Shown here piece by piece: positions 1 to 64,000 of a stretch of 64,000 bases of DNA. The notes below the pieces were generated by a model. The model had not been told where the DNA came from. It did no database searches and saw only the letters and a program-made list of their open reading frames with translations. A program made the position numbers and the translations under genes. Numbering within the stretch: the stretch's first letter is position 1; every line of letters begins with the position of its first letter. Source of the DNA: a bacterium (GTDB lineage: Bacteria > Vulcanimicrobiota > JABDET01); contig JAKAVV010000002.1 of the NCBI GenBank assembly GCA_021817145.1, forward strand, positions 124,001 through 188,000, written 5' to 3'.

Positions 1-315
1 ATGAACAGCAGCAATCGTTGTAATCGGGAGCTTCTTAAGTTTTAAGAGGATCTGGTGAAACAAAGGAAGGGTTTCTGAAACTTTATCTTCTGTATGATCT
101 TTGATATCCACCCCTGCTGAAAAAGCTTTTTCTCCTTCCCCTTTGATCACAAGAATCTGGGCTTTTTCGTGAATATCAGGAAGATCAAGAAGCTGATTGA
201 ACTGTTTTAAAGCAGGAATATTCAGGACATTTAAAGGAGGATGATGGATTGTGAACCAGGCTGTATTATCCTTTAGTTCCATCGAAACAAAGGGAGTAGA
301 AGTTATTGAATTCAT
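1..315 (-). CDS. Enoyl-CoA hydratase/isomerase (crotonase) family, N-terminal part
   Basis: Reading the minus strand from the ATG at 313-315 gives 105 codons without a stop, running off the left edge, so only the N-terminal part of the protein is in the window. It begins MNSITSTPFVSMELKDNT and contains HHPPLNVL followed by GEGEKAFSAGVDIKDH. The second motif is the crotonase oxyanion-hole signature around the acyl-CoA pocket. The family includes enoyl-CoA hydratases, isomerases and ring-cleaving enzymes, and this fragment lacks the catalytic acid region, so the reaction cannot be assigned. No partner acyl-CoA gene is visible on this side. The family call is secure; the substrate is unknown. 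Confidence 0.85.
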   Translation of the reverse strand, partial: MNSITSTPFVSMELKDNTAWFTIHHPPLNVLNIPALKQFNQLLDLPDIHEKAQILVIKGEGEKAFSAGVDIKDHTEDKVSETLPLFHQILLKLKKLPITTIAAVH

Positions 316-673
316 AGATATTTCAGCTTCTTATGGACAGAGCAAAAACCAACACACAATTCCTGACGCCATCTTTGAGTTTCGCTGCCACCCTCATTTA
401 GCCACATTAGTATAACATATCATTTGGTTATCAGCAATGATGCAGATCATGGTTTATGCCAGGAGCAGAGGCTGTTGTCAGAGCGTGGGGGGTTAGGTCA
501 CACTCTTCCTCATCCCTCAATATGGAAAATCGAATCCCCTGCGGCATGATCGAAATCATTGCAAAATTTATGCTGCAGTGATAAGATTTACACCAGGGAT
601 TTTCCCAAAAAATAAACAATAAATACACAATAATAAGGATAGAAAAAAGTTAATCAATGAAAAAGGAGCAGCC
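316..673. other. Intergenic region between divergent genes
   Basis: This 358-base gap separates the crotonase start from the secreted protein start. I see one plausible promoter (559-587) and an AAAGGAG ribosome binding site just before the ATG at 674. A 65-codon frame on the minus strand (431-628) has no ribosome binding site or recognisable protein character and is not called. No riboswitch or terminator hairpin with a T-run was found. Confidence 0.5.
559..587 (+). promoter_or_regulatory. Possible sigma-70-type promoter for the secreted protein
   Basis: A TTGCAA box at 559-564 is followed after exactly 17 bases by TAAGAT at 582-587. Each box matches the consensus at four of six positions. 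It sits about 85 bases upstream of the ATG at 674. The fit is moderate and untested. Confidence 0.35.
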
Positions 674-2089
674 ATGAAAAAAATTCTTATTTTAATCTTT
701 GTTTTTTCTTTCTTTCTCGCCGATCATTTTCCCTATCAAATCGTTCAAGCATCCCCAATCCAGAGCACAGTAACCATACGCATTCCTGCCATTCATCCCT
801 GGGTTAATACAGGGATAAGAGTCTTGTCTGGGGAAAGAATCAATATCACTGTCACAGGAACGATTAATGATGGCAGCAGGTATGCTCAGAATGCCACTTC
901 AGGACCAGGAGGTCTTGGAATGGTTGGACATGGCGGTCATTCCTGCAGTTCCAATCTCCACAACCCGCAGCCAAACCCTTACCTTGTCACTACTGTCCCT
1001 TGTGAATCCTTAGTGGGATATATTGGACAGTCCCCTCCCCCTTCTATTCCAATTTCTCCTCCAGCAGGTTTTGAAGTTGGGCAGAGAGCTTCTTTTACTG
1101 CAGCCCAAACAGGCGCTCTCTATTTAAGTGTTAATGATAATTATTTTCCCGACAACTCTGGGTACTTTACAGCAGTCATTCACATCCAAAAATCTTATTA
1201 TTACCCGAAGAGTTTCCATTATTCTCCTTCTTCATCAAGATCAAGTTCTGGTGTTCGCGCTTATGCTCAATCCAGCGCAGGAGCATCGAGTTCCTCAGGG
1301 AGTGGGAGCGCCTCCTATACTTTCAGCAAGCGGCCTCCAGGAGAGCCATTCTCTACTTTATCAGCCTCCCAATTAATGGCAAACACGTCTTATCCAATCC
1401 CAAACGTAAGCGCATCAGCAAGCTCCTTCACTATTGCTTTTTACGGAAATGAATCTGATCTGCGCAGCTATAAGCCCAGTACTGGAAAAAACGGAGAACC
1501 TATTGCCTACCAACCTATGGCTGCCTCTAATCCATGGATCTGGGGATGGCGTGTGGTATGGAGCACAAGCCAAAGCGATCTTACAGATGCTGTGTCTAAT
1601 CCTAACTCCCCGATCGACGTCTATAAGGAAAATAGATGGGGACCAGGGTCAGGGCAGTTAAACTCTGATACCTGGTACAGCGATATTGAAGCAACTTACA
1701 GTCCAGACCCACCAGGGAAAACCATCAATGGAAATGATCCAGGATTACAAGGAATCAGTATTACAGGAGCCCCGGGAGCAGCTGGATCCAGTGTTCAGCC
1801 AAATACCACTTATTATTTCGCAGTCATTAGAATTTTAGCCAATTTACCCCCTAAGGAAAGCATGACCAATCCTTTAAATTCTTTAGGATACCCTAATTTT
1901 TACTTGAACTATGCCATCCCTGTTTCTGCTGGCGGTCCAACCGGGGGAAATGACAATGCTGCTGTTTATTCTCCTGGTTCTGTCTGCGGATGGACAATTC
2001 AATGGGGACCTATTATAACAGGACAGGTTACAACAGCCAGTCAAAACGAGTCTGGACCAACAGGCGGACGATGGGGACATATAAAGTAA
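674..2089 (+). CDS. Secreted protein with PA-IL/LecA-like N-terminal domain
   Basis: The 471-residue product starts with a signal peptide (MKKILILIFVFSFFLADHFP, cleavage probably after IVQA) and should be exported. Residues about 30-170 contain HPWVNTGIRVLSGERINITVTG and later QTGALYLSVND, a pattern typical of LecA/PA-IL-like galactose-binding beta-sandwich domains. These occur in many secreted proteins and do not always bind sugar. A Ser-rich linker (about 190-215) leads to a C-terminal half of about 240 residues that I do not recognise, rich in Ser, Pro, Gly and Tyr with regular PNTTYYFAV-type strands. AAAGGAGCAGCC before the ATG supports the start. It lies 50 bases upstream of the BMC operon on the same strand, but nothing links it functionally. 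Confidence 0.7.
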   Translation: MKKILILIFVFSFFLADHFPYQIVQASPIQSTVTIRIPAIHPWVNTGIRVLSGERINITVTGTINDGSRYAQNATSGPGGLGMVGHGGHSCSSNLHNPQPNPYLVTTVPCESLVGYIGQSPPPSIPISPPAGFEVGQRASFTAAQTGALYLSVNDNYFPDNSGYFTAVIHIQKSYYYPKSFHYSPSSSRSSSGVRAYAQSSAGASSSSGSGSASYTFSKRPPGEPFSTLSASQLMANTSYPIPNVSASASSFTIAFYGNESDLRSYKPSTGKNGEPIAYQPMAASNPWIWGWRVVWSTSQSDLTDAVSNPNSPIDVYKENRWGPGSGQLNSDTWYSDIEATYSPDPPGKTINGNDPGLQGISITGAPGAAGSSVQPNTTYYFAVIRILANLPPKESMTNPLNSLGYPNFYLNYAIPVSAGGPTGGNDNAAVYSPGSVCGWTIQWGPIITGQVTTASQNESGPTGGRWGHIK

Positions 2090-2139
2090 TCTAAACTTCA
2101 GCAGGAAAAAAGAAAAAAAAAGGAAATAAATCAGTCATT

Positions 2140-4077
2140 ATGAAAAGTTATTTAGTTTTAGACAAAATCAATGGACCAGAAGATTTAAAAAACCTCACCC
2201 CGGAGGAAATGGCTCAACTCTGTTCTGACATTCGCGAAAAAATCGTGGATGCTATTTCAGGGATCGGAGGACATTTTGCTTCCAGTTTAGGTGTTGTTGA
2301 ATTAACCGTTGCTCTTCACTACCTTTTCAATTCTCCTCAAGATAAAATTGTCTGGGATACAGGACATCAAAGTTATCCGCACAAACTGCTGACAGGCAGA
2401 AGAAATGAACTCCATACCGTAAAGCAGTATGGAGGGATCAGCGGATTCCCAAGACGATATGAATCCCCCCATGATATTTTCGCAACAGGGCATGCCAGCA
2501 CTTCTCTTTCTGCTGCTCTTGGACTTGCTAAAGCAAGAGATGCCAGAGGAGGAAATGAACACATCATTGCTGTCATAGGGGATGGAGCTTTATCAGGCGG
2601 AATCGCTTATGAAGCATTAAACAATATTGGACATTACAAAACAAAAAATTTAATTGTTATTTTAAATGATAATGCGTTCTCAATTGCCCGCAGCGTTGGA
2701 GCCATGACCCAACATCTAACTAAACTTCGAAATCGCCCTTTTATCCGAAAAACAGAAAAAGAGCTGCGGGATTTTATGAAAGGGCTCCCTTTGGTTGGAA
2801 ATTCATTTGGGAAAGCAACAGAAACTCTTGACCAAGGATTAACATTCTTAACTGCCCCTGATAAAATGGGGGTTTTATTTGAAGAGTTCGGATTCCGCTA
2901 TATTGGCCCAATTGATGGGCATAATCTTCCTGATTTGATTTCTCACCTGAGTCTTGCAAAAGATACAGATATACCTGTTCTGCTTCAAGTTGTTACCACA
3001 AAAGGAAAAGGATATGAATTTGCTGAAGAAGATGCAACCACTTTCCATGGAGTGACCCCTTTCGATGTTTCAACAGGAAAAATGAAAAAATCTCCTTCTG
3101 GAGCCCCCCCTGCTTATACAACTGTTTTTGGAAATACCCTTGTGGAGCTTGCCAAAAAGGATGAAAAAATCGCTGCCATTACAGCTGCCATGCCTGATGG
3201 CACAGGACTGGTAAAATTTTCAAAAGAGATCCCTGACCGATATTATGATGTTGGAATCGCAGAAGAACATGCCGTTATTTTTGCCGCTGGATTAGCTGTC
3301 GGAGGAATGAAACCTGTTGTCGCTCTTTATTCCACTTTTATGCAAAGGGCTTTTGATCCTGTGATTCATGATGTGTGTTTACAGAATCTTCCTGTTATTT
3401 TTTGTCTGGATCGAGCAGGCATGGTAGGAGAAGATGGAGGGGCATTCCACGGGATATTTGACCTGACTTATCTTTCTTGTATTCCCAATATGTCTGTTAT
3501 GGCTCCTAAAGATGAAAATGAACTTCGTCAAATGCTTTTCACTGCTTTAAATTGGGAAAAAGGACCTGCTGCCATTCGTTATCCACGCGGCAGCGGAGTT
3601 GGAGTTCCTCTAGATCTTGAATTTAAAACCTTGCCTTGGGGAAAAGGAGAAGTTGTAAAAACAGGTAAAAAGTTGGTTTTTATTGCAATTGGCAGAATGG
3701 TTAATCAATGCGTAAAAGCAGCGGAATTATTGAGTAAAGAAGGGATTGATGCCGGCATTATCAATGCCAGATTCGCAAAACCTTTAGATGAAGAGCTGCT
3801 GCTGAAAGCTGCTGCTGATTATCCTTATGTGATTACAGTTGAAGAAAATGTGCTGCAAGGAGGATTTGGGAGCGCGGTTTTACAGCTCTATAATCGTCAT
3901 TCTCAGCTTCAAAACGTTTCTTTTGAAGCTCTTGGAGTGCCAGATCGGTTTATTGAACATGGTTCTCCTTCAATACTGTTGAAAGAGTGTGGACTAGACC
4001 CTGAAGGAATTGCTGCTCGCGCTAAAAGTTTTATTTTAGGTAAAAAACAAGCTTTTCCAATGGCAGTCTCTCTGTAA
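2140..4077 (+). CDS. dxs: DXS-like thiamine diphosphate enzyme, first gene of the BMC operon
   Basis: The 645-residue product aligns along its whole length with 1-deoxy-D-xylulose-5-phosphate synthase, which condenses pyruvate with glyceraldehyde 3-phosphate. Visible are GGHFASSLG (His45), the ThDP/Mg motif GDGALSGG with NDN further on, the catalytic Glu375 in GIAEEHA, LYSTFMQRA, LDRAG and IRYPRG. Two departures stand out. The acceptor-site motif that is DGxTHQG or DGxTHHG in canonical enzymes reads DGGAFHG here, so the His near E. coli position 431 is Phe436. The usual MSIS-NVGA loop reads FSIARSVGA. AAGGAAAT precedes the ATG. The gene is followed after 80 bases by BMC genes and is probably co-transcribed with them. 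It may be the housekeeping MEP enzyme, or a paralogue that uses the triose phosphate made by the DERA aldolase downstream. Confidence 0.85.
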   Translation: MKSYLVLDKINGPEDLKNLTPEEMAQLCSDIREKIVDAISGIGGHFASSLGVVELTVALHYLFNSPQDKIVWDTGHQSYPHKLLTGRRNELHTVKQYGGISGFPRRYESPHDIFATGHASTSLSAALGLAKARDARGGNEHIIAVIGDGALSGGIAYEALNNIGHYKTKNLIVILNDNAFSIARSVGAMTQHLTKLRNRPFIRKTEKELRDFMKGLPLVGNSFGKATETLDQGLTFLTAPDKMGVLFEEFGFRYIGPIDGHNLPDLISHLSLAKDTDIPVLLQVVTTKGKGYEFAEEDATTFHGVTPFDVSTGKMKKSPSGAPPAYTTVFGNTLVELAKKDEKIAAITAAMPDGTGLVKFSKEIPDRYYDVGIAEEHAVIFAAGLAVGGMKPVVALYSTFMQRAFDPVIHDVCLQNLPVIFCLDRAGMVGEDGGAFHGIFDLTYLSCIPNMSVMAPKDENELRQMLFTALNWEKGPAAIRYPRGSGVGVPLDLEFKTLPWGKGEVVKTGKKLVFIAIGRMVNQCVKAAELLSKEGIDAGIINARFAKPLDEELLLKAAADYPYVITVEENVLQGGFGSAVLQLYNRHSQLQNVSFEALGVPDRFIEHGSPSILLKECGLDPEGIAARAKSFILGKKQAFPMAVSL

Positions 4078-4101
4078 AACACGAAACAAGAGAGAATTTT
4101 A

Positions 4102-4164
4102 ATGATTGAAAAGCCAGCCGAAAAGCGCCATAAGCAGCCAAGTGATGATTACAAAAGATGCTGA
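4102..4164 (+). CDS. Possible 20-codon leader peptide overlapping the first BMC-P gene
   Basis: An ATG at 4102 opens a 20-residue frame (MIEKPAEKRHKQPSDDYKRC) whose TGA at 4162-4164 overlaps the ATG of the vertex-protein gene at 4158. That next ATG has no clear Shine-Dalgarno sequence of its own, so translation could be coupled through this frame. A weak AAGAGAG lies upstream of 4102. It could equally be a chance frame. Confidence 0.25.
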   Translation: MIEKPAEKRHKQPSDDYKRC

Positions 4165-4457
4165 TCGGAAAAATCATTGGAACAGTAGTTTGCACGCAGA
4201 AAGACGAAAAACTGGTTGGAGCAAAACTTCAAGTTGTTCTTCCTCTTCATGCTGCTGCTCTTTCTCCTGACGGCAAGCCAATTGTCGCGGTAGATTCCAT
4301 TGGGGCAGGGAACAACGAACTCGTTCTTGTCGCTGCAGGCAGTTCTGCCCGGCAGACGCAGAAAACAAAAGATACTCCAGTAGATGCTGTGATCATGGCA
4401 ATTATTGATTCCCTTGAAGTAGAGGGAACATTAACGTATCAAAAAGCAAGGGGATGA
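4158..4457 (+). CDS. BMC-P pentameric shell vertex protein (EutN/CcmL family), copy 1
   Basis: The 99-residue product has the family start MLIGKIIGTVVCTQKDEKL and the internal VDSIGAGNNELVLVAAGSSAR, the standard EutN/CcmL signature. Such proteins assemble as pentamers that cap the vertices of bacterial microcompartments. A short insertion (LHAAALSPDG) lies in the loop after the second strand. It is the first of three vertex genes in this operon. The next gene starts 6 bases after its stop. The start has no strong ribosome binding site and may depend on coupling to the small upstream frame. Confidence 0.93.
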   Translation: MLIGKIIGTVVCTQKDEKLVGAKLQVVLPLHAAALSPDGKPIVAVDSIGAGNNELVLVAAGSSARQTQKTKDTPVDAVIMAIIDSLEVEGTLTYQKARG

Positions 4458-4463
4458 TCTGTC

Positions 4464-5933
4464 ATGCAGGTAACTCAATCTGAATTGAACAAAATTATCG
4501 AAGAAGTGGTGGCAAAAGTCAGCCAAACACTCCAACCTAAAACTGCTGAAACTGCTGGATCATCCAAATCCTCTTTCAGCAGCGCAAAAGTTAATTCAAA
4601 ACCTGGAAACGGAATTTTTGAAACCCTGGATGATGCGGTAGAAGCTGCCAGAAAAGCCCAAATAGAACTCATGACAGTCACGGTTGAAAAAAGAAAAGCG
4701 ATCCTGGAAGGGATGAGGATCGCGGCTCGTCATCATGCTCACGCCTTAGCAAAGCTGGCAGTTGAAGAAACAGGGATGGGACGGTCAGAAGACAAAGAAA
4801 AAAAGATCCTGCTGGCTGCGGACAAAACCCCTGGAATGGAAGATTTAATCAGTGTTGCTCGCACAGGTGACAGAGGATTAACACTAGAAGAAATGGCTCC
4901 TTTTGGAGTGATTGGATCGATCACCCCTTCTACCAATCCAGCAGCCACTTTTATTAACAATGCTGTTTCTATGATCTCAGCAGGAAACTCAGTGGTTTTT
5001 AATCCTCACCCAAAAGCAAAACTTGTTTCCCTTAAAACCATGGAGATTTTAAATCAAGGAATTCAAGACTCTGGAGGACCTAAAAATCTGCTTACCAGTG
5101 TAGGAGAACCCACTCTTGAAACCAGTCAGAGTTTAATGAAACATCCTGGAGTCCGAATTCTGGCTGTTACCGGCGGAATGGGTGTTGTCCGTCAAGCCAT
5201 GCAGTCAGGGAAAAAGACAGTTTGCGCCGGACCTGGAAATCCTCCAGTTGTTGTAGATGAAACAGCAGACATACCAAAAGCCGCAAAAAATATTGTTTGG
5301 GGCTCCAGTTTTGATAATAATATCATGTGCCAATTAGAAAAAGAATGTTTTGTGGTGAATACTGCAGCAGACCAATTGATCAGCGAAATGCAGAAGCAAG
5401 GAGCCTATCTTTTAACCAATGAACAAAGAGACAGACTCTGTTCACTTATTCTTAACTGCCCTGGTGGTGGAGGCTGCTCTGAACCTGGATTAAATAGAGA
5501 TTTTATCGGAAAAAATGCCAGTGTTCTGGCAAAAGCCATTGGGCTTGACCTCCCTGATACAGTTCGTCTGCTCATTTGTGAAACAGAACCATCCCATCCG
5601 CTCATTATGACTGAACAACTGATGCCTTTTTTCCCCATCGCCCGTGTCAAAGATGTTTGGGAAGGAATTGATTGGGCTGTTAAAGCAGAACATGGTTATG
5701 GACACACAGCAGTCATGCACTCAAAAAATGTGGAACGATTAAGTCAGATGGCATATCGGATCAATACCGCTATTTTTGTTAAAAATGGAATGGCTTCAGC
5801 AGGTCTTGGATTTGGAGGAGAAGGTCATACAACCATGACAATTGGGACAACAACAGGGGAAGGGATTACAAGCGCGCGTCACTTTACCCGATTTCGTCGG
5901 TGCACTCTGGTAGATTATTTCAGGATTATTTAA
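4464..5933 (+). CDS. CoA-acylating aldehyde dehydrogenase of the BMC (PduP/EutE family)
   Basis: The 489-residue enzyme should oxidise an aldehyde with NAD and CoA to the acyl-CoA. Residues 1-25 (SELNKIIEEVVAKVSQTL) form an amphipathic helix of encapsulation-peptide type, followed by a Ser/Lys-rich linker of about 25 residues and then the dehydrogenase fold from FETLDDAVEAARKA. The catalytic cysteine is Cys289 in DNNIMCQLEKE. PFGVIGSITPSTNP and GPGNPPVVVD are family motifs. Its stop codon shares one base with the start of the RpiB gene (TAATG). Acetaldehyde released by the DERA encoded downstream is the likely substrate, by analogy with other metabolosomes. Confidence 0.93.
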   Translation: MQVTQSELNKIIEEVVAKVSQTLQPKTAETAGSSKSSFSSAKVNSKPGNGIFETLDDAVEAARKAQIELMTVTVEKRKAILEGMRIAARHHAHALAKLAVEETGMGRSEDKEKKILLAADKTPGMEDLISVARTGDRGLTLEEMAPFGVIGSITPSTNPAATFINNAVSMISAGNSVVFNPHPKAKLVSLKTMEILNQGIQDSGGPKNLLTSVGEPTLETSQSLMKHPGVRILAVTGGMGVVRQAMQSGKKTVCAGPGNPPVVVDETADIPKAAKNIVWGSSFDNNIMCQLEKECFVVNTAADQLISEMQKQGAYLLTNEQRDRLCSLILNCPGGGGCSEPGLNRDFIGKNASVLAKAIGLDLPDTVRLLICETEPSHPLIMTEQLMPFFPIARVKDVWEGIDWAVKAEHGYGHTAVMHSKNVERLSQMAYRINTAIFVKNGMASAGLGFGGEGHTTMTIGTTTGEGITSARHFTRFRRCTLVDYFRII

Positions 5934-6385
5934 TGAAAATTCTGATTGGCAGCGATCATGGAGGGTACACCCTAAAGGAAGATTTAAAACAATTCCTTCA
6001 GGAATCCGGATATCAAGTTCTGGATTTTGGGACTCATTCCCCGGATCCTGTGGATTATCCTGATATTGCCTTTTTAGTGGCTGATGCGGTTAGAAAAGAT
6101 CCTGAAACCGTTGGCATTATTTTAGATGGAGCAGGGATCGGATCCGCTATTGTCGCAAATAAAGTGCCTGGAATACGAGCTGCTGTGTGCAGCGATTTAT
6201 ACACAGCAAGAAATTCGAAAGAGCATAATGACGCCAATGTTTTAACCCTTGGAGGCAGAGTGCTTGGACCAGGGCTTGCTCGTGAGATCGTAAAAACTTG
6301 GCTTTCTTCTTCTTTTCTGGAGGCAAGACAAGCAAGAAGAGTCAAAAAAATTCTAGAAATTGAAAACCGTTATTTGAAATCATGA
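5933..6385 (+). CDS. RpiB/LacAB-type sugar-phosphate isomerase with Cys-to-Asp change
   Basis: The 150-residue product belongs to the ribose-5-phosphate isomerase B family. I chose the ATG at 5933 because the protein there begins with the conserved MKILIGSDHGG; a frame open from 5900 lies inside the dehydrogenase gene. His98 in SKEHNDANVL matches the ring-opening His99 of E. coli RpiB. The catalytic base motif CGTGIG of E. coli RpiB reads DGAGIG, so Cys66 is replaced by Asp65, and the position of the alternative Glu used in mycobacterial RpiB is Ser. The fold is clearly intact. An Asp could still act as a base, or the substrate may differ. RpiB homologues beside DERA are the hallmark of SPU-type microcompartments. 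Confidence 0.9.
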   Translation: MKILIGSDHGGYTLKEDLKQFLQESGYQVLDFGTHSPDPVDYPDIAFLVADAVRKDPETVGIILDGAGIGSAIVANKVPGIRAAVCSDLYTARNSKEHNDANVLTLGGRVLGPGLAREIVKTWLSSSFLEARQARRVKKILEIENRYLKS

Positions 6386-6651
6386 TTTTAGGACAGGTTA
6401 TTGGAAAAGTAATCTCTACCCAAAAAGATGAAAAACTCAAAGGAGCCACGCTGCGAATTGTGCAGCTGGTGAATCATCAGGGTAAAAAAGAAGGTTCTCC
6501 AGCAGCAGCGGTTGATTTAGTCCAAAGCGGAGACAATGATCTGGTTTATCTTGTAAAAGGAAGAGAAGCCTCATTACCATGGGTTCCAGAAGACTCCCCA
6601 ATTGATTTAGCCATTGTGGGAATTGTGAGAGAAATGAGAAAATCAGAATGA
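6382..6651 (+). CDS. BMC-P pentameric shell vertex protein, copy 2
   Basis: The 89-residue EutN/CcmL homologue starts MILGQVIGKVISTQKDEKL and contains AAAVDLVQSGDNDLVYLVKG. Its ATG overlaps the RpiB stop by four bases (ATGA), so the two are translationally coupled. It resembles copy 1 in the first strand but differs in the loops and C-terminus, so the three copies are diverged paralogues rather than recent duplicates. Confidence 0.93.
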   Translation: MILGQVIGKVISTQKDEKLKGATLRIVQLVNHQGKKEGSPAAAVDLVQSGDNDLVYLVKGREASLPWVPEDSPIDLAIVGIVREMRKSE

Positions 6652-6935
6652 TATATGGAGAAGTGATTGGATCCTTATGGGCAGCCATTCAGGAAAAAGA
6701 TTTTCAAGGAAAAAAGCTGCTGATTGTTGAAAGTATTGATTTGACCACAAGAAAAAAAACAGGAGAAACGGTTTTAGCTATTGATCTCGTTGGCGCTGGA
6801 ATGGGAGATAAGGTCCTGGTGATCTATGAAGGAGGTTCTGCTCGAATCGCTTTAAAGGATGAAAAAACCTGCGCAGAAGCGATTGTGGCGGGAATTGTGG
6901 ATCAGGTGGATATGATACAGGGATACAAAAAATGA
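6648..6935 (+). CDS. BMC-P pentameric shell vertex protein, copy 3
   Basis: The 95-residue EutN/CcmL homologue starts [19 protein letters not shown] and contains [24 protein letters not shown]. It is the most divergent of the three at the N-terminus, where the usual CTQKDE reads AAIQEKD. The start overlaps the previous stop by four bases and its own stop overlaps the DERA start by four bases. Three different pentamers in one operon are also seen in other SPU and planctomycete-type BMC loci. Confidence 0.93.
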
Positions 6936-7888
6936 GCGAATACAATCTAGAAAAACTGGTAGATGAAATTACTAAAGAGGTTCTGCGCGCTCTTGCATCA
7001 AATACCGGCCTATCCTCAAATACCAGCCTATCATCAAACATCAGCCTAAAAGATGAATCTAAAGGGATAGATCCTTTTCTGTTATCCCCTTGTGAAGCTC
7101 TAACAGGGGAATGCAATGCCTGTGGACACTGCCCCTCAAAATTGGAAGATAAAGTCTTACAAATCATCCAGGGGGGCGCCTGTCGAATTGGCGGAACTTT
7201 AGGAATGCCTTCTGTTCGGCCAGATTTAGCTTCACTCATTGATCATACCCTCTTAAAACCTGAAGCCACAAAAGAAGATGTGATCAAACTCTGTCAAGAA
7301 GCGGTTCAGCATAAATTTGCCAGCGTTTGCATTAATCCATCCTGGGTCAGTCTTGTCAAAGAACAAGTGGAAGGAAGTTCAGTGAAAGTTTGCACAGTTG
7401 TGGGTTTTCCTCTTGGAGCTACCACAACCATAGCAAAAGTTATGGAAACAAGAGATGCCATTGCCAATGGAGCAGATGAAATTGACATGGTTCTCAATGT
7501 TGGAGCATTAAAAGCGAAACAGGATGATCTGGTTTTCAAAGATATCCAGGCTGTTCGAGAAGCATCCAGTGAAAAAATATTAAAAGTCATCCTTGAAACC
7601 GCTCTATTAAGCGATGAAGAAAAAGTAAGAGCCTGCAAACTGGCTAAACAAGCAGGGGCTGATTTTGTTAAAACATCCACTGGTTTTGGACCAGGAGGAG
7701 CAACAGTTCATGATGTGGCTCTTATGAGAGAAACTGTTGGGGAAGAAATGGGGGTTAAAGCTTCAGGAGGAATTCGAGATTATGAAACCGCTCTAAAAAT
7801 GGTAGAAGCAGGAGCCACTCGAATTGGAGCCAGCGCCAGTGTTACGATTGTGAAAAAAGCGGCAGCAGGGAACGGGGGAAAATACTGA
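6932..7888 (+). CDS. deoC: Deoxyribose-phosphate aldolase (DERA) with encapsulation helix and Cys-rich linker
   Basis: The 318-residue product carries an extension of about 100 residues before the aldolase. The aldolase part, from [17 protein letters not shown], has the Schiff-base Lys247 in FVKTSTGFG, the second active-site Lys276 in GVKASGGIR and [11 protein letters not shown], so it should split 2-deoxyribose 5-phosphate into acetaldehyde and glyceraldehyde 3-phosphate. Residues 1-24 form an amphipathic helix like that of the aldehyde dehydrogenase and probably direct it into the BMC. The linker (about 25-40) is an imperfect repeat of SSNTSL. It is followed by Cys54, Cys61, Cys64 and Cys67, the last three in [10 protein letters not shown], and by Cys84. 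That cluster could bind a metal or Fe-S centre. This is the last gene of the operon; the convergent CopA gene ends one base away. Confidence 0.93.
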
Positions 7889-7889
7889 T

Positions 7890-10319
7890 CTACAGAGAAA
7901 GTCTTCGGAGTCGAAGCGCGTTTCCAATAACAGAAACAGAACTGAAAGTCATGGCTAAAGCAGCAATCATTGGGCTCAAAAGAATCCCAAAAACAGGGTA
8001 AAGAACCCCTCCTGCAATTGGAATCCCAAGTGAATTGTAAAGAAAAGCCAGAAAAAGATTTTGGCGAATATTTTTCATAACAGCTCTGCTCAACTTACGC
8101 GCCCTTACAATTCCACGGAGATCCCCTTTTACAAGGGTTATCCCCGCGCTTTCAATCGCCACATCGGTTCCTGTTCCCATAGCTATTCCAACCTGCGCCT
8201 GGGCAAGAGCAGGGGCATCATTCACTCCATCCCCTGCCACAGCAACCATCTTTTTCTCGGATTGAAGCTGTTTAATCACACCCCCTTTTTCATCAGGCAG
8301 AACGCCGGCAGTAACCTTTTTGATCCCTAATTTTGCAGCAGCTGCCTGTGCGGGTTTCAAGCTGTCCCCTGTCAGCATGACAATTTCTATCCCCTGTTTT
8401 TTAAGCTCCTGAACAGCCTCAAAAGAGGATGGTTTAATCGGATCCGAAAGCGCAAGAAAACCAATTCCACGATTTTCAACCCCCACATAAATTACACTCT
8501 GTCCTTCTTTTTCAAGAGGTTCGGCTTTATTTAAAAGATCTCCTAAATCACACCTCATTTCTTCGAGAAATTTTTGATTTCCAAGGAAAATATTCTTCCC
8601 TCCAATTTTTCCAACCACTCCTTTTCCAGGAACAGAGCGAAAACTTTCGAGTTGAAGCAGATCTAATTTTTTACTGGCTGCAGCTGTTAAAATCCCCTCT
8701 GCAAGAGGGTGCTCACTTCCTTTTTCCAAACTTGCCGCAAGAGTAAGCAGTTCATTTCGATCCTGACCTGGTATTGGAAAAATTCCAGTTAATGTTGGCT
8801 TCCCTTCTGTTAATGTCCCTGTCTTATCCAGAACCAGGGTATCAATCTTTTCAAAAATCTCAAGAGCTTCAGCGTTTTTAATCAGGATGCCAGAAATCGC
8901 CCCTTGCCCTGTTCCCACCATAATGGACATAGGGGTCGCTAAACCAAGAGCGCAGGGACAGGCAATGATCAAAACTGAAATCCCGCTTACAAGAGCATAC
9001 GCTAATCTTGGCTGCGGTCCAACCAGACCCCAGATAATAAAAGCCGTAACTGCTGATAAAATAACCCCTGGAACAAAATAAGCAGAAACCGTATCAGCCA
9101 CTCTCTGGATTGGAGCGCGGCTTCTCTGAGCCTCGCTTACCATTTTCACTATATGAGCAAGAAGCGTATCCTTCCCAACTCGCTCTGCTTTCATGACAAA
9201 GCTCCCTGTTCCATTCATTGTGCCTCCAGTAACTGTGCTTCCTTTCTGTTTTTCCACAGGGATCGGCTCCCCTGTTATCATCCCCTCATTCACAGAGCTG
9301 GTCCCCTCAAGGACCGTTCCATCCACTGGAATTTTCTCCCCAGGTCTTACTCTAAGCTTATCTCCAGGTTTTACTGCCTCTAGAGAAACCTCTTCTTCTC
9401 TGCCGTCAGAATGAACAAGTTTTGCTGTTTTAGGAGCAAGAGAAAGCAGAGATTCAATAGCTCTGCTGGTCAGACTTCGAGCCCTAAGCTCTAAAACTTG
9501 ACCTAAAAGAACCAGGGTTGTGATCACAGCAGCAGCTTCAAAATAAACAGGAACAGCTCCTGAATGGCGGTGAAAGGAAGGGGGAAAAATCATAGGGAAA
9601 AAAGCGGCAGCAGTACTGTAAAAATAAGCAGCCCCTGTTCCAAGCCCGATCAAAGTAAACATATTTGGACTTCGATTCACAAGAGAAAACCATCCTCTTT
9701 CAAAAAGGGGATAACCGCACCATAACACAACAGGAGTGGTTAAAATAAACTCGACCCAAGTTATCACTTTCCCAGAGATTATACTCTGAAGAGGATGAGA
9801 AGGGAGCATTCTCAGCATGGCAAGAAGAAAAACAGGGAGAGTCAATACCGCGCTGATCCAGAATCTTCTAGACATATCAAAAAGCTCTTTGTTTTCATGC
9901 TTTTCAAGGATTGGAGCGACAGGTTCAAGAGCCATACCGCACTTAGGACAGATTCCAGGACCAACCTGCCTTATTTCAGGATGCATAGGGCAGGTGTAAG
10001 TTACATTTGATGGAGAGGAGAACATAGATCGGGATTCTGCCACGGATTGAGATTGCAGCATGGATTCAGATTCTGATTTTGATTGGACAGGATGTTGAGA
10101 TTTCGATTGGGATTCTGCGTGGGTTTGAGGGAGAAAACTCTCAGGAGAAGCAGTAAATTTGTCAAGGCACCTTTTACCGCAGAAATAATACTCTTGATCT
10201 TTATACTGATAATGATTCGGGACCGCGCTGGAAACAGTCATATGACAAACAGGATCAATGAAAGTTGAAGGGGTTGAATGTTCAGAGAGATCTTGTGCTG
10301 GGGGATCTTCTGCTGCCAT
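7890..10319 (-). CDS. copA: Copper-exporting P1B-type ATPase with YHS and TCPMHPE metal domains
   Basis: The 809-residue membrane pump should export Cu(I) using ATP. Domains in order: a YHS domain (about 20-65, DPVCHM and YYFCGKRC), a Ser/Gln-rich linker (about 66-105), a heavy-metal domain (YTCPMHPE ... CPKCGMAL, 108-130), then the ATPase core. The core has the metal-site [11 protein letters not shown], the phosphorylation site [18 protein letters not shown] and [10 protein letters not shown]. The last helices contain [11 protein letters not shown] and MTFSSVSV, which fit Cu(I)-type pumps. There is no classic GMTCxxC N-terminal domain. It is divergent from the CcdA-like gene across 132 bases, a plausible copper and thiol-stress pair. 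I found no clear CsoR or CueR operator in that gap. Confidence 0.93.
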
Positions 10320-10451
10320 TTATTTCACCACCTTAAAGCGTCGCAAAAGTAATTCTACCAGGGGTTCTCCAGACAGCAACCATATCCTTCAGCGATTAAA
10401 ATGCGCAGAAGGACAACAAAACAATGAAAGAGAAGTTTTAAAAAGGTAAAA

Positions 10452-11198
10452 ATGCCAAAAAAGCAGTCAGTCATTTTCTGGAGCTCTTTAACTTTTGTGT
10501 TTGGTTTCTCCCTTGCCTTTACTCTTATGGGAGCAAGCGCCACAAGTCTTGGTAAATTCTTAATTACCAATAAAATTTTATTCTCAGAAATTGCGGGAGT
10601 GATTGTGATTATTTTAGGGCTCCATTTAATGGGAGCGCTGCGGGGGATAAAATTTTTAAACTTCCTTTATCAGGAAAAAAGGGTCCAGGTTACTAATAAA
10701 CCCCCTGGTTTATTAGGGGCTTTTTTAATGGGACTTGCATTTGCGGTTGGTTGGACCCCTTGTATTGGGCCCTTCCTTGGAGCAGCTCTTACCCTTGCCG
10801 CAGAAAAAAACACTGTTATCCAAGGAATGATCCTGCTCTTTACTTTTTCTTTAGGATTAGGGATTCCGTTTTTAATCACTTCTTTGGCCATCGGGCTGTT
10901 TTTTACTGTTTTCAGCAAGATTAAACATTATTTCCACTGGATTGAACTGTTAGGTGGAGGATTATTAATCATCATTGGAATTATGCTGGTCAGCGGCGAA
11001 TTTACGAAACTCGCTGCTCTTGCTGGACAGTTTTCGAATTATGGGTCTCTTGGACCAAATGGGAATAATCTTTCCTTAATAACCGCTTTTTTGGCGGGAA
11101 CGATTGCCTTTTTCTCCCCCTGTGTTCTCCCTTTGATTCCAGGATATATTTCGTATATTTCAGGGGTCAGTGTTCAGGAGCTGCAAAAAACGGCTTAA
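10452..11198 (+). CDS. CcdA/DsbD-type membrane thiol transporter, circularly permuted
   Basis: The 248-residue, six-helix membrane protein is CcdA-like and would carry electrons from cytoplasmic thioredoxin to extracytoplasmic thiol proteins. Its parts are in the wrong order. Canonical CcdA begins with the helix containing SPCVLPLIP and continues with FGFSLxFxLLGASA and then the GWTPCIGP helix. Here residue 1 lies in the loop after canonical helix 1 (VFGFSLAFTLMGASATSLG), GWTPCIGP follows with Cys104, and FLAGTIAFFSPCVLPLIPGY with Cys224 comes last, ending SGVSVQELQKTA. Joining the C-terminus to the N-terminus would recreate a normal CcdA. A TGA at 10425-10427 closes the frame upstream, so no N-terminal helix was missed. 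An AAAAAGG site precedes the ATG. Confidence 0.9.
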   Translation: MPKKQSVIFWSSLTFVFGFSLAFTLMGASATSLGKFLITNKILFSEIAGVIVIILGLHLMGALRGIKFLNFLYQEKRVQVTNKPPGLLGAFLMGLAFAVGWTPCIGPFLGAALTLAAEKNTVIQGMILLFTFSLGLGIPFLITSLAIGLFFTVFSKIKHYFHWIELLGGGLLIIIGIMLVSGEFTKLAALAGQFSNYGSLGPNGNNLSLITAFLAGTIAFFSPCVLPLIPGYISYISGVSVQELQKTA

Positions 11199-11251
11199 AA
11201 GCGAATGGAAAAAGTCTCGCCATCAAATAAGTATCCCATCACCTCGATTTT

Positions 11252-13438
11252 CTACAAATAAACTGGTTCATATTGCTGATTCGATTTCTTACCAACCTGT
11301 AATCTGATCCCATTCAGAGCTGTAATTTTTCCTGTATCATCCTGAAAAAGAGTTCGCAGTTCAAGCCGATCTTCAGGGTTTGCATCAGCAGGAATTTGAA
11401 CACTCAAAACCCCTGCTTTCTGCGCTTTATTTTCATCTGCAGCGCCAAGAATCTCTCCATCCGATATTTTTTCTCCATTTCTTGTTAACTGATACGAAAT
11501 CTTCCCTGAAACAGGTTTGTCTAAATCTGAAACAAGCCAAACAGGAACACGATAGGTTTCACCCGCAGACACTTGATTCGTCTTCCAATCCAGACTCACG
11601 ATAACAGGAGCCATCGCTTCTTTAATGGCTCGAAATCCTAATTTTTCTTCCCCTTTGTAATCCAACACACCCCAGGTCACTGCTGCCCATGGATCTTTAA
11701 ACATAAAAGGATAAAGCCCAACAATTGGATTCCCTTTGTTTCTTCTAAAATATTCTGTCATATATTTGAGCAGATCAGACTGATATTCTTGAGAACTTTT
11801 AGCCGCTTGATCCACATTTTGAAATGCCTTGTATGGTCCAACATATTTTTTAAAGGGTCCTGGCTGGAAATTGTGATATTTCCAAACTTTTTCATCCGGA
11901 TGCCAAAGAGCATCTTTAGGAATAAAATCATGAATTGAATCAGGGATACCTTGAGCGCCGTACTCTGTGATCAAGCTGGATTTCATGAAACGATTGATAA
12001 GCCCAACATTCGTATATTTAAAAAAGTACCAGCCCGCATAATTATGTTGAGCCGTAGAAGAAGATTTAAAAGTTACCCGAGAAGGGTCCAATTCCTTAGA
12101 AAATTTGAATAAATCCCTGTCCAAAAAATAAGTGTAAGGGAAAGGCTGTGGTTCATTGTGAACTGAATAAGCCCAGACACAGGGGAAATTCCTCACCTCA
12201 GAGATAAACTCTTGATACTGTTTTTTTGCTTCTTTCTTGTCAGGAAGGGCTCCCCAAATTAAAGGGAACTCAGCCATCACTAAAAACCCTTGTTTTGATG
12301 CCTGTTCATAAAATTCTTCAGGAAGAATATGGGCATGCACTCGAACCGCATTCATATTCGCTTCTTTCATTTTATCAAGATCATGAACAAAAGATTGAGT
12401 GGGGTAACTGGACAGCCACTGGGTTGGAATGTAATTAATCCCTTTTTGAAAAACTGGCTTTCCATTCAAAGTGAAAATTCCATTTTTCGAATCAAATTGA
12501 ATTTCTCGAATTCCGAAACATCCTTTTTTCTCATCTGAAACTTCCCCATGAGACAGAACTCTTAAATTGAAATGGTAGAGATTTGGTTCCCCTTTATCCC
12601 ATGTCCACCATAATTTTGGATGATTTTCAATCTGATGGATAGTCAAGCGATTTTCTCCTGGTTTAACCAAAATTTCCCTTCGAATCGTTTTTTCGTGATC
12701 TTGTCCATACTGGAGCTCTACCAACGCTTTCTTAGCATTGGAATCCTTTGAAAAAAGAGACAAATGAAAGCTGAGATCTGCTTTTTGGTGGTCAGGGCTT
12801 AACTTTGTTTCAACAAATGATTCCTGAATTTCCACTTTCCCCTTTGCCTGCAAAACCACAGAGTTCCAGATTCCTCCTGTATTCCCATCATTTTTGCCGG
12901 CTTTCAAGTGAAAAATATTTAAAAAAGTCTGACCAGCGGGTCGGGCATCATGATGGCCAAAAACCCCTTTAATCGCTTTTTTAAACAAAGGATACCCTGG
13001 ATTTTCAGCATTGACATGAACTTCAAGAGTGTTTTCTTCTCCAGGAAGAATACTGGCAGCAGAAAGAGAAAAAGGAGAAAAATATCCTTCATGTTTTCCA
13101 ATCTGCTTCCCATTCAAAAAAACCTCTGCTTTATAATCAATCCCCTGGAAATGAAACTCGAGATCCTCCCCTTTTTCAAGAGCTTCTTGAAGATCTTTTG
13201 AAACCATAAATCTTTTTCGGTAAATCGCTTCAGTTGAATTGAAATGAGATTGATTCTGAACAGCCCAGTTTCCAGGAACATGGGTTTTTTCCCAGTCAGG
13301 ATGCTGATCTTTCGGAAAAAGGATCTCCCATTCTCCATCCAAAACTTGATTATTCTTCTCTGGAAGATCAGGGCTTTTTCGAACGCTGGATGGGAGAGGG
13401 AATGATCTTTGTTGAAGCGAAGTTTTACTGCACTTCAT
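11252..13438 (-). CDS. Glycoside hydrolase family 2 enzyme
   Basis: The 728-residue protein has the GH2 architecture. A sugar-binding jelly roll at about 30-190 contains WEKTHVPGNW and VFLNGKQIGKHEGYFSPF. An immunoglobulin-like domain follows, then a TIM barrel from about residue 330 (LNGKPVFQKGINY). The acid/base Glu is in SVHNEPQP and the nucleophile Glu in LITEYGAQG. GH2 includes beta-galactosidases, beta-glucuronidases and beta-mannosidases, and the substrate cannot be told from these motifs. No signal peptide is present, so it should act on imported sugars in the cytoplasm. It ends the minus-strand block that also carries a ChbG-like deacetylase and a PTS permease, which suggests oligosaccharide use. 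Confidence 0.88.
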   Translation of the reverse strand: MKCSKTSLQQRSFPLPSSVRKSPDLPEKNNQVLDGEWEILFPKDQHPDWEKTHVPGNWAVQNQSHFNSTEAIYRKRFMVSKDLQEALEKGEDLEFHFQGIDYKAEVFLNGKQIGKHEGYFSPFSLSAASILPGEENTLEVHVNAENPGYPLFKKAIKGVFGHHDARPAGQTFLNIFHLKAGKNDGNTGGIWNSVVLQAKGKVEIQESFVETKLSPDHQKADLSFHLSLFSKDSNAKKALVELQYGQDHEKTIRREILVKPGENRLTIHQIENHPKLWWTWDKGEPNLYHFNLRVLSHGEVSDEKKGCFGIREIQFDSKNGIFTLNGKPVFQKGINYIPTQWLSSYPTQSFVHDLDKMKEANMNAVRVHAHILPEEFYEQASKQGFLVMAEFPLIWGALPDKKEAKKQYQEFISEVRNFPCVWAYSVHNEPQPFPYTYFLDRDLFKFSKELDPSRVTFKSSSTAQHNYAGWYFFKYTNVGLINRFMKSSLITEYGAQGIPDSIHDFIPKDALWHPDEKVWKYHNFQPGPFKKYVGPYKAFQNVDQAAKSSQEYQSDLLKYMTEYFRRNKGNPIVGLYPFMFKDPWAAVTWGVLDYKGEEKLGFRAIKEAMAPVIVSLDWKTNQVSAGETYRVPVWLVSDLDKPVSGKISYQLTRNGEKISDGEILGAADENKAQKAGVLSVQIPADANPEDRLELRTLFQDDTGKITALNGIRLQVGKKSNQQYEPVYL

Positions 13439-13539
13439 AATCTCAGTTTATCTGATTCCTGAGAGAAAATCAATCACTCCGCATCCGAGATTTGTTAATA
13501 TTTAATGAACAAAGTTAACTTCAAAAATCATGAGGGCTC

Positions 13540-14910
13540 TCAGTGATCAAACATTTTCTGAGGTAGAGAGTAATTGCAAGCTCCAGAAGGAGCAAAGCGA
13601 TATTCACCTATCCATTTCTTCTCACAGATCAAACGTATCATTTTCAAAAATTCTTCCACTTCTTCTTCGGTATTGTAAATGCCAAAAGAGGCGCGAACCG
13701 TGCCGGGAAGAGAATGTTTATTTCCTTCAGCTGCTGTGGTCTTCAATTTGCTCAGATCCTTAACTTTTAAAAGCTTGTGCAGATAAGGATGAGCGCAAAA
13801 ACAGCCATTTCTTGTGGCAATGGCTCCTTCATAATTTAAAATTGCTGAAACCAGATCATGAGGAAGATCGAGAATGTTAAATGCAATCACTCCCAATCTT
13901 TTTTCAGGATCTAAAGGACCATAAACAGTTACCCCTTCGATAGAAAGAAGCCCTTCAAGAGCCAGTTTAAGAAGATTTTTTTCATGCTGTCGAATTCTTG
14001 CCATTCCAATTTCGTCTAAAAATTTAAGAGATTCCGCAAAGCCAATGGCTCCAGCAATATTGGGAGTCCCTCCCTCATGCCGCTCCGGCGACTTTTCGTA
14101 TAAAACGTCATCATGGGTCACATAGACAATGGTGCCGCCGCCAGGAAGACATGGATCCGCTTTATCCAAAAGCTCGCGAGGAGCATAAAGAAATGCAGAG
14201 CCAAAAGGGGCATAAGCTTTGTGTCCTGCAGCAGCCAGAAAATCAATGCCTGTTTTTCCCACATCAATTTTATGATGAGCCAGAAGTTGAGCTGCATCCA
14301 CCAGAATATAAGCTCCGTTTTCATGCGCCATTCTGGCAATGGTCTGAATATCCGGCATAAATCCTGTCACATTGGAAGCTCCTGTAACAGCTACCAATTT
14401 TACCTGAAATTTTTTTAATTTTTCCTCCAGATCCGCCATATCCAGAGATCCATCTTTCAGAAGCTCCACATATTCCACTTTTCCCCGCTTGCGGTGCGGA
14501 AGATCGTTGGAATGATGTTCCATCCAGGTGGCAAGCGTGATTCCTTCCATCTTTGTCATCACATGACTGGCCAGAGTTAGAGCTTCTGTTGTATTTCCGG
14601 TCATAATAATTGCATGATCCGATAAATGTCCCCCAATAAATTCAGCAATCACTTCTTTTGCGCGATCAAACATTTTTGAAGCAATTAAAGAAAGATTGTG
14701 ATGCCCCCTGTGAATATTAGCATAATCATTTTCCAGAAAGTCGATGTAAGTTTTTAAAACTTGACGAGGCGGGTGGGTGCTGGCTGCGTGATCAAAATAA
14801 ATAAGTGGCACAGGTTCACTCCTCCCTATAACTTCAAAAGCAATTTCTGTAATAGGAAATTCTTTCCTGATTTCTTTAAGATTACATCTTGAAAACCCCT
14901 CTTCGTTCAT
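13540..14910 (-). CDS. Class V aminotransferase, SufS/Csd-like cysteine desulfurase
   Basis: The 456-residue PLP enzyme should remove sulfur from cysteine or a related substrate. It has the family start LIYFDHAAST, the HHSN motif in WMEHHSNDLP, the PLP-binding Lys in AAAGHKAYAPFG, HEGGTPNIAG and the reactive Cys region ATRNGCFCAHPYL. Two Cys lie in the reactive loop. The N-terminal extension of about 35 residues and the C-terminal tail of about 20 residues are longer than in SufS. No SufBCD or IscU partner is nearby, so it may supply sulfur for another purpose. It is separated by 18 bases from the RNase gene upstream and is probably in the same transcript. Confidence 0.85.
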   Translation of the reverse strand: MNEEGFSRCNLKEIRKEFPITEIAFEVIGRSEPVPLIYFDHAASTHPPRQVLKTYIDFLENDYANIHRGHHNLSLIASKMFDRAKEVIAEFIGGHLSDHAIIMTGNTTEALTLASHVMTKMEGITLATWMEHHSNDLPHRKRGKVEYVELLKDGSLDMADLEEKLKKFQVKLVAVTGASNVTGFMPDIQTIARMAHENGAYILVDAAQLLAHHKIDVGKTGIDFLAAAGHKAYAPFGSAFLYAPRELLDKADPCLPGGGTIVYVTHDDVLYEKSPERHEGGTPNIAGAIGFAESLKFLDEIGMARIRQHEKNLLKLALEGLLSIEGVTVYGPLDPEKRLGVIAFNILDLPHDLVSAILNYEGAIATRNGCFCAHPYLHKLLKVKDLSKLKTTAAEGNKHSLPGTVRASFGIYNTEEEVEEFLKMIRLICEKKWIGEYRFAPSGACNYSLPQKMFDH

Positions 14911-14928
14911 TTTTCCTCTCCCCTTTCT

Positions 14929-16896
14929 TTAACTGGCGATGCTGATTTTGATCACATTTGAGCGAGGTTTTACCTGCTGGATAACTGCTTCAACTTCATC
15001 CCCCACTTTTTGTTCTTTTATCCCTTTTGCGCAGTATATTTCAAGAGCGAGGTCAGGGATAAGAATCAGATATTCAGAAGGATGAACATCTAAAATAAAA
15101 CCCTGGAACTTTCCCCCTATTTTTCTCTCTAAATAGTTCAGCAGCCAGTACCTTTTTGATTCCCGCTCCACCAGATCCGAAATCTCAATCCACCGCTCAC
15201 TGTAAGCTCGAATCATTTCCAAATCCTCTGTTTGATAAGATAGAGGATTCCCCCTTAAAAATGCTTTTAACTGGCGGTGAACCACTAAATCGCTGTACCT
15301 CCGAATCGGGGATGACATTTGTGAATAGACTTTAAGTCCTAATCCAAAATGAGGAGAAGGATGGGTTGAAATCTCCCCTCTGCGGATCACTTTTCTTTGT
15401 CTGTAAAGGTTTACCCAATCCCCGTCTTTTGTGGGAAAAATTTGAGAAGGAGGGTCTTGAATCCGATAGAGAGTGGGAATTTTATTTTCATAACAATATA
15501 AACCTGCCAGGTAATTCGCCAAAACCATCCATTCACTGACCAGAACCTGACTTTTTGACTTAAAACTCATGGGTTTAATGGAAATTTCACCGGTTGCCCG
15601 GTTAGCAGAGATATCTACCTTTGGGAATTGAAGGACAAGAGCCCCATCCTGAACTCTTTTATTCTTGAAAGAGCAGGCAAGATGATAGAGAGAAGAAAGA
15701 GCCTCCTCTTCATCTATCAATCTGTCTGCCTCTTGATAAGAAAGTTTTCTTTTCACTTTGACCAGAGTTTCTTTAATCTCCCAGGAAACGAGATTTCCAA
15801 TCTGATCAAAGGTCGCTAAAACAGAAAGAGCGGGACGATCTTCGCCTTTAACCAGGCTTGCCTTTTCTGTAATGGAGTCAGGGAGCATCGAAATTTTCTC
15901 ATCAGGAAGGTAAATAGAAGTGCTTCTCGCATAAGCCTCTTTATCCATTAAAGAATCTTTCTTAATCAGTAAAGCAGCGTCTGCAATATGAACTCCAACC
16001 CTGCAGCCTGTCTGCAATTTTTCAAAACTTAAGGCATCATCAATATCTGTTGTTGTCTCTTCATCAATAGAAAAAAGATTCAAACCTGATAAATCCAAGT
16101 AATCACCGATAGGCAAAGGTTCAGTCACCCTTTCTTGAGCTTCTGACTCCACTTTTTCCGGAAATTTTTGGGGGACGCGGTATCGTTTTAAAAACAGATT
16201 CTCGCGCTGATGGAAAATACCGCATTTAACTAAAATATTAAAAGCAGCATCCAAATCAGCCAGTTTTCCTTTTTTTAAAAGAGACTGAGCTTGTTTAAAT
16301 TTACCTGATTGATTTTCGAAAATAAAAAAATCTTTTAAAATTTCCAGGAACCCTGAACTTCCCTCAGGAATCTCCCCTTTGCCTCCTTCGGACAGCCAGG
16401 AGATAAATCTTTCTTCTCTCTGTTTATGCAGTTCTTGTTGATTCCGGCTTTCTTCCATCATTTTAACAGTTTTGGAATCAACAGGGGAAAACCCATTCCC
16501 CCTTGCGCGAAAATACCCTCTATCTTCATGCAGCAGACGGATCACAGCCGCTTTTTCATCAAATCCAACCTCAGAACCAAAATAAAGTTCTGCAAGGTTT
16601 TCCGCAGATCTCGGATTCTCTTCCCCTTCCACTGTTTCCCAGAGAATTTTAAGCTGAATCTTCTGTTTTAAAGTTTCTCGCTTTTCTTGAATTTTTTTTA
16701 ATTCAGTTGAAAGGAGATCTTTTCCCTTATCAAGACTTAATCCTGGGTTAGAAAAAAGAATTTTATCAGGAGAAATTTTAAATTCCCTTTTATCAAAGCA
16801 GAAGACCAGAATCTGCTTTTCTCCAGAAGACAAAACCACTCCTGAGGAAATTCGATTCTTTTCTTTAATTTCAACAATGTCGCCTTGTGTCAACAC
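14929..16896 (-). CDS. RNB-domain 3'-5' exoribonuclease (RNase II/R family)
   Basis: The 655-residue protein has an N-terminal SH3/OB-like region (MLTQGDIVEIKEKNRISSG), a middle helical part, and the RNB catalytic domain from about residue 265. There the metal-binding acids appear in FSIDEETTTDIDDALS. HIADAALLI, STSIYLPDEKISMLP and MSSPIRRYSDLVVHRQL follow. The C-terminal 60 residues look like an S1 domain. The size and the N-terminal layout are closer to the RNase II-type proteins of cyanobacteria and chloroplasts than to E. coli RNase R. Its substrate RNA cannot be predicted. Confidence 0.87.
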   Translation of the reverse strand: MLTQGDIVEIKEKNRISSGVVLSSGEKQILVFCFDKREFKISPDKILFSNPGLSLDKGKDLLSTELKKIQEKRETLKQKIQLKILWETVEGEENPRSAENLAELYFGSEVGFDEKAAVIRLLHEDRGYFRARGNGFSPVDSKTVKMMEESRNQQELHKQREERFISWLSEGGKGEIPEGSSGFLEILKDFFIFENQSGKFKQAQSLLKKGKLADLDAAFNILVKCGIFHQRENLFLKRYRVPQKFPEKVESEAQERVTEPLPIGDYLDLSGLNLFSIDEETTTDIDDALSFEKLQTGCRVGVHIADAALLIKKDSLMDKEAYARSTSIYLPDEKISMLPDSITEKASLVKGEDRPALSVLATFDQIGNLVSWEIKETLVKVKRKLSYQEADRLIDEEEALSSLYHLACSFKNKRVQDGALVLQFPKVDISANRATGEISIKPMSFKSKSQVLVSEWMVLANYLAGLYCYENKIPTLYRIQDPPSQIFPTKDGDWVNLYRQRKVIRRGEISTHPSPHFGLGLKVYSQMSSPIRRYSDLVVHRQLKAFLRGNPLSYQTEDLEMIRAYSERWIEISDLVERESKRYWLLNYLERKIGGKFQGFILDVHPSEYLILIPDLALEIYCAKGIKEQKVGDEVEAVIQQVKPRSNVIKISIAS

Positions 16897-16928
16897 TTTA
16901 TACGACTCTTTCTTTAAATAAATCTTTT

Positions 16929-17738
16929 TTAATAGGATGGAGGGTTTTCCATGATCAAATCACACGTTCGATCAGGAGCTTTCTCAGGAATTGGAATTTC
17001 TTGGAAACGAGACAAAACAATCCCTTTATCTAAAATCCACTCTTTCAATCCAATAGAAGTCAGAACTGCCAGTTCTTTCTGCCTAAAGTCGGAATAAGAA
17101 CTTATTTTTTTTAAATCCTCATCCACAAAACCAGGATGACACATTACTTCAGTAAATCCATCTGGGATCCCTGTCAATAACCTTTGAAGATGTTCTACAG
17201 TCACGTTCCCTTCCCCATAAAACTCTAAAATCGTTGAATCTGTTGTTGGAATCGAATTTGATTTTAAAAAATCTCGAACCCAGGGGGCAGGGGATCGAAC
17301 AGCAAGAGAATATTCTTCAGCCAGTTCTGCCAGTCTATCTAATAGAGCAGGATGCAGATGGGTATGGTGGTGAGTATCCAGATGAGTTAAATTCAATCCA
17401 TCATTCTTTGCTTTCTGAATCTGAGCTGACCATTCAAGAGCAGCTTCCTCTGGATCAATTTTCTCAAAATCTTTATTCCGAATAAACAATCCATTCCCAT
17501 CCACCAGAGTTTTCACGGATTCTAATGGCAGCAGGGGTTTTCCCCATGTGATATTCAAATGCAGTCCTGTATCTAGTCCTGGGGCAGATTTAAGCAGAGG
17601 CAATGCTTTTTCAAGATGAGGAGAATTGATTAAAACGGTTGTGCTGGTAACAATCCCCTCTTGATGGGCATTGATAATCCCTTCGCAAACACCTAAAGTT
17701 AACCCAAAATCATCGGCATTAATGATTAATCTTTTCAT
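16929..17738 (-). CDS. YdjC/ChbG-family carbohydrate deacetylase
   Basis: The 269-residue protein begins MKRLIINADDFGLT, the metal-binding Asp motif of ChbG-type deacetylases, and has GLHLNITWGKP, the His-rich HLDTHHHTHLHP and MCHPGFVD. ChbG removes an acetyl group from chito-oligosaccharides so that they can be used and sensed; HpnK, another relative, acts on a hopanoid sugar. The gene is 39 bases downstream of a cellobiose/chitobiose-type PTS permease, which favours an oligosaccharide role. The cytoplasmic location is inferred from the lack of a signal peptide. Confidence 0.88.
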   Translation of the reverse strand: MKRLIINADDFGLTLGVCEGIINAHQEGIVTSTTVLINSPHLEKALPLLKSAPGLDTGLHLNITWGKPLLPLESVKTLVDGNGLFIRNKDFEKIDPEEAALEWSAQIQKAKNDGLNLTHLDTHHHTHLHPALLDRLAELAEEYSLAVRSPAPWVRDFLKSNSIPTTDSTILEFYGEGNVTVEHLQRLLTGIPDGFTEVMCHPGFVDEDLKKISSYSDFRQKELAVLTSIGLKEWILDKGIVLSRFQEIPIPEKAPDRTCDLIMENPPSY

Positions 17739-17777
17739 TTATTTTCTATCTCAAATTCAACAGCTGCCCTTTCTTGA

Positions 17778-19085
17778 TTAAGATTCAACCGATTCTTCTA
17801 TCAACCCTTTCTTTTCTGTTTCCAAACATTTTTTTTCAAGGGCTTTAAAAAACGGATAATAAATAGCAGTGGCAGCGAATAAAATGACAAGATTCAATAC
17901 AATTGCTCTCCAGTCATACCCACAGGCTAAAAAAGCTCCAATAGGAGAAGGGAGTGTCCAAGGAACCCAGAGATAAGGGCGGTGCACAAGATGGAATTGA
18001 AAAGCAAGATAAGCTAAAACACCTGCTGAAACAGGAGCAAGAACAAAAGGAATAAACATGGTTGGATTTAAAACAATCGGCATCCCAAAAACAACAGGTT
18101 CATTAATATTGCACAGAGAAGGAATGATTCCAACTTTCCCAATGCTTTTTAAAGTTGTGGAACGAGACATCAACAGTAAAAAACAAAGCCCTAGGGTAGA
18201 TCCTGTTCCTCCGATCCAGACAAACCATTGATAAAAAGGGAATGCCGTAATATAAGGGGCAGGATGCCCTAAAGCCACAGCATTCGCATTTTTTTGGAGA
18301 TAATCCAGCCAGAGAGGAAGCATAATCGTAAAAACAACAGCTTCACCTCGAACCCCAATAAACCAGATCAATTGAATGATTAAATTGATCAAGATAACGG
18401 CTGTCAAAGTGTCTCCCAATACTTCAATCGGTTTCAAAACCACGAGAAATTCCGCTTGCAAGTTGATTCCGATTAAATCTCTCAAAACCCAAATCCCTGC
18501 GCATAAAGAAAGAAAAGGAAACATGGAATAGAAAGCCTCCAAAACAGAGGATGGAACAGTTTCAGGAAGTTTAATCCAATGCAATTTTCTCCAAAAGCGG
18601 TACACTTCAACTGAAATAATCCCAAAAAAAATGGCAAGAAAAAGTCCTGTTCCACCCATCTCTTTTAATGGAAGGAAAAGCCCTTGTTTTCCTATCTCTT
18701 TGGGAACCATGGTTAAAAGAAAAGCGCCAGCCCCCATTAATCCATTTGAAATGGGATCGAATTGATACAATTTCGCCAGAGCTGCAGCAGTGCTGAATGC
18801 CACATAAAGAGAGATAACATCCATGGTTAAAAAATAAGGGGTTAAAAAAATACTGTGATGCAGAACATACCATTGAAAAGCGGAATGAGTGAAAGAAGAG
18901 CGATTTAAAAAAGCATCAACAGAACTCCAATCTTTTTTAGGCTCAGCCCCTGGCAGCTGTCCTAACAGAAGGAAAAAAGATCCAGCGATAATAAGAGGCA
19001 GGACAGCAACAATCCCATCTCTGACTGCTTTGAGATGTTTCGATTCACCCAGGCGTTCTAAGACTGCGAAGAAAGTTTTTCCCAC
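17778..19085 (-). CDS. PTS EIIC permease, lactose/cellobiose/chitobiose family
   Basis: The 435-residue polytopic protein starts MGKTFFAVLERLGESKHLKAVRDG and has the EIIC substrate-site motif INEPVVFGMPIVLNP and about ten hydrophobic segments. In the family it binds and translocates the sugar while EIIA and EIIB phosphorylate it. No EIIA, EIIB, HPr or EI gene occurs in the window, so it is an orphan permease here. Its start overlaps the end of the HAD gene by 28 bases, implying coupling. The neighbouring ChbG-like deacetylase suggests a disaccharide such as N,N'-diacetylchitobiose, but this is inference. Confidence 0.9.
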   Translation of the reverse strand: MGKTFFAVLERLGESKHLKAVRDGIVAVLPLIIAGSFFLLLGQLPGAEPKKDWSSVDAFLNRSSFTHSAFQWYVLHHSIFLTPYFLTMDVISLYVAFSTAAALAKLYQFDPISNGLMGAGAFLLTMVPKEIGKQGLFLPLKEMGGTGLFLAIFFGIISVEVYRFWRKLHWIKLPETVPSSVLEAFYSMFPFLSLCAGIWVLRDLIGINLQAEFLVVLKPIEVLGDTLTAVILINLIIQLIWFIGVRGEAVVFTIMLPLWLDYLQKNANAVALGHPAPYITAFPFYQWFVWIGGTGSTLGLCFLLLMSRSTTLKSIGKVGIIPSLCNINEPVVFGMPIVLNPTMFIPFVLAPVSAGVLAYLAFQFHLVHRPYLWVPWTLPSPIGAFLACGYDWRAIVLNLVILFAATAIYYPFFKALEKKCLETEKKGLIEESVES

Positions 19086-19960
19086 AATTGGATAAACCCT
19101 TCCATATCCCAGACCCTGACATCCACCATTCCAAGAGGTTGATCCGGAAATCGCTCCATTAAAACCGTTTGAGCATCAAGAGATTTTGCTTGTCTTAAAT
19201 CATTATAAACACTGTCTCCAATCACAAGAAAATTAGAATAATCCAGATTATTTTTCTGCGCAATCTCCTGAAAAATTTTAAACGAATGATTCGGTTTTCG
19301 AGCTTCAGGATAAATACTGCAGAAATAAGAATCAATTCCGATTCGTGTTAAAACATCTTCTGCTTCACCTAACCCTGAATTCGTCATCACCATTAAAAGA
19401 TACCCCTGTTCATGGCAGTTCTTAAAAAAAGACTGTATGTCCGCGGGAACCACCAGGGGAAATTCTTCGGGATGGTTCACCATATCTTCGCGAGTCGCTA
19501 AATAAGCGGATCGAAAATGCTCTCTTGTTAATCCGAACATCTTCCCAACAGCGGATGGAATTCCCCAACCGCTGGAAAGATGAATCAAGTTTGGAAACAG
19601 ATCCATATTCATTCCTTCAGAATAATGCTTTCTCATGGTTTCAATGGGAATTTGAACTCCATTCAACTCATAAGCATTCTGAATCCCCCAGTGATCATCA
19701 AATTCTAAGATCCAATTGGTTTCAGGATCATAAGCCCTCCCCACTTTAAGAGGAGATCCATTTTCTGCGGATCTTTTTAATTCTTTTAGATAGGTTTCTT
19801 TTTGAGATTCAGGCAAAAACCGACTCAAATGCTCCCCATATCTTAAAAATTGAGCCCCTGATGGAATAAAATAAAGGGTATCATCCAGATCAAAAATCAA
19901 AGCTCTCACTGGTTTGAGAGAAAAATTGGGATTTAAAATCTCGTAAGGAACTTGAACCAT
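19058..19960 (-). CDS. HAD-superfamily hydrolase
   Basis: The product is 300 residues when started at the ATG at 19960, which has a good GAAGGAA site and gives a natural start close to RALIFDLDDTLY. The frame stays open back to 20149, but that part lies inside the methyltransferase gene. HAD motifs are the nucleophile pair in FDLDDT, the MTNSG motif 2, a Lys in EARKPN and the acidic VIGDSVYNDL. A helical cap of about 120 residues lies between motif 1 and motif 2, as in phosphoglycolate phosphatase-like enzymes. The substrate is unknown. It overlaps the PTS permease gene, so a sugar phosphate is an attractive but unproven substrate. Confidence 0.85.
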   Translation of the reverse strand: MVQVPYEILNPNFSLKPVRALIFDLDDTLYFIPSGAQFLRYGEHLSRFLPESQKETYLKELKRSAENGSPLKVGRAYDPETNWILEFDDHWGIQNAYELNGVQIPIETMRKHYSEGMNMDLFPNLIHLSSGWGIPSAVGKMFGLTREHFRSAYLATREDMVNHPEEFPLVVPADIQSFFKNCHEQGYLLMVMTNSGLGEAEDVLTRIGIDSYFCSIYPEARKPNHSFKIFQEIAQKNNLDYSNFLVIGDSVYNDLRQAKSLDAQTVLMERFPDQPLGMVDVRVWDMEGFIQLWEKLSSQS

Positions 19961-20018
19961 TTTTGTTTCCTTCGGAAATGATGGAAGGATTCCTTCGAAC
20001 CTAGAAACCAGCAGAAAT

Positions 20019-20717
20019 TTATACTCTTTTCTCCAACTTAAAAATGAGAAATAAAGGCATATTACGGTAAATCTTAAAAAACTCAGGATCTTTTTTGAAA
20101 CAAGCAGGAACAGGTTTCGGCTCCAGAAAATCGGAAATCGCAAAACCACTTTCTAAAATATCCTTTATCATTTCTGATAAAGGGCGGTGGTAATAAGATA
20201 CCTTAAACTCTCCATTAAACCAAAGATCCCGAATTTTTCGGGATCGATAATACTCTTCTTTCCCCCATAAAAAAGGATGGTGAGTCGAAAACAAAAATAC
20301 GCCATCTTTCCTTAAAACACGATAAACCTCTTTTAATGTTTTTCTCCAAGATTTAACGTAATGAAGAACCAAACTGGAATAAATGAAATCGAAAGATCCG
20401 CCGGGGTACTTCAGCTTCTCCATATCCATCACTTGAAAATTCAAATTTGGATAACTTCTTTTCGCCACATCTATCAACTCTTGAGATAAATCTATCCCAA
20501 CCACTTTCCCAGCCCCAAGCTTTTTCATTTTCCAGCACTCTTCTCCACTCCCGCAGCCAATACATAAAACAGATTTTCCTATCATTTTGGGAAGTCTGCT
20601 GTACATGGCAGGCTTTTCAAGAAATACATGAGCTGAATTTTCTCCTGAGCGGATTCGTTCAACCCATTTTAAAGCATAGCGATTATACGATTGAATCGTT
20701 CTTTTATCTGTTGGCAT
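20019..20717 (-). CDS. Class I SAM-dependent methyltransferase
   Basis: The 232-residue protein has the SAM-binding motif VLCIGCGSGEECWKMKKLGA, the acidic end of strand 2 in VVGIDLSQELI, and FDFIYSSLVLHYV with RVLRKDGVFLFSTHHP. This matches the UbiE/COQ5-like methyltransferase_11 group. It is the first gene of a minus-strand run and lies 58 bases upstream of the HAD gene. The substrate cannot be inferred. Confidence 0.85.
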   Translation of the reverse strand: MPTDKRTIQSYNRYALKWVERIRSGENSAHVFLEKPAMYSRLPKMIGKSVLCIGCGSGEECWKMKKLGAGKVVGIDLSQELIDVAKRSYPNLNFQVMDMEKLKYPGGSFDFIYSSLVLHYVKSWRKTLKEVYRVLRKDGVFLFSTHHPFLWGKEEYYRSRKIRDLWFNGEFKVSYYHRPLSEMIKDILESGFAISDFLEPKPVPACFKKDPEFFKIYRNMPLFLIFKLEKRV

Positions 20718-20826
20718 GCGCTATCCTTCACGCATTCTTCTTCATCTCTGCAGAAATTCGAGAAATCAACTAAAATCCATGCCCCAACAGGAGCAAAAAA
20801 ATTACTATTGAACTATCACTAAAGGA

Positions 20827-21309
20827 ATGAAGTACAGCGTAACTCTCCGTGTCAATGGAAAGGAACAGAAATTAAATCTAGATGCTCGCGCAACCCTCTT
20901 AAATGCGCTGCGGGAAATTCTCCATCTCACAGGAACAAAAAAAGGGTGTGACCAGGGGCAGTGCGGCTCCTGCACAGTCCTTTTGAATGGGAAACGAGTC
21001 AACTCCTGTCTTGTTTTAGCGGTAATGGCAGATGGGAAAACAGTTACCACGATTGAAGGAGTTTCATCTAATGGAGAACTTCATCCTCTGCAGCAGTCTT
21101 TTTTGTCCCATGATGGGCTTCAGTGCGGTTACTGCACCCCAGGACAAATCGTTTCTGCTCTTGGATTTTTAAATGAACCCTGGGACAAGACTCCTGAAGC
21201 AGTACAAATAGGAATGAGCGGAAATCTCTGCAGATGTGGAGCATACCCCAATATTGCTTCAGCCATTGAAGAAATCCGTTCCTCAATTCAAGAAGCTGCT
21301 TCATCGTGA
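20827..21309 (+). CDS. paoA: 2Fe-2S subunit of PaoABC-type aldehyde oxidoreductase
   Basis: The 160-residue iron-sulfur subunit holds two [2Fe-2S] clusters that pass electrons from the molybdenum centre to FAD. The plant-type cluster is in GCDQGQCGSCTVLLNG with a later NSC, and the second is in QCGYCTPG and LCRCGAY. E. coli PaoA carries a Tat signal peptide of about 50 residues. This protein starts at MKYSVTLRVNG with no such signal, so the enzyme should be cytoplasmic. A TGA at 20809-20811 rules out a longer frame. The AAAGGA box touches the ATG, which is unusually close. The stop overlaps the GTG of the next gene. Confidence 0.9.
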   Translation: MKYSVTLRVNGKEQKLNLDARATLLNALREILHLTGTKKGCDQGQCGSCTVLLNGKRVNSCLVLAVMADGKTVTTIEGVSSNGELHPLQQSFLSHDGLQCGYCTPGQIVSALGFLNEPWDKTPEAVQIGMSGNLCRCGAYPNIASAIEEIRSSIQEAASS

Positions 21310-22295
21310 AACCTTTTACCTATCAACGCCCTTTCACAGTACAAGAAGCGCTTCACTCTATCCGAAATACGCCAGGATCGATTTTTCTGGCAGGGGGGAC
21401 CAATCTGGTGGATATGATGAAATTGGAAGTCATAAATCCCTCTGTTTTGATTGATATCAATCAACTTCCCCTGAATAAAATTGAACCTCTGCCTAATGGG
21501 GGGATCCAAATTGGCTCCCTTGTTCGAAATAGTGATCTGGGGTTTCACCCCTTGATCAGAAAAAATTATCCTGTTCTATCGCAAGCAGTTCTTTCAGGGG
21601 CTTCCCCACAGCTCAGAAATATGGCAACAGTAGGCGGAAACTTAATGCAGAAAACCCGCTGTTCTTATTACAGAGATGAAATTTCACCCTGCAGCAAGCG
21701 AAATCCAGGATCAGGATGCAGCGCATTAAAAGGATATCATGCTGAACATGCCATCCTGGGAACCAGCAGTTCTTGTATTGCCACCCATCCTTCTGATATG
21801 TGTGTTGCCCTTTCCGCTCTAGAAGCCATAATACACATTGAAAGCGAAAAGGAAAAAAGGAAAATCGCCGCTTCAGAATTTCATTTACTTCCAGGAAATT
21901 CCCCTGAAAAAGAAACGGTTTTAGAGCCTTATGAGATAATTGTAATGATCGAACTCCCTCCCCTGCCTCCAAACACAACTTCCTGCTATATAAAAGTGAG
22001 CCACAGAGCTTTATATGAATTTGCTCTCTCTTCTGCTGCTGTTGTTCTTGAATGGGAAGGAGAAAAGATCAAACAGGGAAGAATAGCCTTAGGAGGAGTG
22101 GCTGCAAAACCCTGGAGATGCTTCCAAGCTGAAAGACTGCTGGAAAACTCTCTGCCTGATGAAAAACTTTTTCGCAGCTGCGCAGAAACAGCTCTACAAG
22201 GAGCAGAACCCCAAAAAGAGAACCAGTACAAAGTTGAATTAACAAAACAAGTTATCTGTAAAGCCCTCTCAACAGCATTCAAGAGGTCCGTATGA
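21306..22295 (+). CDS. paoB: FAD and 4Fe-4S subunit of PaoABC-type aldehyde oxidoreductase
   Basis: The 329-residue flavoprotein starts with GTG overlapping the paoA stop (GTGA). FAD-binding motifs are IFLAGGTNLVDMMK and NMATVGGNL. The extra cysteine segment RCSYYRD ... SPCSKRNPGSGC ... SSSCIATHPSDMC marks the YagS/PaoB subtype, which carries an additional [4Fe-4S] cluster, and separates it from ordinary xanthine dehydrogenase FAD subunits. It should deliver electrons from the clusters to its acceptor. Confidence 0.9.
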   Translation: MKPFTYQRPFTVQEALHSIRNTPGSIFLAGGTNLVDMMKLEVINPSVLIDINQLPLNKIEPLPNGGIQIGSLVRNSDLGFHPLIRKNYPVLSQAVLSGASPQLRNMATVGGNLMQKTRCSYYRDEISPCSKRNPGSGCSALKGYHAEHAILGTSSSCIATHPSDMCVALSALEAIIHIESEKEKRKIAASEFHLLPGNSPEKETVLEPYEIIVMIELPPLPPNTTSCYIKVSHRALYEFALSSAAVVLEWEGEKIKQGRIALGGVAAKPWRCFQAERLLENSLPDEKLFRSCAETALQGAEPQKENQYKVELTKQVICKALSTAFKRSV

Positions 22296-24505
22296 ACCAT
22301 TGGATTGGAGCCCCTATTGACCGGGCAGATGGAATCTTAAAAGTAACAGGGGAAGCCTCCTATGCCGCAGATTTTAATTTTGAGAACTTAATTTACGGAA
22401 TTCCAATTCTCAGTACTTGCGCAAAAGGAAAAGTTGTTAAAATTGATGATTCAGATGCCCTGAAGATCCCTGGCGTATTGACGATTCTCACCTCTCAGAA
22501 TACGCCTGAATTTTTCCCCGCAAAAAGCGATTTTGGAACAGCCTCTCAAATGGGCGAAATTCGACTGCCTTTACAAGACGAAACAATACATTATGCTGGA
22601 CAATATCTTGGAGTCGTTCTAGCTGAAACTCTGGAATCTGCAGAAGAAGCGGAAAAACTGGTCAAGGTTCTGGTTGAGGAAGAACCCCCTATTCTCGAAA
22701 TGGAGAAAAACCTTTCTCAAGCTTATTCCCCAAAGGCTTTTTTTGGGGAGCCTCTCCCAGTTATAAGAGGGAATTTTGAAAAAGCTTTTTCTGAAGCTGA
22801 AATTAAACTGGAAGAGATTTATACCACTCCAGTTGAACATCATAATCCCATGGAACCTCATGCCTCAATCGCGGTATGGGATGGAGAAAATCTAACCTTA
22901 TATGAATCCACGCAGTGGGTTGTTGGCGCCAGAAATGTTGTGGCAGATGCTCTTAAACTGCCGCGAGAAAAGGTCAAAATCATTTCATGGTTTGTGGGGG
23001 GAGGATTTGGGTGCAAAGGATTTATCTGGCCTCATACCCTTTTATCCTCACTTGCTGCCATGCAGATGAAACGCCCTGTTAAAGTCTTATTATCCCGCCG
23101 CCATCTCTTTACAACAGTTGGGCATCGCCCTGCAACCTGTCAAAAACTGACTCTCGGAGCATCAAGAAGCGGAAAAATCTCAGCCTTAAAGCATCATACG
23201 ATCACCCATACTTCTTTTGTTGGAGAGTTTTTAGAGGGTAGTGGAGGAGCTTCCCAAAACTTATATGATTTCCCAAACCTTCAGGTTATCTATCAGGTGG
23301 TTCGGCTCAATAAAGGCACTCCAACTTTTATGAGAGCCCCTGGAGAATCCACAGGTCTTTTTGCTCTTGAATCTCTTTTAGATGAGCTATCTTACAAACT
23401 AAAAATCGACCCTATTGAACTGCGCCTCAAAAACTATGCAGAGCGCCACCCTGAAACAGGGCTTCCCTGGTCAAGCAGTAATTTAAAAGAATGTCTTCAG
23501 ATCGGAGCCGAAAAATTTGGGTGGAAAAATCGAAATCCTGATCCTGGTTCTATGAAACAAGGAAATCTATCCCTAGGCTGGGGAATGGCTGTTTCCATGT
23601 TCCCAGGATTTAGATCCCCAGGATCTGCCCGTGTCAAAATCTTACCCGATAATACTGCTCGTGTAGAAAGCGCGACACAAGATATGGGAACAGGGACTTA
23701 TACAACCATGAAACAAATAGCGGCAGAAATCCTGAGCCTTCCCCCTGAAAAAATAAACTCTTTTTTAGGAGATTCAAGTTATCCTGCAGCCCCTATTTCA
23801 GGAGGCTCTATGACTTCTGCCAGTGTTGGTCCAGCAGTTGAGGCAGCAGCAAAAAAAGCTCTGCAGCATTTAATCGACACAGCCATAAAAGATAAAGCTT
23901 CCCTTTTTTATCGCTGCTCTCCCGATGATCTTCAGGCAAAAAATGGGAATCTTATTTTTAAAACAGATCCCTCTAAAGCTGAAACCTTTGGAGAAATCCT
24001 TCTCAGAAACAACCTTCCATTTTTAGAAGGAGAAGCCTTTATAAAACCTGACCAACCAGATAAAAAGTACGCTTTTCAATCCCACGGCGCGCAATTTGCG
24101 GAAGTTTTGGTTGACCCCTATCTTAAAACAATTAGACTGAATCGAATGGTTGGAATTTTTGATGTGGGCAAAATCCTCAATTTAAAAACTGCGCGCAGCC
24201 AAGCGATAGGAGGGATGATTATGGGGATTGGAATGGCTTTATATGAAAAAACAGTTTATGATTTAACAACAGGACGGGTTGTCAATGATAATCTATCAGA
24301 TTATCTGATCCCTGTGATGGCTGATATCCCTTCTATTGATGTTGAATTTATTGATAAACCGGATCCTTATTTTAACTCCCTTGGAGTGAGAGGACTGGGG
24401 GAGATTGGAATCACTGGCACAGCAGCAGCCATTGCCAATGCTGTTTATCATGCCACTGGAATTCGAATCAGAGACCTGCCAATCACCCTTGAAAAACTGT
24501 TGTAA
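22292..24505 (+). CDS. paoC: Molybdenum subunit of PaoABC-type aldehyde oxidoreductase
   Basis: The 737-residue catalytic subunit binds the molybdenum cofactor and oxidises an aldehyde to the acid. It matches PaoC (about 730 residues) in length. Motifs include WFVGGGFGCKG, FMRAPGESTG, TQDMGTGTYT, GGSMTSASVG and the C-terminal GLGEIGITGTAAAI with the catalytic Glu that activates the Mo ligand. The start overlaps the paoB stop by four bases. The maturation chaperone PaoD/XdhC, usually next in the operon, is missing here. Confidence 0.92.
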   Translation: MNHWIGAPIDRADGILKVTGEASYAADFNFENLIYGIPILSTCAKGKVVKIDDSDALKIPGVLTILTSQNTPEFFPAKSDFGTASQMGEIRLPLQDETIHYAGQYLGVVLAETLESAEEAEKLVKVLVEEEPPILEMEKNLSQAYSPKAFFGEPLPVIRGNFEKAFSEAEIKLEEIYTTPVEHHNPMEPHASIAVWDGENLTLYESTQWVVGARNVVADALKLPREKVKIISWFVGGGFGCKGFIWPHTLLSSLAAMQMKRPVKVLLSRRHLFTTVGHRPATCQKLTLGASRSGKISALKHHTITHTSFVGEFLEGSGGASQNLYDFPNLQVIYQVVRLNKGTPTFMRAPGESTGLFALESLLDELSYKLKIDPIELRLKNYAERHPETGLPWSSSNLKECLQIGAEKFGWKNRNPDPGSMKQGNLSLGWGMAVSMFPGFRSPGSARVKILPDNTARVESATQDMGTGTYTTMKQIAAEILSLPPEKINSFLGDSSYPAAPISGGSMTSASVGPAVEAAAKKALQHLIDTAIKDKASLFYRCSPDDLQAKNGNLIFKTDPSKAETFGEILLRNNLPFLEGEAFIKPDQPDKKYAFQSHGAQFAEVLVDPYLKTIRLNRMVGIFDVGKILNLKTARSQAIGGMIMGIGMALYEKTVYDLTTGRVVNDNLSDYLIPVMADIPSIDVEFIDKPDPYFNSLGVRGLGEIGITGTAAAIANAVYHATGIRIRDLPITLEKLL

Positions 24506-24547
24506 ACCAGAAGGTTTATTTTTACTCTGAAAAGAAAACAGTATTAA

Positions 24548-24808
24548 ATGCAGAATTTTCCCACAAAAGAAGAAGTGCAGGCTTTTATAAAAGGGCACGA
24601 ACGCGCCAACGAAGCTGTCCAACAGGAGCGGATCGCCTGGCTTTCAAACCTTTCACATAGAGAAAGTGAGAAATTATATCAAGATCTCTGCGCTTTGAAG
24701 GTATTAGAGAATTTAGAAGATTCTTATGGAGATTTAGAAAATTTTCGCATTCAACAGAAACTAGCTGTCCGAAACCGTATGAATCAGGTGTCGGGGTTAA
24801 AGCCTTGA
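24548..24808 (+). CDS. Small helical protein paired with a nucleotidyltransferase
   Basis: The 86-residue product is not a family I can name. It is highly charged, predicted helical, and contains SHRESEKLYQDLCALKVLENLE. Its TGA overlaps the TTG start of the next gene (TTGA), so the two are translated as a pair. Small helical proteins coupled to MNT or AbiEii-like nucleotidyltransferases often turn out to be antitoxin or partner subunits, but no such motif is visible here. Confidence 0.6.
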   Translation: MQNFPTKEEVQAFIKGHERANEAVQQERIAWLSNLSHRESEKLYQDLCALKVLENLEDSYGDLENFRIQQKLAVRNRMNQVSGLKP

Positions 24809-25392
24809 CACCTCAGTATGAAGCCGCCTACGAACTGCATCAATTCCTAACTGATCGAGGGATATCTTACGCTGTAATTGGCGGATTAGCTGTCCAATAC
24901 TGGGGTGAACCTCGGGTGACAAGGGATGTGGATGCCACTGTTCTTGTGCCTCAGGAAATTCAAAAAACCCTGGTTTATGAATTATTAGAAAAATTCCCTG
25001 CGCGTATTGAAAATCCAATTGACTTTGCGATAAAAAATCGTGTTTTACTGGTCCGTTCTTCTTCAGGATGGAACATGGATATTTCTTTTGGACTCCCAGG
25101 CTATGAAGAAGAAGTTATGCGTCGCGCTGTTGACTGTAATATTGGCAGTGGACGAACAATAAAGTTTTGTTCAGCAGAAGATCTAATTATTCATAAAGCT
25201 GTGGCAGGGAGACCACAGGATGAGTTTGATATTTCTGGCATTATTTATCGTCAAGGGCAAAAATTAGATGATGTGTATATTTTGAAGTGGCTTAATATTT
25301 TTTCTCATATTTTAGAAACTGACGAAGTTCGCAGCAGATTTACAATTCCATGGGAAAATTTTATTCATAAAATAAAGGATCAAAAATCTTAA
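24805..25392 (+). CDS. Nucleotidyltransferase-fold protein (AbiEii/DUF6036-like)
   Basis: The 195-residue product begins at a TTG overlapping the previous stop. It shows a nucleotidyltransferase active site: YAVIGGLAVQYWGEPRVTRDVDATV provides the GG motif and the D-x-D pair, and NMDISF supplies the third acidic residue. FCSAEDLIIHKAVAGRPQD is typical of this group. Relatives occur as toxins of type IV toxin-antitoxin systems or as stand-alone nucleotide transferases acting on tRNA or proteins. With the small upstream partner this may be a toxin-antitoxin or defence pair, which is inference from layout only. Confidence 0.75.
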   Translation: MTPQYEAAYELHQFLTDRGISYAVIGGLAVQYWGEPRVTRDVDATVLVPQEIQKTLVYELLEKFPARIENPIDFAIKNRVLLVRSSSGWNMDISFGLPGYEEEVMRRAVDCNIGSGRTIKFCSAEDLIIHKAVAGRPQDEFDISGIIYRQGQKLDDVYILKWLNIFSHILETDEVRSRFTIPWENFIHKIKDQKS

Positions 25393-25435
25393 ATTTAAGA
25401 CCAACTTAAATGAGGCTGCATCGCTTGAAAATGGA

Positions 25436-25840
25436 TCATTTGATAAAAATCAGAGCGGAAAGAGTCATCGTTAAAACTAAAAAAGTAACGGCTGTGTAAA
25501 GCCAATCTCTTTCTTCAACAGCAAACAGAACCATGGCAGTAAAAACCCGCATAATCGGAGTAAGCACCAGAAGCAGAATTCCTGTTTCCATGATAGGAAA
25601 AGGTTTTAAATGCAGCCATCCCTGAATAAAAGCATGAATATCCCCTTTAAAATAAGTTTTTTCCATAAAAGCCACGTTGATATTCCCTTCCACAAAAGCA
25701 AGAGTCATCCCTAAAACCATAATTGCCACACTGGCAATAACCCCAATTCGAAGAACCCAACTAGAAGCATCCTGTATAGCTATTTTTTCTTTTGCCGGGG
25801 GTTTTTGCCCAACAATAGTATCAGAATTTGCCTTCATCAC
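25436..25840 (-). CDS. DUF1634 membrane protein
   Basis: The 134-residue product has three hydrophobic segments (WVLRIGVIASVAIMVLGMTL, the PFPIMETGILLLVLTP region and the C-terminal LYTAVTFLVLTMTLSALIF) and matches DUF1634. That family is usually encoded beside TSUP/TauE permeases, as here, where its start overlaps the TSUP stop by four bases. A role as accessory subunit of the exporter is inferred from this recurrent pairing. Confidence 0.8.
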   Translation of the reverse strand: MMKANSDTIVGQKPPAKEKIAIQDASSWVLRIGVIASVAIMVLGMTLAFVEGNINVAFMEKTYFKGDIHAFIQGWLHLKPFPIMETGILLLVLTPIMRVFTAMVLFAVEERDWLYTAVTFLVLTMTLSALIFIK

Positions 25841-26697
25841 AATAGCCCAAATCCTCTCAACAGCATCTGAATTCCAATTGCCAGTAAAACAACCGCAAAA
25901 ACCTGCCGAATCAAATTGTTAGACATTTTTTCCATCAATTTAGTCCCAAAAAATGCCCCTAACAAAACTCCACAGGATACAGGAACAACCACGTAGGGGA
26001 GAACCAATCCTCTATGAAGATAAACACCTGCTGCAGCTGCAGCAGTCACCCCGATCATAAAATTAGAAGTAGCGGTAGAAACTTTAGATGGGACCTTCAT
26101 GGCAATTTCATGAGCAAGGACTTTTAAAACTCCTGCACCTATTCCTAATAGCCCTGAAATGATCCCAGCGGCAAACATCCAGCCTGAAGCAGCAGGAATC
26201 CCTGTTACCTGATACTCTACTTCTCTTCCCATTCTTTTATCATAATAAGAGCTATTTAATCTCAGAAAAGCAGCCATTTTATCATCTACAACCCCAACAG
26301 GCAGCTCTTCTCCAAATTTTTTAAAAATAGGGATTAATGAAGTTAATAAAACAAGCCCAAACAAAATAGCAAGCACATTTCCTGGCAGCAGGGGAGCTAG
26401 AACAGCAGCCCCAATAATCGCTCCAAGGGCAGTGGCTATTTCTAAAAACATGGCAATCCGAATATTGGTGATCCGATCTCTGACATAAACAGACCCTGCG
26501 CCGCTGGAAGTCGCGATAACAGAAACAATGCTGGCTCCAATGGCATCCAGAATCGGCAGTCCCATAAACAGAATCAAGACGGGAACAATCACAACCCCCC
26601 CTCCGACGCCTGCTATAGAACCGATCACTCCCCCAAGTAAAGAAGCGCCAAAAATCTCCAGAATGAATTTAAGAGACGATATGTGCTGCCCTAACAT
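25837..26697 (-). CDS. TSUP-family (TauE/SafE) anion permease
   Basis: The 286-residue polytopic protein has the repeated glycine-rich halves of TSUP transporters: GGVIGSIAGVGGGVVIVPVL near the N-terminus and ISGLLGIGAGVLKVLAHEIA in the middle. About seven to eight hydrophobic segments are present. TSUP proteins move sulfite, sulfoacetate, thiosulfate or other small organic anions; the substrate here is unknown. It lies between tatC and the DUF1634 gene in one minus-strand operon. Confidence 0.88.
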   Translation of the reverse strand: MLGQHISSLKFILEIFGASLLGGVIGSIAGVGGGVVIVPVLILFMGLPILDAIGASIVSVIATSSGAGSVYVRDRITNIRIAMFLEIATALGAIIGAAVLAPLLPGNVLAILFGLVLLTSLIPIFKKFGEELPVGVVDDKMAAFLRLNSSYYDKRMGREVEYQVTGIPAASGWMFAAGIISGLLGIGAGVLKVLAHEIAMKVPSKVSTATSNFMIGVTAAAAAGVYLHRGLVLPYVVVPVSCGVLLGAFFGTKLMEKMSNNLIRQVFAVVLLAIGIQMLLRGFGLL

Positions 26698-26725
26698 TTC
26701 CCTTTCTATTTCTTCTTTCTACAAT

Positions 26726-27442
26726 TCATCCCTTTTCTACAATTTTTACAAAATAAATGCTGAGCTCAAAAAGAGCATACATGCATCCTGAAAGCAGTCC
26801 CCATGAAAATAAATCAGGACTGGGGGAAAGAATGGCTGTGATGATTAAAATTGCAAGAAAAGCTTCTTTTCTGTATTTTCTCAGCAGCTGAGATTTTATA
26901 ATTCCTATTTTACCCAATCCCATCATTACCAGAGGAAGTTCAAAGGCTATCCCCCCCGCAATCCAAAAACTCAGAACAAAATTCACATAATTGGAAAGAG
27001 AAATCATTTCATGAATTTTAGACGTTGAATAACTCAAAAAAAACTTCATGGCTACAGGTAAAAGCAGAAAATTGACAAAACTTGCGCCGCCAACAAAAAA
27101 GAAAAAAGCTAAAGGGAGGATCCAGATTAAACTTTTTCTCTCTTCAATTTTTAAAGCAGGCAGCAGAAACATCAGCAGCTGATAAAAAAGAAAAGGAGAA
27201 GAAAGAGCGATACCAGCGATCAATCCAATTTTGAGGTGCATCAAAAAAGCTTCTGCAGGGGAAATGAACACAAGTTCTGGGACAGGTTTAATCATAAAAT
27301 CGAGTATTTTCCCTGAAAGCGAAAATCCTAAAATCGTAAAAGCAAAAACCACAATGATAGAATAAATTAACCTGGTTCTCATTTCATCCAGGTGATCCAC
27401 AAAACTCATGGTTTTATTTTCGGGTTTAAAAATTATTTTCAT
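26726..27442 (-). CDS. tatC: Twin-arginine translocase subunit TatC
   Basis: The 238-residue six-helix membrane protein has the N-terminal signature MSFVDHLDEMRTRL, which binds the twin-arginine signal, the periplasmic-loop Pro residues, and FELPLV with the conserved Glu. It forms the receptor core of the Tat complex for folded proteins. No tatA or tatB is in the window. It lies 15 bases downstream of the kinase gene and 28 bases upstream of the TSUP gene, so four genes probably share a transcript. Confidence 0.92.
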   Translation of the reverse strand: MKIIFKPENKTMSFVDHLDEMRTRLIYSIIVVFAFTILGFSLSGKILDFMIKPVPELVFISPAEAFLMHLKIGLIAGIALSSPFLFYQLLMFLLPALKIEERKSLIWILPLAFFFFVGGASFVNFLLLPVAMKFFLSYSTSKIHEMISLSNYVNFVLSFWIAGGIAFELPLVMMGLGKIGIIKSQLLRKYRKEAFLAILIITAILSPSPDLFSWGLLSGCMYALFELSIYFVKIVEKG

Positions 27443-27457
27443 CTTTCCTCATGCGGT

Positions 27458-29437
27458 TCACCACGCAAAAATCAAATTGGCGAGAGATTTCCCCCACAAT
27501 TTCAAAGCAGAACCCAGATCTCCTCTTTGATACGCAATGACACCAAGATTATGCCATGCTGGCCAGTATTTAGAATTAATAGCAGTGACTTTCTGCCATT
27601 CCAGTTCAGCAAGATCGAGCTTGCCATCCTGGAAATACACCTCTCCGATATTATAATATGCCTGCCAGTGATCTCTTTTTAAACGAGTTACCATTTGCCA
27701 GTTTTCAAGGGCTTCTTCCATTCGATTCATATAATAGGCGTAAAGGTTCCCTAAATTCCAGTACGCCTGCCAGTAATCCGCATTGTATAACAATGCCTTT
27801 TTCCAGGATTCTTCCGCCAGGTCAAAATTTTTGATCTGATAATACGCATTCCCCAAATTATAGTGCGCCTGCCAGTAATCTTTCTTGATTTTAATCGCTT
27901 TTTCCCAGTATTCAATCGCTGAATCCAGATCATTGGATTCATAAAACATAACTCCTAAATTGTACTGAACTTCTGGAAACTCTGGATTGATTTCAAGAGC
28001 TTTACCCCACTCTGCTTTTGCTTCTTCTTTTTTCCCTTCTTGATAAAGGCAGGCGCCAATATTAAAGGAAGCGCGGGCAAATCCAGGATCTGCTTCAGCA
28101 GCTCTTTTCCAGTTATCCAGAGCTTCTTCTTTTCTTCCTTTTTTCCAGAATGCGTTTCCAAGATTATACATCGCTTCAGCCATGTCCGGTTTATAAGCAA
28201 GAGCTTTCTGCCATTCTTCAATTGCGGGATCAATCTCCCCTTTTTTAAAATAACAATTTCCCAAATTGCAGTAAGCTGGAGCAAATTTGCTGTTCAGAGC
28301 AGAGGTCGTTCTGTACTGCTCAATGCTTGAATCCAGATTTCCAACCCGATAATGGGCAGACCCTAAATTATAATGAGCCACAAAATTATTTGGATTTAAT
28401 TCTACCGCTTTCCCATACTCTTCAACTGCTTTATCCACTTTTCCCAATCCATCATAAGCGGTTCCAAGATTATTGTGCAGCAGAGCATTATAAGGATCCA
28501 GATGGGTCGCTTTCTCCCATTCCATTGCAGCCAGATCAAATTTCCCTTGTTTATAATAATTGTTTCCAAGAGAATTATGAGAAGCCGCTTCTGTCGGAGA
28601 AATCGTGGTTTTCCTAACCTCTCCAAACCCTGCTTTTGTCACTTCTTCTATCATTTCTCCAACGCTTTGATATCGTTTATTCGGGTCTTTTTCCATTGCC
28701 TTTAAAATACAGGCTTCAATTTCAGGAGTTAACTCGGAATTGATTTGAGAAGGAGGGACAGGAGCCTGAGAAAGGTGGGCTTGAATCAATGCTGCTGGAT
28801 TATCCGCGGTAAAAGGGAGTTTTCCTGTTAACATTTCGTAAAGCATAACTCCTAGAGAATAAATATCGGATCTCCGATCCACTCTTTCCCCTCTTGCCTG
28901 CTCAGGAGAAAAATAACTGAATGTCCCAAGAACAGCCCCTGTTTCTGTTAAAGACTGTTCTGTTTCAATCCAGGCAAGTCCGAAATCCGTAATCTTTATC
29001 TTTTTCCCTTCTGTTACTAGAATATTCGCGGGTTTTACATCCCGATGAACCACTCCATGTTGATGGGCATAATCCAGAGCGTAAAGGATAGGAACAAAAT
29101 ACTCCAGAGCCTCTTTCATTGGAAAAACTTTTTGCGTTTCCATCACTGTATTCAGAGGCTGTCCCTCGATATACTCGAAAACAATAAAGTAGATTCCGTT
29201 ATCTTCTCCAATGTCAAAAATTCCTTGAATATTCGGATAATTTAGACGAGCTGCGGCCTGCGCTTCCCGAAGAAACCGATCCCTTGATTCTGTGTCTGAA
29301 ACCAGATGGGGGGAAAGAATCTTAATCGTGATAATCCTTTCTAGAACAGGATCTTCTCCTTTATAAACAACCCCCATGCCGCCATGGCCAATCTCCTCCA
29401 GAATCTTATAACGGCCAACAGTAGTAGCAGTACTCAT
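27458..29437 (-). CDS. Ser/Thr protein kinase with about ten C-terminal TPRs
   Basis: The 659-residue protein starts with a Hanks-type kinase domain (about 8-270): the glycine loop IGHGGMGVVYKG, the ATP-binding Lys in ITIKIL, the catalytic loop VHRDVKPANILV, DFGLAW and the GTFSYFSPEQARG segment. Residues about 285-655 are tandem tetratricopeptide repeats of 34 residues (for example ALYNADYWQAYWNLGNLY), a scaffold for protein contacts. No membrane segment is predicted, so it is a cytoplasmic kinase. It is divergent from cysS and heads the tatC operon. The target is unknown. Confidence 0.92.
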   Translation of the reverse strand: MSTATTVGRYKILEEIGHGGMGVVYKGEDPVLERIITIKILSPHLVSDTESRDRFLREAQAAARLNYPNIQGIFDIGEDNGIYFIVFEYIEGQPLNTVMETQKVFPMKEALEYFVPILYALDYAHQHGVVHRDVKPANILVTEGKKIKITDFGLAWIETEQSLTETGAVLGTFSYFSPEQARGERVDRRSDIYSLGVMLYEMLTGKLPFTADNPAALIQAHLSQAPVPPSQINSELTPEIEACILKAMEKDPNKRYQSVGEMIEEVTKAGFGEVRKTTISPTEAASHNSLGNNYYKQGKFDLAAMEWEKATHLDPYNALLHNNLGTAYDGLGKVDKAVEEYGKAVELNPNNFVAHYNLGSAHYRVGNLDSSIEQYRTTSALNSKFAPAYCNLGNCYFKKGEIDPAIEEWQKALAYKPDMAEAMYNLGNAFWKKGRKEEALDNWKRAAEADPGFARASFNIGACLYQEGKKEEAKAEWGKALEINPEFPEVQYNLGVMFYESNDLDSAIEYWEKAIKIKKDYWQAHYNLGNAYYQIKNFDLAEESWKKALLYNADYWQAYWNLGNLYAYYMNRMEEALENWQMVTRLKRDHWQAYYNIGEVYFQDGKLDLAELEWQKVTAINSKYWPAWHNLGVIAYQRGDLGSALKLWGKSLANLIFAW

Positions 29438-29516
29438 AATGATGGATCAAATTCTTCCCTTTTCCCGAAATCCATTCAAAAAGAGTTTTAAAGAATTGCC
29501 CGAATATAATCCTGTT

Positions 29517-30929
29517 ATGCCTCTTGTTTTATATAATACACTCAATCGGCAGAAAGAGATTTTCCATCCGATTTCTCCTTCTGAAGTTAAACTTTATACC
29601 TGTGGACCAACAGTTTATGATTTTGCTCATATCGGAAATTTCAGAACCTATCTTTTTGAAGATATTTTGAGAAGATGGCTGGCGTCAAAATACAACGTCA
29701 TTCAGGTCATGAATATCACGGATGTAGATGATAAAACCATTCGAAGATCAAAAGAAAAGGGGATACCCCTTCATGAATATACTCATGATTACATTAATTT
29801 TTTCTTCGAAGATCTCCTTTCTTTAAAAATTGAGCCAGCAGAGTATTATCCTCGCGCCACTGACCACATTCAGGAAATGGTCCAAATCATTCAGGATCTG
29901 CTTGAGAAAAAAATCGCTTACCAGGGGGAAGACAAAAGCATCTATTATGATGTCTCTAAATTTCCAGAATATGGAAAACTCGCTCATATTGAAGTCAAAG
30001 AATTAAAATCGGGGGCGCGCGTTTCCCATGATGAATACGATAAAGAAGAAGCATCTGATTTTGCTCTCTGGAAAGCCTGGGATAAAGAAGATGGAAATGT
30101 TTTTTGGGAAACCTCTTTAGGAAAAGGAAGACCGGGCTGGCATATTGAGTGTTCTGCCATGAGCATGAAATACCTGGGACATCACTTTGATATTCATACC
30201 GGCGGAGTGGATAATATTTTTCCTCACCACCAGAATGAAATCGCGCAGTCAGAAGCTCATACAGGGGAAAAATTTGTGAACTACTGGCTGCATGCCGAAC
30301 ATTTGATTGTTGAGGGGAAAAAGATGAGTAAATCTCTGGGAAACTTTTATACGGTCAGAGATATTCTAAAAAAAGGTTTTTCTCCTCTTGCCCTCCGATA
30401 TTTTTACGTTTCAAGCCATTATCGAAGTAAATTGAATTTTACCCTTCAAGGGCTGCAGGGAGCTGAATCCTCGGTTCACCGAATCCGAGATTTTATTTTG
30501 AGATTAAAATCAGCACATGGAGCTTCTTATCCCGAACTTCCAGAAGTTTTAAATAAAGCTTATCAAGAATTTAAAGAAGGAATGGATGATGATTTAAACA
30601 CTCCCAGGGCTACTGCAGCTGTTCATGAATCAATAAATCACCTGAATACCCCTCTTGAAGAAAAATCTATCTCCAGAGAGCAGGCGCAAGAAGTGATTCA
30701 GTTTTTCCTTCATGCCGATAAAATTTTGGGATTAAACCTGGATGAAATTTTAAAAGAGTCTCACATACCCCAGGAGATTCAGAAATTGATCTCGGAAAGG
30801 GAAAGCGCCAGGAAAAATAAAGATTATCGGAAAGCCGACGAAATTCGGAAAGCTCTTCAAGAAAAGCATTTTATCATTGAAGACACCCCCTCTGGTCCAA
30901 GAGTAAAAAGGATTGAATCCATATCATGA
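29517..30929 (+). CDS. cysS: Cysteinyl-tRNA synthetase
   Basis: The class I synthetase charges tRNA-Cys. KLYTCGPTVYDFAHIGNFRTY contains the Zn-binding Cys and the HIGN ATP motif; KMSKSLGNF is the KMSKS loop; the Zn ligands include ECSAMS and HHQNEIAQSEA. I place the start at the ATG at 29517, giving 470 residues beginning MPLVLYNTLNRQ as in relatives. The frame is open from 29439, but that would leave one base between divergent genes. A TATAAT lies 5 bases before the ATG at 29517 with no ribosome binding site, which could mean a leaderless message, though the matching -35 box is poor. The stop overlaps the rlmB start. Confidence 0.93.
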   Translation: MPLVLYNTLNRQKEIFHPISPSEVKLYTCGPTVYDFAHIGNFRTYLFEDILRRWLASKYNVIQVMNITDVDDKTIRRSKEKGIPLHEYTHDYINFFFEDLLSLKIEPAEYYPRATDHIQEMVQIIQDLLEKKIAYQGEDKSIYYDVSKFPEYGKLAHIEVKELKSGARVSHDEYDKEEASDFALWKAWDKEDGNVFWETSLGKGRPGWHIECSAMSMKYLGHHFDIHTGGVDNIFPHHQNEIAQSEAHTGEKFVNYWLHAEHLIVEGKKMSKSLGNFYTVRDILKKGFSPLALRYFYVSSHYRSKLNFTLQGLQGAESSVHRIRDFILRLKSAHGASYPELPEVLNKAYQEFKEGMDDDLNTPRATAAVHESINHLNTPLEEKSISREQAQEVIQFFLHADKILGLNLDEILKESHIPQEIQKLISERESARKNKDYRKADEIRKALQEKHFIIEDTPSGPRVKRIESIS

Positions 30930-31678
30930 ATGAGGAAGGAATTCTGTATGGAAGACACCCTGTTCTAGAAGGATTAAAAGGAAAAACTCCTTTCGAAAAA
31001 ATTTACATTTCTCAACACGAAGAAAATTCTGAAATTTTAAAAGAAATCCGCAGGACAGCAGAATTTCGAGGTATCCCTGTTCTTTTCGCTCCCCGAGAAA
31101 AATTAAACCAGATCACTGGGAATCGGAATCATCAAGGAGTTGTTGGAATTGCTTCAGCTCAAGAATATGTCAGCCTGGAAAAAATCTTAAAAACTGCTGC
31201 GGGAAAAACGATCCTTCTTGCTCTGGATCATATCGAAGATCCGCAAAATTTAGGGGCTGTTCTGAGAACCTGTGATGCTGTTGGAGTAAAAGGAGTGATC
31301 CTGCCGAAAAGGAGATCCACAGGGCTGACAGGAGGAGCTGCCAAAGCCTCTGCAGGAGCCATACGATATGTTCCAGTGGCTCGAGTCTCTAATCTCCATC
31401 AAGCCCTTTTAACTTTAAAGAAAAATGGTTTTCTTATCCTTGGAGCGGACCAGTCGGCAGAGAAAAGCTATCGAGAAATTTCTTATCCCGACCAGGTCGT
31501 TCTGGTGATGGGAAGTGAACACAAAGGCTTGAGTTTTTTAATTAAAAACAACTGTGATCTCCTGGTGAAAATTCCAATGACAGGACATCTGGATTCCTTA
31601 AATGTCTCTGCTGCAGCATCTTTAATTTTATACGAAATTTTCTTTAAATTTAAATCGGTTGAAACAGCCAAATCTTGA
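30926..31678 (+). CDS. rlmB: 23S rRNA Gm2251-type 2'-O-methyltransferase (TrmH/SpoU family)
   Basis: The 250-residue SpoU-family enzyme begins LYGRHPVLEGL, the substrate-binding domain start of RlmB. It has the knotted SAM domain motifs DHIEDPQNLGAVLRTCDA, VMGSEHKGLS and IPMTGHLDSLNVSAAASL. It should methylate a ribose in the 23S rRNA P-loop. Its ATG overlaps the cysS stop by four bases; cysS-rlmB pairs are common in bacteria. Confidence 0.92.
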   Translation: MNEEGILYGRHPVLEGLKGKTPFEKIYISQHEENSEILKEIRRTAEFRGIPVLFAPREKLNQITGNRNHQGVVGIASAQEYVSLEKILKTAAGKTILLALDHIEDPQNLGAVLRTCDAVGVKGVILPKRRSTGLTGGAAKASAGAIRYVPVARVSNLHQALLTLKKNGFLILGADQSAEKSYREISYPDQVVLVMGSEHKGLSFLIKNNCDLLVKIPMTGHLDSLNVSAAASLILYEIFFKFKSVETAKS

Positions 31679-31695
31679 GAAATTCAAGAAGGCTC

Positions 31696-33783
31696 TTATG
31701 TTGAGACCTTTTCTTTCTCTTTTTTAGATTCCGCGACAATCCCTTCGGCAATATGAGCGGGAACCTCTTCATAATGTGAAAAAGTCAGCTTAAATTTCCC
31801 TCTTCCCTGGGTCATGCTCCGCAGATCAATGGCATATCTCTGCATTTCAGCCATTGGAACTACCGCTTTAATCACCTGATGATCTTTCACATCGGGTTCC
31901 ATTCCTGATATTCTCCCTCGTCGAGAATTTAAATCTCCAATAATATCTCCCATGTAAGCATCAGGGACTGTAACTTCCACAGTCCCGATCGGTTCCATTA
32001 AAATGAGGCCGGCATGGGTTACAGCTTCTCTCATAGCCATAGAACCCGCAATCTGGAAAGCCATGTCTGATGAATCAACAGGATGATATTTCCCATCAAA
32101 AACAGTAACTCTGATATCCACCATTTTATGCCCTGCTAAAACTCCCTCTTCCATGGCTTTAATAACCCCTTTTTCAATAGAGGGAATAAACTGATTAGGA
32201 ATCGCGCCGCCGACAACTTTATCAACATATTCAAATCCCGTTCCTCTTGGGAGAGGTTCAACCTTAAGAGAACAAACTCCATACTGTCCATGTCCACCTG
32301 TTTGGCGAACATACTTTCCCTGGGCTTCAGCTTTCCCTTTAATCGCCTCCCGATAAGGGATTCGAAACGGTTTTAATTCAATGTCAACTCCAAATTTACG
32401 CTTCATTCTTTCTGCATTGATGTCAATGTGCAAATCTCCCAGCCCTGAAATCAAAGACTGCTTAATTTCAGGATCTCTCCATGTTTTAATGGTTGGATCC
32501 TCTTCCATGATTCGCGTTAAAGCGCTGGAAAGCTTATCTTCATCCCCTTTGCCTTTAGGTTCTAGAGCCAATGTCAAAACAGGCTCAGGAAATGCAATCG
32601 GATCAAAAACAATCGGATTCGCTTTATCGCACAAAGTGTCATTTGTCATCGTGATCCCAAGCTTTGTGGCTGCGCAAATATCCCCTGCATAAGCTTCATT
32701 TAAACTTTCCTGATGCTTGCCCCGAAGCGTTAAAATTCCGCTCACTTTTTCTTCTTTTTCTTTAACCGAATTGTAATAAACAGAATCGGGTTTAAAAATC
32801 CCGCTGAAAACACGAAAATAAGTGATTCTGCCTACAAAAGGATCAGTCGTGGTTTTAAAAACAAGAGCTGCAAAAGGAGCTTTAGAATCAGGTTTGCGCA
32901 TTATCTCTTTCCCGGATTTCGGATCTTTCCCCGTGGCTTCTCTTCTATCTCCTGGATGAGGGGCGTAAGCTGCAAAAGCGTCTAAAATCAATTGCATCCC
33001 AGCATTTTGATACGCTGAACCGCAAAACACAGGAACCAGTTCTCTGGATAATATTCTGGATCTCAAGCCTGAAATAAACTCTTCAAAAGTCAGTTCTCCT
33101 GATTCTAAAAAATGATTCAGCAAATTTTCACTGGATTCTGCGGCAGACTCCATTAATTGATCCCGATACTGTTTTGCCTTTCCTTTTAAGTCATCCGAAA
33201 GAGGGATTTCTTTCATCTCTTTTTTGTCAAATTGATACGCTTTCTGGTTGACCACATCCACGATTCCTTTAAACTGTTCTGCCTGTCCAATAGGGATTGT
33301 AAAAGGAAGCGCTTTAGAAAAAAGCTTTTCTTGAATCTGATTCATAACCCGATCAAAATCGACATTTTCTTTATCCATCCGATTCACAAACAGAAATTTA
33401 ACTTGTTTAAACTCATCTGCCCGTTCATAAGCTTGTTCAGTTCCGACTTCTACTCCAGAAGAGGCATTAATAAGAATAAGAGAGGTATCCACAACTCTGG
33501 AGGCAGCAATTGCCTCGGAAACAAAATCCATAAATCCTGGGGTATCAATCAAATTGATCTTTTTCCCTTTCCACTCAAAAGGGGCAAGAGCTAAAGAGAT
33601 CGATATTTTCCGCTTGATTTCATCCGGATCAAAATCTGTGGTTGTGTTCCCCTCCTCTATTCTCCCAAGCCTATCTAAAACTCCTGATGTGAATAGGAGC
33701 GCCTCAGCAAATGAAGTTTTTCCTGATCCTCCATGACCAAACAATCCAATATTCCGAATCTCTTCTGTTTGATAGGTCTTCAC
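31696..33783 (-). CDS. Elongation factor G paralogue (EF-G2-like GTPase)
   Basis: The 695-residue translational GTPase starts at GTG with a GGGAGG site. The P-loop reads GHGGSGKTSFAEALL, switch II IDTPGFMDF and the guanine site NRMDKEN. Canonical EF-G has AHIDAGKTT at the P-loop, so this belongs to the divergent EF-G2-like group, which often acts beside the canonical factor in ways that are poorly known. Domains II to V follow in the normal order with VRQTGGHGQYG in domain IV and GDIIGDLNSRRGRI in domain V. No rpsL, rpsG or tuf gene is nearby, which supports a paralogue rather than the str-operon fusA. Confidence 0.88.
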   Translation of the reverse strand: MKTYQTEEIRNIGLFGHGGSGKTSFAEALLFTSGVLDRLGRIEEGNTTTDFDPDEIKRKISISLALAPFEWKGKKINLIDTPGFMDFVSEAIAASRVVDTSLILINASSGVEVGTEQAYERADEFKQVKFLFVNRMDKENVDFDRVMNQIQEKLFSKALPFTIPIGQAEQFKGIVDVVNQKAYQFDKKEMKEIPLSDDLKGKAKQYRDQLMESAAESSENLLNHFLESGELTFEEFISGLRSRILSRELVPVFCGSAYQNAGMQLILDAFAAYAPHPGDRREATGKDPKSGKEIMRKPDSKAPFAALVFKTTTDPFVGRITYFRVFSGIFKPDSVYYNSVKEKEEKVSGILTLRGKHQESLNEAYAGDICAATKLGITMTNDTLCDKANPIVFDPIAFPEPVLTLALEPKGKGDEDKLSSALTRIMEEDPTIKTWRDPEIKQSLISGLGDLHIDINAERMKRKFGVDIELKPFRIPYREAIKGKAEAQGKYVRQTGGHGQYGVCSLKVEPLPRGTGFEYVDKVVGGAIPNQFIPSIEKGVIKAMEEGVLAGHKMVDIRVTVFDGKYHPVDSSDMAFQIAGSMAMREAVTHAGLILMEPIGTVEVTVPDAYMGDIIGDLNSRRGRISGMEPDVKDHQVIKAVVPMAEMQRYAIDLRSMTQGRGKFKLTFSHYEEVPAHIAEGIVAESKKEKEKVST

Positions 33784-33878
33784 TTTAACTCCTCCCTTTA
33801 AGGAATTGGTTATCTTTCAAAGAGTCCGCCAATTCTCTTCTTTGAGTTTAGATTGACGAACAGGAAGATGGATATCAA

Positions 33879-34058
33879 TTATTGCTTTGCGGTTAAATAT
33901 TCAATCGGAATCTTTTTCTTTTTCTGCTCTGCGCAGCGGCGGTGCCACCTCCGTCCTCCAATCCAAACGGTTTCTTTTTCATCTAACAGACCGCCGCAGA
34001 GCCGACATTTCGGTGGTCCTGGTTTTTTATTAGCCCCCTTTTTTCCTTCCTGTGCCAT
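33879..34058 (-). CDS. Small zinc-finger-like protein (59 residues)
   Basis: A 59-codon frame starts at the ATG at 34056-34058, which is preceded by a perfect AGGAGG site lying in the end of the RidA gene, three bases downstream of its stop. The peptide reads MAQEGKKGANKKPGPP, then KCRLCGGLLD, then GGRRWHRRCAEQKKKK and ends LTAKQ. The CxxC and HxxxC-like pairs (Cys18, Cys21, His39, Cys42) could hold one zinc ion, as in LIM-like or treble-clef fingers. Basic tails at both ends suggest nucleic-acid or ribosome contact. I do not know this family. Confidence 0.72.
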   Translation of the reverse strand: MAQEGKKGANKKPGPPKCRLCGGLLDEKETVWIGGRRWHRRCAEQKKKKIPIEYLTAKQ

Positions 34059-34061
34059 CCT

Positions 34062-34466
34062 TTATCCCTCCTTTCCGTTTTTAGATTTCACAAAAGCAAC
34101 AGCTTCTACCTCGATTAAAGCATCTTTGGGAAGTTCACGAACGCCAATTGTTGAGCGGGCAGGGGGATGAACCTGGAAATACTCCGCATAAATGCTGTTG
34201 ACCACCTGGAAATTTGCCATATCGGTTAAATAAACCGTTGTTTTCAACACGCACTCAAGTCCTGACCCCCCTTCCTCTAAAATCGCTTTTAAATTCTCCA
34301 GAGCTCTTCTGGTTTGAAGCTCAATCTGCTGCCCTGACAATTGACCTGATACAGGATCAAGACCTAACTGTCCTGAAACGAAAATTAAACTTTCCCAAAG
34401 GACAGCCTGACTGTAAGGGCCTATGGCAGGCGGAGCATTTTTGCTGAAAATTCTCAGTGATTTCAT
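34062..34466 (-). CDS. ridA: RidA-family reactive imine/enamine deaminase
   Basis: The 134-residue protein has the RidA signature APPAIGPYSQAV near the N-terminus, FVSGQLGLDP, and PPARSTIGVRELPKDALIEVEAVA with the conserved Arg that binds the substrate carboxylate and the Glu in IEVEAVA. RidA hydrolyses reactive 2-aminoacrylate-type enamines from PLP enzymes. Its start overlaps the upstream stop by four bases. Confidence 0.92.
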   Translation of the reverse strand: MKSLRIFSKNAPPAIGPYSQAVLWESLIFVSGQLGLDPVSGQLSGQQIELQTRRALENLKAILEEGGSGLECVLKTTVYLTDMANFQVVNSIYAEYFQVHPPARSTIGVRELPKDALIEVEAVAFVKSKNGKEG

Positions 34467-35230
34467 GGCTGATTTTTTTTAAAAAAATTTGACGCCTGAT
34501 TTAAAGTTTCAAGATCGTCAACATTAAAGGCAATTTCTGGATCATGAGAAAGAATCCCTTTTGCGGGGAAACCTAAAAGTTCACTGGCTCTTTTCTCTAA
34601 AATAGAAATCGAGAGCTTTCCTAAAAACTTCCCCAAAGCCAGCTTTAAAAGAAATGAAAATCCAAAAATTCGGGTTAAAGCAAAAACATTTTTTCGATTT
34701 TCAGTAATCCTTTCAGCTATTTTTTTTAAAGCAGGAAAGGTGGCGGGCTGAATTCCTATCAATCCGCCGCCGCAAAATTCCCCTTCTAAAAGCTTTACAT
34801 AAGTATGACTGGCTCCTGGAAATCGAGCTTCTGAATCCTGACGAGAAACAAAACTGTAAAACAAACCGGCATCTGACTGCTCGCATTGAGTCATAAAATT
34901 TTCAATCCCTTTTTTCGTTAAAAAAGGAAGATCGCAAGCAGCCACTAAAACCAGGTTTGTTTCAGACAGCAAAGCTGAAATCCCTTTCCCCAGCGACTCA
35001 ACAAGAGTTTTCCCACCCGCAGTTGAGATTGTTCCTGGAAATTCACTTCCTCCCTCTGGAAGAACACAGACAACTCTTTTTATGGAAGGGACACTCAATA
35101 GGGAATTTAAAACATACTGAGCCATTGGTTTCCCTTCAATAGGCAAATAAGCTTTCCCTGAAAATGAACCAAGAGGCTTAAACTCATCCTCTAGTTTCCC
35201 GCCAGCAAGAAGGATGGCTTCCCAATTCAT
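34463..35230 (-). CDS. MobA-like nucleotidyltransferase
   Basis: The 255-residue protein has the NTP-transferase start EAILLAGGKLEDE, KAYLPIEGKPM with the Lys contacting the phosphate, and the metal motif AACDLPFL. It resembles MobA, MocA and sugar-nucleotide transferases and differs in a long C-terminal part that ends with an IAFNVDDLE box typical of MobA-type enzymes. The substrate could be a cofactor or sugar. It is coupled by ATGA overlaps to ispE before it and ridA after it. Confidence 0.82.
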   Translation of the reverse strand: MNWEAILLAGGKLEDEFKPLGSFSGKAYLPIEGKPMAQYVLNSLLSVPSIKRVVCVLPEGGSEFPGTISTAGGKTLVESLGKGISALLSETNLVLVAACDLPFLTKKGIENFMTQCEQSDAGLFYSFVSRQDSEARFPGASHTYVKLLEGEFCGGGLIGIQPATFPALKKIAERITENRKNVFALTRIFGFSFLLKLALGKFLGKLSISILEKRASELLGFPAKGILSHDPEIAFNVDDLETLNQASNFFKKNQP

Positions 35231-36084
35231 GTTCTTGTAACCCAGACCTCTCCAAAATCTTTTACCTTTTCCGCCAGATTCAAAGCATGTTTTTCATCAG
35301 AAACAACAGCAAAAAGAGCGGAGCCGCTTCCACTCACTTGAGCTGCTAAAGCGCCATTTTCCATAAAAAGATTTTTAATCTGCTCCAACTGGGGATAAAG
35401 AGGGAAAAGGTGAGGTTCAAAATCGTTAACAAAATACCGAAAGAGATCCTGAAACTCCCCCTGTTTTAGGCTTTGAGATAGTTTTAATGAGTTCTCTCCA
35501 TAAGTATAAGAGCGAATCTGACGATAAGCAAAAGCAGTTGAAATAGAAAAATGGGGTTTGATAAGAACCAGGGGAAAAGAAGGAAAAGAAGGAAGGGGTT
35601 CCAGTTCGTCTCCTTTCCCTCTGCCAAAAGCGGTTCCGCCCTGCAGAAAAAAAGGAACATCAGCTCCCAATTCTGCGGATAGGGAGTTTAACTTTTCTTC
35701 AGAAAAATGGTACTTTTCTCCCAAGATTCTCAAAACAGCGGCAGCATTGCTGCTTCCGCCCCCCAATCCTGCCCCTATCGGGATTTTTTTTTCAAGAAAA
35801 ATCTCAACAGGGACAGGAAATCCCACCCCTTTTTCAATCGCCCTTACCGCTTTAAGAATTAGATTTTCTTCCCCTAAGGGAACCTCTGAATGAGAACAGT
35901 GTAATCGTCTCTCCCCTGAAATCCAGTTAATGGTCAGCTCATCTGCAAGCTGAATCGTCTTGAAAATAGTGAAAAGATCATGATATCCATCCGGTCTTTT
36001 CCCAAGAATTTCAAGAGTTAAATTGATTTTAGCGGGAGAAAAAACCTTAACTGTGTTTTCCTGCTCCTGTTTCCTTAAAAACAA
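35227..36084 (-). CDS. ispE: 4-diphosphocytidyl-2-C-methyl-D-erythritol kinase
   Basis: The 285-residue GHMP kinase performs the ATP-dependent step after CDP-ME formation in the MEP isoprenoid pathway. It has FSPAKINLTLEILGKRPDGYHDL, the ATP loop IPIGAGLGGGSSNAAAVL, and the C-terminal SGSGSALFAV. The start appears to be TTG at 36084 with GGAAAG upstream, which makes the gene overlap the preceding one by 38 bases. No ATG gives a natural N-terminus. A dxs homologue lies far away at 2140, so MEP genes are not clustered. Confidence 0.92.
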   Translation of the reverse strand: MFLRKQEQENTVKVFSPAKINLTLEILGKRPDGYHDLFTIFKTIQLADELTINWISGERRLHCSHSEVPLGEENLILKAVRAIEKGVGFPVPVEIFLEKKIPIGAGLGGGSSNAAAVLRILGEKYHFSEEKLNSLSAELGADVPFFLQGGTAFGRGKGDELEPLPSFPSFPLVLIKPHFSISTAFAYRQIRSYTYGENSLKLSQSLKQGEFQDLFRYFVNDFEPHLFPLYPQLEQIKNLFMENGALAAQVSGSGSALFAVVSDEKHALNLAEKVKDFGEVWVTRT

Positions 36085-37984
36085 TTTTAGCGCTTTCCGT
36101 TTTATATTTTTTTGCGATTAAATCTTTAAACAATGAAAATTGATCAGGCTGAATGATTCGTTTGTTAATAATAAAATTGGAATTAAATATCAACTTATTC
36201 TTTACAACTTTAAAGTAAGCCTTATAAAACCCGGTGGCATTTTCAATTTTAACATCTTTAGGAAGATACCGCACTCGATAGGATTTAGGGAATGTCAAAG
36301 TCATCCGCTTGATTTCCTGCATTTTGCTTCCGATCACAAAAGGATAAACTCTTCCCCCTTTTTCTTTTAAGATCGCTTGAAGTCCGTTAGAAGAATTAAA
36401 AGGGAGAGAAATCAGGGAAAGGTTTCCCGCAGTAGTGGCATAATTTGGAGCTTTAAACCTCACCCCAACGACAAGCGGACGATTTAAATTCGTTACCGAT
36501 GAAATCGAAACTTGTTCAATTTTCGGCTGTCTTCCCGCAATTTGAGCGGCTAAAGCTGAAACCACTCTCTGCCTCTGTTCAAGAGGAACATTCTGCAGAA
36601 GGGTGCGCATCCCAATACTGTTAGCTCCATCCACTTTAATGTCCAGGGATTCTTTGAGGGAGCCATTGGCAGAAAGCTTTCCAACAACATCTACTTCCCT
36701 AAAATTGGCATGAGGAGGGAGGACAGGGGTCTTAACAAAAGATCCTGTGTTTAACAAGAAAGCGGTTCTCCCTTGATCTTCTGGCGGCAAATAGCCAAAA
36801 GGAGCATTTTGGACAAAAGGATCCAGCCATAAAGTTTCTCCATTATGAGTCACTCCGACTAAAACTCGATTAAAAACAGATGGGACAGGAAAATGCGCGC
36901 TGAACTTTCCATTATTTAACGTTGAGATCAATGCTAATTGAGGATGAACTCCTTCTTTTTTATACAACGCATATAACAGAGCGGATTTATCTCGATCATC
37001 CCCTAAACCCTGCCTTAAAATCGTTTGATAATTCAAAGTATGAGGAATAATTCCAAAATCTCCACCGAAACGGGAAGGGAGGCTTTTAATATTCAGATCC
37101 ACAAAATCGTAAATCGTCCTTTCCTTTTTTGAAAGGGTATCGCTCTTTTTAACAATTCCTTTTAAAAGTTTACGCAGCGCCCCTGTTCCTGACACAACAG
37201 GGGTAAAAAATTTGTCTTTTACAGCTTTATTAATCTGGCTCCAGTGAGAAACAGAAGAAATTAATAATTTAGGGACAATATCAGAAATTAAAATGGTGGG
37301 GAGTTCGCTGCTGGGAAAATGATAAGCAGGCACATTTTTCCATTTCCAGGTTGTGATGACTGTTCCATTCTTCCCCGTTTTCTTAACAGAGGATGGAAGC
37401 GTTCCATTCATTTCTTTCACATGAAATTTTTGGCCAGGTTTTTCAATCACTGAAACTTCCAAATCTTTAACAGGATTCTGGTCCTGAAGAAAAAACATAT
37501 CCCAAAAATTCCCTGGAATCCAGAATTTTTCAGTTTTAGTAACCGTATAATTTAACACATCTCCTGGCTGTAAATTGCTCAATGGGAGAAATATCTCTTT
37601 TAAATGATTATAAGGAGGAAATTTTTCAAGAGGTGAAACCACTTTTGCTGTATCAACCGGAATATTTTGTGTGGCGCCGTCAGGTGATGTGATTTTTACC
37701 TGATCAATGGTCCACTTCTGATCAGGGGTCACATAATAAAAGAGCAGAGCATCTGAATATTGTCTCACTGCTTCTGGGGAAAGCAGTTTTACAATCTGAT
37801 GTTCAGTTGAAACAACCTCTTTTCCTGCGGCATTGATGGTGTTGGTGTTTAAAAGAATAACCGCTTGATAATTTGCGGCTAAAATCCCTCCTGCAGGAGA
37901 ACTGATCTCATAAGGCTTACCTAAAACGAACTTGGAACACACGCATACACATAACAAAAGAAAAACAACCGCGATCTTTCTCAT
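36047..37984 (-). CDS. Secreted DUF3857/transglutaminase-like protein with a dead active site
   Basis: The 645-residue protein starts at the second ATG (37984), where GGAGGAGAG sits directly upstream; the earlier ATG at 37996 has no such site. MRKIAVVFLLLCVCVC is a signal peptide. The N-terminal half is DUF3857 (for example EHQIVKLLSPEAVRQYSD), followed by a transglutaminase-like fold. The catalytic Cys region, normally GxCKDKA, reads GLGDDRDKSALLYAL with Asp at the Cys position (36995-36997), and the His region, normally FNHVIV, reads FNRVLV. Only the Asp of WLDPF remains. It is therefore probably a binding or structural protein in the cell envelope. A C-terminal beta-rich domain of about 180 residues follows. 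Confidence 0.83.
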   Translation of the reverse strand: MRKIAVVFLLLCVCVCSKFVLGKPYEISSPAGGILAANYQAVILLNTNTINAAGKEVVSTEHQIVKLLSPEAVRQYSDALLFYYVTPDQKWTIDQVKITSPDGATQNIPVDTAKVVSPLEKFPPYNHLKEIFLPLSNLQPGDVLNYTVTKTEKFWIPGNFWDMFFLQDQNPVKDLEVSVIEKPGQKFHVKEMNGTLPSSVKKTGKNGTVITTWKWKNVPAYHFPSSELPTILISDIVPKLLISSVSHWSQINKAVKDKFFTPVVSGTGALRKLLKGIVKKSDTLSKKERTIYDFVDLNIKSLPSRFGGDFGIIPHTLNYQTILRQGLGDDRDKSALLYALYKKEGVHPQLALISTLNNGKFSAHFPVPSVFNRVLVGVTHNGETLWLDPFVQNAPFGYLPPEDQGRTAFLLNTGSFVKTPVLPPHANFREVDVVGKLSANGSLKESLDIKVDGANSIGMRTLLQNVPLEQRQRVVSALAAQIAGRQPKIEQVSISSVTNLNRPLVVGVRFKAPNYATTAGNLSLISLPFNSSNGLQAILKEKGGRVYPFVIGSKMQEIKRMTLTFPKSYRVRYLPKDVKIENATGFYKAYFKVVKNKLIFNSNFIINKRIIQPDQFSLFKDLIAKKYKTESAKIVFKETGAGKHS

Positions 37985-38073
37985 TCTCTCCTCCATTTTT
38001 TTCTCAAGATTGCTGTAAGAAAGCTTCCTTCTGCAGGAGACGAACGATTCCTTCGTTAAATGATCGAGTTGTC

Positions 38074-38772
38074 ATGAATTTTTCGAAGAAAGCCATTACT
38101 CTTCTGTCAGGAGGAGTGGATTCATCTGTTAACTTTTTATGGGCATTAAGCCATTATGAAGTAGCCAGGACATTGACTTTTGATTATGGGCAGAGAGCGG
38201 CTGCAAAAGAGATTGAATACGCCGGAAAATTATCTAAAAAAATGGGAATAAAACAAGAGGTGATTCAACTCCCTTATTTAGAAACATGGACTCAAACAGC
38301 TCTGGTTAAAAAAAAGAAGCTGCTTCCAAAGCTTTCGCCTGAAGAATTAGAGCATAAAATGAAAACTCAAAACTCGGCAAAAGAAGTATGGGTTCCTAAT
38401 CGAAACGGAATCTTCTTAAATATCGCGGCAGCACTTGCCGAATCCCTCCATATCCAGTATCTTGTCGTTGGATTCAATGCTGAAGAAGGAGCCACTTTCC
38501 CTGATAACTCTCCCGGATTTATAAAAGCGGTTAATGATTCTCTATTCTATTCTACATTGACTCATGTAAAAGTAATCTGCAAAACCCTTCATAAGAACAA
38601 AACCCAGATCGTCAAATTAGGCATCAAGCTTAACCTGCCTTTTGAACTGCTCTGGTCCTGTTATCAAGGAGGGGAAAAAATGTGCGGGATATGCGAATCC
38701 TGCCTGAGATTAAAAAGAGCGGTTCAAATTTCAGCCCCTTCAAAACAGGAGGTCTTATCTTTTGCTCATTAA
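38074..38772 (+). CDS. queC: 7-cyano-7-deazaguanine (preQ0) synthase
   Basis: The 232-residue enzyme turns 7-carboxy-7-deazaguanine into preQ0 with ATP and ammonia for queuosine-type modification. It has the PP-loop ITLLSGGVDSSVNFLWA, TFDYGQRAAAKE, VPNRNGIFLNIAAALAE, FNAEEGATFPDNS and the zinc cysteines in SCYQGGEKMCGICESCLRLK. It is the first gene of a three-gene operon with DUF366 and queE. The ribosome binding site is weak. I saw no preQ1 riboswitch in the 89 bases upstream. Confidence 0.93.
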   Translation: MNFSKKAITLLSGGVDSSVNFLWALSHYEVARTLTFDYGQRAAAKEIEYAGKLSKKMGIKQEVIQLPYLETWTQTALVKKKKLLPKLSPEELEHKMKTQNSAKEVWVPNRNGIFLNIAAALAESLHIQYLVVGFNAEEGATFPDNSPGFIKAVNDSLFYSTLTHVKVICKTLHKNKTQIVKLGIKLNLPFELLWSCYQGGEKMCGICESCLRLKRAVQISAPSKQEVLSFAH

Positions 38773-39319
38773 ATATTCAGAAAAAAAACTGACTTATACA
38801 GGAAAAGAGCTGCGTTCTCTTTTCATTTACAACACGTTTAATCTTCAAGGGGATGCTCTTGTGTCTTTTCAAGGGGAATGCGATGTAAAACTTTCAGAAA
38901 TGGTAGATCAAGAAGATGTTAAAGCAAATGCTCCCATCTATTCCCCCCTCATGCTCCACTTTTTGGCTGAATTCTTCGGAGATGACTTAAGATGCGCTGT
39001 CACAAGGCAGAGACTTTTCATCGCATCCATTCTAGAAATTCTTCAGGAACATGCCCCCCATATTCCCTGGAAACGTTCAGGAGATGATATTTATGTTGAG
39101 AAAAAAAAAGTGTCTGTCTCAATTGCAACAGCAAGCCCGGTATCATCCTTGCTGCACACAGGTTTAAATATTGTCAGCAAAAACACCCCTGTTCCTGCTT
39201 ATGGGCTGGGAGATGCAGGGGTGAACACTGAAAAAATTGCCCTTGAAATACTGCATAAATTCAAGAAAGAAATAGAAGAAATAGAACTGGCTAAATGTAA
39301 AGTCAGATGGGTCACATAA
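38762..39319 (+). CDS. DUF366 family protein in a queuosine operon
   Basis: The 185-residue protein starts at a TTG inside the end of queC, with AGGAGG nine bases upstream. It matches DUF366 (COG2029), whose function I do not know. Conserved-looking parts are FNLQGDALVSFQGECDVKL, the acidic MVDQEDVKANAPIYSPLMLHF and SVSIATASPVSSLLHTGLN with GLGDAGVN. DUF366 genes are found beside preQ0 genes in several lineages, so a role in the pathway is likely. QueD and FolE are absent from this cluster, and DUF366 could fill a missing step, which is speculative. Confidence 0.75.
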   Translation: MLIKYSEKKLTYTGKELRSLFIYNTFNLQGDALVSFQGECDVKLSEMVDQEDVKANAPIYSPLMLHFLAEFFGDDLRCAVTRQRLFIASILEILQEHAPHIPWKRSGDDIYVEKKKVSVSIATASPVSSLLHTGLNIVSKNTPVPAYGLGDAGVNTEKIALEILHKFKKEIEEIELAKCKVRWVT

Positions 39320-39346
39320 ACCAATCCAATCGATGGGGAAAAAATC

Positions 39347-40111
39347 ATGGTGAAATCAGGCTTTATGAAATCAGATGGACATATCATGGAGATTTTTCAA
39401 GGCATTCAAGGAGAAGGGATCTGGGTTGGAGTTCAGCAGATTTTTTTAAGATTTTTCCGATGCAATTTAAGATGCTCCTGGTGTGATACTCCTGAATCCT
39501 TTGCTTTAACAGGAAAAGGAAAAGTTGAAGCCCCTCCTGGAAGCCGATCTTTCCATGAATTTAAAAATCCGATTTCGATTAGATCCGTTATGAAACTGTT
39601 AGACCCTTTTTTTTATCATCCTCACCACAGCCTCAGCATAACAGGAGGGGAGCCTCTTATACATAGAGATTTTCTTCAGGATCTCCTTCCTCTTTTAAAA
39701 AAAAGAGGAGAAACTATTTTCCTGGAAACAGGAGGAACTCTTCCTGACAGATTAAAACCTCTGCTGCCTTTTATAGATATCCTTTCTATGGATATTAAAC
39801 TTCCTTCTTCCACAGAAGAAAAACCTTTCTGGAAAGAGCATGAAGAGTTTTTAAAATTGGCAGCTCAGAAACAGGTTTATATCAAAATTGTTGTCACAAA
39901 AAAAACGGTAGAAAAAGAGATTTTACAAGCGTTAAAACTGATAAAAAGAGTGTCAAGGGAAATCCCTGTTATTTTGCAACCTGTTACTCCTTTTCATGCC
40001 ATACTCCCCCCAACTGAAGTACAGCTTTTAAACTGGCATGATAAAGCCCTTAAACTTTTATCTGATGTTCGCGTGATTCCTCAAACCCATAAAATCATAG
40101 GGCAGCATTAA
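39347..40111 (+). CDS. queE: 7-carboxy-7-deazaguanine synthase (radical SAM)
   Basis: The 254-residue radical SAM enzyme converts 6-carboxytetrahydropterin to 7-carboxy-7-deazaguanine. The cluster motif is RFFRCNLRCSWCDTP, CxxxCxxC; EIFQGIQGEGIWVG is the QueE N-terminal substrate motif; SITGGEPLIH is the SAM-binding GGEP, and MDIKLPSS follows. The segment between the cluster and GGEP is longer than in short QueE forms. It follows the DUF366 gene by 27 bases. Confidence 0.93.
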   Translation: MVKSGFMKSDGHIMEIFQGIQGEGIWVGVQQIFLRFFRCNLRCSWCDTPESFALTGKGKVEAPPGSRSFHEFKNPISIRSVMKLLDPFFYHPHHSLSITGGEPLIHRDFLQDLLPLLKKRGETIFLETGGTLPDRLKPLLPFIDILSMDIKLPSSTEEKPFWKEHEEFLKLAAQKQVYIKIVVTKKTVEKEILQALKLIKRVSREIPVILQPVTPFHAILPPTEVQLLNWHDKALKLLSDVRVIPQTHKIIGQH

Positions 40112-40159
40112 CTGAATAACTTATTCAATTTTCGAATCCAAGCGTCTGTAGAAAGAAAT

Positions 40160-41071
40160 TTAACTTTTCTTGCTGCTGCTTGACTGAACAGGAGGAATTG
40201 TTTTTAAGTAAAGCCAGATAGATTTCAGCTCTGAATTTGTCATATTCTTAAAAACTTCCCACGGCATGAAATTATTGATTGAAGTTCCTCCTGGTGTTTC
40301 CCCTGTTCTCATCAAATGAATGAAATCTTTTTTTGTCCAGGTTCCGATTCCAGCAGGAGTCAAGTTAGCAGCAGGAGGGGTTCCAGGGGGAGCTCCATCC
40401 GGCACTGTTCCGCCCGCAAGATTAGGTCCATGGCAGTGCATGCATCCCGCAATATGAACCAAATAATACCCTTCTGCAGCAGTTCCCTTTTTCCCTAAAT
40501 GGAGAGGTTTTTGATGCTGATTAACAACTTCAGCAGAAAGCAGATCCGAACCTCCTTTTGCAATCACGAAGCGGAAAATTGGACCGACTTTATTTGCGGG
40601 AAGAGAACGGTTAACAGGCGGGATGCTTTTTAAATAAGCAATCACAGCCCCTAAATCTCTTTTAGAAAGATAAGAATAGCTCAAAGAAGGCATCAGCAGC
40701 AGGGACTTCCCATTAGGAGAAACGCCATTTCGAATCGCCATCACCCAGTCTTTTGTCGTAAATTTTCCCCCGATCCCCCCTTTTCCAGAAGTTAAATTTT
40801 TAGGGACAATTCTTCCCACAATGGGAACATTAATCAAAATCCTTCCCGCAAGATCTCTAGAGTGGCAAGCCATACATCCTAAGACCGCATGAACCAAATG
40901 ATGCCCCCTTTGAATCGCTTTCTGACTGGTTGGGATCCTAATGGAAAGAGGATGAATAGAATAAATTTTGTCGATTTTTCTTTGACTGGCAAAATAAACC
41001 CATCCACCAAATATAAGCAAGACGCTAATTAAACCCAGAATGACAAAACCAAACCACCGCAGAAGCTTCAT
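40160..41071 (-). CDS. Membrane-anchored dihaem cytochrome c
   Basis: The 303-residue protein has an N-terminal anchor (WFGFVILGLISVLLIFGGWV) and two class I cytochrome c domains facing outward. Each has a haem motif: GCMACHS at about residue 65 and GCMHCHG at about residue 210. The distal Met candidates are in SLLLMPSLSY and NNFMPWE. It resembles the small cytochrome subunit of alcohol dehydrogenases or a general electron carrier. No oxidase or dehydrogenase partner is adjacent. Export and haem attachment would need a Ccm or Ccs system, to which a CcdA-like protein could supply reductant. Confidence 0.88.
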   Translation of the reverse strand: MKLLRWFGFVILGLISVLLIFGGWVYFASQRKIDKIYSIHPLSIRIPTSQKAIQRGHHLVHAVLGCMACHSRDLAGRILINVPIVGRIVPKNLTSGKGGIGGKFTTKDWVMAIRNGVSPNGKSLLLMPSLSYSYLSKRDLGAVIAYLKSIPPVNRSLPANKVGPIFRFVIAKGGSDLLSAEVVNQHQKPLHLGKKGTAAEGYYLVHIAGCMHCHGPNLAGGTVPDGAPPGTPPAANLTPAGIGTWTKKDFIHLMRTGETPGGTSINNFMPWEVFKNMTNSELKSIWLYLKTIPPVQSSSSKKS

Positions 41072-41290
41072 GTTTTTCCACCTCTAACTTGTCGTCATCC
41101 ATGCCGAACTAAATTTTAATGCTTGACTTAAACAGGAAAATATTCTGATCGCTCGATAAAATACCTTTGCCAAAGTTACTTAAGCAGATCCCCTCACTGG
41201 AAAATAAAAAACCTATAGGAATTAAAAAAATAAAATGGAACATTTAATAAAGAATCAAAGTAAAGCAAGAACCAAAAAGGAGAATCAAAA

Positions 41291-41938
41291 ATGGAAGGGA
41301 AAACCGAATCGCTTCATACCGAACACAAAAGGGATGGTCATGGGCATCACCATCATGAAAGACACGGAGCAAAACAACCGGAACGATTCGACCCCGCTAA
41401 AGCCGCTCTACTGGATGATCCAGAAAGATTTTCTTATCTCCCTCCCGCAAAAATATTATCTCTATTAAACCCTCCGCAAAATGGAATGGTCGTGGATTTT
41501 GGCACAGGAACAGGAACTTATGCTCACGAATTAGCGAAACTACGTCCTGACCTGAACATCATCGCCATTGATGAACAAGAAGAGATGCTGGATCGCGTTA
41601 AAGAGAAACTTGAAAAAAATCCTGGGCTCAAAATAACTCCACTTTTAACTAAAACAGGAACTCTGCCAAAATTAGATGCAGATGGGGTTTTTGCTGTCAA
41701 TGTCTTGCATGAATTGGGAGATGAAGCTCTGCAAGACATTAAAAAGATAATAAAACAGGAAGGGAAAATTTTATTTATTGATTGGAGCTCTGAAATCGAT
41801 CGCCCTGTTGGTCCACCACTGGATCATGTCTATTCGGTCAAAGAAGCTGCAGCGCGAGTCAAGCGGTTTGGATTTTCAGTTCAAAAAGAAGAAAAACTGC
41901 AGTACCATTATGCTCTGATCTGTCTGGCAAAAAGTTAA
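41291..41938 (+). CDS. SAM-dependent methyltransferase with His-rich N-terminus
   Basis: The 215-residue protein starts with a metal-binding-type stretch GHGHHHHERHG (about residues 16-26), then a class I methyltransferase fold with VVDFGTGTGTYA, IIAIDEQEEML and VFAVNVLHELGDE. AAAAAGGAG precedes the ATG, and a strong terminator follows 20 bases after the stop. The His run suggests binding of nickel, copper, zinc or similar ions; the substrate might be a metalloid or a small molecule. Confidence 0.82.
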   Translation: MEGKTESLHTEHKRDGHGHHHHERHGAKQPERFDPAKAALLDDPERFSYLPPAKILSLLNPPQNGMVVDFGTGTGTYAHELAKLRPDLNIIAIDEQEEMLDRVKEKLEKNPGLKITPLLTKTGTLPKLDADGVFAVNVLHELGDEALQDIKKIIKQEGKILFIDWSSEIDRPVGPPLDHVYSVKEAAARVKRFGFSVQKEEKLQYHYALICLAKS

Positions 41939-41960
41939 AAATCCATTTTTCTTTTTTCAA

Positions 41961-41990
41961 TCTGTGATTCCAATCACAGATTTTTTTTAT
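41961..41990 (+). terminator. Rho-independent terminator after the His-rich methyltransferase
   Basis: The arms TCTGTGATT and AATCACAGA form a near-perfect hairpin followed by an uninterrupted run of eight T. It lies about 20 bases past the stop at 41938 and would end that transcript. Confidence 0.85.
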
Positions 41991-42039
41991 CTCTTATGTT
42001 AAGATAATCCATAAAGGAAATGCAAAGGAGGTGAAATAA

Positions 42040-42318
42040 ATGAAAAGACAGTGGAGAGCGATCTCTTTTATTTTTATTGTTTTAACCGCTTTTATAATGG
42101 GGATACTGGTCAGCCCAAAAACATCTAAAGCCGCGTTTCGATACCCTAATATTCACAAAATTAGAATCGCTGCTAGAAAGGCAAGAGCCTCTTATAATTG
42201 GGCGCGCTCTGCTAAACCTGTTTTCGGCGGTCACAGAGCTCAAGCCATGTCCCTGCTGCAGCAGGCAATTTCCCAACTGCATCAAGCGATTATATACAGG
42301 AAAAGCCACCTTAAATAA
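42040..42318 (+). CDS. Small secreted helical protein
   Basis: The 92-residue product has a signal peptide (AISFIFIVLTAFIMGILVSP, cleavage near SKAAF) and a mature part of about 58 residues that is basic and probably two helices (RIAARKARASYNWAR and AMSLLQQAISQLHQAI). AAAGGAGGTGA upstream of the ATG is an almost perfect ribosome binding site, so it may be highly expressed. It stands alone between two terminators. I know no family for it; the helix pattern recalls small periplasmic or cell-wall-associated proteins. Confidence 0.75.
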   Translation: MKRQWRAISFIFIVLTAFIMGILVSPKTSKAAFRYPNIHKIRIAARKARASYNWARSAKPVFGGHRAQAMSLLQQAISQLHQAIIYRKSHLK

Positions 42319-42345
42319 AGTTTCTATAAAAATCTGCTGTTCAGA

Positions 42346-42371
42346 GAGAGCCTTCAGGCTCTCGTTTTTTT
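42346..42371 (+). terminator. Rho-independent terminator after the small secreted protein
   Basis: GAGAGCC and GGCTCTC pair around a TTCA loop and are followed by G and a run of T. It closes the single-gene unit at 42040-42318. Confidence 0.87.
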
Positions 42372-42449
42372 CTCCTCAAGCCCCTCTCCATTAACTTTTC
42401 GTTCTGCCGAGGTGAGACCTTAAAATTTATATTAACGATACTTTCAGGA

Positions 42450-43373
42450 TCACTGACGGCGATGATGCCTGTAAAAAGGTTTATGAGGATGAAGTGGATG
42501 CAGAGGTTTATGAGGATGAAGTGGTTTGCAGCAGAGGGGACCTTTCCCTTTATGTCCCTGCAGCCTCCCGCGCAGTCCCCTAGCTTTTTGCAGAAATCTC
42601 CCCCTCCACCTTGCCCTTAATCTTCTGAAAAAGGGCTGTCTTCTGACATAGGAACGAAAAACCTTAAATTGCCTTGATGGGGGGATTCCTCTTCTCATCA
42701 ACTTAAAAATACCCGCTCTATGCTCTCTTAAAAAATATGAAAACTTTCGATTAAACCTTAAATTTGCTCTCCACCATGGATGATTCTTGATCACTTTCAA
42801 ACTAAAAGGGTGGGGAGCTGAAAGGGCAAATCTCTCCTCTATACCAGAAACATAATATCCAGGCATCACTTTAATCATCTTCACTTTATTTCCTACCTGA
42901 ACCACTCCATTAAAAACATGAACCCCTGAACTTTTACTCTCTACACTCACTTCAAACTCTGTTCCATGAGCAACTGCCACAGCATTTGGAGACTCCACCT
43001 CAAAATTAAAAGGCTTCTTTAAAAAATGAGAAACCTTCACCCAAATACTTCCTAATGACATCCATACAGAGTGTGAATTGTTTATCTTGAAAATACCGTC
43101 CTGTCCAATGGACATCCTCAACATCTGGGGATACTCCAACAGCACGACATTTGCATTCATGTAAGTCTTCAATACTTCTCCGGGAAAAAGCTCCCTGCCC
43201 TCCAGGTTTTTACCTTGTCCATTAAACAAAATTTCATGTTTTGAACTTAATACAATACAAGGTCCGCTTGCAGCCAGGACATAATAACCGGAACGGGATG
43301 AAGAAAAACCTGGCAGAGAACTTAACCCTATCACTAAAAGCAAAAGAAATTTAGCCACTTTTTCTATCTTCAT
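42450..43373 (-). CDS. Secreted FecR-domain protein with basic, His-rich tail
   Basis: The 307-residue protein has a signal peptide (MKIEKVAKFLLLLVIGLSSL) and a FecR-type beta domain (about 40-180), with MLRMSIGQDGIFKI, VESPNAVAVAHGTEFEVSV and VHVFNGVVQVG. In the family this domain senses or anchors at the cell surface. The C-terminal 110 residues are very basic with many Arg, then HPHKPLHP-type His/Pro repeats, so it could bind polyanions or metal. It is 126 bases downstream of the CHASE2 cyclase on the same strand; FecR and CHASE2-cyclase pairs recur in many bacteria. Confidence 0.82.
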   Translation of the reverse strand: MKIEKVAKFLLLLVIGLSSLPGFSSSRSGYYVLAASGPCIVLSSKHEILFNGQGKNLEGRELFPGEVLKTYMNANVVLLEYPQMLRMSIGQDGIFKINNSHSVWMSLGSIWVKVSHFLKKPFNFEVESPNAVAVAHGTEFEVSVESKSSGVHVFNGVVQVGNKVKMIKVMPGYYVSGIEERFALSAPHPFSLKVIKNHPWWRANLRFNRKFSYFLREHRAGIFKLMRRGIPPSRQFKVFRSYVRRQPFFRRLRARWRGRFLQKARGLRGRLQGHKGKGPLCCKPLHPHKPLHPLHPHKPFYRHHRRQ

Positions 43374-43400
43374 CCAAGCGCCTCCCTACAGAACAATTTT

Positions 43401-43430
43401 ATCATAACACTTGCAGGCATTTAATAACAA
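43401..43430 (-). promoter_or_regulatory. Possible promoter for the FecR-domain gene
   Basis: On the minus strand TTGTTA (43425-43430) precedes TATGAT (43401-43406) with an 18-base spacer, 28 bases upstream of the ATG. GGGAGG then precedes the start. This would let the FecR gene be expressed apart from the cyclase upstream. Confidence 0.4.
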
Positions 43431-43499
43431 TACTTATCTCTAACAGTTGGAAAACCCTGCCTATTACAGTTTTGACAGTTTTGATTCTATAAACTCCTT

Positions 43500-45329
43500 C
43501 TATACAGCTTTTTGGGGGGAATAAACCTGGACAGGCTCTGCTTTTCCTTTAATGGTTTGATTCGAATGCTCCGTCCATTCAAAAAACTTCTCCGATGTGA
43601 GAAAAGTTTCTTTGTCAACTGCAATCACATCTTCAAATTTCTTCCCAACAGCTTGCAGTCTGGATGCCAAATTAACCGCATCTCCAATTGCTGTAGGCTG
43701 CAGTTTCCGCGTTGTTCCAAGAAAACCCCACATCACTTTCCCTGAAGCAATTCCAATCCCTGCTGAAATAGAAGCTTTCACAAACTCTTCTTTCATAGCT
43801 AAAGCAGCAAGAACAGCTGATTTACCAGGGTTAGAAACAGGATTTGGAGTGCCTCTATCTTCAGAAAAAAAGATCAGAACCCCATCCCCCTGCCAGTCGC
43901 AAATAATGCCTCCGTAAGGGATCGCTAAATCTTCAACTTTTTGATGAAACTGCTGGAGAGATTCAAAAGTCTGCGCAAGAGTTTCTTTTTCGGTTTTAGA
44001 GGTATATCCCGCCATATCCACAAACATGGCTGTGCCATAAACTTCTTTTCCACCTGCTTTAATCTCTCTTAATTCCAGATCCCGAGCCATTTTCTCCGGA
44101 AGAAAAACACGAAGCGCTCTGCCCAATCTAAACCTTTCAATTAAAATGCACCCTGAATAGAAAAAAACGGAAGAAAACAGCAGGTCTGCTGGCCCAATAA
44201 AAATACGATAATGAATAAAAAGAAAAAACAAAAGATAAAAAATCCCCATCAATATAAAAAGAAAAAAGAGCCCCCCTTTTAAAATCCCGAATCTCAGCAA
44301 AAGCCAGAGAAATAAGAGTAATGACAGCGCAGAAATAAAAATACCTAAAAAAGATTGGTGAATAATAAAAGCTCCAGTCAAAATACTGTTCAAAGCATAC
44401 CCTAAAATCTCTCCACCAGCTATTTTATCTTGAATTTTACGCCCCCTTGAAAGAGGTGTAAAATGAGTATCTGAAGCAGCTGCGCCGGAGTAAAGGAGAA
44501 TAATTTTATTCTTAAACCTTGCGGCAGGAATCTTATCCTCTAAAATTTGATTTAATGGAATCGTGTTCTTAGAAAGATTTGTTTTATAATAAATAAACAT
44601 ATCAGGCTTTCGACTGGCGTCAGGAATTTTCAGCTCTCTCCAAAGCACAGAATAATCCTGTGGATCATGAAAGGGAATATCAGGAGAAAACCCTAAGCGA
44701 GAAACAAATTCTTTCTCTTGTGGAAGCCACCATTCAAACTGATCCCTTTTTTTAAAAACAGGTCTTGCTTTTCTCAAATAATGATGATAAGCTCCTGCGA
44801 GAATTAAAGGGAGAGATGGGATAGGCATTCCTTTTGTTGGATATAAAAGCGAAATTCTTCTGACTTTCCCATCTGGATCCATAAGGACGCCAATAAACCC
44901 AAACCCACAGTTTTCTTTTTCAAGGGATTTTAAAGGGGGCTGAAGAGCCCCCTTTTCATTTAAAGAAACAGCAAAAAAGATATTTCCGTATTGATTAACC
45001 GCTTGCAGAAATTTCTGGAAAAATTTCTTGGAAATTAAAGATGCAGCCTGGAAAAGGATATCAAAACCAACAGCAGCTGGCTTCCCTTTCTCAACGGTCT
45101 CAACAAACTTTAAATAAACTTGAGGAGAAAAGGGCCAGGGGCCATATTTTCGAATGCTAGAGGGATTGATATCCACGAGCAAAAGGTGGGGAGAAACAGG
45201 AACAGATTGGGCATGTCTTATTTCAAAATCGTAAAATTTCCAGTTTAATTTTTCGAAAAAAAAAGGGCGCCAATAAATTAGAAAAGAGGCTAAAACAAAA
45301 ACAAGAATATAGCCATATCCCCTTTTCAT
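43500..45329 (-). CDS. CHASE2-domain class III adenylate/guanylate cyclase
   Basis: The 609-residue membrane protein starts best at the ATG at 45329, where GGGAGTGAG lies just upstream; an earlier ATG at 45356 has no such site. An N-terminal helix (GYILVFVLASFLIYWRPFFF) leads to an extracytoplasmic CHASE2 sensor (about 30-310), then three membrane helices (about 320-400), then the cyclase domain. The cyclase has the metal Asp in AMFVDMAGYT and the second Asp in CDWQGDGVLIFF, followed by SAGIGIASGKVMWGFLG. It should make cAMP or cGMP in response to an outside signal that is unknown. Confidence 0.9.
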   Translation of the reverse strand: MKRGYGYILVFVLASFLIYWRPFFFEKLNWKFYDFEIRHAQSVPVSPHLLLVDINPSSIRKYGPWPFSPQVYLKFVETVEKGKPAAVGFDILFQAASLISKKFFQKFLQAVNQYGNIFFAVSLNEKGALQPPLKSLEKENCGFGFIGVLMDPDGKVRRISLLYPTKGMPIPSLPLILAGAYHHYLRKARPVFKKRDQFEWWLPQEKEFVSRLGFSPDIPFHDPQDYSVLWRELKIPDASRKPDMFIYYKTNLSKNTIPLNQILEDKIPAARFKNKIILLYSGAAASDTHFTPLSRGRKIQDKIAGGEILGYALNSILTGAFIIHQSFLGIFISALSLLLFLWLLLRFGILKGGLFFLFILMGIFYLLFFLFIHYRIFIGPADLLFSSVFFYSGCILIERFRLGRALRVFLPEKMARDLELREIKAGGKEVYGTAMFVDMAGYTSKTEKETLAQTFESLQQFHQKVEDLAIPYGGIICDWQGDGVLIFFSEDRGTPNPVSNPGKSAVLAALAMKEEFVKASISAGIGIASGKVMWGFLGTTRKLQPTAIGDAVNLASRLQAVGKKFEDVIAVDKETFLTSEKFFEWTEHSNQTIKGKAEPVQVYSPQKAV

Positions 45330-45379
45330 AAAGGGCTCACTCCCATAAAACCTCATTTCATTGAATGTGATAGAAGTCC

Positions 45380-45408
45380 TTTACAAGGTTTAATCCCTAA
45401 ATTATACT
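45380..45408 (+). promoter_or_regulatory. Sigma-70-type promoter of the first repeat protein
   Basis: TTTACA at 45380-45385 and TATACT at 45403-45408 are separated by exactly 17 bases, and the ATG lies 20 bases further on with GAGGTGA in between. This is one of the best promoter matches in the window. Confidence 0.7.
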
Positions 45409-45428
45409 AATATTAGAGGTGAGAATCA

Positions 45429-47057
45429 ATGAAAAAATTCTGGAAAGGGTTCTTCTTAATCGTCAGTTTGCTGTCTCTCTTTTTTTCTCCTTTTTACGCT
45501 TTTGCGCAGCAAACCCAAAATAACACACAGCAAACCCAAAACTTTACAATTTATATCAATGGGACTAATTACCCTGGATCTTATTTTCAGACCAAACATG
45601 ATCTCTATGTTGGGTTAAACTCCTTTGAAAATGCCCTGAATCTTTCAGGAAACTACAATTTCCCGCCTCAAATCGAATGGCAGACCAATGACAAAACTTA
45701 TGTGTCTCTTGAAGGGGCTTCTGAAAACTTGGGACTGAATTTAGATATAAACTGGGGAACAGGGGTAGTCTATCTGGAATCCCCTAACTCTTCAGCCATT
45801 CCAGGGAATTTAAATCAAAACTTTACGATTTACCTTTTGGGAACAACTTACCCTTCCACTTATCGTATAAAAAATCATGACATTTATGTCTCCTTATCCT
45901 CTTTTGAAAACGCCTTAAATATGCAGAACAATTACACTTTCCCTCCTCAAATCGAGTGGGAACACAACAGCCAAAATTATATTTCACTAGAAGGCGCAGC
46001 CGAAAATTTAGGCCTGAATTTAGATATAAACTGGGGAACAGGAGTTGTTTACCTGGAGCCACCAAATGCTTCTTTAGCTCCTGGGGCAGCTAAAGGAACT
46101 TCTGAACAGTCAAACACAAGTAATTCTGTGACTAACAATTACTATAATAATTATTACAACAATTATGGATGGAATGGATTTGGATACAGCGGGATCCCTT
46201 ATTACGGTTCATATTCCTCATTTTATCCTGCGATTCCAGTTCTTCCTGTCGCTTATCCTATTGTTCCAGGCTTTAATTATTCACAATGCAGCAACATTCT
46301 TTCCTGGCAGTTCTGGTTTGCCTGGGAGTGTAATCCTGCATCTTACGTTTATTACCAACCTTCTTACTATAACCCTTATTATTACAATAACGATTACTAC
46401 GACAGCTATTATAATCAATCTGTTTATCAACAGCCTGCTGTGGATGTTTACGTCAATTCTACCTCTTCAGCAATTATTTCTGCGAATCCAGCCCCTCCAC
46501 CTAATCCACCTCAACCTGCATCTGCGCCTCAACCGGGAGGACCAATTGGCAATCCAACACTCAATGCCTCAGCTCCTTCAAAATTTCCTCTCCCTGTGCA
46601 TCAACGGATATTTAATAATCCAACAAGAACAATGCCAGTTTTCCCTTCTAGACCTGTCTTCCATCCTGCTCCTTCTAGACCTGTCTTCCATCCTGCTCCT
46701 TCTAGACCTGTCTTCCATCCTGCTCCCTCTAGACCTGTCTTCCATCCTGCTCCTTCTAGACCTGTCTTCAGACCTGCCCCTTCTAGACCTGTCTTCCATC
46801 CTGCCCCTTCTAGACCTGTCTTCCATCCTGCCCCTTCTAGACCTGTCTTCCATCCTGCTCCCTCTAGACCTGTCTTCCATCCTGCTCCCTCTAGACCTGT
46901 CTTCAGACCAGCTCCTTCTCGACCAGCTTTCAGACCAGCTCCTTCTCGACCAGCTTTCAGACCAGCTCCTTCTCGACCAGCTTTCAGACCAGCTCCTTCT
47001 CGACCAGCTTTCAGACCAGCCCCCTCAACACCAGCATCTGTCCATAAAAAAAGGTAA
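45429..47057 (+). CDS. Secreted stalk-domain protein with 14 Pro/His nonapeptide repeats
   Basis: The 542-residue protein has a signal peptide (GFFLIVSLLSLFFSPFYAFA). Two copies of a domain of about 80 residues follow (about 37-118 and 133-213), each with NFTIYxxGTxYP, a PPQIEW strand and SLEGAxENLGLNLDINWGTG. The pattern is like copper-amine-oxidase N-terminal (stalk) domains. Residues about 230-345 are rich in Tyr, Asn and Pro. The C-terminus is 14 nonapeptides of the type SRPVFHPAP, ending VHKKR. The repeat region is probably extended and could span the cell wall or bind metal through its His and Arg. A clear promoter and GAGGTGA precede it. It shares its domain with the next gene, and both are probably surface proteins of the same system. 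Confidence 0.82.
   Translation: MKKFWKGFFLIVSLLSLFFSPFYAFAQQTQNNTQQTQNFTIYINGTNYPGSYFQTKHDLYVGLNSFENALNLSGNYNFPPQIEWQTNDKTYVSLEGASENLGLNLDINWGTGVVYLESPNSSAIPGNLNQNFTIYLLGTTYPSTYRIKNHDIYVSLSSFENALNMQNNYTFPPQIEWEHNSQNYISLEGAAENLGLNLDINWGTGVVYLEPPNASLAPGAAKGTSEQSNTSNSVTNNYYNNYYNNYGWNGFGYSGIPYYGSYSSFYPAIPVLPVAYPIVPGFNYSQCSNILSWQFWFAWECNPASYVYYQPSYYNPYYYNNDYYDSYYNQSVYQQPAVDVYVNSTSSAIISANPAPPPNPPQPASAPQPGGPIGNPTLNASAPSKFPLPVHQRIFNNPTRTMPVFPSRPVFHPAPSRPVFHPAPSRPVFHPAPSRPVFHPAPSRPVFRPAPSRPVFHPAPSRPVFHPAPSRPVFHPAPSRPVFHPAPSRPVFRPAPSRPAFRPAPSRPAFRPAPSRPAFRPAPSRPAFRPAPSTPASVHKKR
46647..47024 (+). repeat. In-gene tandem repeat, 14 units of 27 bp
   Basis: Fourteen consecutive 27-bp units encode SRPVFHPAP (nine units with His), SRPVFRPAP (the fifth and tenth, where Arg replaces the central His) or SRPAFRPAP (last four). 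The units are so alike in DNA that the array must expand and contract by recombination. Long frames on both strands here are side effects of the repeat. Confidence 0.93.
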
Positions 47058-47119
47058 AATTCAACTTTCATGCCCTCATTTTACAAAAACTAGTCTAATC
47101 TGATTTGTGACAAAAGCAC

Positions 47120-47147
47120 TTCACAAAAGATATAAAAGGGGTATAAT
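47120..47147 (+). promoter_or_regulatory. Sigma-70-type promoter of the second repeat protein
   Basis: TTCACA at 47120-47125 and TATAAT at 47142-47147 are 16 bases apart. The ATG at 47172 follows with AAGGAGGGG in front. It shows that the second repeat protein is a separate transcription unit. Confidence 0.65.
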
Positions 47148-47171
47148 ATAAAAAGAAGGAGGGGAAGAGAG

Positions 47172-48272
47172 ATGCAGACCTCCGGTATAAAAGCTGTTTT
47201 GACCAAACTAATAAAAGCAAGCGTTTTGTTTTCTTTTGTATTTTTCCTTTCTATCATTTCTTTTGCTAAAAACGCAGTTCCCTCTGCCAATGAAAATTTT
47301 ACTATTTATATCAATGGGTCTTCTTACCAGCAAGGGTACTTTACCACAAAACAAGATATTTATGTGCGGGTAAAGCCTCTGAAAAAAATGTTAAACTTAC
47401 CTGAAAATTATGCTTTTCCTCCTCAAATCGAATGGGAGCATAAAGGGAAAACCTATGTGTCTCTTGAAGGGGTCGCAAAAATCTTAAAAGCTGATCTGGA
47501 AATAAACTGGGATACAGGAACCGTAAAACTCAACTATACTTCCAATTCATCAACTACAGCCATGAATGGGGTTGCTCCAACAACTCAATCGCAGGTTAAT
47601 AACTATTACAATTATTATGGAGGAGCCTATCCTTATGGATTTTACCCCTATTACTACCCATACCCTTTATTCGGCTTCTATTATTCTGACTGCTGGGACT
47701 GGGAGTGGGGCTGTGGGTATTTTGATAATTTTGTATTCGATGAGCCAATTATTGAAGAACCTGTTGTGATTAACATTATCACCTCAAATCCTCAACCTCT
47801 GCCAGTAGTAAATCGCCTGCAGCCAATTCATTATATTCCAAGACCACCTTTAGTAGGCCCCTACCGATATCTCCCTCATCCTTTACCTGCTGGGAATCAA
47901 ATAATGATTCATTCTGGGAAGTTCATGCCTGGTTTTACTCCTCACTCTGTTTATCATCCTTCAGCCCCTGTTTATCATCCTTCAGCCCCTGTTTATCATC
48001 CTTCAGCCCCTGTTTATCATCCTTCAACCCCTGCTTATCATCCTTCAGCCCCTGCTTATCATCCTTCAGCCCCTGCTTATCGCCCTTCAGCCCCTGCTTA
48101 TCATCCTTCAGCCCCTGCTTATCATCCTTCAGCCCCTGCTTATCATCCTTCAGCCCCTGCTTATCGCCCTTCAGCCCCTGCTTATCATCCTTCAGCCCCT
48201 GCTTATCATCCTTCAGCCCCTGCTTATCATCCTTCAGCCCCTGCTCCACCTCCTGCCAGCCACAGGCGGTAA
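47172..48272 (+). CDS. Secreted stalk-domain protein with 14 Tyr/His/Pro heptapeptide repeats
   Basis: The 366-residue paralogue of the upstream protein has a signal peptide (ASVLFSFVFFLSIISFAKNA) and one copy of the same domain (about 38-118: NFTIYINGSSY, PPQIEWEHKGKTYVSLEGVA, INWDTGTVKL). A Tyr/Pro/Gly-rich part (about 140-190) follows, then 14 heptapeptides of the type YHPSAPA. The N-terminal domains of the two genes are clearly homologous, but the tails use different repeat units. A promoter and GGAGG precede it. It is probably exported and repeat-length variable. Confidence 0.82.
   Translation: MQTSGIKAVLTKLIKASVLFSFVFFLSIISFAKNAVPSANENFTIYINGSSYQQGYFTTKQDIYVRVKPLKKMLNLPENYAFPPQIEWEHKGKTYVSLEGVAKILKADLEINWDTGTVKLNYTSNSSTTAMNGVAPTTQSQVNNYYNYYGGAYPYGFYPYYYPYPLFGFYYSDCWDWEWGCGYFDNFVFDEPIIEEPVVINIITSNPQPLPVVNRLQPIHYIPRPPLVGPYRYLPHPLPAGNQIMIHSGKFMPGFTPHSVYHPSAPVYHPSAPVYHPSAPVYHPSTPAYHPSAPAYHPSAPAYRPSAPAYHPSAPAYHPSAPAYHPSAPAYRPSAPAYHPSAPAYHPSAPAYHPSAPAPPPASHRR
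47952..48245 (+). repeat. In-gene tandem repeat, 14 units of 21 bp
   Basis: Fourteen consecutive 21-bp units encode YHPSAPV (three), YHPSTPA (one), then YHPSAPA with YRPSAPA at units 7 and 11. The DNA units are nearly identical, which suggests recent expansion. The count equals that of the array in the gene before. Confidence 0.93.
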
Positions 48273-48297
48273 CTTCACTTCAAAAGATTCAAGTTAA

Positions 48298-49569
48298 TTA
48301 ATAAAAGAAACTCCTAATCGCCAACCCTGAAATCCCAATCAGGATAACAGCTCCAAGAGCAAATACAAGAGAGATTACAAACTTTCTTTTCCGCGCAATT
48401 CTCGCAATTAAAATAAGAGAGAAAAGGATACTGGAGACTGCAGCCAAAATAACCGCATTCCCTGCAGTGACTGGTGAAATCTTCCCATGCGCAGCAGAGA
48501 TCCCAGCAGATGCGGCAACAATAGCGCTGGAAGCGAACCCTCCTACAAAGCTGACAGCCAAAAACCCAGCAGAACCTAAAACTCGCTGCGCCAGAGTTGC
48601 CCCCACTTGCAGAGCAAGGAATAATCCAGCAATTCTTCCCGCCCCCCAGAGTGAAAAAGGGGTATTAATTTTCAATGAGGGGATAGGTGTGGTTTGTTCC
48701 TCTTTTTTCTGTCTGGGAACCAAAGCAAATCCAAGAGATACGACTAACATAAGTCCAAGCGCGAAAATGCAAGATGTTAAAGAAGCAAAAGAAAGAATCC
48801 CGAGCAAAACACCGTTTCGGATAAATTTGGCGCAGACAGCCAGCATAATCCCTCGATAAGCAGGTTCATCCATGGCGTCTCCTGCATCTCGAACTCTTTG
48901 AGATAGTTCTGTTGTCACCAACATACTATTTACAAGTCCTCCTAAAAACCCATTCAGCACTATTCCACGATCACCATAAAGTCTCCATAAAATATAATTG
49001 CCAAATCCGATCATAGCGATAAGGATAACAGTTCCCCAGTAAGTGCGAGGTTGAATCAAATGCCATGGATCAATAGAATGGACAGGGAGAACAGGATAGA
49101 TAATAAACATTAGAATAGCAAGAAGAATCGCTGAACGAAGCTCCACTTCTGTCAAACCCAAACTAAATCCAGTGAGGGGCTGTTTCCATGCCAAAAGAGC
49201 GGCAGTGGCTATAGCTGCCGCAACAGGCAAAAAAGTGTAACCTATTCCGCATAAAATACCGACAAATCCAACGACAAAAAAAGCTGCTGATGTTGTCAGT
49301 TCTGCTGGGGCATTCTCCCGAGTTCTTTCCCAATTCAAGAAAAATGTTAGTAAACCCAAAAGAGCAAGACTCATTAAAGCATAAGATTCTCCTAGAAAAC
49401 TTCCCATACACCCTAGAAGGGCGGCAAATGCAAATGTCCTGACACCTGCTTCTTTTCCTCTCCTTTCTCTTTCAAGCCCTATGAAAACACCGAGAGCAAG
49501 GGCTAACCCAAGACGGAGCAGCATTTTCAGATAGGTTGGCGATAAAGATTGATTGAGTAAATGAGGCAT
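48298..49569 (-). CDS. MgtC/DUF4010 membrane protein
   Basis: The 423-residue polytopic protein starts with the MgtC-like signature LALALGVFIGLERERRGKEAGVRTFAF, followed by a DUF4010 C-terminal half (SFVGGFASSAIVAASAGISAA, GNAVILAAVSSIL). Thirteen or so hydrophobic segments are present. AAAGGAGAC precedes the ATG. MgtC-like proteins modulate magnesium and membrane physiology; the DUF4010 fusion form has no assigned role. It stands alone, convergent with the second repeat-protein gene. Confidence 0.85.
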   Translation of the reverse strand: MPHLLNQSLSPTYLKMLLRLGLALALGVFIGLERERRGKEAGVRTFAFAALLGCMGSFLGESYALMSLALLGLLTFFLNWERTRENAPAELTTSAAFFVVGFVGILCGIGYTFLPVAAAIATAALLAWKQPLTGFSLGLTEVELRSAILLAILMFIIYPVLPVHSIDPWHLIQPRTYWGTVILIAMIGFGNYILWRLYGDRGIVLNGFLGGLVNSMLVTTELSQRVRDAGDAMDEPAYRGIMLAVCAKFIRNGVLLGILSFASLTSCIFALGLMLVVSLGFALVPRQKKEEQTTPIPSLKINTPFSLWGAGRIAGLFLALQVGATLAQRVLGSAGFLAVSFVGGFASSAIVAASAGISAAHGKISPVTAGNAVILAAVSSILFSLILIARIARKRKFVISLVFALGAVILIGISGLAIRSFFY

Positions 49570-49699
49570 AAAGTCTCCTTTGATATTTCAGTGGAATTTC
49601 TCACAATTCTTAAGAACCCCTGCCCTTTTAAAGAAAAGAATATCCGCCAATTTTACTTTTCAGACAGGAAATTTTTAGCAAATGAAAAAAGAATAAACC

Positions 49700-50218
49700 A
49701 TGAAAAATTTATACAAAATATCTTCAAAAGTTGGTTTTTTTGTAATTCTATTCTTATTCGCTTCTTTTATAGGATGGAGCTATGGGAGCCATTATGTGAT
49801 CCATCCGCAATTTGACGCGGCTCATTCTTTTCATGAAGGATTAGCCGCAATTAAAATAGGAGGAAAATGGGGTTATATCAATCGCTATAATCGTTTTACC
49901 ATTAACCCCAAATTTGATGGGGCCAGACGATTTTCAGAAGGATTAGCCGCAGTCTGGACTGGTAATTTGTTCGGAGGGAAATGGGGTTATATCAATGAAA
50001 ATGGGGGATATGTGATTCATCCGCAATTTAACGATGCTCTCCCCTTTTCAGATGGGCTTGCTGCTGTTGAAGTTGGAGGGAAATGGGGATACATCAATCG
50101 TTATGGAAAGTATGTGATAAATCCTCAATTTGATCGAGCAGGATCCTTTTCAGAAGGGTTAGCTCCAGTCTGGACCGGCAATTTGTTCGGAGGGAAATGG
50201 GGCTATATTTCAAAATAA
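49700..50218 (+). CDS. Exported WG-repeat protein
   Basis: The 172-residue protein begins with a hydrophobic segment (KVGFFVILFLFASFIGWSYG) that is a signal peptide or anchor. Four WG repeats follow, each with GKWGYI, then a strand ending FDxAxxFSEGLA. Units 1+2 and 3+4 are a duplication with a period near 216 bases, and the block VWTGNLFGG is shared by both halves. WG repeats are beta-rich surface modules of unknown role. The ATG has no clear Shine-Dalgarno sequence. An A-rich 130-base gap precedes it. Confidence 0.82.
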   Translation: MKNLYKISSKVGFFVILFLFASFIGWSYGSHYVIHPQFDAAHSFHEGLAAIKIGGKWGYINRYNRFTINPKFDGARRFSEGLAAVWTGNLFGGKWGYINENGGYVIHPQFNDALPFSDGLAAVEVGGKWGYINRYGKYVINPQFDRAGSFSEGLAPVWTGNLFGGKWGYISK

Positions 50219-50271
50219 TTCTTTTATACAATTCTCATTCTTGCTTGCGCTGATTTTTAGTAAACTGTTTT

Positions 50272-50350
50272 CGGGGTGTAGCTCAGTTTGGTCTAGAGCG
50301 CTTGCTTGGGGTGCAAGAGGCCGGTGGTTCGAATCCACTCACTCCGACCA
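50272..50350 (+). tRNA. tRNA-Pro (anticodon GGG)
   Basis: The 79-base gene folds as a cloverleaf. The acceptor CGGGGTG pairs with CACTCCG (one G-T), the D arm holds GCTC and GAGC, the anticodon stem CTTGC/GCAAG encloses the loop TTGGGGT with anticodon GGG, and the T arm is GGTGG-TTCGAAT-CCACT. The CCA end is encoded. It reads CCC and CCU proline codons. Confidence 0.96.
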
Positions 50351-50429
50351 GGGATTCCTCATTTTAGCGAAGAATTTAATTTAACAAGAAGAATCAGAAG
50401 ATAAATTTAAATAAAATCTCGAGAAAAAT

Positions 50430-51443
50430 ATGGAATTCAAAGATTATTATAAAGTTTTGGGAGTGCCTAGAAGCGCCTCTGAAAAAGAGATTAAACAAAC
50501 CTATCGAAAACTAGCGCGCCAATATCATCCTGATGTCAATCCCAATGATAAAAACGCTGAATCTCGGTTTCGAGAAATCAATGAAGCTTATACAGTCTTA
50601 TCTGATCCTGAAAAAAGAAAACGATATGATGAATTAGGAATGAATTGGGACAAAGTTCAGCAGGGAGGATGGCAGCCGCCAGGAGGTTTTTCTTATTCTT
50701 ACTCAACTCGTGGAGGCAGCAGAACTCAAGCCGGCGGAGGATTAGAAGAGATTCTAGGCGGGCTTGGAGGGTTCAGCGATTTTTTTAAAAGTTTTTTTGG
50801 AGGGGAAAGCAGCTGGCATTCTGAGCCTTATGAGTCTAGAATCTCAGAAGAGGATGAAAAACAGTCTTATGAAATCCCGATTACTCTTGAAGAAGCTTAC
50901 CAAGGGGCAGCTAAAACTTTTTTACTCCATCTCCCTGAAACTTGCAAACGATGCGGTGGAAGAGGGATTATTCGAAGAAGCATTTGCCCTGATTGTCAAG
51001 GGCAGGGGAAAATATTAAGAGAAAAAAGGATTGAAGTTCGAATCCCAAAAGGAATACAAGAAGGGCAGGTTTTAAGATTGAGCCCTGATGGGCAGAAGAT
51101 TTATTTGACTGTCAAATTTTTGCCTCATCCTACTTTTAAGGCATCCCCAAATGGAGATTTAAGCTGTGAAGTTTCAGTTCCATTCTTAACTTGTGTTTTA
51201 GGAGGGGAAATAGAAATTACATCCCTGCAGGGAAAAACAGTCATGAAAATTCCCCAGGGAACCCAAAATGGGTCTGTTTTACGATTAAAAGGGCTTGGAC
51301 TCAGTGGAACAAACGGGAAAACAGCCGATTTATTTGTTACCTTAAAAGCCGTTCTGCCCACCAGCTTAAGCCCAGAAGAAAAGAAGATTTTTGAAGAATT
51401 GAAACAGTTCAACGCTAAAAAATCAACTGCAAGAGTGCCATAA
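50430..51443 (+). CDS. DnaJ-like co-chaperone with half a zinc domain
   Basis: The 337-residue protein has a J domain (1-70) with the HPD tripeptide in [11 protein letters not shown], a Gly/Phe-rich linker (about 75-130) and C-terminal substrate domains. Classic DnaJ has four CxxCxGxG repeats. Here only two remain (CKRCGGRG and CPDCQGQG, about residues 173-193), enough for one zinc site. The rest, [18 protein letters not shown] and [23 protein letters not shown], fits the DnaJ/CbpA fold. It delivers clients to DnaK and, with the clpB gene 14 bases downstream, forms a disaggregation pair. No CIRCE element was seen upstream. Confidence 0.9.
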
Positions 51444-51457
51444 GGGGGCGTGATATA

Positions 51458-54073
51458 ATGATTCGAATGGATAAATTTACAGAAAAAGCTCAGGAAGCCA
51501 TTCTAGAAGCTCAATCTCTGGCAGAGCAGCGCGGAAACACACAGATAGAGCCAGAGCATTTATTCCTTGCGTTGTTGAATCAATCCGATGGAGTGGTTCC
51601 CCAAATTTTAGGGAAAATCGGCGTGATTCTAAGACCAATCCAACAGCAGTTAGAACAGGTTTTAGAAGGTTTTCCAAAAGCAGTGGGTGGAAAACAAGAG
51701 GCTCTTGTGAGCTCCAGACTTAAATCTCTTTTCGATCAATCTTTTCATTATGCCGAACAGTTAAAAGACAGTTATATCAGCACTGAACATTTGCTGCTGG
51801 CTCTCCTTGCTCAAAAGGACTCTCACAGTTCTAAAATCCTACAGCAGGGAGGAGTTACCGAAGAAAAAGTACTGTCCGCTCTGAAAACAATTCGAGGGTC
51901 AGTGCGGGTAGATGATCCTTATGCTGAATCCAAATACGGGGCTTTGGAAAAATACGGCAGAGATCTAACGATTCTGGCGCAGAGAGGGAAATTAGACCCT
52001 GTGATTGGAAGGGATGAAGAGATTCGAAGAGTGGTCCAGGTTTTAAGCCGAAGAACCAAAAACAATCCTGTTCTTATCGGGGAACCTGGAGTTGGGAAAA
52101 CCGCAATTGTAGAAGGGCTGGCTCAGAGAATGATGGCAGGGGATGTGCCTGAATCCTTAAAAAACAAAAAACTTATCCAACTGGATATTGGGTCATTAGT
52201 GGCAGGGGCAAAATTTAGAGGGGAATTCGAGGAAAGATTAAAAGCCGTTTTAAAAGAGATTCAAGATTCCCAAGGGCAGATCATTGTTTTTATTGATGAA
52301 ATTCATACGATTGTTGGAGCAGGGGCAGCAGAAGGAGCAGTGGATGCCTCTAACATGTTGAAGCCCATGCTTGCCCGTGGAGAGCTTCGGTGCATTGGAG
52401 CCACCACGTTAGACGAATACAGAAAACATATTGAAAAAGATCCTGCCCTTGAACGCCGCTTTCAACCTGTTTTTGCGGGAGAACCAAGTGTTGAAAACAC
52501 AATTGCCATTCTGAGAGGATTAAAAGAAAAATACGAGGTGCATCATGGGGTAAAAATCAATGATTCAGCTTGTGTGGCTGCTGCCACTTTATCCAACCGT
52601 TATATTTCAGATCGGTTTCTTCCTGATAAAGCAATTGACTTAATTGATGAAGCAGCTTCTAAGCTCCGGATGGAAATTGACAGTATGCCAACTGAAATTG
52701 ATGAAGTGGAAAGGAAGAGAAGGCAGCTGGAAATTGAAAAAGAAGCCTTGAAAAAAGAGAGCGATCCCGCCTCACAAGAGCGGTTGAAAAAAATCGAAGA
52801 AGAAGTCAATCGCCTGAATGTTTCTCTGAACACCTTGAAAACCCAGTGGAACAAAGAAAAGGAGCGAATCCAAGAAATTCAAAACTTAAAAGACCAAATT
52901 GAAAAGGCAAAAGCTGAAGCAGATAGAGCCGAAAGGAGCATGGATCTGGCAAAAGCGGCAGAACTTCGCTACGGCAAGATTTTAAGCCTGCAGAAAGATC
53001 TGGAATCCGCAAATAAAAAGCTGTCTGAAATCCAAAAAAATGGAGCGATGTTAAAAGATGAAGTTGACAGCGAAGATATTGCTGAAGTAGTCAGCAAATG
53101 GACTGGAATACCTGTGCAGAGAATGCTGGAAGGGGAAATGCAGAAACTCCTGCAAATGGAAGATAAAATCCATGAACGGATGGTCAATCAAGAAGAGGCT
53201 GTCCGCGCTGTCAGCGATGCGGTTCGAAGAGCGCGATCTGGATTATCTGACCCGAACCGCCCTATGGGAAGCTTTATTTTCCTTGGTCCCACAGGAGTTG
53301 GAAAAACAGAGCTAGCCCGAGCTCTCGCTGAATTCTTGTTTGATGATGAAAAAGCTCTTGTAAGACTCGATATGAGCGAATACATGGAAAGACATGAAGT
53401 GGCAAAGTTGATCGGCGCCCCTCCAGGATATATTGGACATGAAGAAGGAGGACAGTTAACAGAAGCAATTCGAAGACGCCCTTACCGCGTGGTTTTGTTC
53501 GACGAAATAGAGAAAGCCCACTCCGATCTTTTCAATATTCTGCTGCAAGTGCTGGATGATGGAAGATTAACGGACAGCCACGGCAGAATCGTTGATTTCA
53601 AAAATACGGTGATTATTTTAACCAGCAACCTGGGAAGTCAGACCATTCGAGAATCCACTGAAAATGGGATCCCTTATCCTGAAATTAAATCTCAGGTAAT
53701 GAAAGAGCTGGCTCACCATTTCCGTCCCGAATTTTTAAATCGAATTGATGAAATCATTGTTTTCCATCCTCTTGGGAAACAGGAAATCATCCAGATCATT
53801 GACCTGCTTTTAAATAAATTAAAAAAGACTGTGGAAGAAAAAGGATTGTCACTTGAAGTCAGCGATAAAATTAAACTCTTTTTAGCCCAGGAAGGGTTTG
53901 ATCCTGTTTTTGGAGCAAGACCTTTAAAAAGAGCGATTCAGCAGTATATTGCCAATCCTCTAGCAAAAGAAATTCTTGCCGGCAAATTTCTGCCTGGAGA
54001 AAAAATCCTAGTGGCTGAACATGATGGAATGCCTGTCTTCAAGAAAAAAGAACCTGCGCTAAAAACGAAATAA
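51458..54073 (+). CDS. clpB: ClpB disaggregase
   Basis: The 871-residue AAA+ chaperone rescues aggregated proteins with DnaK and DnaJ. It has the Clp N domain (1-150, [15 protein letters not shown]), NBD1 with Walker [10 protein letters not shown] and Walker [10 protein letters not shown], a coiled-coil middle domain (about 410-530) that distinguishes ClpB from ClpA and ClpC, and NBD2 with GPTGVGKTE and [10 protein letters not shown], plus the sensor [10 protein letters not shown] near the end. The length is normal. AAGGGGGCG precedes the ATG, and the gap to the DnaJ gene is 14 bases. Confidence 0.95.
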
Positions 54074-54077
54074 CCTG

Positions 54078-54443
54078 ATGCCAACCTGCCCTGCCTGCCA
54101 TAAAACTATTTCTTATTGGGTCAATTTCTGGCCCATGCTGGCATGGATCCTCGTACCTAATCCTGGTGGCTGGTACATCCCACCGCCGCCAACAAAGATC
54201 CAATGCCCTTACTGCAAAACACCGCTCAAAATAAAGACACCAAGTGAAAATAAACCGGATACCATTATACTGGATATTCCTGTCATTCTCATTGGGGTCT
54301 GGATTTACTTCAACATAGACGGGATGACAGTTCTGGAAGTGCTGGCAGCTTTTTTTATTTTAGTGTCAGCAGCAATATTTACAGATTACATCGAGTACAA
54401 ATACTATGAAGTGCTTACTCTTATCCCACCCCCAAAAAAGTAA
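54078..54443 (+). CDS. Small membrane protein with zinc-ribbon N-terminus
   Basis: The 121-residue product starts MPTCPACHKTISYW and has a second CxxC in IQCPYCKTPLKI at about 37-45, so the four cysteines likely bind one zinc ion. Two hydrophobic segments follow (IILDIPVILIGVWIYF and VLEVLAAFFILVSAAIF). It follows clpB by 4 bases and is probably co-transcribed. Such zinc-ribbon membrane proteins have no assigned function. Confidence 0.75.
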   Translation: MPTCPACHKTISYWVNFWPMLAWILVPNPGGWYIPPPPTKIQCPYCKTPLKIKTPSENKPDTIILDIPVILIGVWIYFNIDGMTVLEVLAAFFILVSAAIFTDYIEYKYYEVLTLIPPPKK

Positions 54444-54464
54444 AATACCCCTTAAAAAAGGTTT

Positions 54465-54491
54465 GGCCCTTGGTGGGTACCAAGGGCCTTT
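54465..54491 (+). terminator. Possible terminator after the dnaJ-clpB operon
   Basis: GGCCCTTGGT pairs perfectly with ACCAAGGGCC around a GGGT loop. The T-run after it is only three bases, so termination may be partial or Rho-assisted. It lies 22 bases past the zinc-ribbon protein's stop. Confidence 0.6.
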
Positions 54492-54582
54492 AGGGAGTAT
54501 GGGGTTGGGGAGACTTAAATCTATTTTAGTGTTAATTCTTTAAAGGATTCTAAAACTCCTTCTCTAAACCTTTTATCACCTC

Positions 54583-55515
54583 ATGCCTCTATTTACTCAA
54601 AATACTGCTTTTAGTTATAAGAATTCTACCCCCACTATTCTGATTCCTCCTTCTCCATTTAATTTAATTTTCTCCTTGACCTGTGGACAAATATTCGGCT
54701 GGAAGCAGATAAATCAGGGTTTTTTAGGGCTCATTCAAAATAACCCGTTTTTTTTAGAGCAAAAAGGGGACACCCTTGCTCTTTTAAATTTAGGGGGCTC
54801 TCCCTTGGAAATAGACCCTCTCCAAAAGCAGTTGTCCCATTTTTTCCGATGGGATGATGATTTAAAAAAAATTCTCAGATCTTGGCGTAAAGACCCCTTA
54901 CTTTCAAAAACCGCAGCTCATTTCCCTGGACTCCGACTGATTCGACAAGATCCATGGGATTGTTTAGTAAAGTTTCTTCTTTCAATATGTTCCAATATCC
55001 CTAAAATTGAAAAAACGCTCATACGCCTTTCTCAGGGCGCTGAAAGTATCATTTCAGTCCCTTTTCAAGATCCAAAAACAAAGCGTTGTTTCGAAACCCA
55101 GCTGCCTGTAATCCCCTCCCCATCTGTTATTGCCAGCATAAAAGAAGAAAAGCTCCGCAGCACAGGAATGGGTTTTAGAGCTTCGTATTTAAAAGAGTGC
55201 TCTAAACAAATCCTTCAAGGATTTCCTTTAAATTCCTTAAAACAAAAATCTTACAGTTCAGCTAAAAAGGAGCTCATGGAGCTGCCAGGGATTGGAGAAA
55301 AAGTGGCGGACTGCGTTCTTCTCTTTTCTTTAGATCATCCAGAAGCTTTCCCTGTAGATGTATGGATGCAGAAAATTTTAGAAAGATATTACTTCCATGG
55401 GAAATCTAAAACTCCTAAATATCTGTCAGAATGGGGGCGGTCCCATTTCGGAAACTTTGCGGGATATGTCCAGCAGTATCTTTACCATTTCAGCAGGAGC
55501 TGTTTAAAAAGCTAA
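54583..55515 (+). CDS. OGG1-type 8-oxoguanine DNA glycosylase
   Basis: The 310-residue protein combines an OGG N-terminal domain (LTCGQIFGWKQINQGFLG) with a helix-hairpin-helix GPD domain. LPGIGEKVADCVLLF contains the catalytic Lys240, and HPEAFPVDVWMQKIL the Asp259. The layout is that of eukaryotic OGG1 and clostridial Ogg, which remove 8-oxoguanine and cut the backbone. Bacteria more often use MutM, so this family is less common. No ribosome binding site is obvious before the ATG. Confidence 0.88.
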   Translation: MPLFTQNTAFSYKNSTPTILIPPSPFNLIFSLTCGQIFGWKQINQGFLGLIQNNPFFLEQKGDTLALLNLGGSPLEIDPLQKQLSHFFRWDDDLKKILRSWRKDPLLSKTAAHFPGLRLIRQDPWDCLVKFLLSICSNIPKIEKTLIRLSQGAESIISVPFQDPKTKRCFETQLPVIPSPSVIASIKEEKLRSTGMGFRASYLKECSKQILQGFPLNSLKQKSYSSAKKELMELPGIGEKVADCVLLFSLDHPEAFPVDVWMQKILERYYFHGKSKTPKYLSEWGRSHFGNFAGYVQQYLYHFSRSCLKS

Positions 55516-55525
55516 TTTGCAAGGA

Positions 55526-56788
55526 TTACTGGGCTTCTTCAATAAAGTCCTGAATGATTTTCCGATCTGAATCCTCAATATGAATGAATTCAAGCCCTAT
55601 GCTCCATTCACTATTCGTTGGTTTTTGCCATGCAACCTTCACAATGGCTTTTACAGTGAGATTCGTTTCAGGCTTCAAAGTAATTCTCATGGGAAATTGA
55701 TAATGTTCATTGATAGGAAAAGGATTTTTAACTCTGATTCCTCCAACAGAAATATCCTCTGTATAAACTTTAATTGGAGTCGAATTTGCGCTGATATAAT
55801 ACCGAACCTCTAGATGATGATTAAGCCTTCTGTACTGACGCCTCTCGTCACCTTTATTTTCAAAGACTTGATTCAATGGATTCATTTTCCCGTCTAACAT
55901 TAAAGATTTTCTCATCTCTCCCTCCTTTTTCCCCTTATCGGCAGAAAAAATGGAGGGGTTTAACTGCTGGAAAGCCTGGAAGGCATTTTCTAACAAACAA
56001 GCTGTTGTGACTGGCCCAACCCCTCCTGGAACAGGAGAGAGCCAGGAAGCCGTTTCAGAAACAGAAGAGGCATCCACATCCCCCACAAGTTTGCCGTCTG
56101 CAGCATGAATTCCCACATCAATAACAGCAGCCCCAGAAGACACCCAATCTCTTTCTACTAACCGAGGGGAACCAGCAGAAACCACTAGAATATCAGCCAT
56201 TCGCGTCATTCTCTTAATCTCAACAGTTTTCCGGTGGCAAACTGTAACTGTCGCATTTTCATGCAGAAAAAGGTGAGCAAGAGGTTTCCCAACAGCCAGG
56301 CTTCTACCGATAATCACAACGGATCTTCCCGCCATTTTTATATCATGCTCTTTTAGCAAGTATAATACAGCTTTTGCTGTGCAAGGAATAAAAACTGGGG
56401 CATCAGAATAAAGAAAACCTTGATTAAGAGGATGAATTCCATCCAGATCTTTTTGAGGAGAAATTTTCTTGCATACTTCCTGAGGATTCAACTGAGGCGG
56501 AAAGGGAGCTTGAATAAGAATTCCATGGATCTCCTGATGACGATTAAATTCCTCCAGTCTTCTTAAAAATTCTCCTGGAGAAATATCTATCGGGAACTTT
56601 TCCATTTGAAAGAAAAACCCGACTTCTCTACAAGCTTTTTGCACAGCAGAAATATATTTTACAGACGCGGGATCCTCTCCAAAAGCGAGATAAGCCACTC
56701 CTGGTTTTAAAGGGAAACTCTCTGCTTGTTTAGAAAGCCGATGTTTAATCTTGTCAGCAAGAGCTCGCCCATCTAGTAAATTTACCAC
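55526..56788 (-). CDS. folD: FolD-like methylenetetrahydrofolate dehydrogenase fused to PilZ
   Basis: The 420-residue protein has a FolD part (1-285) and a PilZ part (about 310-420). FolD makes and hydrolyses 5,10-methenyltetrahydrofolate. GILIQAPFP, KDLDGIHPLN, GRSLAVGKPLA and PVPGGVGPVTTACLL are normal. The key lysine is not: the YxxxKxK motif around human Lys56 reads YISAVQK, with Val at the Lys position, a change that in other enzymes removes cyclohydrolase activity. The PilZ part has the c-di-GMP-binding signature RRQYRR and the EDISVGGIRV box. A ribosome binding site and ATG within the linker (55915) suggest PilZ may also be made alone. Confidence 0.88.
   Translation of the reverse strand: MVNLLDGRALADKIKHRLSKQAESFPLKPGVAYLAFGEDPASVKYISAVQKACREVGFFFQMEKFPIDISPGEFLRRLEEFNRHQEIHGILIQAPFPPQLNPQEVCKKISPQKDLDGIHPLNQGFLYSDAPVFIPCTAKAVLYLLKEHDIKMAGRSVVIIGRSLAVGKPLAHLFLHENATVTVCHRKTVEIKRMTRMADILVVSAGSPRLVERDWVSSGAAVIDVGIHAADGKLVGDVDASSVSETASWLSPVPGGVGPVTTACLLENAFQAFQQLNPSIFSADKGKKEGEMRKSLMLDGKMNPLNQVFENKGDERRQYRRLNHHLEVRYYISANSTPIKVYTEDISVGGIRVKNPFPINEHYQFPMRITLKPETNLTVKAIVKVAWQKPTNSEWSIGLEFIHIEDSDRKIIQDFIEEAQ
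55913..55928 (-). promoter_or_regulatory. Internal ribosome binding site and start codon inside the FolD-PilZ frame
   Basis: On the minus strand AGGAGGG is followed by AGAG and then ATG at 55913-55915, in the same frame as the FolD-PilZ ORF (codon 292). It would start a 129-residue PilZ protein beginning MRKSLMLDG. It may be the remains of the original PilZ gene start before an in-frame fusion, and it may still work. Confidence 0.7.
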
Positions 56789-56849
56789 TCTTTCCCCCTG
56801 TTTGCTTGACCGAAACTTCCCATTAAATCCTTTTCCTAAGATCGCAGTC

Positions 56850-56936
56850 TGGTGCGGAAGAGAGGATTTGAACCTCCACGGATTTTACTCCACTAGCTCC
56901 TGAGGCTAGCGCGTCTGCCAATTCCGCCACTCCCGC
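56850..56936 (-). tRNA. tRNA-Leu (anticodon CAG)
   Basis: The 87-base gene reads on the minus strand. The acceptor GCGGGAG pairs with CTTCCGC, the anticodon stem CTAGC/GCTAG encloses CTCAGGA with anticodon CAG, a long variable arm marks the class II form, and the T loop is GGTTCAAATCC. The CCA end is encoded. It reads CUG leucine codons. Confidence 0.95.
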
Positions 56937-57030
56937 GCAAAAAAACTAAACATAATTTTAAATTCATGGATGAGCGCTTCTCCCCCCATGAATCAAAGTT
57001 TAACTTCAGCATGATTGACCTAAACCCTTT

Positions 57031-57061
57031 CAAAAAAGCAAAAGCGGCCCATCAGGACCGC
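57031..57061 (-). terminator. Rho-independent terminator of the first Gln/Asn-rich gene
   Basis: On the minus strand GCGGTCC and GGGCCGC pair with one mismatch around TGAT and are followed by TTTTGCTTTTTTG. It lies about 75 bases past the stop of the 57137-57790 gene. Just before it, the transcript carries ATCACCTCCTTT (57066-57077), a copy of the 16S rRNA anti-Shine-Dalgarno sequence. Confidence 0.7.
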
Positions 57062-57136
57062 CGACAAAGGAGGTGATATCAGATTTTTACCTAATTCACT
57101 TCTATCAAATTCAAACTCTAGTTCATATTCTCCTAA

Positions 57137-57790
57137 TTAAACCTGTTCCTGTGGAAAATTCTGCTGCCCCAAGGCTGCGTTGAAGTTATTAAAGGCAATC
57201 TGAGGTCCTAATATTTGAGAACCTCCATCAGTCAATAAGGGCTGCATTCCCCCTCCATCTAAAGGTTGGAAATTAATAGGAGGATCCTGAGTTTGTGTTT
57301 CAGTCACTTGATCCCAGGGATCCTGTCCATAAGGATCTTGTCCTCCACACCATGGATTAGGTTCTCTCTGAAAATCTGTATTGGTTTGCCCCCCAAAAAA
57401 CCCATTATTTTGCTGCACCTGCAGGTTCCCATTAGGATCAAGGGTATAAGTCGTGGTCTGAGGGCCGTCGGGTAATTGCCCTAGTATCCTTGCCCCACCC
57501 TGTGAAGTGGTAACCTGTACAACCCGATCCCCATTCTGATTGGTATAAACATTATAATTCTTCCCATCAGCAGAATAAGTTGTATGCTGGATCCCATTCT
57601 GATCCGTGTAAGTATGGGTCTCATACTGCCCATTAAAAGCATTTTGCGTTGCTTGATCAACAGTTGCCAGATCATTGTTGTACTGCTGATCCTGAGAATT
57701 AAATGGCATCACAGGGGAAACCCATGAATTGGGGCCAAATTCATCCCATGGATTAGGCGGTTGATTGAAAGATTGCAAAACTCCACCCAT
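57137..57790 (-). CDS. Gln/Asn-rich protein A, possible substrate of the ATP-grasp ligase
   Basis: The 217-residue protein is not a family I know. It begins MGGVLQSFN and lacks a signal peptide. It is rich in Gln, Asn, Thr and Tyr, with turns of NQNG and DPNG type that suggest repeated beta hairpins. The first about 170 residues match protein B (58951-59637) closely, from PNSWVSPVMPFN to YGQDPWDQV. The last about 45 are unlike B and end NFPQEQV. A conserved front and variable tail is how leader and core parts look in ribosomal peptide precursors. AAGGAGGTCG precedes the ATG. The divergent neighbour is the ATP-grasp gene. Confidence 0.7.
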   Translation of the reverse strand: MGGVLQSFNQPPNPWDEFGPNSWVSPVMPFNSQDQQYNNDLATVDQATQNAFNGQYETHTYTDQNGIQHTTYSADGKNYNVYTNQNGDRVVQVTTSQGGARILGQLPDGPQTTTYTLDPNGNLQVQQNNGFFGGQTNTDFQREPNPWCGGQDPYGQDPWDQVTETQTQDPPINFQPLDGGGMQPLLTDGGSQILGPQIAFNNFNAALGQQNFPQEQV

Positions 57791-57828
57791 TTTAAACGAC
57801 CTCCTTAAAATTAATTTTAACTCTTTCC

Positions 57829-57862
57829 CAATTTCACTTCACAGGGTGATTTTTAAGTGATT
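57829..57862. promoter_or_regulatory. 34-base element shared with the second Gln/Asn-rich gene
   Basis: The sequence from 57829 to 57862 is identical to 59676-59709. It holds an inverted repeat TCACTT (57834-57839) and AAGTGA (57855-57860) and lies between gene A and the ATP-grasp gene, so it could be an operator or promoter part for both. Similarity extends to the ribosome binding site of gene A. Confidence 0.6.
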
Positions 57863-57938
57863 TTAAACTTGATTTCAATGTTAGTATTTGTCAATGAACA
57901 GGAAAAAGCAATCTCATGAGAAAAGTGTAAGGTCAATC

Positions 57939-58883
57939 ATGAATAGCCAGAAAAAGCGATTTGGATTGATATCGGATCCTCGCGATCCACATACTCTTTC
58001 TATTCAAAAACAATTAAGTGAATTAGGGCATGATCCCTTAATTATTGATTCCTCTGGCAGTGGGAAGTTTTCTTTTCTTGAGGGAACATGGAAGTATAAT
58101 GGACAGACTCTGGATGAAATAAAAGTTTTCTATTTTCGGAATATGCTGAGCCAAACCCCTGCTGTCAGACAGGAAGGGGGAGAGTATAAACTGTACAGAG
58201 ATTGGTACACCCAGTTCATGCATATTCGGGAGATTTACGGAGTCCAACTTTCCTGGATGTATGGATTGCAGGCTGCGGGAAAGATTCTTGTGAATCCGCC
58301 AACTCCATCGGTTGTTGGAGTGTTGAAACCCCATCAGCTTTACGTTTTGCAAAAAGCGGGTTTTCCTGTCCCAGCTTCTGTGATTACGCGTAATCCAGAA
58401 GAAGCAAGAGCCTTTATTCAATCCAAAGAAAAAGTAATTTACAAACCAGCCTCTGGAGGGGCTTTTGCTGAACTGGTAGATGAAAAAGCAGTGCAGCGTT
58501 TGGATGCGATTCAAAGCCATTATGTGATTTTCCAGGAATTCGTGGAAGGAACAGACATTCGAGTTACAGCTGCTGAAGATGAAATTCTAGCTGCTGCTGA
58601 ACTGGAGAGCCAGGCTGTTGATTTTCGCGCCACTCCAGGGTACCTGGAAAACAAAATCGCTGTCAGTCCCTGTGAAATTCCTGATGAAATTGTTAAACTG
58701 TGTTTTAAAGGATTAAAACTCCTTGGACTGTATTACTCAGGAATAGATTTAAAAAGGACGCGAGAGGGAAAATATGTTTTCCTAGAATTCAATCTCCATC
58801 CTGCTTTTCTATGGATAGAACAAAAACTGAAAAAACCGATTTCACGCGGTATTGCCAATCTCCTGGTGAAATTAAGCGCGTGA
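57939..58883 (+). CDS. ATP-grasp ligase resembling graspetide (MvdC/MvdD-type) maturases
   Basis: The protein is 314 residues if started at the ATG at 57939, which has TAAGG in front; the frame is open from a TTG at 57888. It has an N-terminal domain (RFGLISDPRDPHTLSIQKQL), then the ATP-grasp fold with KPHQLYVLQKAGFPVPASVI, VIYKPASGG, FQEFVEGTDIRV, AAELESQAVDFRATPG, YYSGIDLKR and FLEFNLHPAFLWIEQKL. The order DIRV, SQ-DFR, DLK, FLExN, LWIE with a C-terminal PISRGIANLL matches graspetide ligases, which link Ser, Thr or Lys to Asp or Glu side chains of a precursor. RimK-type glutamate ligases are the alternative. It lies between two related Gln/Asn-rich genes. Confidence 0.8.
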   Translation: MNSQKKRFGLISDPRDPHTLSIQKQLSELGHDPLIIDSSGSGKFSFLEGTWKYNGQTLDEIKVFYFRNMLSQTPAVRQEGGEYKLYRDWYTQFMHIREIYGVQLSWMYGLQAAGKILVNPPTPSVVGVLKPHQLYVLQKAGFPVPASVITRNPEEARAFIQSKEKVIYKPASGGAFAELVDEKAVQRLDAIQSHYVIFQEFVEGTDIRVTAAEDEILAAAELESQAVDFRATPGYLENKIAVSPCEIPDEIVKLCFKGLKLLGLYYSGIDLKRTREGKYVFLEFNLHPAFLWIEQKLKKPISRGIANLLVKLSA

Positions 58884-58914
58884 GGCAGACTGGACTTGAA
58901 GATTCAATCTACCT

Positions 58915-58936
58915 CACGCAGCAGCGTGGTGTGTTT
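58915..58936 (+). terminator. Weak terminator after the ATP-grasp gene
   Basis: CACGC and GCGTG pair around AGCA, with GTGTGTTTTATT after them. The stem is only five pairs. It lies between two convergent genes and may serve both strands poorly. Confidence 0.4.
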
Positions 58937-58950
58937 TATTACGGGCAATT

Positions 58951-59637
58951 TTAACCGTCGTCTGTTCCGCCGCCAGGCATGAAGCTCATCATCATTGAAT
59001 GGACTGTTCCGGGTCCCTGCGTTCCTGTTGGCATTGGATAATTAATGAAACCCGGCTCATTTGGAGGGTTTTCCCAAATAGGGAAAGGAGGAGTCTGAGT
59101 TTGTGTTTCATTCACTTGATCCCAAGGATCCTGTCCATAAGGATCTTGTTGTCCTCCACACCATGGATTAGACTCTCTCTGAAAATCTGTATTGGTTTGC
59201 CCCCCAAAAAATCCATTGTTTTGCTGCACCTGCAGATTCCCATTAGGATCAAGGGTATAAGTTGTAGTGCTGGGAGGGGTGTATTGACCATCCTCCCCCT
59301 CACAGTAAGAACTGATACCCTGGGAACCTGGAGTTGTAACCTGTACAACCCGATCTCCATTCTGATTTAAGAAAACATTATAATTGTTCCCATTCGCAGA
59401 ATAAGTTGTGTGCTGGATCCCATTCTGATCCGTATAAGTGTTAGTATCGTACTGCCCATTAAAAGCATTTTGTGTTGCTTGATCAACAGTTGCCAGATCA
59501 TTGTTATACTGCTGGTCTTGAGGATTAAACGGCATTACAGGGGAAACCCATGAATTGGGACCAAACTCATCCTGTGGGTTAGGCTGTGGATTACAACCAT
59601 ATCCTCCACTGCCAAAAAGTCCTCCAATTCCACCCAT
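58951..59637 (-). CDS. Gln/Asn-rich protein B, possible substrate of the ATP-grasp ligase
   Basis: The 228-residue paralogue of protein A begins MGGIGGLFGSGGYG and shares the long middle part (PNSWVSPVMPFNPQDQQYNN, NGQYDTNTYTDQNGIQHTTY, YTLDPNGNLQVQQNNGFFGG, NPWCGG, YGQDPWDQV). An insertion (SYCEGEDGQYTPPS) and the last about 47 residues differ, ending MSFMPGGGTDDG. There is no signal peptide or membrane segment. AAAGGAGGTCG precedes the ATG, and the 76 bases upstream resemble those of gene A. It is convergent with the ATP-grasp gene and divergent from the response regulator. Confidence 0.7.
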   Translation of the reverse strand: MGGIGGLFGSGGYGCNPQPNPQDEFGPNSWVSPVMPFNPQDQQYNNDLATVDQATQNAFNGQYDTNTYTDQNGIQHTTYSANGNNYNVFLNQNGDRVVQVTTPGSQGISSYCEGEDGQYTPPSTTTYTLDPNGNLQVQQNNGFFGGQTNTDFQRESNPWCGGQQDPYGQDPWDQVNETQTQTPPFPIWENPPNEPGFINYPMPTGTQGPGTVHSMMMSFMPGGGTDDG

Positions 59638-59675
59638 TTTAAACGACCTCCTTTAACTTAATTTTAACACTTCTC

Positions 59676-59709
59676 CAATTTCACTTCACAGGGTGATTTT
59701 TAAGTGATT
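59676..59709. promoter_or_regulatory. Second copy of the 34-base element
   Basis: Identical over 34 bases to 57829-57862, with the same TCACTT and AAGTGA inverted repeat. It lies between gene B and the response regulator gene, so a factor that binds it could control the paired genes together. Confidence 0.6.
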
Positions 59710-59846
59710 CTCTATGTTTATTATAATTCACTTTAAGCTCTATTTCTTGCATTTTTATGTAGAAACTGTTAAAGTTTTGTTAACATCACTTTTATGATTT
59801 TTCCAATCAAGTAGGCAAAAGGGAAAAGGGGTAGAAAACTCTCTTT

Positions 59847-62126
59847 ATGGAGAAAATCCTGCTGGTTGAAGATGATATTCATGTCCTGAAAAGTCTTGCA
59901 AAGCTATTAAGAGAAAGTGGATATGATGTAGAGACAGCTGCCAGTGGGCTGGAAGCTGTTGAGCTGGCGCAGAAAGATGAATTCTGCATGGTGATTACAG
60001 ATGTTAGAATGCCTGGAATAGATGGAATTGAAGCTCTAGGAAAGATAAAATCATACCAGCCAGACGCCAGGAGATTAGTTATCACAGGTTATGCGGGGGA
60101 TGATGCTCCAATCAGGGCAATCCATCTTTCTGTAGATGATTATTTAATGAAACCCTTCCCCCCCGAAAAATTTTTAGAAAGTGTAAAAACAGCCATTCTC
60201 AAATATCAATCTGAGATAAAAAAAGAAGAGCTTACGATTTTCTCTTCTATTTTGCAAAAAATCTTTCGGACTCTTACCCAAGAAATCGAAACGAAAATTC
60301 CACAAAAAGAAGGACGGTCTGTGCGAATGGCTGAATTGGGAACTAAACTGGCTGAGACAGCAAAACTAGAACCAAAACGAGTTGGAAGACTCTCCTTCCT
60401 TTTATCTTTCCATGATCTAGGTTATCTCACTTTCTCAGATAAAGAGATGGAAGATCTGCTCTCCAGCAAACATATAGAAACTGGATGCAAAATTTTTAAA
60501 GCAGTCCCAGAAGGGGAAATGCTCTCCTTTTTATATGAAAAACATCACTCTCCTTTTAATAAATCGAGTGAAATGGTTCCTGTTGAATCGCAAATCCTTT
60601 CTCTCTGCGAAACCTTTGAGAATTTACTTTCCAAAGGACTCAGCCAAAAAGAAGCATTCCAAACCCTTACAAAAGATCCGGGAAATTTTTGGGAGCCTTC
60701 ACTTCTAGAGAGGCTCGAAGAAGTTCTGTTTAATCCTCTGCACAAGCTCTCAGAAAAGCCATCTCTAAAAACTTATGAAATTCTGCTGCACCTTGGAAAA
60801 ACTTACACCCTTACAGGAGAAATCGAAACAGGAAAAATGGCTCTCCAGAAGCTTCTAGAACAAGAGCAGAAGATAGAAGATTCCGATTTCAAATTTAGAC
60901 TTCACCTCGCTCTAGCGCAAAATCTGATACGAGACCAAAAATTTTCGGCAGGGGAAGAAGAAGCCTGCAGAACCCTTGAAACAGCTCTTTCTTTAAACCT
61001 CAGTCCTCTTACTATCTCTTCTATTTTTCTTGAAATTATTCTGTCAAGACTTTTCCTGTCAAAAACCGAGAAAGTGGAAGAACTGCTGGAAAAAGGAAGA
61101 GCTAATTTTGAAAAGTTTGGAGACAAGCGAAATCTTGCGCGGACAGAATTGTACTCTGCTCTTTTTTCAGCGATGTCTGGAAATAAGGAAACAGCAAAAA
61201 AACATTTTGCCAATTGCAAAATAATCGTGGAAGAGGAGAAAATCGAAGACTTCTGGGGATCCGAATCTCTTGCTTTAAGGTTTAGGGAAAAGGTCCCTGA
61301 TTTTCTCGAACTCCTCAATTTCGATCCAACAAATACAGCTCAGGAAAAAGGAGTTCAATTCTACTCTTTCGGGCCTATTCGGGTTTATCGAAACGAAGCG
61401 ATAATCCCAGAAGAAGAATGGAAAAGCAAAAAAGGAAAGATCCTCTTAAACTACCTTCTTCTAAATCAAGATCGCCCTGTGTCAGAAGATAAATTGTGCG
61501 ATCTGTTCTGGCCTCATGGGGATCCTGAGAGATCCCGAAAAAATCTTCATCATATTATTTATCTTTTAAGAAGAACTTTGGAGCCCAACTTAAAAGAGGG
61601 GGGAGATTCGCAGTATATCCTTTCCCAGCACAATGCTTATCAATTTAATAAAAGCTCAAATTACTGGTGGGATGTTCATGAATTTAGAGAAAATCTACAG
61701 AAAGCTCAACAGTTATGGAGTTCAGGTGAAGCTGAAAAAGCAATTGAAAAGATAAGAAGACTGGAAGATCTCTATACAGGGGATCTTCTGGAAGATAATC
61801 TTGAAGAAACCTGGTGCGATTTCGAGCGGGAAAAATTGAAAGAAGCTTTCCTGGAACTGCTGCTGACTGCTGCTGCTTTCTATGAGGAGAAACAGGAGCA
61901 TGTCATGGCTCTTGAATTCGCAAACAAAGCCTTGACTCTTGATCCTCTCCGAGAAAAAACCGCTCATTTGCTCATCAAGCTCTTATATAAAAGCGGAAAA
62001 AGGACAGAAGCGATTCGAAAATACCAAACCTGGTGCTCACAATTGGAAGAAGAAATGAATTTAAAACCCTCAGATGAATTTGCGGCTCTTTATGAAAAAA
62101 TGACGATAAGCAGCAGAATCTCTTAA
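59847..62126 (+). CDS. Response regulator with REC, HD-like, TPR and SARP/BTAD domains
   Basis: The 759-residue regulator starts with a receiver domain (1-120; Asp52 in MVITDVRMPG, Lys102 in YLMKPF). Residues about 130-290 resemble a degenerate HD-GYP domain (FHDLGYL at His189-Asp190, EKHHSPF at 231-237) without the GYP motif. Helical repeats follow (about 310-500). A winged-helix, SARP-type DNA-binding domain (about 505-600; SKKGKILLNYLLLN, DKLCDLFWP, SRKNLHHIIYLLRR) and a BTAD helical domain (about 610-755) complete it. It should activate genes when phosphorylated, presumably by the kinase encoded convergently 10 bases away. Confidence 0.88.
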   Translation: MEKILLVEDDIHVLKSLAKLLRESGYDVETAASGLEAVELAQKDEFCMVITDVRMPGIDGIEALGKIKSYQPDARRLVITGYAGDDAPIRAIHLSVDDYLMKPFPPEKFLESVKTAILKYQSEIKKEELTIFSSILQKIFRTLTQEIETKIPQKEGRSVRMAELGTKLAETAKLEPKRVGRLSFLLSFHDLGYLTFSDKEMEDLLSSKHIETGCKIFKAVPEGEMLSFLYEKHHSPFNKSSEMVPVESQILSLCETFENLLSKGLSQKEAFQTLTKDPGNFWEPSLLERLEEVLFNPLHKLSEKPSLKTYEILLHLGKTYTLTGEIETGKMALQKLLEQEQKIEDSDFKFRLHLALAQNLIRDQKFSAGEEEACRTLETALSLNLSPLTISSIFLEIILSRLFLSKTEKVEELLEKGRANFEKFGDKRNLARTELYSALFSAMSGNKETAKKHFANCKIIVEEEKIEDFWGSESLALRFREKVPDFLELLNFDPTNTAQEKGVQFYSFGPIRVYRNEAIIPEEEWKSKKGKILLNYLLLNQDRPVSEDKLCDLFWPHGDPERSRKNLHHIIYLLRRTLEPNLKEGGDSQYILSQHNAYQFNKSSNYWWDVHEFRENLQKAQQLWSSGEAEKAIEKIRRLEDLYTGDLLEDNLEETWCDFEREKLKEAFLELLLTAAAFYEEKQEHVMALEFANKALTLDPLREKTAHLLIKLLYKSGKRTEAIRKYQTWCSQLEEEMNLKPSDEFAALYEKMTISSRIS

Positions 62127-62136
62127 CTTAATTTCC

Positions 62137-63966
62137 TCAAATCTGATTTAAAGCTCTATCAATCACTGAATCTTCTGCAGAATGGCTTTTCTCTTCGTCT
62201 TTTGCGGCTGAAAACTTTAAAACAAACTGACTCCCCTCCCCCTTTCTGCTTTCAACCTGGATCTCTCCTCCCATTGATTTAACAATTCCATAGCTTACTG
62301 AAAGCCCTAATCCAGTCCCTTTACCAATCTCTTTTGTTGTGAAAAAAGGGTCGAAAATTTTAGGAAGATTTTCTTCTAAAATTCCGCATCCATTATCTGA
62401 AAAAGAAAGACAACTTTCTCTGGAATCTCCAAACGTGTTAATTTGAATCTTTCCCGACCTCTCTTTTTTCTCAAGAATGGCGTCTCTGGCATTCGATATT
62501 AAATTAGCGAGGACTTGAACAAGATTTTCAGGGACTCCATAAATAGGCATGGTTTCCTGAAAATCTATTTTAACTTGAATATTATCAAGGCTCAACTGTC
62601 TATTCCATAAATTTAAAGCGACTTTTACAACTTCCTCCAATTTAAAATTCTTTTTTTCGTCCTGGGATTTTCTTGAAAAATTAAGCAGCTTTTGAATGAT
62701 GTTCTGACATCTTTGAGAAGCCTGTATAATGGTTTCAACAGCGTCCCCATCCTCTGGTTTTTTCTGAAGCTGCCAGGCATTCAACAAAATAGCGCCAAGG
62801 GGATTATTGATTTCATGCGCCACTCCTGCAGCAAGCTGTCCCACTGCAGCCAGCTTGCTGGTTTCAATGAGTTGAGCCTGCATGGCTTTCAACTGAATAT
62901 TAGCCTCTACCACTTCTTTAAAAAGGAAACTGTTATGGATTGAGGAAGAAAGCTGCCCCGCCAGAATCGTGAGGAACTTTTCCTGTTCCTCTCCAATAAA
63001 AGGACGGCTGAGCAAAAGATATCCAAGGGTTTCTTTTTCTGTTTTCAAGGGCATGACAGCCAGTGGAAGAAGGGGTTGAGGGAAAAGAGCTGTAGGATGA
63101 GTTACAACTCTTGCTGCTCCCCCTTTTTCGTCAAAAAAATCTTTTTCTACCAAACTTCCCGGCAGAAAATTCTGTTGGAAAATTCCACAGGATGCTCCCC
63201 TTCTAAAAAGATCTTTGTCCCTTAAATAGATGCTCCCTCCAGAGGCTTTCAATTTTTCTGTCAGAGAAGTTAAAATCTCTGGAGCCATTCCCTGAAAATC
63301 AAGAGCTGATGACAGCCTCTTTGAAAGTTCATAAATAATCTGCAGTTTTTCTTTTTCAATATACGATTTAAATCCAAATTTAAAAACAAAAAAGACCACA
63401 AAAAGTGAAAAAGGGACGAAAAGGAAAAGAGGGGCGGAAAGAACGTGTTTTATAATCGGAACAAAAGGCGCCAAAAGGTAAAATGGAAGTTCAAGAGCAT
63501 ATCCTGATCCGATTTCTTTAAAAGAAAACGTCTCTTTAAATTGTTTAGCTTGAAGCAGAAAAGTAAGAAAATCCATAAGGATGTGGAAAAAAATCGCGGC
63601 TGCCAGCGGAAAGAAAAGAGTGGATGAAAATTGGGAAAAGTTGAACTTTCCTCCAATCTCTTCGTAGAAAAGAACAGTGATAAAAGTTGAAAAAGCATAA
63701 CGGATCAAATTTGAGGAAAGCGATCTTAAATTCAAGCGCAGTTTTCGAAAAAAAATCAATCTTCTTAAAAGAAAGAAGAGCAGAACCCCTAAAAAAACGG
63801 GGAAAATCGAAAGTGAACCCATGAGAAGGATATAAGAAAAAATCAAAGGATTATCAAAGCCAAAAGTAATGCTAGACCAGGGAAACCGAACGTATGTAAA
63901 AAGAGCAAGCGCAAGAAAAACCATCGCCATCCCCATTTCTGATAGAGAGACATGCAGCTCATCCAT
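62137..63966 (-). CDS. Membrane histidine kinase with GAF domain
   Basis: The 609-residue kinase has about six membrane helices in the first 200 residues, a GAF domain (about 205-350, with [17 protein letters not shown]), a short coiled coil, and the transmitter. His384 lies in [19 protein letters not shown], and the ATPase domain has [18 protein letters not shown] and [12 protein letters not shown]. The Asn and Gly boxes are intact. No extracytoplasmic sensor domain stands out, so the membrane part or the GAF domain may sense the signal. It is convergent with the SARP-type regulator and probably its partner. Upstream of its start (63967-64000) nothing further is visible. Confidence 0.92.
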
Positions 63967-64000
63967 CGTCTGGTAAAAACAGGGAAAACAGGAAAGATTT

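Follow-up and report, generated by a model that had tools for sequence, protein, structure and literature searches.

A putative SARP-regulated locus of graspetide type with a large folded precursor in a bacterium of the phylum Vulcanimicrobiota

The stretch of DNA analysed here (64,000 nucleotides of contig JAKAVV010000002.1, hereafter the window) contains an ATP-grasp ligase gene flanked by two paralogous genes, A and B, and followed by the genes of a response regulator and a sensor histidine kinase. We find it somewhat more probable than not that this is a SARP-regulated locus of graspetide type with a large folded precursor, B, and that the ligase acts on the C-terminal tail of this protein, i.e. 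the modification itself is a prediction. The features of the locus are collected in Table 1.

Table 1. Genes, protein regions and predicted regulatory sites of the locus, in positions of the window.
Feature	Position	Strand	Description
A	57137-57790	(-)	217 aa; B paralogue without the conserved core
A divergent tail, about residues 172-217	57140..57277	(-)	core motif absent
Predicted SARP operator/promoter of A	57832..57862	(-)	AATCAC-N5-AATCAC and GTGAAA; also upstream of the divergently transcribed ligase
ATP-grasp ligase	ORF 57888-58883, open from TTG 57888; 57939..58883 from ATG	(+)	314 aa from ATG 57939; assigned to the graspetide-ligase clade
B	58951-59637	(-)	228 aa; predicted substrate: folded domain and disordered tail with a predicted core at the end
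B predicted core, residues 214-228, SMMMSFMPGGGTDDG	58954..58998	(-)	predicted from tail conservation and motif fit
B front domain, residues 27-182	59092..59559	(-)	AlphaFold model: one helix and an eight-stranded beta sheet
Predicted SARP operator/promoter of B	59679..59709	(-)	sequence the same as that of A over 31 bases
Response regulator	59847..62126	(+)	receiver, HD and BTAD (SARP) domains; may activate A and B
Sensor histidine kinase	62137..63966	(-)	HisKA and HATPase_c; candidate partner of the response regulator; a longer start is seen and the gene may extend past the given ORF start

The order of the ATP-grasp, B, response regulator and kinase genes is identical in the window's genome (G000) and in a second genome of the same genus (G001, MAG FK4.bin95), and tRNA-Leu and folD flank the locus on the side away from the response regulator. 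The A homologue of G001 is found on another contig, where it adjoins folD, i.e. the ligase and B adjoin in both genomes (2 out of 2) while A has moved between them. B is in both cases the gene beside the ligase, which is the position expected of the precursor gene in a graspetide system. The ligase most likely starts at the ATG given in Table 1, since the start of the G001 orthologue aligns there. An RNA family search of the locus returned the tRNA-Leu as its sole match. It had been remarked in an earlier first-pass annotation of this DNA that no transporter or protease is visible, and this holds within a few kilobases of the genes; neither a protease nor an exporter was detected in the conserved neighbourhood of the genes in either genome, and accepted graspetide loci typically contain no peptidase gene either (PMC8939145). 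The folD gene of the window (55526-56788) is fused in one frame to a C-terminal PilZ domain, and the folD of G001 ends without it.

The first-pass annotation had recognised in the ATP-grasp protein the motif order of graspetide maturases, and this reading is borne out. The motifs are present in the order named (DIRV 221-224, SQAVDFR 239-245, DLK 285-287, FLEFN 296-300, LWIE 306-309, PI..GIA..L 315-323), and the residues kept include those that bind ATP and Mg, the lysines, [DE]xR, D(F/Y/W)R (here D-F-R), D285, E298, N300 and WxE...PI. The best PDB match is 7drm (PsnB, the plesiocin ligase); it extends over residues 24-316, i.e. nearly the full length including the N-terminal domain (E=2.6e-33), whereas RimK (5zct) is matched in the ATP-grasp domain only (E=4.8e-6). 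The G001 orthologue gives the same ranking with PsnB best, and the identity of the window's ligase to PsnB is 34% in the ATP-grasp domain. In a maximum-likelihood tree of this domain, which held no MptN sequence, the ligase is grouped with CdnC, MdnC, AMdnB, 9bou and PsnB, apart from RimK/LysX (support 99.7/100). On this comparative evidence we assign the ligase to the graspetide-ligase clade and not to RimK/LysX, and RimK as the family is ruled out by the two E-values and the tree. The divergence between the two species (dS 1.10, dN 0.14) points to purifying selection.

The search with graspetide models, which had been proposed as a check, is favourable in one respect and not in another. The best NCBIfam model is TIGR04187, "ATP-grasp ribosomal peptide maturase" (105 bits), followed by the alpha-glutamate ligase MptN (74.5 bits), MvdD (74), MvdC (65) and the RimK family (56), but every score is under its curated cut-off (350 bits for TIGR04187, 475 and 425 for the TIGR04184/TIGR04185 models of MvdD and MvdC, 143 for the RimK family). 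Sub-threshold matches to TIGR04187 were also found in 7 out of 14 control genomes, E. coli among them; a match of this kind has by itself no diagnostic value, and the family is settled better by the structure search and the tree. The cut-offs of the graspetide models are in addition narrow here, because no genome of the phylum reaches that of TIGR04187. Among plasmid records, the nearest full-length relatives of the ligase are from Burkholderia and Pedobacter, 4 out of 9 relatives are annotated as tgmB, ATP-grasp ribosomal peptide maturase, and the one annotated neighbourhood contains lasso-peptide genes and nothing named like A or B. A first scan of a genome collection with the ligase alone gave no matches, and a structure prediction of the ligase from two sequences was unusable (pLDDT 45).

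The overall identity of A and B is 75%, rising to 84% over residues 14-186 of B, and their ends are unrelated, which confirms the earlier description of a ligase lying between two paralogues that match over some 170 residues and then diverge. The annotation had taken this fixed front with varying tails as the signature of a leader and a core, and here the alignment of the homologues says otherwise. Three of the four full-length homologues, namely B of the window and both B and A of G001, have the common end ...GFINYPxP...[ST]xMMS(x)(M/L)PGGGTDDG, so that the tail is conserved rather than variable, and A of the window is the only one without it. The fixed front with a divergent tail is a trait of the window's A and not of the family. 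A frameshift of the B tail was considered as the origin of the A tail and ruled out, as TDDG is present in no reading frame of the A DNA. The fronts of A and B in the window differ by a dS of 0.46 as compared with 2.0 (A/A) and 1.8 (B/B) between species; homogenisation within the genome, as after gene conversion, has thus affected the front together with the upstream element but spared the tail. Such homogenisation explains the sharp boundary between the conserved and the divergent part better, and without a leader/core argument. We therefore regard as very improbable the model originally proposed, i.e. a RiPP system in which A and B are two different precursors whose leader is fixed and whose cores are hypervariable: even though the tails differ sharply in the window's genome and tandem divergent precursors are known elsewhere (PMC8939145), three other homologues share a single tail, the boundary is accounted for, and the tail of A contains no core motif and has only 2 Ser/Thr and 3 Asp/Glu in its last 45 residues. 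The locus is instructive in this respect, as it shows how gene conversion may mimic a leader/core pattern.

The front domain is also found in three short stand-alone proteins (one in G000, two in G001) that have neither the tail nor a ligase neighbour, and it is therefore not a dedicated leader. The AlphaFold model of B has a pLDDT of about 84-91 over most of residues 31-100 and 121-140, and the tail is predicted to be disordered from residue 186, beside the folded domain; a search of the B fold against the PDB gave no match at E<=0.001. The stand-alone relatives (L043:7211-7744, L044:7489-7962 and L045:7767-8279) are without the Q/N-rich tail. An M50 protease-PqqD-HlyD fusion (L044:12207-14840), of a kind seen in peptide export systems, is encoded at a distance of about 4 kb from one of these stand-alone genes.

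The conserved tail of the three homologues fits the pattern [ST]xxxSx(7-8)DD as well as [ST]xxx[ST]x(6-10)D. The core signature published for one branch of graspetide precursors (branch 1) is TxxxTx(6-10)Dx(1-4)D (PMC8939145), from which the present tail differs in having Ser for the second Thr and in having the two Asp adjacent. The core motif occurs by chance in 0.2-6% of shuffled tails, so each match is modest when taken singly, but its conservation in three homologues whose silent sites are near saturation adds weight. B contains no lysine in either genome, and because of this only ester links would be possible. A leader-type motif, Phhx(1,2)h, is present as PVMPF at residue 22-33 in three of the four proteins and is absent from A of G001; it is expected by chance in 12-14% of shuffled sequences. 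No further protein with the same tail was found in the two genomes, and one of the three, A of G001, has the core yet does not adjoin the ligase. The position of the conserved region at the extreme C-terminus also invites another explanation, in which a ligase like RimK or MptN adds amino acids to the C-terminus of the TDDG tail (or to an Asp side chain) and no ring is formed. RimK itself extends a C-terminus, and MptN is the second-best model. We nevertheless consider this unlikely, since the score of the graspetide model exceeds that of MptN, PsnB leads the structure matches by many orders of magnitude, and the tree, again with MptN not in it, places the ligase with the graspetide ligases.

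The annotation had further noticed an element common to the upstream regions of A and B. Its presence is confirmed: the core, AATCACTTAAAAATCAC, recurs unchanged at 57846-57862(-) and 59693-59709(-), and the element consists of a direct repeat, AATCAC-N5-AATCAC, with a period of 11 bp. In its strict form (17 bases, one mismatch allowed) the element has 3 sites in each of the two genomes, and the reversed pattern has none. A wider form was derived from the strict sites and one further G000 site with one mismatch, and it matches perfectly at 4 sites in G000 and 3 in G001, with nothing under two mismatches elsewhere; as this form merely describes the sites from which it was derived, it is the lack of near-matches that carries information. 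Each of the seven sites is upstream of a gene and on its coding strand. In G000 these genes are A, B, one for an MGG-repeat protein and one, beyond the kinase, for a third low-complexity protein; in G001 they are A, the gene of the third protein and that of an ETPELPETPE-repeat protein, and B of this genome has a degenerate copy of the operator only.

The response regulator, which adjoins B in both genomes, matches the Pfam domains Response_reg (90.5 bits) and BTAD (70.2 bits, and 63.5 in G001), whereas the OmpR-type DNA-binding domain Trans_reg_C is slightly under its cut-off of 26.2 bits (25.6, and 25.0 in G001). The classical sites of SARP regulators are 11-bp direct repeats (PMC10936776, PMC5930380). 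Hexamers resembling a -10 box were seen by eye about 8-13 bp downstream of the element, where the SARP criterion is 8 bp from the 3' repeat. By analogy, we infer that the response regulator may bind the element, and the locus thus offers a concrete candidate operator for a SARP-type two-component regulator. We also noted a set of proteins that start with MGG(I/V) and either are of low complexity or contain amphipathic repeats (L073:461-2001, L046:556-1998, L069:4606-5856); one protein of this kind has a PI3/PI4-kinase-like domain, and one (L073:1570-2001) has the operator of A and B. One operator gene of G001 encodes long EAPELPETPEFPELGEIV repeats that reach both contig ends (L070:1-460 and L123:7693-8190, at the ends of C17 and C30).

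In 149 genomes of the phylum, and in 84,980 species scanned by pattern, relatives of A and B were found solely in the window's genome and in G001; a borderline match in G050, obtained with a single-sequence query, was not confirmed by profile. Viral contigs, plasmids and PHROGs contain no relatives of A or B, and a transferred or phage-borne element was ruled out on this ground. The expectation that the ligase would have A/B-type neighbours in related genomes holds in both genomes that carry it. The first-pass annotation had also named what would speak against its proposal, namely best matches to RimK or other metabolic families, or A and B genes found mostly away from an ATP-grasp gene: the best matches are graspetide ligases, but the ligase gene adjoins only 3 of the 7 family members in the two genomes (A and B of the window, B of G001). 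The main rival explanation is that the ligase and A/B are mere neighbours, A and B being members of a SARP regulon of secreted or surface-type low-complexity proteins while the ligase acts elsewhere. The operator does precede other low-complexity genes that have no ligase neighbour, most members of the front-domain family are away from the ligase, and the conserved tail might serve as a signal for sorting or assembly. We still hold this explanation to be doubtful, though it deserves to be taken seriously, because the ATP-grasp gene and B adjoin in both genomes despite the move of A, and the tail has the hydroxyl and carboxyl pattern used by such ligases and no lysine.

In the graspetide-type reading that we prefer, the histidine kinase and the SARP-type response regulator would switch on B, A and a few other low-complexity proteins through the 11-bp direct-repeat operator. 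The ligase would recognise B, perhaps through the folded N-terminal domain, and phosphorylate one or both of the Asp side chains in the C-terminal ...TDDG, which would then be joined to the hydroxyls of the conserved [ST]xMMS pair and possibly also to that of the Thr. The expected products are omega-ester loops in the last 15 residues of B, and any export or cleavage is likewise putative. A of the window would be a copy that has lost the core and whose front is still exchanged with B by gene conversion. As a more tentative extension, to which we give a low probability, we speculate that the system is dedicated to stapling a protein after translation: the ligase would modify the tail of a folded protein that stays whole and gives rise to no peptide, and the system would be switched on together with low-complexity "MGG" proteins as part of a SARP two-component regulon. 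If this were true, graspetide chemistry would go beyond short peptides made of leader and core, an enzyme found in nature would place ester loops at the terminus of a folded protein, and the locus would be a native model for the protein cyclisation that has so far been engineered with ThfB (PMC12291112).

A second graspetide-like system was observed in both genomes and in several other families of the phylum. It consists of a protein of 215-350 aa with EKxxxEK-type repeats beside two tandem ATP-grasp genes (L046:7080-9899 in G000, L047:7403-10194 in G001, and L048, L050, L051 and L052). Four of the repeat proteins, all from other families, have in most repeats a Lys with Glu or Asp at i+4, which resembles the KxxxD isopeptide motif of corallotide, and the repeat proteins often end in ...RFF. 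One of the two ligases keeps the catalytic residues, and the other has lost the metal-binding Glu and Asn (L046:8012-8956, L047:8359-9303, L050:2866-3753, L051:8376-9251, L053:493-1365); judged by its residues, the latter resembles a pseudo-enzyme that accompanies the active ligase.

Several features of the locus can be compared with known systems. Firstly, PsnB of the plesiocin system is the closest solved relative of the ligase. Plesiocin precursors are short and have repeated TTxxxxEE cores, whereas here a single core is predicted at the end of a folded protein of 211-228 aa. Secondly, the microviridin ligases MvdC and MvdD belong to the same clade and have the same order of catalytic motifs, but the present locus has no PFFARFL leader and no paired ligases, and a Lys lactam is not possible. 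Thirdly, the claim that the leader is longer than in any known graspetide, and that the locus would represent a new large-precursor class, is outdated, as large-precursor graspetides are already known: CorA, the corallotide precursor of Corallococcus exercitus (graspetide group 15), is about 22 kDa in its His-tagged form and is modified by a TIGR04187 ligase (PMC13097080). The CorA/CorB pair is similar to the present one in the type of the ligase and in the long unmodified N-terminal part (no modification in CorA 1-93), and a mature short peptide is not shown for CorA (PMC13097080). The two differ in that CorA contains five KxxxD isopeptide motifs, all internal, and requires an oxygenase as partner (PMC13097080), while B lacks lysine and carries a single Ser/Thr-Asp motif at its C-terminus, with neither an oxygenase nor a beta-lactamase as neighbour. 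Together with the engineered cyclisation of protein-sized substrates by ThfB (PMC12291112), corallotide provides the precedents for the large precursor that we propose. Finally, the regulatory part is reminiscent of the SARP promoters of Streptomyces, as a BTAD regulator adjoins the locus and 11-bp direct repeats are upstream of the putative targets; the difference is that here a two-component regulator combines the SARP module with a receiver and an HD domain in one protein.
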